NCBI GenBank assembly: GCA_027622315.1
Contig: JAQBZW010000008.1
Location: 1 to 32,705, forward strand
DNA: 32,705 bases
Source of the DNA: Chloroflexota bacterium
GTDB taxonomy: Bacteria > Chloroflexota > Dehalococcoidia > UBA2979
Reading direction: 5' to 3'
Position 1 is the stretch's first letter; each line of letters starts with the position of its first letter. The position numbers were made by a program, and so were the translations under genes. The notes beneath the pieces are model-generated. The model had not been told where the DNA came from. It did no database searches and saw only the letters and a list, made by a program, of their open reading frames with translations. This document shows, piece after piece, positions 1 to 32,705 of the stretch.

Positions 1-307
1 GGCCACGTCCGCGGCCGCCGCGCCGGCCGCGCCGGCGCTGCCCCGTGCCCTGGCCGCCGCCACCGGAGTCAGAAGACTGCGACTGCGACTGTGGCGGCGG
101 ACCGCGACGCGGCCGTGCCGCAGTGGTAATCACGGAGTCCTTCGCTGTGACCCTGACGATCGCCTCTTCGGCGCCGATGCCGAGGAAGCCCTTGCTACCC
201 TCGCGGATTACGTCGACGTCGACCTGCTCGGGGCGAAGTCCGAGCTGGCCGAGCGCGCGAGCGACCGCTTCGTCGACCGTTTTGCCGCTTGTTTCCGCGA
301 CTCTCAT
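1..307 (-). CDS. jag: Jag/KhpB (SpoIIIJ-associated) RNA-binding protein, N-terminal part, truncated by window edge
   Basis: Reverse-strand translation from ATG at 307: MRVAETSGKTVDEAVARALGQLGLRPEQVDVDVIREGSKGFLGIGAEEAIVRV, a typical Jag-N domain; lies directly downstream of yidC. Not in the ORF track because it runs off the edge. Confidence 0.88.
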   Translation of the reverse strand, partial: MRVAETSGKTVDEAVARALGQLGLRPEQVDVDVIREGSKGFLGIGAEEAIVRVTAKDSVITTAARPRRGPPPQSQSQSSDSGGGGQGTGQRRRGRRGGRGRG

Positions 308-1184
308 CGTCTGACCTCGATTCGGTGTCCCCCTCGGACGGATGGTTGGATGCGCGGCCGTCGGCGGCCGCGAGCGCGGGCACCGGGCGCCGAGCGGGCG
401 GGGCCGCGGGCATGCTGAGGCGCGCGCGCACGACGCTTGGCACTAACGAGCCCCAGGTGAAGTCGCCCGGCCCCACGAAGGCCCACTGAAGAACGATGCC
501 AATGATGGTGCTGGCTGCCCAGTACAGGCCGAGTCCGGCCGGGGCGAGCAGCACGAACCACGAGAACAGCGCCGGCATCATCCACTGCATCATGGTCTGC
601 ATTTGCTGCTGTTGAGACGCACTCTGTGCCGTGGCGGGCGGAGTGCGCATCGTCGAGATGCGCTGCTGAAGCCACATCGACGCGAAGACGACAACGGTGA
701 GGGCGATGCCGCCGTTGGCCTGCAGATCGAGGAGCAGAAAGCGTGTGCTGAGCGGCAGCGCGTGCTGAATGATGCTGAAGTTGTACAGACGGTCCGACAG
801 GTTGACGACGCTCTCCGGCGTGGTGGCCACGGTGATTCGGATCACCGAATAGAGGGCGAAGAAGATCGGCATCTGGATGAGCTGGGGACCGAGGCAGCCG
901 AGCGGGTTGATCCCAGCTTCCTTGTAGAGCTTCATCGTTTCTTCGGAGCGCCGTCGCGGATCCGAGTATTTCTTCTGAATCTCCTGGAGCTTTGGCTGTA
1001 TTTCCTGCATTCCACGCATCGAGTGCAGGGTGCGCAGCGAGAGTGGGAAGAGCAGCACGCGGGAGAGAAGCGTGAAGAACAGGATGGCAAAGCCGAATGA
1101 GCCGAACGAGACGGCGCTCAGCAGCACCATGAAGTTAATCAGGGGCGTCTCAAGGAACGTTTGCCATATGAACCCGATGGGCAT
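195..1184 (-). CDS. yidC: YidC/Oxa1/SpoIIIJ membrane protein insertase with Arg-rich C-terminal tail
   Basis: 329 aa; GFAILFFTLLSRVLLFPLSLRTLHSMRGMQEIQPKLQEIQKKY...INPLGCLGPQLIQMPIFFALYSVIR and QTMMQWMMPALFSWFVLLAPAGLGLYWAASTIIGIVLQW motifs; position next to jag/yidD/rnpA. Confidence 0.95.
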   Translation of the reverse strand: MPIGFIWQTFLETPLINFMVLLSAVSFGSFGFAILFFTLLSRVLLFPLSLRTLHSMRGMQEIQPKLQEIQKKYSDPRRRSEETMKLYKEAGINPLGCLGPQLIQMPIFFALYSVIRITVATTPESVVNLSDRLYNFSIIQHALPLSTRFLLLDLQANGGIALTVVVFASMWLQQRISTMRTPPATAQSASQQQQMQTMMQWMMPALFSWFVLLAPAGLGLYWAASTIIGIVLQWAFVGPGDFTWGSLVPSVVRARLSMPAAPPARRPVPALAAADGRASNHPSEGDTESRSDDESRGNKRQNGRRSGRSRARPARTSPRAGRRRRNPRG

Positions 1185-1205
1185 GAGTAGCAGGGACTCC
1201 TTGCG

Positions 1206-2366
1206 TCAGCTCGCGCGGGCGATCTTTTGAGCGTTTCCGGTCGCAGGCGCGATGCGTACGAGGTCGCCCTTGGTGGTGATGACGAGGACATCGGATCCGA
1301 AGGCGATGGGGTTGGCGTCGATGGTCACGGATTCGACCTGCTGGCGCCAGCGCACGGTGCCGTCCGCCGGGTTGAGGCCGAACAGTTCGCCCTTCCGGGC
1401 GACGAGCACGAGCGTGTCGCCCATGAGAATCGGTTGGGACCGGAATGCGACTCCGTCCTCGTGGAACGCCCACCGGGCGGCGCCGGTCGCGGGATCGATC
1501 GCGTAGATGGACCCGCCCAGTGTGGCGGCGTAGATCACGCCGACGTTGAGAGTGGGGGAGGCCATGAACCAGCCGTCACCGTCGAACTGCCACCTCTGGG
1601 TGCCGCCGGAGCTCAGGTCGAGCGAGTGCAGGGCGCGATCGAGTGAGCCGACCAGCAGCTGGCCGCCATCGATACGCAGGTCGGCGACTGGGGCACCAGC
1701 ACCGGACTGCTCCCAGACCAGCTCGCCTGTTGCGGAGTCAATCGCGGTGACGACCCGTGCATCCATGTTCCCGAGGTAGATGATGCCGTTGTCGAGCGCG
1801 AGAGCGGACCAGACCCGCCCATCCCCCTTGTGGAGGCGGGAGACGGCACCGCTGGAGGCGTTGAGTGCGAAGAGATCTCCGTGTTCGGTGGCGACAAACA
1901 GTCGCGAGCCGTCGAAGACGGGGGAGGCGACGACGCGCGCGCCCAGTGGGATCGGGTCAGGCCCCCAGGCCTGGAGCGGACGCCCATCACTTGCGTTAAG
2001 CGCGACCACATCGCCCTTATGCGACGCGACGTAGATGACGGCGTTCGCGGCCACGGGAGTGGCATAGATAGCGTCGAATTCGACCTCGTCGCCGTCCGCG
2101 GGATAACGCCAACTGCGCGAGATCGTGGTCCCGTCGAGCGTGAAGGCCCAGAGAACGCCGCGCTCGAGTTGAGCGTAGAGGCGGGTGCCATCGCTGACAG
2201 GCGCCGCCCATCCCTCGGGCTTTGCGGCCTGGGCGCACCCGGAGCCGAGCACGGCAAGGATGAACAGGAAGGCGATCAGGAGGCGCCGCGGGCCACGCTG
2301 GATGTGTTTCACGTGAAACACATCACCCGAGACGACGCCGACAACACTCGTTCGATCAACCGACAC
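1206..2366 (-). CDS. PQQ-like beta-propeller repeat lipoprotein (BamB-like)
   Basis: Repeated PQQ-type blades (GDVVALNASDGRPLQAW, GDLFALNASSGAV, GSIYAIDPATGAARWAF, GELFGLNPADGTVRWRQ); lipobox LGSGC. True start may be the in-frame GTG at 2321 or 2312, inside or beside parS. Confidence 0.85.
   Translation of the reverse strand: MSVDRTSVVGVVSGDVFHVKHIQRGPRRLLIAFLFILAVLGSGCAQAAKPEGWAAPVSDGTRLYAQLERGVLWAFTLDGTTISRSWRYPADGDEVEFDAIYATPVAANAVIYVASHKGDVVALNASDGRPLQAWGPDPIPLGARVVASPVFDGSRLFVATEHGDLFALNASSGAVSRLHKGDGRVWSALALDNGIIYLGNMDARVVTAIDSATGELVWEQSGAGAPVADLRIDGGQLLVGSLDRALHSLDLSSGGTQRWQFDGDGWFMASPTLNVGVIYAATLGGSIYAIDPATGAARWAFHEDGVAFRSQPILMGDTLVLVARKGELFGLNPADGTVRWRQQVESVTIDANPIAFGSDVLVITTKGDLVRIAPATGNAQKIARAS
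2301..2324. promoter_or_regulatory. parS centromere site (ParB binding)
   Basis: GATGTGTTTCACGTGAAACACATC, a perfect 24-bp palindrome containing the consensus parS TGTTTCACGTGAAACA at 2305-2320. Confidence 0.95.
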
Positions 2367-2640
2367 GAGGTGTTCCGTTCTCGGTCATCCCGGCGGGGCG
2401 GCCGTCGACGCGCGTGACAGCGGACACCGGGTCGTAGCCTCCCGATGCACCCGGGCGGCAGCGAAGCAGGCGGCGAGCCGCCGCCCGGGTGCCGCGGATC
2501 ACGCCGAAGCGCTCGATCGACTCGTATGCGTATGCGGAGCAGCTCGGTTCGAATCGGCAGCGCGTGCCGAGTCCGGGTGAGATCCCCGTCTGATAGGCAC
2601 GGATCAGGGCCAGCGCCGCCCGCTTCGGGAGCTGACTCAT
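2356..2640 (-). CDS. yidD: Membrane protein insertion efficiency factor YidD
   Basis: LIRAYQTGISPGLGTRCRFEPSCSAYAYESIERFGVIRGTRAAARRLLRCRPGASGGYDPV is the classic YidD signature. Confidence 0.95.
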   Translation of the reverse strand: MSQLPKRAALALIRAYQTGISPGLGTRCRFEPSCSAYAYESIERFGVIRGTRAAARRLLRCRPGASGGYDPVSAVTRVDGRPAGMTENGTPRVG

Positions 2641-3080
2641 GCCTCTTCCCGTCGCAGCGCGCCGGAGCGATCGAGGCAGTGCGCCGTCGCCGCACGGAGC
2701 GCCAGGTACGGCGCAAGCGCCGCCCCCTCGTGTGCCACCGTGACCACGTCGAATCCGGGCCGAATGGGAAGCTCTCGCATGATCGCTCTCAGCCGTCGCT
2801 TCACGCGGTTGCGTTCGACGGCCTTCCCGACGCGCTTGCCCACCGAGAACCCGTATCGGCTCTGCGGGAGACCGTTGCTCCGTACAGCCACGTGCAGCAG
2901 AGCATGGCGCGAACGCCGCCCCGACCGCATCGCAATCCTAAAATCTTGACTGCGCCTGAGCCGTTCAGCTCGGCGCGCGTCTCTTTCAGGCCCCTCGGGC
3001 GGTGCCACCGGGTTGGACAGTCTAGACGGTGAGACGCTTCCGGCCGCGTTCGCGCCGGCGCGCGAGCACTTCACGCCCAC
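2637..3080 (-). CDS. rnpA: Ribonuclease P protein component
   Basis: [27 protein letters not shown]...[29 protein letters not shown]; sits between yidD and rpmH. Start uncertain: ATG at 3080 overlaps rpmH; GTG at 3008 is an alternative. Confidence 0.92.
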
Positions 3081-3159
3081 CCTTGGTCGCCATGCGCGCG
3101 CGGAAGCCGTGCTTGCGCTTGCGAGGAATTCGCTTCGGTTGCCATGTCCGCTTGGGCAC
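3022..3159 (-). CDS. rpmH: 50S ribosomal protein L34
   Basis: GTG start at 3159 after GGAG: (M)[44 protein letters not shown], 45 aa. Confidence 0.97.
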
Positions 3160-3187
3160 GGTGATTCTCCGATCGCTTGGGCAACGG

Positions 3188-3216
3188 AGTATAGGTAGCG
3201 ATTCTGGTGCGAGCAA
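3188..3216 (-). promoter_or_regulatory. sigma70-type promoter for rpmH-rnpA-yidD
   Basis: Minus strand TTGCTC (3216-3211), 17-bp spacer, TATACT (3193-3188), just upstream of rpmH. Confidence 0.6.
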
Positions 3217-3261
3217 TCCGCACCGCGGCACCGAGTTCAGACCGACCGCGCGGTCCGTCGC

Positions 3262-5466
3262 TCACGGCAAGGCGGGTGCCGAAGCGCCCGCATACACGTA
3301 GCGGTACCAGGCGTAGTTCTCGAGCACCCGCTTCACGAAGCTCGCGGTTTCGGTGAAGTCGATCGATAGCCGGAATCCGTCGGTTCCGGCTATCGGTGCC
3401 GAGCGGAGCCAGCGCGTCGAGCTTCCGGGTCCCGCGTTGTAGGCGGCGACTGCCGCAGCCACATTGCCGTCGAATGAGCGGAACTGCGTCCCCAGGTAGT
3501 AGGCCCCGAAGCGCAGCGCAGTGTCGGGATCGAAGAGCAAGTCACTGCGCCACTCGACTCCCAAATCACGCGCGATCATTTCGCCCGTTGGCACCGTCAC
3601 CTGCGTCAGTCCCAATGCGTTCGCCGACGACACCGCGGTGGTGTTCCACGCCGACTCTTGCCGTACGAGCGACGCGAGCAGCAGTACGGGCAACTGATTG
3701 CTCTCCGCATACTTCGTCAGAGATTCATCGAATGCGATAGGAAACGAGAGTGACAGCACGGTCAATGGTGCTGATAGCCGTTGATCTGTCGACAATGGAC
3801 GGAGCAGCTGTCCAGCGGCGTTGAGCTGTAGATCGAACATCCCAATCGAGCCGAGCGCTCGGGCGATCTGGAGCAGATCGTCGGGCCGGCTCGAGAGGGT
3901 GCCGAGCAACTGCTGAAAGAGCGCGCGGCCAACGGCCGGCTCGCCGATGTACACCAGCTCGCGCCCGAGCAAGAATCGGCGGTCCGCGAGCACCGGAGGT
4001 GCGGTTGCAGGCGCCGGGCCGAACGTCGCGCGCAGCCAGCTTTGCTCCCGCGCGCCGTCTGTCGGCGCGGAGGCCCGTTCCCCCAGCGCGGAGGCGGGCA
4101 GCGTCAGCGTCCATCCGAGGGTGCGCGGTGCGCGGGCGGCGAGGAGCGCGGGTAGCACGGTGGCGTCGAACGAGCGTGGGTCGAGTGCCGGCGTTGCGGT
4201 GAGGCCGAGGTATTCGCGAAACACGGTGTGCCGGCGTGCGGCCTCGGCCGCCTCGTCGCGGGTGCCGTTCAGTGTGATCTGGCGGAGACGCTCGAGTGCG
4301 TCGGCGCCATTCGCGCCACCAGTGAGCGCGAGCTGGGTTGCGGACCGCAACCGCGCGTCAGCGGTGAAGGTCGACCGAGGATTGTCGATCGCGAGGCGGT
4401 CGTACTCCGCCACGGCGGAGCGGAGATCGCCGCGATCCTCGAGGATGCGCGCGCGCCAGTATCGAGCGTCGTCCGCGAGCGATCCGTTCGGCGCGAGCTC
4501 CAGCGCACTGCCGTACGCAGCGAACGCAGCCACCGGGTCGCCCTCGCGCTCGTCGATCGCACCGATGTAGAACCAGGCGCTCGCGGCGTCGGCGGAGGCG
4601 GCGCCGTCCAACGCGCGCTCGTACAGCGTGCGCGCGGCGTCGTTATCGAATGCGCGGTAGCGCACATAGCCCGCCGCGAAGGCAGAGACCGGGACCTGTG
4701 CTGATTCGAGCAGGTCGAGCGCCGCGCGTGCCCGCGGCGACCAGGGCTGGAGCGTGACGACCGCGAGCGCATCGTTCGCCCACGCGAGATCGCCGGCGTC
4801 GTACCTGATCTGAGCGGCCTCAAAGGCGGCGAGGGCACGATCGTCCGAGTTCGCTCCGGGATCCTCCTGGATGCGCGCGAGCTCCACGAGCGCAGCGGAT
4901 GGATCCGAGAGCGCAAGCGCGTTAGCCGCCGCGTCGAAGCGCGCGGCGACACGGAGCACGTCGGGGAAGTCCGGGCGCGCGATCGCGGCTGCGAATGCGG
5001 CGTCGGCCGCGCGATGGTCTCCGGCCGATACGAGCGTCTGCGCGAGACGGAGGCTGGCCACGGGCGCGAGCAGACCGTTGCGCGTGGAGACGCGACGGAA
5101 CATCGCGGTGGCATACGCGTAGGCGGCAGCATCCCGCGCGCGAATCGCGGCTGCGTAGGCGGTGCGATCGTCGCCGGAAGCGAGCGCGAGCGCCTGCGCG
5201 GTCGATGACAGCGTCTGGGCGAGGGCGGTGGTCAGCGACTGCGGCGGCCCAGAGGTCACGCTGGGCGTGCCGGCGGTGGCCGTGCCGGCACCGCTCGTCG
5301 CTGCCGTGGGAGTGCCCGAAGTGCCCGGCATCGGTGCATCGCTGCGGCCGGCTTCGCTCGTGGATCGGTCCGGCTCCCGCTCCGGTGCCGAGGAGCAGGA
5401 CGCCACTGCTGCCAGCACGACGATCGAGATGGCCGCGCCCAGCGCGATGAATCGAATGCGACGCAT
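3262..5466 (-). CDS. Soluble lytic murein transglycosylase (SLT domain) lipoprotein with TPR-like repeats
   Basis: 734 aa; lipobox VASC; TPR-like helices; C-terminal LPVLLLASLVRQESAWNTTAVSSANALGLTQVTVPTGEMIA...AVAAYNAGPG (GH23 SLT motifs). Confidence 0.9.
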   Translation of the reverse strand: MRRIRFIALGAAISIVVLAAVASCSSAPEREPDRSTSEAGRSDAPMPGTSGTPTAATSGAGTATAGTPSVTSGPPQSLTTALAQTLSSTAQALALASGDDRTAYAAAIRARDAAAYAYATAMFRRVSTRNGLLAPVASLRLAQTLVSAGDHRAADAAFAAAIARPDFPDVLRVAARFDAAANALALSDPSAALVELARIQEDPGANSDDRALAAFEAAQIRYDAGDLAWANDALAVVTLQPWSPRARAALDLLESAQVPVSAFAAGYVRYRAFDNDAARTLYERALDGAASADAASAWFYIGAIDEREGDPVAAFAAYGSALELAPNGSLADDARYWRARILEDRGDLRSAVAEYDRLAIDNPRSTFTADARLRSATQLALTGGANGADALERLRQITLNGTRDEAAEAARRHTVFREYLGLTATPALDPRSFDATVLPALLAARAPRTLGWTLTLPASALGERASAPTDGAREQSWLRATFGPAPATAPPVLADRRFLLGRELVYIGEPAVGRALFQQLLGTLSSRPDDLLQIARALGSIGMFDLQLNAAGQLLRPLSTDQRLSAPLTVLSLSFPIAFDESLTKYAESNQLPVLLLASLVRQESAWNTTAVSSANALGLTQVTVPTGEMIARDLGVEWRSDLLFDPDTALRFGAYYLGTQFRSFDGNVAAAVAAYNAGPGSSTRWLRSAPIAGTDGFRLSIDFTETASFVKRVLENYAWYRYVYAGASAPALP

Positions 5467-5591
5467 GGATCCATCGTACGCATCTCGCTTCGAGCGGCAC
5501 GCACGACGTCGCGCTCTGAGAACGGAGCGCGATTCCGGCTAGCGACCCGTCGCGCTAGACTGCGCACCCAGTCGCCGAACGGAGGGCACAG

Positions 5592-5858
5592 ATGAGCAGA
5601 TTCGTTCGAGCGTGCATGCTCGGGTTCCTGACCGCTGCGCTGCCGATGGTGGCGCTTGCGACGGAAGATCCTGCCGCCGAGACCGCGAGCCGAGCGCTCC
5701 CTGCGCTCGTGGATAGCGTGGGCGTCGGGCTGATCGCCGTAGCGGCGGTGCTGGGCCTGTTGCTGGTCGCGTCGCTCGGGTACCTCTACCGCCGAGAACG
5801 GCAGCTCGACTGGGGATTCCAGCGGCCCGATGCGCCGCATCAGGACGGTCATCACTAG
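5592..5858 (+). CDS. Small single-TM membrane protein with signal peptide, unknown function
   Basis: GGAGGG upstream of ATG; hydrophobic N-terminus and VGVGLIAVAAVLGLLLVASLGYLYRRERQ TM segment. Confidence 0.65.
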   Translation: MSRFVRACMLGFLTAALPMVALATEDPAAETASRALPALVDSVGVGLIAVAAVLGLLLVASLGYLYRRERQLDWGFQRPDAPHQDGHH

Positions 5859-5877
5859 TGTCACTCAGTCAGCCTGA

Positions 5878-5906
5878 GCCCCGCCGATAGAGGCGGGCAC
5901 TCGCTT
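5878..5906 (+). terminator. Putative rho-independent terminator after the 88-aa ORF
   Basis: CCCGCC-gataga-GGCGGG hairpin followed by a CTTTT run. Confidence 0.45.
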
Positions 5907-5925
5907 TTCGGAAAGGCCACCGCTC

Positions 5926-6387
5926 ATGCTCGAGATCGGCGCACAGATGCCGGCCTTCTCGCTACGCAACGCGAGCCGCGAGGAGGTCACGGACGAGGCG
6001 TTCCGGGGCGGCATCACCGTACTCGCGTTCTACGCGATGGCGTTCACCGGCGGGTGAACGACCGAGATGCGGGGCTTCCAGCGCATTCACGATGAGCTGG
6101 AAGCCCTCGGAGCCCGCGTTGCGGGCGTAAGTGCCGACACCTGGGCCGCACTCGGCGTCTTTGCCACCCAGAACGATCTGGCGTTCCCACTGCTGTCTGA
6201 CTGGCCGGAGCTGAAGACGATTGCGGGATTCGGCGTGGGCCGCGAGGGCAATCCCACGGCGCAGCGCGTGACGTTCGTCTTCGACGCAAGCGGAACGTTG
6301 CGGGGCATCGTGGATGACGCGCGCGATATGGAAGCCCACCCGACGGGTGCGCTGGCGCTGGTCAAGGAGATCACTGGAACGTCCTAG
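5926..6387 (+). CDS. Candidate selenocysteine-containing peroxiredoxin (AhpC/TSA family), in-frame TGA at 6055-6057
   Basis: ATG 5926 with GGAAAGG upstream: MLEIGAQMPAFSLRNASREEVTDEAFRGGITVLAFYAMAFTGGU(TGA)TTEMRGFQRIHDELEALGARVAGVSADTWAALGVFATQNDLAFPLLSDW...GVGREGNPTAQRVTFVFDASGTLRGIV. U44 falls at the peroxidatic Cys of the FTxxC motif. The track shows only 6067-6387. Confidence 0.88.
6062..6110 (+). promoter_or_regulatory. Candidate bacterial SECIS hairpin
   Basis: Begins 5 nt after the TGA; uninterrupted 11-bp stem GGGCTTCCAGC (6072-6082)/GCTGGAAGCCC (6096-6106), 13-nt apical loop GCATTCACGATGA starting with G; lower CCGA/TCGG pairing. Confidence 0.7.
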
Positions 6388-6427
6388 GCGAATCTCGGCG
6401 CCATGGGCGCCGGGGCAGGCACCCGGC

Positions 6428-6910
6428 TCAGCGGTTGAGCGTCCCGCCGTGCTCAATGGCGTCGACGATGTCTTGTCGGCGCCCGCGGACGTGCGTCAGG
6501 CGCTCGCGAAGTTCCTTCTGCATCTCAGTCAGTTGTTCGACCTTGCGCTCGACCACCGTCAGTTGTCGTTCGAGCGCGTCGATGATCTGCTCCGTCCGTT
6601 GCCGGCGGGCCGGTAGCTCTCGGTCCGGACGGAACGTGTCGACGATTTGCTGGCGAAGCTCTTCGGCCTCGACCATCTCTTTGATCTCGGAGAGCGTGAA
6701 GCCCAGCAGATCTTGCAGGCGCTTGATGAACTCGATGTGCTTGACGTCGGTGTCTGAGTAGAGGCGGAAGCCGCCGTCCATACGCTCCGGCGGCTTGAGC
6801 AGACCCTTCTCCTCGTAGAAGCGCAGCGTGCGCTGCGTGACGCCGGTCTTCTCCGCGACCTCGCCGATCTGGTAGCGCGTGTTGTCGTCGCTGAGGTTCT
6901 CGGTGGTCAC
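6428..6910 (-). CDS. MerR-family transcriptional regulator
   Basis: YQIGEVAEKTGVTQRTLRFYEEKGLLKPPERMDGGFRLYSDTDVKHIEFIKRLQDLLGFTLSEIKEMV, followed by a long coiled coil. Confidence 0.93.
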   Translation of the reverse strand: MTTENLSDDNTRYQIGEVAEKTGVTQRTLRFYEEKGLLKPPERMDGGFRLYSDTDVKHIEFIKRLQDLLGFTLSEIKEMVEAEELRQQIVDTFRPDRELPARRQRTEQIIDALERQLTVVERKVEQLTEMQKELRERLTHVRGRRQDIVDAIEHGGTLNR

Positions 6911-6985
6911 AGGTCGAACCCTCGTTTGACGATCGTAGTGCCACGCAGCGGCAACCGACTGTCAGTCGCTTCGTATCGCGTGCAT

Positions 6986-6995
6986 CTTACGTAAG
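6986..6995. promoter_or_regulatory. Candidate MerR-type operator palindrome
   Basis: CTTACGTAAG, then GGTACGTG, about 80 bp upstream of the MerR gene. Confidence 0.35.
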
Positions 6996-7022
6996 GGTAC
7001 GTGCCGCGGCAACGAATCGGGG

Positions 7023-7769
7023 TTAGAAGTCGTCGTCGTCGTCGTCGTCGTGCACGTGCGGGGCGAGGGAGGGTACCAACGCCTGCCGGTCATCGCGCGT
7101 GCGGCGAGGTGCCGGCACCTGCTCAGCGGCCTCGACGGTCGCGCGTACGGTCGCCGGGTCGCCCGGCACGAGCACGATTGGGGCGCCGGCATCCCGCCAC
7201 GTGCGGAGCGCCTCGGCGGAGGGCGCGACGGCAGTCGGAATGACGAGCGGAGCGCCGGTCAGCTCGGAGATGCGACGGAGCGCGAGTTGATCGCGGACGC
7301 TGAGATCCGCGTCCACGCCGTCGACGAGCACGGCGTCGGCGCCCAGCCCGGAGGCCGAGCGCAGCCGATCCTCGCTGCGATCGTCGCCGAGGATGAGCAC
7401 ACGGCCGAGCGGCGCACGGGAGTCGTCGTGGGGGCGCAGCAGCGCGACGGCGGGTGTTCGGCCGTCGTCGAGGATGACGAAGTCCGCCCCGGCCTCGGTA
7501 GCGGCGGCGATCGCGTCCGCGGCGGCGGCTTCGAGCCACACGCCGACGGCCCGATCGCCGGCGACCGTGACGGCGTCCGCGATCGCGGCGGCGGAGGCGA
7601 CGAGCACGTGCGCGCCGGCGGCGATGGCTGCGGTGGCCTCCGGGCCGCTGCCGACTTCCGCGGCCACGAGCAGCTGGAGCGCGGGTTCGTTGGAGCGCGA
7701 GCGCTGGAAGCCGAATCCGCCGGAGGCGGGGCGGCCGAGGTTGCGGAGCTGACGCCGAAGCTTGCTCAT
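7023..7769 (-). CDS. TIM-barrel-like protein of unknown function with poly-Asp C-terminus
   Basis: 248 aa in good codon context; alternating beta-alpha pattern (GAHVLVAS, GADFVILDD, GADAVLVDGVD, GAPLVIPTA, GAPIVLVPG); ends HVHDDDDDDDF. Confidence 0.75.
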   Translation of the reverse strand: MSKLRRQLRNLGRPASGGFGFQRSRSNEPALQLLVAAEVGSGPEATAAIAAGAHVLVASAAAIADAVTVAGDRAVGVWLEAAAADAIAAATEAGADFVILDDGRTPAVALLRPHDDSRAPLGRVLILGDDRSEDRLRSASGLGADAVLVDGVDADLSVRDQLALRRISELTGAPLVIPTAVAPSAEALRTWRDAGAPIVLVPGDPATVRATVEAAEQVPAPRRTRDDRQALVPSLAPHVHDDDDDDDF

Positions 7770-7802
7770 GACAGTCCGGTCAACTGGGACGCGCGGGATT
7801 GT

Positions 7803-7878
7803 GTGGAGCCGGCGGGGGGACTCGAACCCTCGACCTGCTGTTTACGAAACAGCTGCTCTACCACTGAGCTACACCGGC
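7803..7878 (-). tRNA. tRNA-Thr(CGT), CCA encoded
   Basis: GCCGGTGTAGCTCAGTGGTAGAGCAGCTGTTTCGTAAACAGCAGGTCGAGGGTTCGAGTCCCCCCGCCGGCTCCA; cloverleaf stems close; anticodon loop TTCGTAA. Confidence 0.93.
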
Positions 7879-7912
7879 TCGCGCGATCGTCGCCGCAGGG
7901 GCGACGGTGGCG

Positions 7913-8299
7913 TCACGGGCCCGGAGGACGCCTGAGCGGCGGATCGTATCGCATGCGGCAGTCAGGAGCATCCGCGTGCGCACGCCCCGCTATCCGCGGA
8001 TCAGCTTGAGAATGGTCTTCGAGGCGATCGCCGTCGCGGCTGAGGCGAAGGTGATCGCCGGCGAGCGCGATCGCCGTCTGGTCGTACACCGGATGTACGC
8101 GCACGCCACTGCCGTGATCGGTGCCTCCACCGGAGCCCCAGCCGAAGCCCACGCCATAGCCGACTTCGGCGACAGGGATGACGGTGTGCTCGCCGGCCGA
8201 CACCGCGGTGCCGAAGCAGTGAGACGCGCTCGCCCGCTCGGGGACCTGCGCGAGTTCCTTTATTGCTTCGGCGGTGTCCATGGACGGCCTCGTATTCAT
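7913..8299 (-). CDS. GerW/YtfJ-family sporulation-like protein, possible frameshift near its 3' end
   Basis: MNTRPSMDTAEAIKELAQVPERASASHCFGTAVSAGEHTVIPVAEVGYGVGFGWGSGGGTDHGSGVRVHPV; TVIPVAEV plus Gly-rich loop matches GerW. C-terminal coding signal appears to move to another frame ending at 7990. Confidence 0.6.
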   Translation of the reverse strand: MNTRPSMDTAEAIKELAQVPERASASHCFGTAVSAGEHTVIPVAEVGYGVGFGWGSGGGTDHGSGVRVHPVYDQTAIALAGDHLRLSRDGDRLEDHSQADPRIAGRAHADAPDCRMRYDPPLRRPPGP

Positions 8300-8330
8300 C
8301 TGCGTCGGATTCGATCGGGCGTGGCTGCGG

Positions 8331-8675
8331 TCATGGCAGCGTAGCGTGCGCGGGCGAGCTACGGCGCCGGCGGAGCCACCAGGCGATCGCGACGGATCCG
8401 AGCCAGAGCAGCACGGCCCGGCGGGCGGCGGTGATCCACGGGTCCGCGACCACGGGAATCGCCACCTCGTACGCACGGTCGCTCTCGGTCACTTCGACTG
8501 CGACCGGACGCAGCCGACCGAGCGTGATGCGCACCCCGGCGCCACTGCCGAACGCCAGGTGGAGCTGGCGGCGTTGAACGCGCGCGCTGAGCGCACGTGT
8601 GCCGACATGTCCGAGATCGACGTGCTCGGTGTCCGTTGTCAGCAGGCCGCCGAAACCACCGACGGCGGGAGCCAC
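8331..8675 (-). CDS. Hypothetical protein with C-terminal TM segment
   Basis: Open frame between GerW-like gene and ABC permease, same strand; AVLLWLGSVAIAWWLRRRR TM plus basic end. Confidence 0.5.
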   Translation of the reverse strand: MAPAVGGFGGLLTTDTEHVDLGHVGTRALSARVQRRQLHLAFGSGAGVRITLGRLRPVAVEVTESDRAYEVAIPVVADPWITAARRAVLLWLGSVAIAWWLRRRRSSPAHATLP

Positions 8676-8676
8676 G

Positions 8677-9393
8677 CTAGAGGTCCTTGTGACGGAAGAC
8701 CCACACAGACGCGAAGAGCGCGGCTGCGGTCAGCGCGGGAAAGACCAGAATCACGCGCGCGATGTCCCACGGGGAGGTGTCACCACGGAAGGTCTGTGGG
8801 AGCTCCTCGATCACTGCCGTGGTGCTCATCCAGCTCAGACCGAGGAACTGCAGGGCGACACCGGAGAGCACGATCACGAGCAGCACTGCGAGCACGCCGA
8901 CGAGCACGTTCGAGACGAGTGTCGACATCGTGAGCCCGAAGGCGGCGAGGAAGGTGAGCAAGAGCGCGACCATGAGCACGCCGGCGATCACGCCGGGGAG
9001 CGAGGTATCGGCGGCGGCATAACGAATGATCAGGTACGTGAACGGGATCATCACCAGCAAGTAGACGCCGAGCGTGAAACCGAGGCGGGCAATGATCTTC
9101 GCGGAGATGTACTCGGTGCGCGTCACGGAACGCGAAAGGATCGAGTCCACGATGATTCCGGCCTCGCCGCTGACGGCGCTACTCGCGATCACCGCCACGG
9201 CGAGCGCCGACAGTGGCGCGAGCACCGCCGCGACGTACGCGGCCATCGTCTCTGAGGCGAGTTCGCGCTCGTTCGCCGCCACGGCGATCAGGAAGAGCGC
9301 CGGGATCACGAGCAGCGGGATCCAGATCCTCGCGACCCAGGAACGGCTCAGCTGCAGCAGGTCATAGCGCAGGATGGCCAGGAATGCCTGCAT
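8677..9393 (-). CDS. ABC-2 type transporter permease
   Basis: MQAFLAILRYDLLQLSRSWVARIWIPLLVIPALFLIAVAANERELASETMAAYVAAVLAPLSALAVAVIASSAVSGEAGIIVDSILSRSVTRTEYISAKI; multiple TM segments, next to ATPase. Confidence 0.85.
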   Translation of the reverse strand: MQAFLAILRYDLLQLSRSWVARIWIPLLVIPALFLIAVAANERELASETMAAYVAAVLAPLSALAVAVIASSAVSGEAGIIVDSILSRSVTRTEYISAKIIARLGFTLGVYLLVMIPFTYLIIRYAAADTSLPGVIAGVLMVALLLTFLAAFGLTMSTLVSNVLVGVLAVLLVIVLSGVALQFLGLSWMSTTAVIEELPQTFRGDTSPWDIARVILVFPALTAAALFASVWVFRHKDL

Positions 9394-10424
9394 CCGCTTT
9401 CTCCGATTCCGTGTGGTCGACCCCGCGGCGGGCGATGTCTTGCGTGGCCGCCCAGGCGGCTGCGCGCAGGAAGCCGCGCGTGCGGTCCTCCTCGAGCCGG
9501 CGCAGGAACGCCTCCTCGATTTCATCGGCGCCGGTGTTGATGTGGAGCAGCTCGACGCCCGTACGGTCGACGAGTTGGAGCACACGTTCGATGTACTCCG
9601 GCAGCGGCTCCGTGCCCAGGAAGGTGATGCGGAACTCGGAGCCGAGCCGTTCGTAGCGGACCGAACCGAGTTCATCGAGTGTCGGGATCTGCTGCTCGAA
9701 GGCGGCAGTGTTGCCGTCGATCTCGACTGAGATCGTCCCCTGCCGGGCAAGCCGGCGCATCTCCGCCATCGGTCCGGAGTAGATCAGGCGGCCGCTCGAG
9801 ATGATGCCGACATCCGTGCAGACGCGCTCGACATCGCCCAGGATGTGGGTGGCGATGATGATCGTGCGATCGCGGCCCGAGAGCTCGCGGATCAGCTCGA
9901 TCGTCTGCTTGCGTCCGGCCGGATCGAGCCCTGACGTCGGTTCGTCGAGGATCAACAGCTCCGGGTCGTTCATCAGCGCCGCGGCGATGCCGAGGCGCGT
10001 GAGCATGCCGGTGGAGTACCCGCCGATGCGCTGTCCGGCCGCCGCGGTGAGGTCCACCGCCTGGAGCAGCCGCGCGAGCTGGATCTTCGCGCGCTCGGAG
10101 GGAACGCCGAGCATCGAGCCCACGAACTGCAGATACGAGATCGCCGTCATGTGCTTCGGAAAGTTCGGGTTGGTGGGGAGGAAGCCGATACGACGCCTGA
10201 TGTCGGCGCGCTCTGCGGTCATCGGTTCACCGAGTACCGAGACGGAGCCGGCCGTGGGTCGCTGGAGGCCGAGCAGGATGCGGAAGGTGGTCGACTTGCC
10301 GGCGCCGTTGGGGCCGACGAGCCCGAACACGGACCCTTTTTCGACGCGCAGGCTGAGCGCGTTCAGAGCGATGTAACGGTTCTCGTAGATCTTGGTCAGA
10401 TCGGACGTGAGGACGACATGCATC
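9362..10424 (-). CDS. ABC transporter ATP-binding protein
   Basis: Walker A GPNGAGKST, signature YSTGMLTRLGIA (degenerate LSGGQ), Walker B LLILDEPTSGLDP, H-loop ATH. The longer track ORF to 11119 is not supported upstream. Confidence 0.93.
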
Positions 10425-10607
10425 GAAATGCACCTCCGGCGCGACTCGAGGGCGAGCCTGCTTGCGTGCGTGTCGGCCGGCCCGGCACCGCCCCTGGTGA
10501 GGCGGACAAAAATAATAGAGGCCCGTTGGATGACACGAAAGGCAGGGTATTCCCGGATCCGGGTGTTTCGACTCGTAGCGGCAACGTAGCGGTCATATAG
10601 TCGGCGA

Positions 10608-11282
10608 ATGCAACGTGTCCTCATGCTCTCAGACGACGTCGGCCATGCGGCGGCGGCCGGGTCTGCGCTTCGCGAGGATGGCCGAGAACTGCGGGCCGAG
10701 ACGACGGCGGAGCGCTTTCTGCTCGCGGCGCGCGAGTGGCGACCGTCGCTCGTGCTGCTCGATCTCGGCGTCGGCCTGAGTGCCGGCGGAATCGCCGCGC
10801 TGCTGCGCGACCCGGCGCTGGAAGACGGCATCGGCATCATCGCGATCGCGGCGCCGGAGCAGTTCTCGCTCGTCGGTCCGGGCGTGAAGATTGATGATCT
10901 GATCGTGCCGCCGCTCGAGCCCGGTGAGCTGCGCACGCGCGTCGCACGCGCGCTGTGGGTGCGCACGGGCACGGACGATGGGCATGTGCTGCGCGAGGGG
11001 TCGCTCACCATCGACCTGGAGCGGTACAAGGTCGCGATCGACGGCGGGGCAGTGGACCTCACGTACAAGGAGTACGAGCTGCTGCGGTTCCTCGCGACGA
11101 ATCCCGGCAAGCCGTTCACGCGCGAAGCGCTGCTAAACCGCGTGTGGGGATATGACTACTACGGGGGCTCGCGGACGGTCGACGTTCACGTGCGTCGTAT
11201 CCGCGCAAAAATCGAGGGTCGGCAGCAGTTCATCGAAACGGTTCGGAACGTCGGCTACCGCTTCATCGAACGCGCCCGCTAG
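10608..11282 (+). CDS. OmpR-family response regulator, GlnR-like (atypical receiver)
   Basis: DLTYKEYELLRFLATNPGKPFTREALLNRVWGYDYYGGSRTVDVHVRRIRAKIEGRQQFIETVRNVGYRFIE closely resembles actinobacterial GlnR; no adjacent histidine kinase. Confidence 0.88.
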   Translation: MQRVLMLSDDVGHAAAAGSALREDGRELRAETTAERFLLAAREWRPSLVLLDLGVGLSAGGIAALLRDPALEDGIGIIAIAAPEQFSLVGPGVKIDDLIVPPLEPGELRTRVARALWVRTGTDDGHVLREGSLTIDLERYKVAIDGGAVDLTYKEYELLRFLATNPGKPFTREALLNRVWGYDYYGGSRTVDVHVRRIRAKIEGRQQFIETVRNVGYRFIERAR

Positions 11283-11333
11283 CCGGGGCGTTCACCGGCG
11301 CCCGCGGGCGCCCTCGCTTTCACCTGCAGCACC

Positions 11334-11654
11334 TCAAGCGGCGTGATCCGTTGCGAGGCGGTAGCCCACGCGGGGCACCGTGTCGACGTAGCCGGCGGCG
11401 TCCCCGCCGAGCTTCGAGCGCAGCCGCGAGAGCACCACGGCGAGCCTGCGGCGGCTGCGTTGCGTCGGTTCGCCCCAGAGCGTCGCCGCGAGCCGGTCAT
11501 AGGTCGCGATGCGGCCATCGAGCGACGCGATGTACCAGAGCGCGTTGAACTCGAGGTAGGTGAGCCGGATCGGCGTGCCGGACACGGTCACGGCGTAACG
11601 CTCGCGGTCGATTCGCAGGTTCGCGGCCTCGATGATGTCGCCGGACTGGGTCAC
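11334..11654 (-). CDS. Stand-alone OmpR/PhoB-type winged-helix DNA-binding protein
   Basis: RIDRERYAVTVSGTPIRLTYLEFNALWYIASLDGRIATYDRLAATLWGEPTQRSRRRLAVVLSRLRSKLGGDAAGYVDTVPRVGYRLA; no receiver domain. Confidence 0.85.
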   Translation of the reverse strand: MTQSGDIIEAANLRIDRERYAVTVSGTPIRLTYLEFNALWYIASLDGRIATYDRLAATLWGEPTQRSRRRLAVVLSRLRSKLGGDAAGYVDTVPRVGYRLATDHAA

Positions 11655-11761
11655 GCTGCTCGCTCCTTCCGTGCGCCCGGCCCGGGGGGCTCGGGGGGGG
11701 CGGCCCGCGACGAAAGTCGCCGCGTCCGCCCCCCCCGTTGTCTGGAGTGCTCCGACCGCCG

Positions 11762-12109
<348 letters not shown>

Positions 12110-13636
12110 CTACCTTCCGGCCGCGCCGCCCGACGAGCGCATGCCCGCCGCGACGCCGGTGGTCTCTGCAAACGGGTCGCGTCCCCCCGTGAACTCTGGG
12201 TAGGCCTCGGCCCCGTGCTCGCCCACGTCCAGGCCGATCGTCTCCTCTTCCGCCGAGACGCGCAGGCCGATCGTGACGCGAATGATGGCAAACAGAATCA
12301 GCGATGTGCCAATGGTCCAGGCGGCGACCGCGGCGACGCCGATCAGTTGCGTGAAGAGCATGTTCGGTCCGCCGCCGAGCAGCAGTCCGTAGCTCGTCGG
12401 GTCGGCGATGCCGAAGGCGTCCGTGAGGTACGCCTTCTCCGAGAAGAGGCCGACGGCGAGTGTGCCCCAGATGCCGTTCATCAGGTGCACCGGCACTGCG
12501 CCGACGGGGTCGTCGATCCTCAGGTTGTCGAGCAGTTCGACGCCGAACACGATGATCGTGCCCGCCACGATGCCGATCACCACGGCCGCCCAGGGGGCGA
12601 CGGTGGCGGTGCCGGCGGTGATCCCGACGAGGCCGCCGAGGACGCCGTTCAGCGTGAGGCCGAGGTCGGACTTCCCGTAGCGCAGCCACGAGATGAGCAT
12701 TGCGGCAGAGGCGCCGGCGCCTGCGGCCAGCGTGGTGGTGACGGCGACGCGTGCGGCGACGGCAGCGAGGCCACCGGAGAGGCCAAGTGTGGAACCGGCG
12801 TTGAAGCCGTACCAGCCGATCCAGAGCACGAGCACGCCGAGCATGCCCAGCGGCATCGAGTGACCGAGGATCGGGTTTACCTGGCCGTCGGGGCCGTACT
12901 TGCCGCGACGTGCACCGACCATGATCGCGCCCACCAGAGCGGCCCACCCGCCCACGGAGTGCACGACGGTCGAGCCGGCGAAGTCGAGCATGCCGTAATC
13001 ACCGATTGGGTTGTCGGTGAAGGCGGTCAGCCACCCGCTGCCGTCCCAGACCCAGTGACTCACGATCGGGTAGATCACTGCGGTGATCACCACGGTGTAA
13101 ATGAGGTAGGCCGCGAACTTCGTGCGCTCCGCCATCGCGCCGGAAACGATCGTGGCGGCGGTGGCGGCGAACGCGAACTGGAAGAACCAGGTCGGATAGT
13201 CGGTGAAGTCACCGGTGAGGAAGAAGTGGCCGTTGCCGAAGAGCGCGCTCGCGCTGCCGGACACGCCGTAGGCGAGCCCGAAGCCGACCGCCCAGTAGGC
13301 GATCGAGCCCAGCGAAACGTCGAGCACGTTCTTCATCAGGATGTTGACGACGTTCTTCGAGCGGATGAAGCCTGACTCGACGAGCGCGAAGCCGGCCTGC
13401 ATGAACAGCACGAGCACGGCGGCGATCAGCAGCCACGCTGTGTCGATCGCCGACGTCAGGTCCTCGAGGACGGCGGCCTCCTGCGCGCCGGCGAGCCCGG
13501 TGCCGAAGGCAAGGGCTGCGCCGGCTCCGACGGCGATGCCGAACAGACGTCGTCGCAAGCGACGAACTGGTTGCTGTGGTGGATCTGCGGATTTCTGCAA
13601 AACGGCTCCTCCCGGCGCTCTGTGAGTGGCGTTCAC
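12110..13636 (-). CDS. amtB: Ammonium transporter AmtB
   Basis: DTAWLLIAAVLVLFMQAGFALVESGFIRSKNVVNILMKN...DFAGSTVVHSVGGWAALVGAIMVGAR...GWYGFNAGSTL signatures. Confidence 0.97.
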   Translation of the reverse strand: MNATHRAPGGAVLQKSADPPQQPVRRLRRRLFGIAVGAGAALAFGTGLAGAQEAAVLEDLTSAIDTAWLLIAAVLVLFMQAGFALVESGFIRSKNVVNILMKNVLDVSLGSIAYWAVGFGLAYGVSGSASALFGNGHFFLTGDFTDYPTWFFQFAFAATAATIVSGAMAERTKFAAYLIYTVVITAVIYPIVSHWVWDGSGWLTAFTDNPIGDYGMLDFAGSTVVHSVGGWAALVGAIMVGARRGKYGPDGQVNPILGHSMPLGMLGVLVLWIGWYGFNAGSTLGLSGGLAAVAARVAVTTTLAAGAGASAAMLISWLRYGKSDLGLTLNGVLGGLVGITAGTATVAPWAAVVIGIVAGTIIVFGVELLDNLRIDDPVGAVPVHLMNGIWGTLAVGLFSEKAYLTDAFGIADPTSYGLLLGGGPNMLFTQLIGVAAVAAWTIGTSLILFAIIRVTIGLRVSAEEETIGLDVGEHGAEAYPEFTGGRDPFAETTGVAAGMRSSGGAAGR

Positions 13637-13683
13637 CGTACGAATCGCTCGTTTCGTTAGGAGAACAACCGTGTGAACGAGCG

Positions 13684-13732
13684 GTGTCAGCGCGGTAACA
13701 ACGCGATGTCGCTGCGGTTACGACGATGTTTC
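13684..13732 (-). promoter_or_regulatory. GlnR-box-like operator: five half-sites at 11-bp spacing
   Basis: Minus strand: GAAAC-n6-GTAAC-n6-GACAT-n6-GTTAC-n6-GACAC, in the amtB/GS-like divergent intergenic region. Confidence 0.7.
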
Positions 13733-13842
13733 GCGCGTTTCCTGGCACCGTCGCCGCTTGCGGTGGCGTGTGACGCGCGTCACGATGGCGTGCGCCCCGG
13801 CACACGCTGCGGCGGACGCGGACGACGATCGGGAGGTTGCCG

Positions 13843-15252
13843 GTGGCAACGTTGCAGGAGGTCAGGCAGCTCGCCGAGTCGAGCGGTGTCCGTCGGGTCG
13901 ACCTGAGAGCGACGGATCTCCTGGGACGGTGGCAGCACGTCACGGTGCCGCTCAGCCAGTTCACCGCACAGTTGATCGAGCGAGGCGTGGGCGGCGACGT
14001 CGGCGCGTTCGAGGGCTCGGGCACACGCGGCATCGAGCTCGCGTTCATCCCCGATCTCGATACGGCAGTGGTGGACCCTGCGACCGGGATCCCCACGCTC
14101 AGCGTGATCTGCCGGCTCGTCGAGCGGGCGACCGGCGACCGTTTCGCGCGTGATCCGCGCCACGTCGCGGAGAAGGCGGAGGCGCACCTGCGTGCTTCCG
14201 GCGTCGCCGACAGCGCCCACTTCGGGACACGCCTCCAGTTCTTCGTCTTCGACGACGTGCGCTACCAGCAGGCGAGCCACAGCGCCTTCTACTTCGTGGA
14301 CGCCGAAGAGGGCGCGTGGAACACGGGACGTGACGAGACGCCGAACCTCGGCGCGAAGGTGGCCGCGGGGCAGGGCTACCTGCAGGCGCCGCCTTTCGAT
14401 GCGCAGGCGGATCTGCGCTGGGCGCTGTGCGAGGCGCTGACGGCGATCGGCGCCGTGGTCGAGTCAGAGCGACGCGAGGCGGCGAGCGCGGGCCAGGCCG
14501 AGATCGCGGTCCGGGAGCAGCCGCTCGTACGCAAGGCAGACGAGATCCAGTGGTACAAGTACCTCGCGCGCAACGTCGCCCGCGCCCACGGCAAAGTCGC
14601 GACGTTCATGCCGAAGCCGATCTACGGCGAGCCGGGCTCCGGCATGCGCACGCACCAGTCGCTCTGGCGCGCCCAGACCCCCACCTTCTTCGACAGCAAC
14701 GGGTATGCCGGCCTCTCGCAGACCGCGCGCTACTACATCGGCGGGTTGCTGCGGCACGCGCCGGCGCTGCTTGCGTTCTGCAGCCCCACCACGAGCTCGT
14801 TCCGGCGGCTCACGCCGGAAGAGTCGCCTGTGCATCTGACGTATTCGGTGCGGAGCCCGTCCGCCGTCGTGCGTGTGCCGGAGGCGCAGCCCTCACCGCC
14901 GCGTACGCGCGTGGAGTTCAGGCCGCCAGACGGCAGTGCGAATCCGTACCTCGCCTTGTCGGCGATGCTCATGGCTGGCCTGGATGGGGTGGAGAGCCGA
15001 ATCGAGCCGGGTGATCCGCTGGACAAGAATGTCCACGACCTCACCGCCGCGGAGCTTGGGCGCGTGCAGCGGCTGCCCGCGTCGCTGGAGGCGTCCCTCG
15101 ACGCGCTGGCCGCCGATCACGCGTTCCTGCGCAAGGGCGACGTGTTCAGCCAGGAGCTGATCGATCGCTGGATCGAGGTCAAGCGCGACGAGGCGCGAGA
15201 GGTCGCTGCCCGCCCGACGCCTCACGAGTACGAGCTCTACTTCTCGGTCTGA
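13843..15252 (+). CDS. Glutamine synthetase type I-like protein with substituted catalytic residues (probable pseudoenzyme)
   Basis: Full-length GS-I-beta-like fold (DEIQWYKYLARNVARAHGKVATFMPKP, NGYAGLSQTARYYIGGLLRHAPALLAF, SANPYLALSAMLMAGLDGVESRIEPGDPLDKN, TPHEYELYFSV). GTG at 13843 follows GGGAGG; the track starts at TTG 13837. Confidence 0.88.
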   Translation: MATLQEVRQLAESSGVRRVDLRATDLLGRWQHVTVPLSQFTAQLIERGVGGDVGAFEGSGTRGIELAFIPDLDTAVVDPATGIPTLSVICRLVERATGDRFARDPRHVAEKAEAHLRASGVADSAHFGTRLQFFVFDDVRYQQASHSAFYFVDAEEGAWNTGRDETPNLGAKVAAGQGYLQAPPFDAQADLRWALCEALTAIGAVVESERREAASAGQAEIAVREQPLVRKADEIQWYKYLARNVARAHGKVATFMPKPIYGEPGSGMRTHQSLWRAQTPTFFDSNGYAGLSQTARYYIGGLLRHAPALLAFCSPTTSSFRRLTPEESPVHLTYSVRSPSAVVRVPEAQPSPPRTRVEFRPPDGSANPYLALSAMLMAGLDGVESRIEPGDPLDKNVHDLTAAELGRVQRLPASLEASLDALAADHAFLRKGDVFSQELIDRWIEVKRDEAREVAARPTPHEYELYFSV

Positions 15253-15291
15253 CGATCGGGCGGCTGCGCCGGATCCGGTGGCCTCACCGGG

Positions 15292-16623
15292 CTAGAGCGT
15301 GAGGTAGCGGTCGATCTCGTACTGCGAGACCTGGCGGCGGTAATCGAGCCACTCCAGGCGCTTGTTGCTGACGAGCGTCTCCCAGACGTGATCGCCGAGC
15401 GTGCTGCGCATGAGCTCGGAGCTCGCGAAGCGGTCAATCGCTTCGTCGAGCGATCCGGGGAGCGCCTGGATGCCGAAACGCGCACGTTCGGCGTCGGACA
15501 GCTCGGCGACGTTGCGGTCGAGCGGTTCTGGCAAGGGGTAGTTGCCTTCGATGCCGGCCAGGCCCGCCGCGAGCACGGCGGCGAACGCGAGGTACGGATT
15601 GCACGCGGAGTCCGGCACCCGGTACTCGATGCGCGTTCCCTCGACCTCCAGATTGGGGCGTCGCTCCGGAACCCGCACAAGGTCGGCGCGGTTGCGAGTC
15701 GACCACGTTGCGTGGGTGGGGGCTTCGTAGCCGGGGATCAGGCGCTTGTACGAGTTCACCCACTGGTTCGTCACGAGCATGAGCTCGGGCGCGTGGCGGA
15801 GCAGACCGGCCATATAGCCGCGAGCGTCCGCCGAGAGGTGCATTGGCTGATCGGCGGCGAAGAAGGCATTCGACTCGCCCCGGAAGAGCGACTGCTGGAG
15901 GTGCATCGCCGAGCCGTTCTCGTTTGGCAGCGGCTTCGGCATGAAGGTGGCGAACACACCTTCGCGCATCGCCACTTCCTTGACGACGAGACGGAAGGTC
16001 ATGACGGCGTCGGCCATGGTCAGGGCGTCCGCGTAGCGCAGGTCCATCTCGTGCTGACTCGGCGCCGCCTCGTGGTGGCTCTCGGCCACGGCGATGCCCA
16101 TGTCTTCGAGCGTGAGCACCGTCTCGCGCCTCAGGTCTGAAGCCCCGTCGTAGGGGGTGAGGTCGAAGTAGCCGCCGCGGTCAATGGGCTCGGTGCTGCC
16201 GGGTTCCTTGAAGTAGAAGTACTCGATCTCCGGCGAGATGTAGAAGGTGTAGCCGGCCTCGGCGGCACGACTGAGGGTGCGCTTGAGGACCCCACGTGGA
16301 TCGCCGTCGGACGGAGTGCCGTCCGGCGCGCGGATGTCGCAGAACATGCGGGCGACCGCCTGTGCCTTCGGGCGCCACGGGAGGATCTGGAAGGTGGCCG
16401 GATCGGGCATCGCGATCATGTCAGCTTCGTCGTGGCGGGCGAAACCTTCGATCGCGGAGCCATCGAACACAATGCCGTCATCGAGCGCGTGTTCGAGCTC
16501 TTCGGCGGTGATCGCCACAGACTTGAGCGTGCCCAGGATGTCGGTGAACCAGAGCCGGATAAACTTGACGTCATGATCGCGGCACGCCTGTAGGACGTGC
16601 TGCCGTGAATCAAAATCGTTCAT
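15292..16623 (-). CDS. glnA: Glutamine synthetase (catalytic residues retained)
   Basis: MNDFDSRQHVLQACRDHDVKFIRLWFTDILGTLKSVAI...DGSAIEGF...SPEIEYFYF...SHHEAAPSQHEMDLRY...FMPKPLPNENGSAMHLQQSL...YEAPTHATWSTRNRADLVRVP...RIEYRVPDSACNPYLAFAA. Confidence 0.95.
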   Translation of the reverse strand: MNDFDSRQHVLQACRDHDVKFIRLWFTDILGTLKSVAITAEELEHALDDGIVFDGSAIEGFARHDEADMIAMPDPATFQILPWRPKAQAVARMFCDIRAPDGTPSDGDPRGVLKRTLSRAAEAGYTFYISPEIEYFYFKEPGSTEPIDRGGYFDLTPYDGASDLRRETVLTLEDMGIAVAESHHEAAPSQHEMDLRYADALTMADAVMTFRLVVKEVAMREGVFATFMPKPLPNENGSAMHLQQSLFRGESNAFFAADQPMHLSADARGYMAGLLRHAPELMLVTNQWVNSYKRLIPGYEAPTHATWSTRNRADLVRVPERRPNLEVEGTRIEYRVPDSACNPYLAFAAVLAAGLAGIEGNYPLPEPLDRNVAELSDAERARFGIQALPGSLDEAIDRFASSELMRSTLGDHVWETLVSNKRLEWLDYRRQVSQYEIDRYLTL

Positions 16624-16762
16624 GCGCCGAGCGTAGCGCGGAACGTGTTTCCAGCACATTTCTCGGGGCGGTTGCGTGGTTGGTCGCGCTTCGAGCGTGG
16701 GCTATGCTGCCGCCCGCACGCCGGGTGCGGTGTGTCGCCAGCGGAGACGAGGAGGGGGACAT

Positions 16763-17242
16763 ATGGTCACGGAGCTGCCTGACCTGACGGATGAGATGAA
16801 GGCCGCGGTCGGTACAAGCGGTCCAGCGACGACGTACGAGGTGACCACGCTCGGCATCCGCACGTTTGCTCGTGCGGTTGGCTACGGGAACGCGATCTAT
16901 TTCGACGAAGACGAGGCGAAGAAGAAGGGCCATCCTGCGCTCGTGGCGCCGCCGGGCTATCTGGGGATGCCGGTCTTCAACCCGCTACGCCAGCAGGCGC
17001 GCGGTCCGCGCGCCACGTTCGAGACGCCATTCAAGCGCAACCTTAACGGTGGCACCGAGGTTGAACCGGTTGCGCCGGTGTACGCGGGCGACGTGCTTGA
17101 GGCGGTGACTACGCTCTCCAACCTCGCCCTGACGAAGGGGCGCATGGGTCAGATGCTGATCCAGACGTCGGAGACGGTGTATACGCGGCAGTCGGACGGC
17201 AAGATCGTCGCGAAGACGCGCGGCACCGGCATTTCCTACTAG
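16763..17242 (+). CDS. MaoC-like (FAS1-type) dehydratase, N-terminal-type subunit
   Basis: GGAGGGGG upstream; YEVTTLGIRTFARAVGYGNAIYFDEDEAKKKGHPALVAPPGYLGMPVF hot-dog fold pattern. Confidence 0.85.
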   Translation: MVTELPDLTDEMKAAVGTSGPATTYEVTTLGIRTFARAVGYGNAIYFDEDEAKKKGHPALVAPPGYLGMPVFNPLRQQARGPRATFETPFKRNLNGGTEVEPVAPVYAGDVLEAVTTLSNLALTKGRMGQMLIQTSETVYTRQSDGKIVAKTRGTGISY

Positions 17243-17257
17243 CGGACGGAGGAAACG

Positions 17258-17683
17258 ATGGCACAGGTCTACTGGAATGACGTGTCGGAGGGCCAGGAAC
17301 TCCCGGCGCTCGACGAAGAGATGTCCTCACAGCGGCTGGTGGTGTGGGCGGCCGCCTCCGGCGACTTCTACCAGATCCACTTCGACGACGACTTCGCGAA
17401 GGGGAACAACCTCCCCGACATCATCGTGCACGGCGCCCTGAAGGGGATGCTGGTCGGCCGGCTGATCGACGAGTGGATTGGCGACGAGGGCCGGATCGTG
17501 CAGTGGGGCGTGTCGTACCGCGGCATGGACCCCGCGCGCCAGAACATCAGGGTCTGGGGCAAGGTGACTAAGAAGTACGAGCAGGGCGGCGAGGGGCTCG
17601 TCGACCTCGAGGTTGGCTGTGCGCAGCCGAACGGCACCGAAACCACGCCCGGCACGGCGACGGTGATGCTGCCGAAGCGGTAG
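17258..17683 (+). CDS. MaoC-like dehydratase
   Basis: FYQIHFDDDFAKGNNLPDIIVHGALKGMLVGRLIDEWIG, a MaoC hydratase motif; paired with the upstream gene. Confidence 0.9.
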   Translation: MAQVYWNDVSEGQELPALDEEMSSQRLVVWAAASGDFYQIHFDDDFAKGNNLPDIIVHGALKGMLVGRLIDEWIGDEGRIVQWGVSYRGMDPARQNIRVWGKVTKKYEQGGEGLVDLEVGCAQPNGTETTPGTATVMLPKR

Positions 17684-17712
17684 CGCACGCGTTGTCCGGT
17701 CGGTGAAGACGC

Positions 17713-17740
17713 GAAGAGCCCGGCGCCCGCCGGGCTCTTC
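17713..17740. terminator. Strong hairpin, probable terminator of the dehydratase pair
   Basis: GAAGAGCCCGGC-gccc-GCCGGGCTCTTC, 12-bp perfect stem. Confidence 0.7.
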
Positions 17741-17848
17741 GCTATCCGCGATCACGGCGACGAGCGACGTCGCGACGGACCAGGCGACGAGGAAGATGAC
17801 CACGCGGGGGCTGATTGGGGTGTCCGCCGGTGCGGTGGACCTATCGGG

Positions 17849-18580
17849 TCAGACGGGCTGGGCGTCGAGCTGTGTCACGAGGAAGTCCACGCTCGCGGCG
17901 CGGGCGTGTGCGGGCGTCTCGTGGTGGCGACCGGGGTTGGCGAGCAGGCGCTTGTCGCCCGAAGCGATGAGATCGAAGAGGGCAAGACTTCCTTCGCGTG
18001 CGAAGACATCGTCGTGCCACTGGAGCAGGAAGAGCACAGGAGCGCTGAGATCGCGTGCGTCACCGGCGAGTCGTTCGCCCATCTCGAGGGGCGCGCCGCG
18101 CGCGGACTGTAGCCCGCACAGCCCGAGCACGGCGGCACGGATGCGACCGTCCGCGGCGACGAAGGGCAGACCGAACATGGTGCCCATCGAGACGCCGCCG
18201 TAACCAACGCACGCGCCGTCGATCTCGGGCAGGGCGATGAGCGCATCCAGCGTGGCTCGCCAGTCCGCGACCATTGCGTCGACGATCGGTGGTGCGTAGG
18301 ACTCGGTGGGCGCCGAACCGACCGGGGCGCGTTCTCCGTGCCATGGGCCATCGATCGCGGCGGCCGCGAGCCCGCGGCTCGTGTAGCGCGCGGCGAGATC
18401 GAGCCGGCTCTCGTCGCGCTTGTGTCCGCCTCCTCCGTGCCCGATCAGCACGAGGGCGAGGGGGCCGAGGGCCTGCGAAGGCGTCCAGAGCACCCCGGGC
18501 ACGGAGCGCGCCGCGACATCGATCGTGAAGAGGCGCTGCCGGAAGCGTTCGCTGTGGTCGTCGCTTCGCCAGTGGATCAT
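17849..18580 (-). CDS. Alpha/beta hydrolase (dienelactone hydrolase-like)
   Basis: ALVLIGHGGGGHKRDES...CVGYGGVSMGTMFGLPF (GxSxG) ...APVLFLLQWHDDVF...GRHHETP. Confidence 0.85.
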   Translation of the reverse strand: MIHWRSDDHSERFRQRLFTIDVAARSVPGVLWTPSQALGPLALVLIGHGGGGHKRDESRLDLAARYTSRGLAAAAIDGPWHGERAPVGSAPTESYAPPIVDAMVADWRATLDALIALPEIDGACVGYGGVSMGTMFGLPFVAADGRIRAAVLGLCGLQSARGAPLEMGERLAGDARDLSAPVLFLLQWHDDVFAREGSLALFDLIASGDKRLLANPGRHHETPAHARAASVDFLVTQLDAQPV

Positions 18581-18656
18581 GCGCGTCCTCTGGTGCGACT
18601 TACATGGTGCCGCGCGTTCCGCCGCGTACGCGGCGCGCCGGGGTGCGGGACGGCGC

Positions 18657-20120
18657 CTAGAAGAGCACGCGGCTCGCGCGGTCGGCCATCGTGTACAGCG
18701 GCGCGGCGTAGACGCCGACGACCACCATGCCGAGCGAGAGCACGCCGGTGGCGAGATAACCGGTGGGCGTGAGGCGCCAGCGCGACGGGTCGCCATCCGG
18801 CTGGTGCAGGTACATCTCCCGGATCACCTTCAAGTAGTAGTAGAGGGAGAGCACGCTCATCATCACGGCGAAGGTCACGAGCCAGAGATAACCGCCCTGC
18901 GAGGCGGACTGGAAGAGGATGAACTTCGTAAGGAATCCGGCGAGCATCGGCATGCCGGCGAGCGAGAACAGGCCCGCCGTGATCACGAGCGCGAGGTATG
19001 GGTTGGTCTGCGCCAGCCCGCGGAAGCCGCTGATCTCCTCGGTACCTGTGCGGTTGTAGAGCGCGATCACCGCCGTGAAGACGGCGAGGTTCGTGATCAG
19101 GTAGCCGCCTATGTGCAGGAGCAGCGCGGACGCCGACACCTCGGAGATCGTCGCGATCGCCATCAGCATGAAGCCGACCTGGCCGATCGACGAGTAGGCG
19201 AGCAGGCGCTTGATGTTGTGCTGCTGGAGCGCGATCAGGTTGCCCAGCGCCATGGAGGCCAGCGAGAGACCGACGATCATCCACTGCCAGTCGTCGATCG
19301 CCGGGAGCAGCGGGCCCGAGAACCAGCGCAGGAAGAGCGCGAGCACGGCGGCCTTGGAGGTGGCCGCGATGTATGCGGTGATCGGCAATGGCGCGCCTTC
19401 GTACACGTCGGGCGTGTACATGTGGAACGGCACGGCGGACGCCTTGAAGCCGAGCCCGGCGATGATGAGTGCCAATCCGAGCAGCAGCGGCAATGTCATG
19501 CCCGGCGCGCCGCCCGCGAGCGCTGCGCCGATCTCGGCGTATTGCGTAGATCCCCCCACGCCGTAGAGCAGGCTGAGGCCGTACAGCAGCATCGCCGAGG
19601 CGACACCACCGAGCAGCGCGTACTTGAGCGCGGCCTCGCCGGAACGCCGGTCGTTGCGCGCCAGCGAGACGGCGACGTAGAGGGAGAACGAGAGGATCTC
19701 GATCGAAACGTACGCGGTCAGCAGCTCGCGCGCGGCAGCCATGTAGATCGCGCCGACGGTCGAAAGCAGGATCAGCGCGTAGAACTCGCCGATGTGACCG
19801 ATGTGCTTCTCGACATATTCGTGCGAGCCCAGGATCACGAAGACTGCGGTCGCGATGAAGAGCACGCGGAAGAACGTGGTGAAGTTGTCGATCGTGAGCA
19901 GGAGCTGGAAGTCGCTCGACTCGTCGATCCAGAGCAGGCTCACGCCGCCGGCGACGAGCAGCCCGAGCACGGAGAGCCACGGAAGGATGCGTCGCCCGAG
20001 GCGCAACTCGCTGCGGAAGGCGTCAGCGCCAATCACGAGCGCGGCGGTGATCGCGAGGATGATCTCCGGGAGCAGCAGCTCGTAGCGGAAGCTCAGGGCG
20101 TTGCCGAAGGCGTCGTTCAC
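18657..20120 (-). CDS. nuoN: NADH-quinone oxidoreductase subunit N
   Basis: 487 aa, NuoN-type antiporter-like; FKASAVPFHMYTPDVYEGAPLPITAYIAATSKAAVLALFLRW; last gene of the operon. Confidence 0.95.
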   Translation of the reverse strand: MNDAFGNALSFRYELLLPEIILAITAALVIGADAFRSELRLGRRILPWLSVLGLLVAGGVSLLWIDESSDFQLLLTIDNFTTFFRVLFIATAVFVILGSHEYVEKHIGHIGEFYALILLSTVGAIYMAAARELLTAYVSIEILSFSLYVAVSLARNDRRSGEAALKYALLGGVASAMLLYGLSLLYGVGGSTQYAEIGAALAGGAPGMTLPLLLGLALIIAGLGFKASAVPFHMYTPDVYEGAPLPITAYIAATSKAAVLALFLRWFSGPLLPAIDDWQWMIVGLSLASMALGNLIALQQHNIKRLLAYSSIGQVGFMLMAIATISEVSASALLLHIGGYLITNLAVFTAVIALYNRTGTEEISGFRGLAQTNPYLALVITAGLFSLAGMPMLAGFLTKFILFQSASQGGYLWLVTFAVMMSVLSLYYYLKVIREMYLHQPDGDPSRWRLTPTGYLATGVLSLGMVVVGVYAAPLYTMADRASRVLF

Positions 20121-20169
20121 CGTACTGCTCCCGTGTTCCGTACTGCAGCCGCGGCGCGTGGTGCGGGCA

Positions 20170-21660
20170 TCAGAGCGTCACGCCCGGGATCGACTGGATG
20201 ATCGTCGGCGCGATGCGGTCGACCCACGGTGACGGCCAGAGACCGAGCAAGAGGATCGCGCCGACGAGTACGGCGGCGCCGGCTCGCTCGGTCCACGTGA
20301 TCTCTTTGAGGCCGCTCCAGCGAGGGTTCAACGGACCGAAGAATGCGGCCGCAAACATGCGCAGTAGGTACGTCGCGGTGATCGCGGCCGTCAGCACCGC
20401 GAGCCCACCGATGATCGGGTACGCGCGGAACGCGCCGATAAAGATGTGTAGCTCGGCGACGAAGCCCGACATGCCCGGTAGCCCGAGCGAGGCGAGGCCC
20501 GCGATCACGAAGAAGATCGACCAGATCGGCATCTGCCGAGCGAGCCCGGAGAGGTTCGGGATCTCGCGGTCGTGGGACTGGTCGTACATGCCGCCGATCA
20601 GGAGGAAGAAGAGGGCGGTCATGATGCCGTGGGCGAACATCTGAAGGATCGCGCCGTTCCAGCCGATCACGTTCAGCGTGCCCAGGCCCAGGAAGACGTA
20701 GCCCATATGCGACACGGACGAGAAGCCGGTCATCAGCTTGAGGTCGGTCTGGCGCAGCGCCGAGACGGCGCCGTAGAGAGCGGCGGTGATGCCGACGACG
20801 ATCAGCGCCGGCGCCCAGAACGCGCCGCCCTCGGGCATCATCTGGAACCCGAGCCGGATGATGCCGAACGCACCGAGTTTCATCAGCACGCCGGCGTGGA
20901 GCATCGACACAGCAGTGGGTGCCGCGGCGTGGCCGTCCGGTGACCAGCCGTGGAACGGGAACATGCCACCAAGCGTGCCGCAGCCGATCGCGATGAACGG
21001 GAAGAAGATCTTCTGGAACGTCGGATCGAAGTGCGCGGCGAAGTACTGCGTCATGTCGAACGAACCGGTTCCGAGCTCGTTGAACATCGCGAACAGTGCG
21101 GTGAAGATCAGCACGGAGCCGGCGATCAGCATCATCATCAGCTTCATCGCGCCGTACTCCTTGCGGGTGGAACCCCACACCGCGATCAGGAGGTACATCG
21201 GCAGCAACGCCAGCTCGTAGAAGAAGAACCAGAAGAGCAGGTCGAGCATCACGAAGGTGCCGTAGACGCCCGCGACAAGGACGTAGAGCAGGATGAAGAA
21301 ATCCTTCATCCGGTCCTGGATCTTCCAGGACACCCAGGTGCCGGGCATGATCACGATGCCCGTGAGCAGCACCATCACGGCGGCAATACCATCCACGCCG
21401 ACCTTGAGCTGCATGCCCTTCTCGGAGAGCAGCCCCACGTTCTCCATCCAGGTAATCGCCAGCACGCCCTGGAATTGGGCGCCCGTGAACGAGTACTTCG
21501 CGAAGACGTAGACGGAGAGCACGAACATCGCGAGGCTCGAGAGGCCGGTGATGCCGATCACCGCGGCACGCTCTCGCGACGGTGTGAGCATCAGCAGCAC
21601 CCCCGTGCCCAGTGGCACGAGGAAGAGCGCGAGCAGGATGTAGCCGTCAGATTCGGTCAT
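20170..21660 (-). CDS. nuoM: NADH-quinone oxidoreductase subunit M
   Basis: FFFYELALLPMYLLIAVWGSTRKEYGAMKLMMM...GCGTLGGMFPFHGWSPDGHAAAPTAVSMLHAGVLMKLGAFG. Confidence 0.95.
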   Translation of the reverse strand: MTESDGYILLALFLVPLGTGVLLMLTPSRERAAVIGITGLSSLAMFVLSVYVFAKYSFTGAQFQGVLAITWMENVGLLSEKGMQLKVGVDGIAAVMVLLTGIVIMPGTWVSWKIQDRMKDFFILLYVLVAGVYGTFVMLDLLFWFFFYELALLPMYLLIAVWGSTRKEYGAMKLMMMLIAGSVLIFTALFAMFNELGTGSFDMTQYFAAHFDPTFQKIFFPFIAIGCGTLGGMFPFHGWSPDGHAAAPTAVSMLHAGVLMKLGAFGIIRLGFQMMPEGGAFWAPALIVVGITAALYGAVSALRQTDLKLMTGFSSVSHMGYVFLGLGTLNVIGWNGAILQMFAHGIMTALFFLLIGGMYDQSHDREIPNLSGLARQMPIWSIFFVIAGLASLGLPGMSGFVAELHIFIGAFRAYPIIGGLAVLTAAITATYLLRMFAAAFFGPLNPRWSGLKEITWTERAGAAVLVGAILLLGLWPSPWVDRIAPTIIQSIPGVTL

Positions 21661-21683
21661 GGCTGCCTCTCGTCGCTCTCGGT

Positions 21684-23591
<1,908 letters not shown>

Positions 23592-23725
23592 GAGGCCGGC
23601 CTACCCTTCCTGAACGGGACTGGCGCGCCCGCAACCGCGCCGGCCATGGCTAATTCCGGCGGCCGGGTCGTCTGCTTTCTACACCACCCGCTGATTACGG
23701 GCTCGTCCGCCGATACGGCGACGGA

Positions 23726-24034
23726 TTACCACTTCAGCGAGTCGACCTCGTCCACATTTACCGTCTGCCGCTCGCGGAAGATCCGGAGCACGATGCCAAG
23801 CGCCAGGCCGACCTCGGCCGCGGCGACGGTGATCACGAACAGCGCGAACACGGCGCCGCTGAAGCCGACGGGGTCGAGGTAGGTCGCGAACGTGACGAAG
23901 TTGATCGCGGCGCCGGCGAGCATGAGCTCGACCGAGATCAAGATCAGGATCGCGCTGCGACGCGCGAGCACGCCGTAGAAACCGATCGCGAAGAGCACGG
24001 CTGCGAGCAGCAAGAAGTTCTCGATCGGAATCAC
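23726..24034 (-). CDS. nuoK: NADH-quinone oxidoreductase subunit K
   Basis: FYGVLARRSAILILISVELMLAGAAINFVTF...FALFVITVAAAEVGLALGIVL. Confidence 0.96.
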   Translation of the reverse strand: MIPIENFLLLAAVLFAIGFYGVLARRSAILILISVELMLAGAAINFVTFATYLDPVGFSGAVFALFVITVAAAEVGLALGIVLRIFRERQTVNVDEVDSLKW

Positions 24035-24687
24035 GAGCGCGCCTCCGCATCCTGCCCGGTGGGCACCATCGCGTCTTCGTCGCTGGACCGGCGCGCGTTC
24101 ACGAATGCGCCGGTGAGTGCAATGTCGAGCAGGACGGCGACGAGGATGACGGGCACGAGGAAGTCGCGGAACAGACGTGCGCCGAAGTCCCGGAAGGGCA
24201 CGACGCTCAGCGTCTGGGCGCCCCAGTTCGCGTCGATCACCGCGGCGACGAACAGGCCGCCGAGGATTGCGGCGATCCCGAACGCGAACGGCTTCTGCGA
24301 GCCATCCGTGACCACGGGGTCGTCCTGCGCGTTCGTGAGCATGAGACCGAAGATGAGCAGAATCACGACGCCGCCGCCGTAGACGAGGATCTGGACGAGG
24401 GCGAGGAACTCGTTTGCAAGCAGCAGGAAGATGCCGGCGACGCCGATCAGGGTGGCGATCAGTGCGAGCGCGGCGTGAACGAGGTTGCGCAGGAACACGG
24501 CGCCGAGCGCGCCGAGCAGGACGACGGTCGCGTCCAGCCAGAAGACGAGCTCGGGCGCCTCGATGCGGTTGCCAATGAGCAGAGCCAGCAGCACCACGAG
24601 GACCGGTACGCCGAAGAGGGTGGCGGCAATGCCACCCTGAACGATGATGCGATCGAACTGCGACGGGAGCGGAAGTCGATCGAACAC
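24031..24687 (-). CDS. nuoJ: NADH-quinone oxidoreductase subunit J
   Basis: LVHAALALIATLIGVAGIFLLLANEFLALVQILVYGGGVVILLIFGLMLT; ATGA overlap with nuoK. Confidence 0.95.
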   Translation of the reverse strand: MFDRLPLPSQFDRIIVQGGIAATLFGVPVLVVLLALLIGNRIEAPELVFWLDATVVLLGALGAVFLRNLVHAALALIATLIGVAGIFLLLANEFLALVQILVYGGGVVILLIFGLMLTNAQDDPVVTDGSQKPFAFGIAAILGGLFVAAVIDANWGAQTLSVVPFRDFGARLFRDFLVPVILVAVLLDIALTGAFVNARRSSDEDAMVPTGQDAEARS

Positions 24688-24793
24688 GCGGTCCCTCTGT
24701 CTCGCTCTGTCTTCATGTCACCCGGGAGCCCACAGGACCGGGCCACCGGGCGCTAGTCTGCCGGGCTGCGCGCAGCGCGCAACCCTTCGACCC

Positions 24794-25264
24794 CTATTCG
24801 GCGACCCACTCCTTGAGGTTCCCCTGCCGGTGCTGTGACAGCAGCTGCGGGAGATCCATCACGAGATCGGATCGGTCGTAGACAGAGAGCTCGTGCCCCT
24901 GCCATGTGTTGTTCATGGCGATCGCGTCGAAGTTGCACACCTCGACGCAGATGTTGCAGCGCATGCAGCGCCCGTAGTCGATCCAGAACTTGTCGATGAT
25001 CTTGCGGCGGCTCGAGTTGCCGCCCTGCGAGGTGTGTCGCGGGTTGTCCTTCATGAGCACGGTCATGCATTCGACCGGGCACGCGCGCTCACACGCGTGG
25101 CAGCCCGTGCAGAACGGCTCGTCGATGCCCTGATCCCAGAGCAGGATTGGGAACGCGCGATCGCGCTCGGGGATCGGGCGGTGCCGTTCGGGGTACTCAC
25201 GCGTGACGGGCCGGCGGGTGAACGCCGACAGCGTCGTGAGCATGCTCTTCGCGATCCCCCTCAT
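24794..25264 (-). CDS. nuoI: NADH-quinone oxidoreductase subunit I (two 4Fe-4S clusters)
   Basis: CTGCHACERACPVECM and CMRCNICVEVCNFDAI. Confidence 0.93.
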   Translation of the reverse strand: MRGIAKSMLTTLSAFTRRPVTREYPERHRPIPERDRAFPILLWDQGIDEPFCTGCHACERACPVECMTVLMKDNPRHTSQGGNSSRRKIIDKFWIDYGRCMRCNICVEVCNFDAIAMNNTWQGHELSVYDRSDLVMDLPQLLSQHRQGNLKEWVAE

Positions 25265-26385
25265 GACGCTGCCTCACTTTGCGCGATCGTCATCGCCGGA
25301 CGCGTACGCGGCTGACGCACGGCGCGCTCGGTCACCCAGAAGAGGGCGAGCAGTCCCATCACTCCGGTCACCAGCAGCACCTGCTTCGGCCAGTCGTACA
25401 CGAGGACCGCGCCGTTGACGAGCACCTGTGCGAGCGCCAGCGGCAGCAGCACCTTCCACGAGTAGCCCATGAGCTGGTCAATGCGCAGGCGCGGAACGGA
25501 GGCGCGCACCCAGAACACGAGGAAGATCAGCATGCCCGTCTTCGCGGACATCAGGATCAGCTGCCAGCCGCGGCCGAGCTCTTCGCCCAGCGGCCACGCC
25601 CAGCCTCCGAGGAACACCGCCGCCCCGATCGCGGACAGGATGAAGAGCGCGGCGTACTCGGCGAGGAAGAACACCGACCAGCGAAAGCCGGAGTATTCGA
25701 CGAAGGGACCGCCGACCACCTCGGACTCACCGATCGGGATGTCGAAGGGTGGTCGGTTCATCTCCGCGAGCGCGGCCACGAAGAAGATGAAGAAGGCGAG
25801 CGGCTGCCAGACCACGAACGGCACCCGGCCCTGCGCACTCACGATCTCCTGGAGGTTGAGCGAGCTCGCGATCATGGCGACGGCGAGCAGCGCGAGCACG
25901 AGCGGCAGCTCATACGAGATGCCCTGGGCGGCGGCGCGCATGCCGCCGATCATCGCGTAGCGGTTGTCTGAACCCCAGCCGGCCATCACCCAGCCAACGA
26001 TGTTTACGGACGACGTCGCGACGAAGTAGAGCAGGCCGAGCTCAATGACGCGCACCTGCCAGCCGAAGAGGAAGGGCACGATCACAAAGCCAAGGAAGAC
26101 GGGGATGAAGACGACGTAGGGGGCGAACTCGAACGTCCACGGGTCTGCTGATTTCGGCCGCAGATCCTCTTTGCCGATCAGCTTGAGCGCGTCCGCCAGC
26201 GACTGCAGGAGGCCCATGGGACCGGTGCGGGTGGGGCCGAGGCGGCGCTGGAAGCGCGCCAGAATCTTGCGCTCGATGTAGATCAGGCCCATGACCGAGA
26301 CAGTCATGAAGCCAACGATCAGCAGCACCCGGATCAGCGCATCGACCCACACGTTCAGCTCAAGGCCGAAGAGGTCATAGTTCAT
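25261..26385 (-). CDS. nuoH: NADH-quinone oxidoreductase subunit H
   Basis: YIERKILARFQRRLGPTRTGPMGLLQSLADALKLIGKED...AEMNRPPFDIPIGESEVVGGPFVEYSGFRWSVFFLAEYA. Confidence 0.97.
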   Translation of the reverse strand: MNYDLFGLELNVWVDALIRVLLIVGFMTVSVMGLIYIERKILARFQRRLGPTRTGPMGLLQSLADALKLIGKEDLRPKSADPWTFEFAPYVVFIPVFLGFVIVPFLFGWQVRVIELGLLYFVATSSVNIVGWVMAGWGSDNRYAMIGGMRAAAQGISYELPLVLALLAVAMIASSLNLQEIVSAQGRVPFVVWQPLAFFIFFVAALAEMNRPPFDIPIGESEVVGGPFVEYSGFRWSVFFLAEYAALFILSAIGAAVFLGGWAWPLGEELGRGWQLILMSAKTGMLIFLVFWVRASVPRLRIDQLMGYSWKVLLPLALAQVLVNGAVLVYDWPKQVLLVTGVMGLLALFWVTERAVRQPRTRPAMTIAQSEAAS

Positions 26386-27512
26386 CGGTCGACCTCACAG
26401 AGCACGATGTCGATCGAGCCGAGGACGATCACCGCGTCCGCCACGTACTGGCCGACGGTCATGTGCTTCAGCGCCTGCAGGTTCGACAGGCAAGCGGAGC
26501 GGATCTTCAGGCGGTACGGGCGGTTGCCACCCTTGCTGACGAGATAAATCCCGTACTCGCCACGCGGCGCCTCGGTGCGGATGTACACCTCGCCGGGTGG
26601 CGTGCGCAGCATGCGCGGCATGCGCTCGGGCTGGATCGGGCCCGGCTGCAGCCGCTCGATGCACTGCTCGACGATACGAATCGACTGACGGATCTCTTCG
26701 ACGCGGAGCACGAAGCGGTCGTACACGTCGCCGTGCTCGCCGAGCGGCACGTCGAAGTCGATCTGGTCGTAGTAGAGGTACGGCTCGGCCTTGCGGATAT
26801 CGAGGTCTACGCCGGAGGCCCGCAACGCCGGGCCGCTCATGCCGTAGTCGATGGCATCCTGACCGGAGATATAGCCCACGCCTTTGGTGCGAGCGACGAA
26901 GATCTCATTGTGTGTGAGCAGGCCGTCGATGTCGATCACGCCCTGCCTCATGTCCGCCAGCACCTCGTGCACGCGCGCCACGAAGTTGTCCGTGACCTCC
27001 CAGGCGAGTCCGCCGGGACGGAAGTACGCGTACATCAGGCGGTCGCCCGTGATCTCCTCAAAGAGATCCTGGACGATTTCGCGCTGGATGAAGGAGTAGG
27101 TGAACGCGGTACCGAAGACGCCGACGTCCGTGCCAAACGCACCGGTGAACATGAAGTGACTGGAGATGCGGTTGAGTTCGCAGAGAATCATACGGATCCA
27201 CTGCGCGCGCTCGGGGACGTCAATGTCCAGCAACTTCTCGACGGCCATCACATATGACAATTCGGCGTTGAAGTTGGCCAGGTACTCGGTGCGGTCCATG
27301 TAGCCGATGCCCTGGCGGTAATCCATGGTCTCGCAGAGCTTCTCGGCACCGCGATGCATGTAGCCCACGTACGGCACGACGTCGCGCACGACCTCGCCGT
27401 CGATCGTTAGCACCATCCGGAACACACCATGTGTGGACGGGTGCTGTGGACCCATGTTGATCATCAGATCCTGGGTCTCGAACTCGTGCTCGAGCGCGCG
27501 CGGGGTGACCAC
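26382..27512 (-). CDS. nuoD: NADH-quinone oxidoreductase subunit D
   Basis: MINMGPQHPSTHGVFRMVLTIDGE...PYVGYMHRGAEKLCE...MDRTEYLANF...PRGEYGIYLVSKGGNRPYRLKIRS. Confidence 0.97.
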   Translation of the reverse strand: MVTPRALEHEFETQDLMINMGPQHPSTHGVFRMVLTIDGEVVRDVVPYVGYMHRGAEKLCETMDYRQGIGYMDRTEYLANFNAELSYVMAVEKLLDIDVPERAQWIRMILCELNRISSHFMFTGAFGTDVGVFGTAFTYSFIQREIVQDLFEEITGDRLMYAYFRPGGLAWEVTDNFVARVHEVLADMRQGVIDIDGLLTHNEIFVARTKGVGYISGQDAIDYGMSGPALRASGVDLDIRKAEPYLYYDQIDFDVPLGEHGDVYDRFVLRVEEIRQSIRIVEQCIERLQPGPIQPERMPRMLRTPPGEVYIRTEAPRGEYGIYLVSKGGNRPYRLKIRSACLSNLQALKHMTVGQYVADAVIVLGSIDIVLCEVDR

Positions 27513-28048
27513 TACTGGCCCTCCTCGGTGTAGCCCATGCCCTCGCCCTGGAGCACCTCGATCTCGGCCAGTGGGTGGTCCTTCCGGAGCGGGAACGTGT
27601 CCGTCATGTCTTCAGGCATGAGCAGCGTCCGTGGATCGGGATGATTGTTGAATCGGATGCCGAACATCTCAGCTGTTTCGCGTTCGAGCCAGTTCGCGGC
27701 ACGCCACACCGTCGTCGCGGTGTCGACGGTCAAATCGTCATTCGACAGCGTGGTCTTGACCGTGACGTTGTGCCGGTGCGTCGTCGAATACAGGTGGTAG
27801 ACGACGTCGATTCCTTCATCCTCGTTGTCCACGGCGGTGAGACTGCGGAGGTAGTCGAAGTCCAGCGCCTCGTGGCGGCGGAGGGCGGTCAGCCCGCGGA
27901 GCACCTCGTCCGGTGGGATGTGGACGATCAGGTCGAGCACACCGCGCTCGGGGGTGGCTGAGATGCCGGCCAGCGCTCCGTCGACCGTCGACCAGATGGT
28001 GTCGTCGAACGAGGGCGGGGCTTCAGTCTGCGGTTCGTCGGTCGTCAC
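27512..28048 (-). CDS. nuoC: NADH-quinone oxidoreductase subunit C
   Basis: [28 protein letters not shown]...[46 protein letters not shown]. Confidence 0.96.
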
Positions 28049-28674
28049 GCGCGTCCCGTCGCCTTCCGCTCCTCCATGATCATGCCCTGGAGGGCGAGGA
28101 AGGCGTCCATGAGCGCCTCAGGCCGCGGCGGGCAGCCCGGGACGTACACGTCCACCGGCACGATTTTGTCGACGCCCTGCAGTACGCGGTCGTAACGCGT
28201 GTACGGTCCACCGTTCGTCGCGCATGCGCCCATGGAGATGACCCACTTGGGGTTTGGCATCTGTTCGTAGAGCAGCTTCACGGCCGGCGCCATCTTCTTG
28301 GTGACGGTGCCGGCGACGATCATCACGTCCGACTGCCGGGGTGATGGCCAGGGCACGATGCCGAAGCGGTCGAGGTCGTAGTGCGACATGTACGTCGCGA
28401 TCATCTCGATTGCGCAGCAGGCGAGGCCGAAGGTCATGGGCCAGAGCGACGACTTGCGCGCGGCGGCCAAAACCAGATCCGCGGGCACCTGCATGACGCC
28501 GGGCAGAATCTGCTTGTAGAGCGCGCGACCGGGCACCGCCTGAACGGGGGTGAGTCGCGGCGCCTCAGCGGGATGTTCGCGGGGGATACTGGGGGCGGTC
28601 TCGGGCGCGGGCGCCGTTTGCGGCCGCGGCTCCGTGGTCGGTTGGGTGGTCACGTCTGCCGGCGTTACCGCCAT
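28045..28674 (-). CDS. nuoB: NADH-quinone oxidoreductase subunit B with Pro/Thr/Ala-rich N-terminal extension
   Basis: [55 protein letters not shown]...[12 protein letters not shown]...[15 protein letters not shown]; start at MAVTPADV (28674). Confidence 0.96.
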
Positions 28675-29045
28675 TGCAGCGCCCCCTTCTTCCATGCGTA
28701 TCCGAGCCCGGCGGCGAGGATTCCGATGAACACAACCATCGCCCAGTAGGCCTGCACGCCGATGTCGACGAATGAGAGCGCCCACGGGAATATGAACACG
28801 GTCTCAACATCGAAAATCAGGAACAGGATTGCGTACAGGTAAAAACGCACGCCGACGTTCGTGCTTGCACGCCGAATCGGCAGCATGCCGCACTCGTACG
28901 TAGTCCCCTTCTCACGCTCTTCGGAGAACGGCGCCAGTAGGCGGGAGCCGATCAGAGCGGAAAGAACGAGGACAAAGCCGAAGATCGTGGCGATGAGTAC
29001 GGGTACGTAGTTGCCGTAAAGCTGGTCGATTTGCTGAACTTCCAC
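28665..29045 (-). CDS. nuoA: NADH-quinone oxidoreductase subunit A
   Basis: [47 protein letters not shown]. Confidence 0.96.
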
Positions 29046-29135
29046 CAGTCTCCTGCTCTCACCGCGGGGCGGCTCGGCAAGTCCGTGGGGGCACGGTCAA
29101 GCACGCGCGAATCGCGCGCCGGCAATCCGGCGACG

Positions 29136-29164
29136 ACCGTAGCAAGGGCCTCTAGCAGTGTCAA
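29136..29164 (-). promoter_or_regulatory. sigma70-type promoter for the nuo operon
   Basis: Minus strand TTGACA (29164-29159), 17-bp spacer, TACGGT (29141-29136), about 90 nt upstream of nuoA. Confidence 0.7.
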
Positions 29165-29323
29165 CGAACGTGCCGAGCGAGGCTCCCGCACGCGCGAAGG
29201 GCCGGACGAGTGCGTGCGCCGCGCTCTGCGGGACGGGCTGTGGCGTCGCCGGATCGCCCGCCCGCGCGCTCGCCCTCGGCGCCAGTGGCGTGGCCTCGCG
29301 GGGCGAGCCGCGGGCGTTCGCGT

Positions 29324-32002
29324 TTAGCCCAGCTCGGCGAGGCTGGCCTGGAGGCCCTCAAGCCGGCCACGCGCGGTCGCGAGCCGCTCCTCTTCCTTGG
29401 CCACAACCTCCGCCGGCGCCTTCGTGCGAAACTGCTCGTTCGCCAGCTTCTTCGCCTGGCGCTCGACCTCGCCCGCGGTCTCCGCGATCTGCTTGCGCAG
29501 GCGCTCGCGCTCGCCGTCAAGGTCGAACAGGCCGGCCATCGGCAACACGACCTGGCCGACATCGAGCACCGCGGTGACGACACCCTCGCCGGGCGCCTGA
29601 TCCGGCGTGTCCACGATCTGAAGCGGGCGCGCACGCGCCAGCACCTCGATCGCCGACTGCAGCGTGCGTGCGGTGCCTGCCGCCTCGGCGCCGACGATCG
29701 TCGCTTCGACCCACCGGCCGGCGTCCACGCGCTTCTCGGCGCGGATGTTGCGCACCGCGCGCACGAAGCCCTGGATCGCGGCGAGCTGACGCTCCGCCTC
29801 GTCGTCTCGCGGCGCCGCGCCCGGCAGTGGATACGCGGCCACGATCAAGGCGGGCGCGCCGGCGGGGTCCGGACGCACTGCCGTCAAGCGTTGCCAGATC
29901 TCCTCTGTGACGAAGGGCATGAAGGGATGCAGCAGTCGGAGCGTGGCGTCGAGCACGTGCACGAGCACGGGCAGGGGCGTGCGGTCACCGGCGCGGACGC
30001 GCACCTTCGCGAGCTCGATGTACCAGTCGGCGAACTCGTCCCAGAAGAAGTCACGGGCCTGCCGCACCGCTTCGGCGAGCTCGAACTTGCCGAGCAGCGC
30101 ATCGACATCTGCGATCACCCGCTCCAGGCGCGAGCGGATCCAGCGATCCTCGATCGCCACGGAGGTTGCCGGCAGGGCGAGATCGTCGCCCGGTTCGACC
30201 ATCGTGATCGCGAAGCGCGAGGCGTTCCACAGCTTGTTCGCGAGGTTGCGTCCGGCTTCCAGGCGGTCGTCGGTCAAGCGCTGATCATTGCCGGGCGAGG
30301 TGCCGGAGACGAGCGCGAAGCGCAGCGCGTCCGTGCCGTAGCGCTCGGTCAGCTCGAGCGGGTCGACCACGTTGCCCTTCGACTTCGACATCTTCTGACC
30401 ATCGGGCGCGCGCACCAGCCCATGGAGGTAGACGTATTCGAACGGGGGCACGCCGTTCATGTTGTAGAGCGACAGCATGATCATCCGCGCAACCCAGAAG
30501 AAGATGATGTCATACCCGGTTTCCATCACCTGTGTCGGGTAGTAACGCGCGAGCGCCTCCGTCTGCTCCGGCCAGCCCAGTGTCGAGTGCGGCCACAGCC
30601 CCGACGAGAACCAGGTGTCGAGCGTGTCCTCGTCCTGCAGGAGCGCGGCGCTCCCGCACTCCGCGCAGACGGACGGATCCTCGATACCCACCGTCAGCGC
30701 TTCGCAGTCCGCGCAATACCAGACGGGGATGCGGTGGCCCCACCAGATCTGGCGACTGATGCACCAGTCGCGGATGTTCTCCATCCAGTGCAGGTAGGTC
30801 CGCTCGAAGCGCTGCGGCACGAAGGTGATGCCGCCGTCGCGTACCGCGGCGATCGCCGGGGTCGCGAGCGCGGCCGTCTTCACCCACCACTGGAGTGACA
30901 CGATCGGCTCCACGATCGTGCCCGAACGCTGGCAGTGACCGACCGGGTGCGTGTACGGATCGACCTTTGCGATCAGACCGCGTGCGTCGAGGTCCGCGAC
31001 GATGCGCTTTCGGGCCTCGAACCGCTCAAGCCCGGCGTATGGCTCGGCGTCTTCGTTGAGCGTGCCGTCGAGGTTCATGATGTTGACGATCGGCAGCGAG
31101 TGGCGCTCACCGATCTCGAAGTCGGTCGGGTCGTGTCCGGGCGTGACCTTGAGGGCGCCCGAGCCGGCCGCGATGTCCACCGCATCGTCCGTGATGATCG
31201 GAATTGGCCGGCCGTTCGTGGGGACTGCCACGCGCTTGCCCACGAAGGCGCTGTAGCGCTCGTCGTCCGGGTTGACCGCGACCGCTGTGTCCGCCGGGAT
31301 GGTCTCGGGGCGCGTGGTCGCGATCACGATGTGCTCGCCGGTCTCGTTGCCGGCGTCGTCGAGCACGGGATAGCGGATGTGCCAGAACGATCCCGGCTCG
31401 TCTTCGTACTCGACCTCGAGGTCGCTCAGCGCGGTGCGGCAGTCGATGCACCAGTTGATCAGACGCTCGCCGCGGTAGATCAGACCGTCGTCGTAGAGAC
31501 GCTTGAAGGTGGTGCGCACGGAGAGTTCGCGCGCGGCATCCATGGTGAAGGCTTCCGCGCTCCAGTCGGCGGTCGCGCCGAGGCGGCGGTGCTGCTGTGC
31601 GATGCGCGAGCGTGAGCGCCCGACGAACTGCCACACGCGCTCGAGGAACGCGTCGCGACCGATCTCGTGGCGTGTCAGCCCCTCGCGGGCGAGCTCGCGC
31701 TCGACGAGCGCGTTCACGGCAATCGCCGCGTGATCGACGCCCGGGAGCCAGAGCGTGTCGTCGCCGCGCATGCGATGCCAGCGCGTGAGCGCATCCTCGA
31801 TGGCGACGGTGAGGCCGTGGCCGAGATGCAGCTCACCGGTGAGGTTCGGCGGCGGCATGATGATCGTGAACTGCGTGCCGCCGGGGCGCGGCTTGAAATA
31901 GCCGCTTTCTTCCCACCACTCGTAGATGCGTTCCTCGACCTCAGCGGGCGTGTACGCCGGCGCCATCTCGCGCGGGTCGATGTTGGTTTCGGGGGTGGTC
32001 AT
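29324..32002 (-). CDS. valS: Valyl-tRNA synthetase
   Basis: FTIIMPPPNLTGELHLGHGLTVAIEDALTRWHRMRGDDTLWLPGVDHA...KMSKSKGNVVDPLELTERYGTDALRFAL; C-terminal coiled-coil arm. ATG at 32002 (MTTPETN). Confidence 0.97.
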   Translation of the reverse strand: MTTPETNIDPREMAPAYTPAEVEERIYEWWEESGYFKPRPGGTQFTIIMPPPNLTGELHLGHGLTVAIEDALTRWHRMRGDDTLWLPGVDHAAIAVNALVERELAREGLTRHEIGRDAFLERVWQFVGRSRSRIAQQHRRLGATADWSAEAFTMDAARELSVRTTFKRLYDDGLIYRGERLINWCIDCRTALSDLEVEYEDEPGSFWHIRYPVLDDAGNETGEHIVIATTRPETIPADTAVAVNPDDERYSAFVGKRVAVPTNGRPIPIITDDAVDIAAGSGALKVTPGHDPTDFEIGERHSLPIVNIMNLDGTLNEDAEPYAGLERFEARKRIVADLDARGLIAKVDPYTHPVGHCQRSGTIVEPIVSLQWWVKTAALATPAIAAVRDGGITFVPQRFERTYLHWMENIRDWCISRQIWWGHRIPVWYCADCEALTVGIEDPSVCAECGSAALLQDEDTLDTWFSSGLWPHSTLGWPEQTEALARYYPTQVMETGYDIIFFWVARMIMLSLYNMNGVPPFEYVYLHGLVRAPDGQKMSKSKGNVVDPLELTERYGTDALRFALVSGTSPGNDQRLTDDRLEAGRNLANKLWNASRFAITMVEPGDDLALPATSVAIEDRWIRSRLERVIADVDALLGKFELAEAVRQARDFFWDEFADWYIELAKVRVRAGDRTPLPVLVHVLDATLRLLHPFMPFVTEEIWQRLTAVRPDPAGAPALIVAAYPLPGAAPRDDEAERQLAAIQGFVRAVRNIRAEKRVDAGRWVEATIVGAEAAGTARTLQSAIEVLARARPLQIVDTPDQAPGEGVVTAVLDVGQVVLPMAGLFDLDGERERLRKQIAETAGEVERQAKKLANEQFRTKAPAEVVAKEEERLATARGRLEGLQASLAELG

Positions 32003-32042
32003 CGCGGCCTCGCAACGGGTGGGCACTCGCCGGGACACAAGA

Positions 32043-32063
32043 ACGCCCCGCGGTGCGGGGCGT
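32043..32063 (-). terminator. Intrinsic-terminator-like hairpin in the valS leader
   Basis: Minus strand ACGCCCCGC-ACC-GCGGGGCGT followed by TTCTTGTGT; 9-bp perfect stem 40 nt upstream of valS ATG. Confidence 0.7.
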
Positions 32064-32108
32064 GGGCGACAGCTCTTCAGACGCCGCGGGGGCGTCGGGG
32101 GCTGCCGC

Positions 32109-32138
32109 CTAACGTACTACGACCTCGTGGGTGGTCAC
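32109..32138 (-). CDS. Putative valS leader peptide (M)TTHEVVVR
   Basis: GTG ACC ACC CAC GAG GTC GTA GTA CGT TAG; starts at the predicted transcription start; three consecutive Val codons. Confidence 0.7.
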   Translation of the reverse strand: MTTHEVVVR

Positions 32139-32145
32139 GTCTCGA

Positions 32146-32175
32146 ATCCTAGGAGCGCCTGTTCCACAGGGTCAA
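32146..32175 (-). promoter_or_regulatory. valS promoter
   Basis: Minus strand TTGACC (32175-32170), 18-bp spacer, TAGGAT (32151-32146); the leader GTG begins 7 nt after the -10. Confidence 0.7.
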
Positions 32176-32249
32176 CGCACGGCCGTGCGCGCCGGTCTGA
32201 CCGGCGCCCGATCAGGCGCCCACGACTCGCCGCGGGCAGAGTGCGCTCC

Positions 32250-32295
32250 ACATGCAAACAAGGCGCCTCCGACATGAAGGCGCCTCATTGCATGT
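32250..32295 (-). terminator. Nested inverted repeat/terminator downstream of the right-edge membrane protein gene
   Basis: ACATGCAA...AGGCGCCT...AGGCGCCT...TTGCATGT: outer and inner arms pair; AGGCGCCTTGTTTG on the minus strand. Confidence 0.5.
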
Positions 32296-32312
32296 TGTGC
32301 CTGTGCGGGCGA

Positions 32313-32705
32313 TTAGCGCGGGAGCTTCTTGCGGGCGCTCTTCGCCATCTTGCCGGCGCGCTTCGCGTTCTGCTCCATCGCCGACTCCATGGCCGAGCCT
32401 CCCGCGATCATGCGGCCCAGGACGCGGCGTAGGCGGGCAATGATGCCGAGCGAACCGGCGGTTGCCATCGCGGCGATCGCGGAGTCGCGGGCGGCCTGCA
32501 GGGCCTGCTCGCGGCGCGAGGCGCGGTGACGACGGCGGGCGAAGATCAATCCGCCGGCGCCGGCCACGAGCAACACCACGCCGCCGATCCCACCGATCAG
32601 CTTCATGCGCGAGGGGCCGCTCTCGTCCGGCGCATCCCAGCTCCACGGCGTGGGCGCGGGTGCGGGCTCCGGCGTGGCGCCCGCGCTTGTCGGGGGCAGG
32701 CCGCT
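32313..32705 (-). CDS. Membrane-anchored protein of unknown function, truncated by window edge
   Basis: Frame open to the edge: ...SGLPPTSAGATPEPAPAPTPWSWDAPDESGPSRMKLIGGIGGVVLLVAGAGGLIFARRRHRASRRE...; Pro-rich linker, one TM, basic tail. The track lists only 32313-32606. Confidence 0.65.
   Translation of the reverse strand, partial: SGLPPTSAGATPEPAPAPTPWSWDAPDESGPSRMKLIGGIGGVVLLVAGAGGLIFARRRHRASRREQALQAARDSAIAAMATAGSLGIIARLRRVLGRMIAGGSAMESAMEQNAKRAGKMAKSARKKLPR

Follow-up and report, generated by a model that had tools for sequence, protein, structure and literature searches.

The region upstream of valS in the window (the whole stretch of DNA analysed, 32,705 nt) is very probably a valine-responsive, ribosome-mediated transcription attenuator. 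We base this reading on the order of the parts, their conservation in relatives, the selection of a rare valine codon, and the co-varying stems of an upstream hairpin (hereafter P1) and of a terminator. Inspection of the minus strand identified, in 5' to 3' order before valS, a promoter, a nine-codon ORF, hairpin P1 and a terminator. The promoter, GTG-started ORF of nine codons, upstream hairpin and terminator proposed in an earlier note on this DNA, which already read the region as a candidate attenuator of valS, are all present:

32170-32175, minus strand: -35 hexamer TTGACC, found by pattern search; TTGAC occurs at the same position in many family leaders
32146-32151, minus strand: -10 hexamer TAGGAT, 18 nt after the -35 hexamer and found in the aligned leaders
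32109-32138, minus strand: leader-peptide ORF, GTG to TAG, encoding MTTHEVVVR*; homologues of this leader occur in 31 of the 40 family genomes with a readable upstream region
32065-32109, minus strand: hairpin P1, a compound stem found by folding, with arms that co-vary across species (z -8.2, relatedness uncorrected)
32043-32063, minus strand: intrinsic terminator stem-loop ACGCCCCGC-ACC-GCGGGGCGT, found by terminator search, with arms that co-vary (z -4.5, relatedness uncorrected)
32036-32043, minus strand: U-rich terminator tail TTCTTGTG, read from the sequence; relatives have tails of the TTTTTG and TTTTGTTG types
29324-32002, minus strand: valS, encoding a valyl-tRNA synthetase of 892 aa, matched by PRK05729 and TIGR00422

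The leader ORF (GTG ACC ACC CAC GAG GTC GTA GTA CGT TAG) starts with the GTG at 32138-32136, 7 nt after TAGGAT, and its valine codons GTC GTA GTA occupy 32123-32115. The final G of the stop codon is the first base of P1, in which the outer arms GGCGGCAG (32109-32102) and CTGTCGCC (32072-32065) enclose an inner stem of GACGCC (32096-32091) with GGCGTC (32085-32080). The valS product scores well above the cut-offs of two NCBIfam equivalogs (PRK05729, 1109 bits against 704; TIGR00422, 1013 bits against 612). Its start codon is the ATG at 32002-32000; the start at 32003 given earlier is out of frame. In comparison with local shuffles, the promoter pattern was found once (0.0 expected) and the terminator once (0.4 expected), and the fold of 32138-32004 is modestly more stable than shuffled sequence (z -2.0).

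A match to valS was identified in 98 of 99 related genomes, and 40 genomes of the window's family (Dehalococcoidia) have a readable valS upstream region and form the base of the family counts. The same layout precedes valS in 31 of these 40. The recurrence of the same order of elements across the family is the decisive test, and because of it we consider the layout to be more than chance, as the earlier note had argued from the valine run of the window leader. In 29 of the 31 leaders, a stretch of three codons immediately ahead of P1 includes at least two valines, and 24 have at least three consecutive valine codons (peptides include MHHNDVVVR*, MATRVHPNVVVA*, MDTKRVRAVLVAVVPVVVR*, MHTPVVVVPGGG*, MSSGERQVVVPSGG* and MRQHATVVVVVT*). 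Thus, the valine codons are conserved in relatives, as is the structure, and the outcome proposed as a refutation (structure persisting while the codons do not) was not found. At the promoter, family leaders have TTGTG or weaker boxes where TTGAC is not found at the -35 position, and the -10 hexamer takes the form TACCAT or TAGCAT.

The nine family genomes without a valS leader all come from three low-GC genera (g6, g8 and g14), in which the layout is lost. In genomes G013 and G027 (L023 and L022), P1 and the terminator are kept before valS and only one or two valine codons lie near P1; loss of sensing or altered specificity is possible in these cases. A covariance model built from the valS leaders (R1) matched 30 of 394 genomes of the class at E <= 0.001, all from the window's family. 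R1 identified no match in another family of the class, although a model trained on the window's family may miss distant analogues. Such a leader was also not found in any of 77 valS upstream regions from outside the family. R1 matches at G007:C24 and weak ones in L164-L169 were set aside, as they look like ordinary terminator-like sites. A weak match within the window (17674-17748, plus strand, 23.6 bits) is probably a terminator-like gene end.

Codon choice in the leaders is distinctive. GTA accounts for only 10 of 366 valine codons (2.7%) in eleven genes of the window and for 0-3 of the 64-86 valine codons in relatives' valS genes, but for 98 of 107 (92%) in the valS leaders. It is very improbable, in our view, that the ORF is a chance occurrence and the region no more than a promoter with a constitutive, partial terminator. 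An ORF of nine codons is short, a genome of 70% GC has many GC-rich inverted repeats, and shuffling alone yields an expectation of 0.4 terminator-like sites. However, chance does not account for a valine run in 29 of 31 leaders from many genera, for the enrichment of GTA, for the fixed spacing from the -10 hexamer to the start codon, or for the parallel leaders with fitting codons at ilvB and leuS (see below).

In the tabulated leaders, the distance from the -10 hexamer to the start codon is 4-9 nt (mostly 6-7 nt), leaving no space for a Shine-Dalgarno sequence between the two. Because of this spacing, the leader ORF is probably leaderless, with its start codon at the expected start of transcription. 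A search of the open-access literature for leaderless transcription starts in Dehalococcoidia identified none.

Both hairpins look selected, because the arms of each match better within than between species. Complementarity is greater within species for the arms of P1 (z -8.2 for valS and -9.6 for ilvB) and for the arms of the terminator (z -4.5 and -7.0, respectively) in permutation tests that are uncorrected for relatedness. In a MAFFT alignment of the leaders (A1), 91% of helix cells pair, compared with 41-66% for slid partners. Because the terminator stem hardly varies in this alignment, little covariation can be read from A1 by itself; base pairs altered on both sides are no more frequent than in shuffles. 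In the leader types seen, 3-6 nt separate the last valine codon from P1, the position of the stop codon varies from the foot of P1 to its interior in valS leaders, and P1 and the terminator do not overlap in these leaders.

The earlier note proposed that GCGGCGT (32087-32081) acts as an antiterminator by pairing with ACGCCCCGC, the left arm of the terminator. The pairing can indeed be drawn, but it is supported neither by folding with masked ribosome positions nor by co-variation. For the window leader, the terminator probability is 1.00 whichever 5' segment is masked, and no antiterminator was found by this folding. In most relatives the terminator wins at nearly every edge, and a few drop at single edges. 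When P1 segments were tested against the arms of the terminator by permutation, no reliable species-specific complementarity emerged, although near-invariant segments cannot show co-variation.

These results bear on two forms that the switch could take. In the first, stalling of the ribosome would disrupt the upstream hairpin, freeing GCGGCGT to pair with ACGCCCCGC and keep the terminator from forming. Apart from the pairing itself, this three-segment scheme draws support from ilvB leaders: as long as the right arm of the terminator has not been transcribed, the left arm is predicted to pair more once the 5' arm of P1 is masked (from a mean of 0.23 to about 0.5). However, the window leader keeps the corresponding pairing at 0.12-0.35 and always favours the completed terminator, complementarity between P1 and the terminator is no stronger within than between species, and a ribosome on the first valine codons would not open P1. 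We consider this scheme fairly unlikely.

In the second form there is no antiterminator. P1, or a parked ribosome together with P1, alters termination by sterics, pausing or coupling, and the position of the ribosome is the only input. The regulatory codons and the terminator have P1 directly between them, and P1 is retained both in low-GC ilvB leaders, whose terminator is weak, and in certain leuS leaders that lack an obvious one (e.g., L204); moreover, no alternative pairing was detected by the permutation tests. Set against this, a conserved antiterminator may hide in near-invariant segments to which co-variation is blind, the 5' arms of P1 and the terminator have a generic complementarity of about -11 kcal/mol in valS leaders, and the physics is speculative. 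A switch of this form is possible, if somewhat doubtful. The last switching step could use either a hidden, invariant antiterminator or none.

For the attenuator as a whole, we propose that transcription would begin on the GTG at 32138 or immediately beside it and that, as the spacing from the -10 hexamer suggests, the ribosome would initiate directly on the 5' end. With ample Val-tRNA, the ribosome would clear the rare GTA codons, run on to the stop codon, located at the foot of P1, and leave, and the terminator (32063-32043) would halt transcription ahead of valS. If charged Val-tRNA is scarce, due to low valine or low ValS, the ribosome would stall on GTC-GTA-GTA, directly 5' of P1, and RNA polymerase would be expected to read through into valS. 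Stalling and readthrough on valine starvation are both inferred. P1 would be the element whose state follows the position of the ribosome. Judged from standard ribosome dimensions, P1 should still be able to form while the first valine codons are in the A site, and its 5' arm should be covered in most leaders when the ribosome is at the stop codon.

The same device occurs before other genes in the family. The R1 search returned further matches before ilvB, and a promoter-adjacent leader with leucine and valine codons, followed by P1 and a terminator, is present at ilvB in all 30 family genomes parsed. In these leaders the UAG is fused to the P1 hairpin, after which comes the terminator, and the peptides mostly end in runs of the LLVLVLVLR*, VLVLT* or LVLR* type. 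The ilvB leader of the window's own genome is MACALTLPGAPLSTANLRGLDLFVLVPLT* (L184, G000:C32, upstream of 3779). An ilvB leader is also found in low-GC family genomes that lack the valS leader (among L170-L199). Most of the leuS genes examined have the same device with leucine codons, the peptide closing with L(V/A)L and then T, I, R or S (...TTLLVLI* in the window's own genome; L209, G000:C307), and in L203, L204, L206, L209 and L210 the terminal codons lie directly before P1. A 14-base core of the ilvB and leuS leaders (CTTANSTAGGCGRC) has one or two matches in each of 26 of 45 genomes. These matches lie at ilvB or leuS wherever checked, and the reversed control matches fewer. Tentatively, valS, ilvB and leuS could share a family of leaderless attenuators in Dehalococcoidia that need no RNA antiterminator and in which the working of the adjacent terminator depends directly on where the ribosome stands with respect to the stop-codon hairpin P1, but we regard this as rather doubtful.

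The closest known systems are the ilvB and ilvB1 attenuators of Corynebacterium and Mycobacterium (ilvB-II motif), which have a short uORF with branched-chain codons that include GUA (PMC10272879, PMC11857589, PMC13236596). In C. glutamicum, the start codon of the ilvB leader is the 5' end itself or lies immediately beside it, and a three-hairpin model was described for this leader (PMC11857589). For ilvB1 of M. tuberculosis, the proposal is that a ribosome at the stop codon keeps the upstream hairpin from forming (PMC13236596). The valS leader shares with these attenuators a hairpin close to the stop codon and, ahead of the gene, a terminator with a U-tail. Its polarity would be that proposed for M. 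tuberculosis (PMC13236596), and close to the C. glutamicum model (PMC11857589). Unlike the actinobacterial cases, the valS leader is found in Chloroflexota and its regulatory codons are only those for valine. In addition, the antiterminator of ilvB and ilvB1 excludes the terminator, whereas P1 and the terminator of the Dehalococcoidia valS leaders do not overlap.

Attenuators of synthetase genes are known for pheST in gammaproteobacteria and for trpS and leuS in Streptomyces (PMC1262725). In these, as at valS, a leader peptide whose codons match the synthetase is followed by a terminator and then by the synthetase gene. They were predicted with antiterminator hairpins, however, and none was found for the valS leader, which also involves another synthetase and phylum. 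The hisS and hisZ leader peptides of Bacilli (PMC2965389) are likewise a case, from neither Proteobacteria nor Actinobacteria, of leader-peptide attenuation ahead of a synthetase gene, although with histidine codons and in Firmicutes rather than with valine codons and in Chloroflexota.

We found no report of a leader-peptide attenuator for valS, or of one in Chloroflexota, in the open-access literature, where older papers are sparse. Lopatovskaya et al. reportedly made a comparative study of synthetase attenuation in 2010, and a valS attenuator may have been predicted earlier, in that study for example. Leader-peptide attenuators in the open-access literature come from Proteobacteria, Actinobacteria and a few Firmicutes, and the valS case would extend them to Chloroflexota. 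The compact, alignable set of leaders is well suited to the question of how a ribosome acts on a terminator with no visible antiterminator.

Control of valS by a T-box, or by another riboswitch that binds tRNA or a ligand, is extremely improbable. T-box leaders of Firmicutes follow a shared logic, in that low charged tRNA turns the synthetase on via a leader terminator, but there uncharged tRNA binds the RNA directly and no peptide is involved. The T-box motif is frequent in the Firmicutes-dominated part of the valS upstream regions from outside the family (22 of 77), and ileS in the window's own genome has a T-box-like leader. However, the valS leader has no T-box motif and matches no Rfam family, and no more than about 75 nt of it are transcribed ahead of the terminator. 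An Rfam search of the window returned tRNA only, and neither the valS leader L001 nor the leaders L184 and L209 had a match.

Upstream of ileS (L227, L228 and L216), we identified a T-box-like sequence (GCGGGTGGTACCGCGGG) and a terminator. The L227 leader matches the Rfam T-box with an E value of 0.009 and a score below the gathering cut-off, and ileS looks T-box-controlled. One family would combine peptide sensors for valine and leucine with a T-box-like isoleucine leader in the same genome. No leader of the valS, ilvB and leuS kind was seen upstream of pheS. The upstream regions of trpE (L298, and also L294, L300, L301 and L308) include one (L298, about 3140-2900, minus strand) with a T-box-like motif (GGGTGGCACCGCG) and a terminator, followed by a Trp-rich short ORF. 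This ORF encodes GWGRWW, has a purine-rich, Shine-Dalgarno-like stretch and ends at the trpE start; others carry WWW. The L298 arrangement recalls the T-box plus Trp-leader of the anti-TRAP operon.
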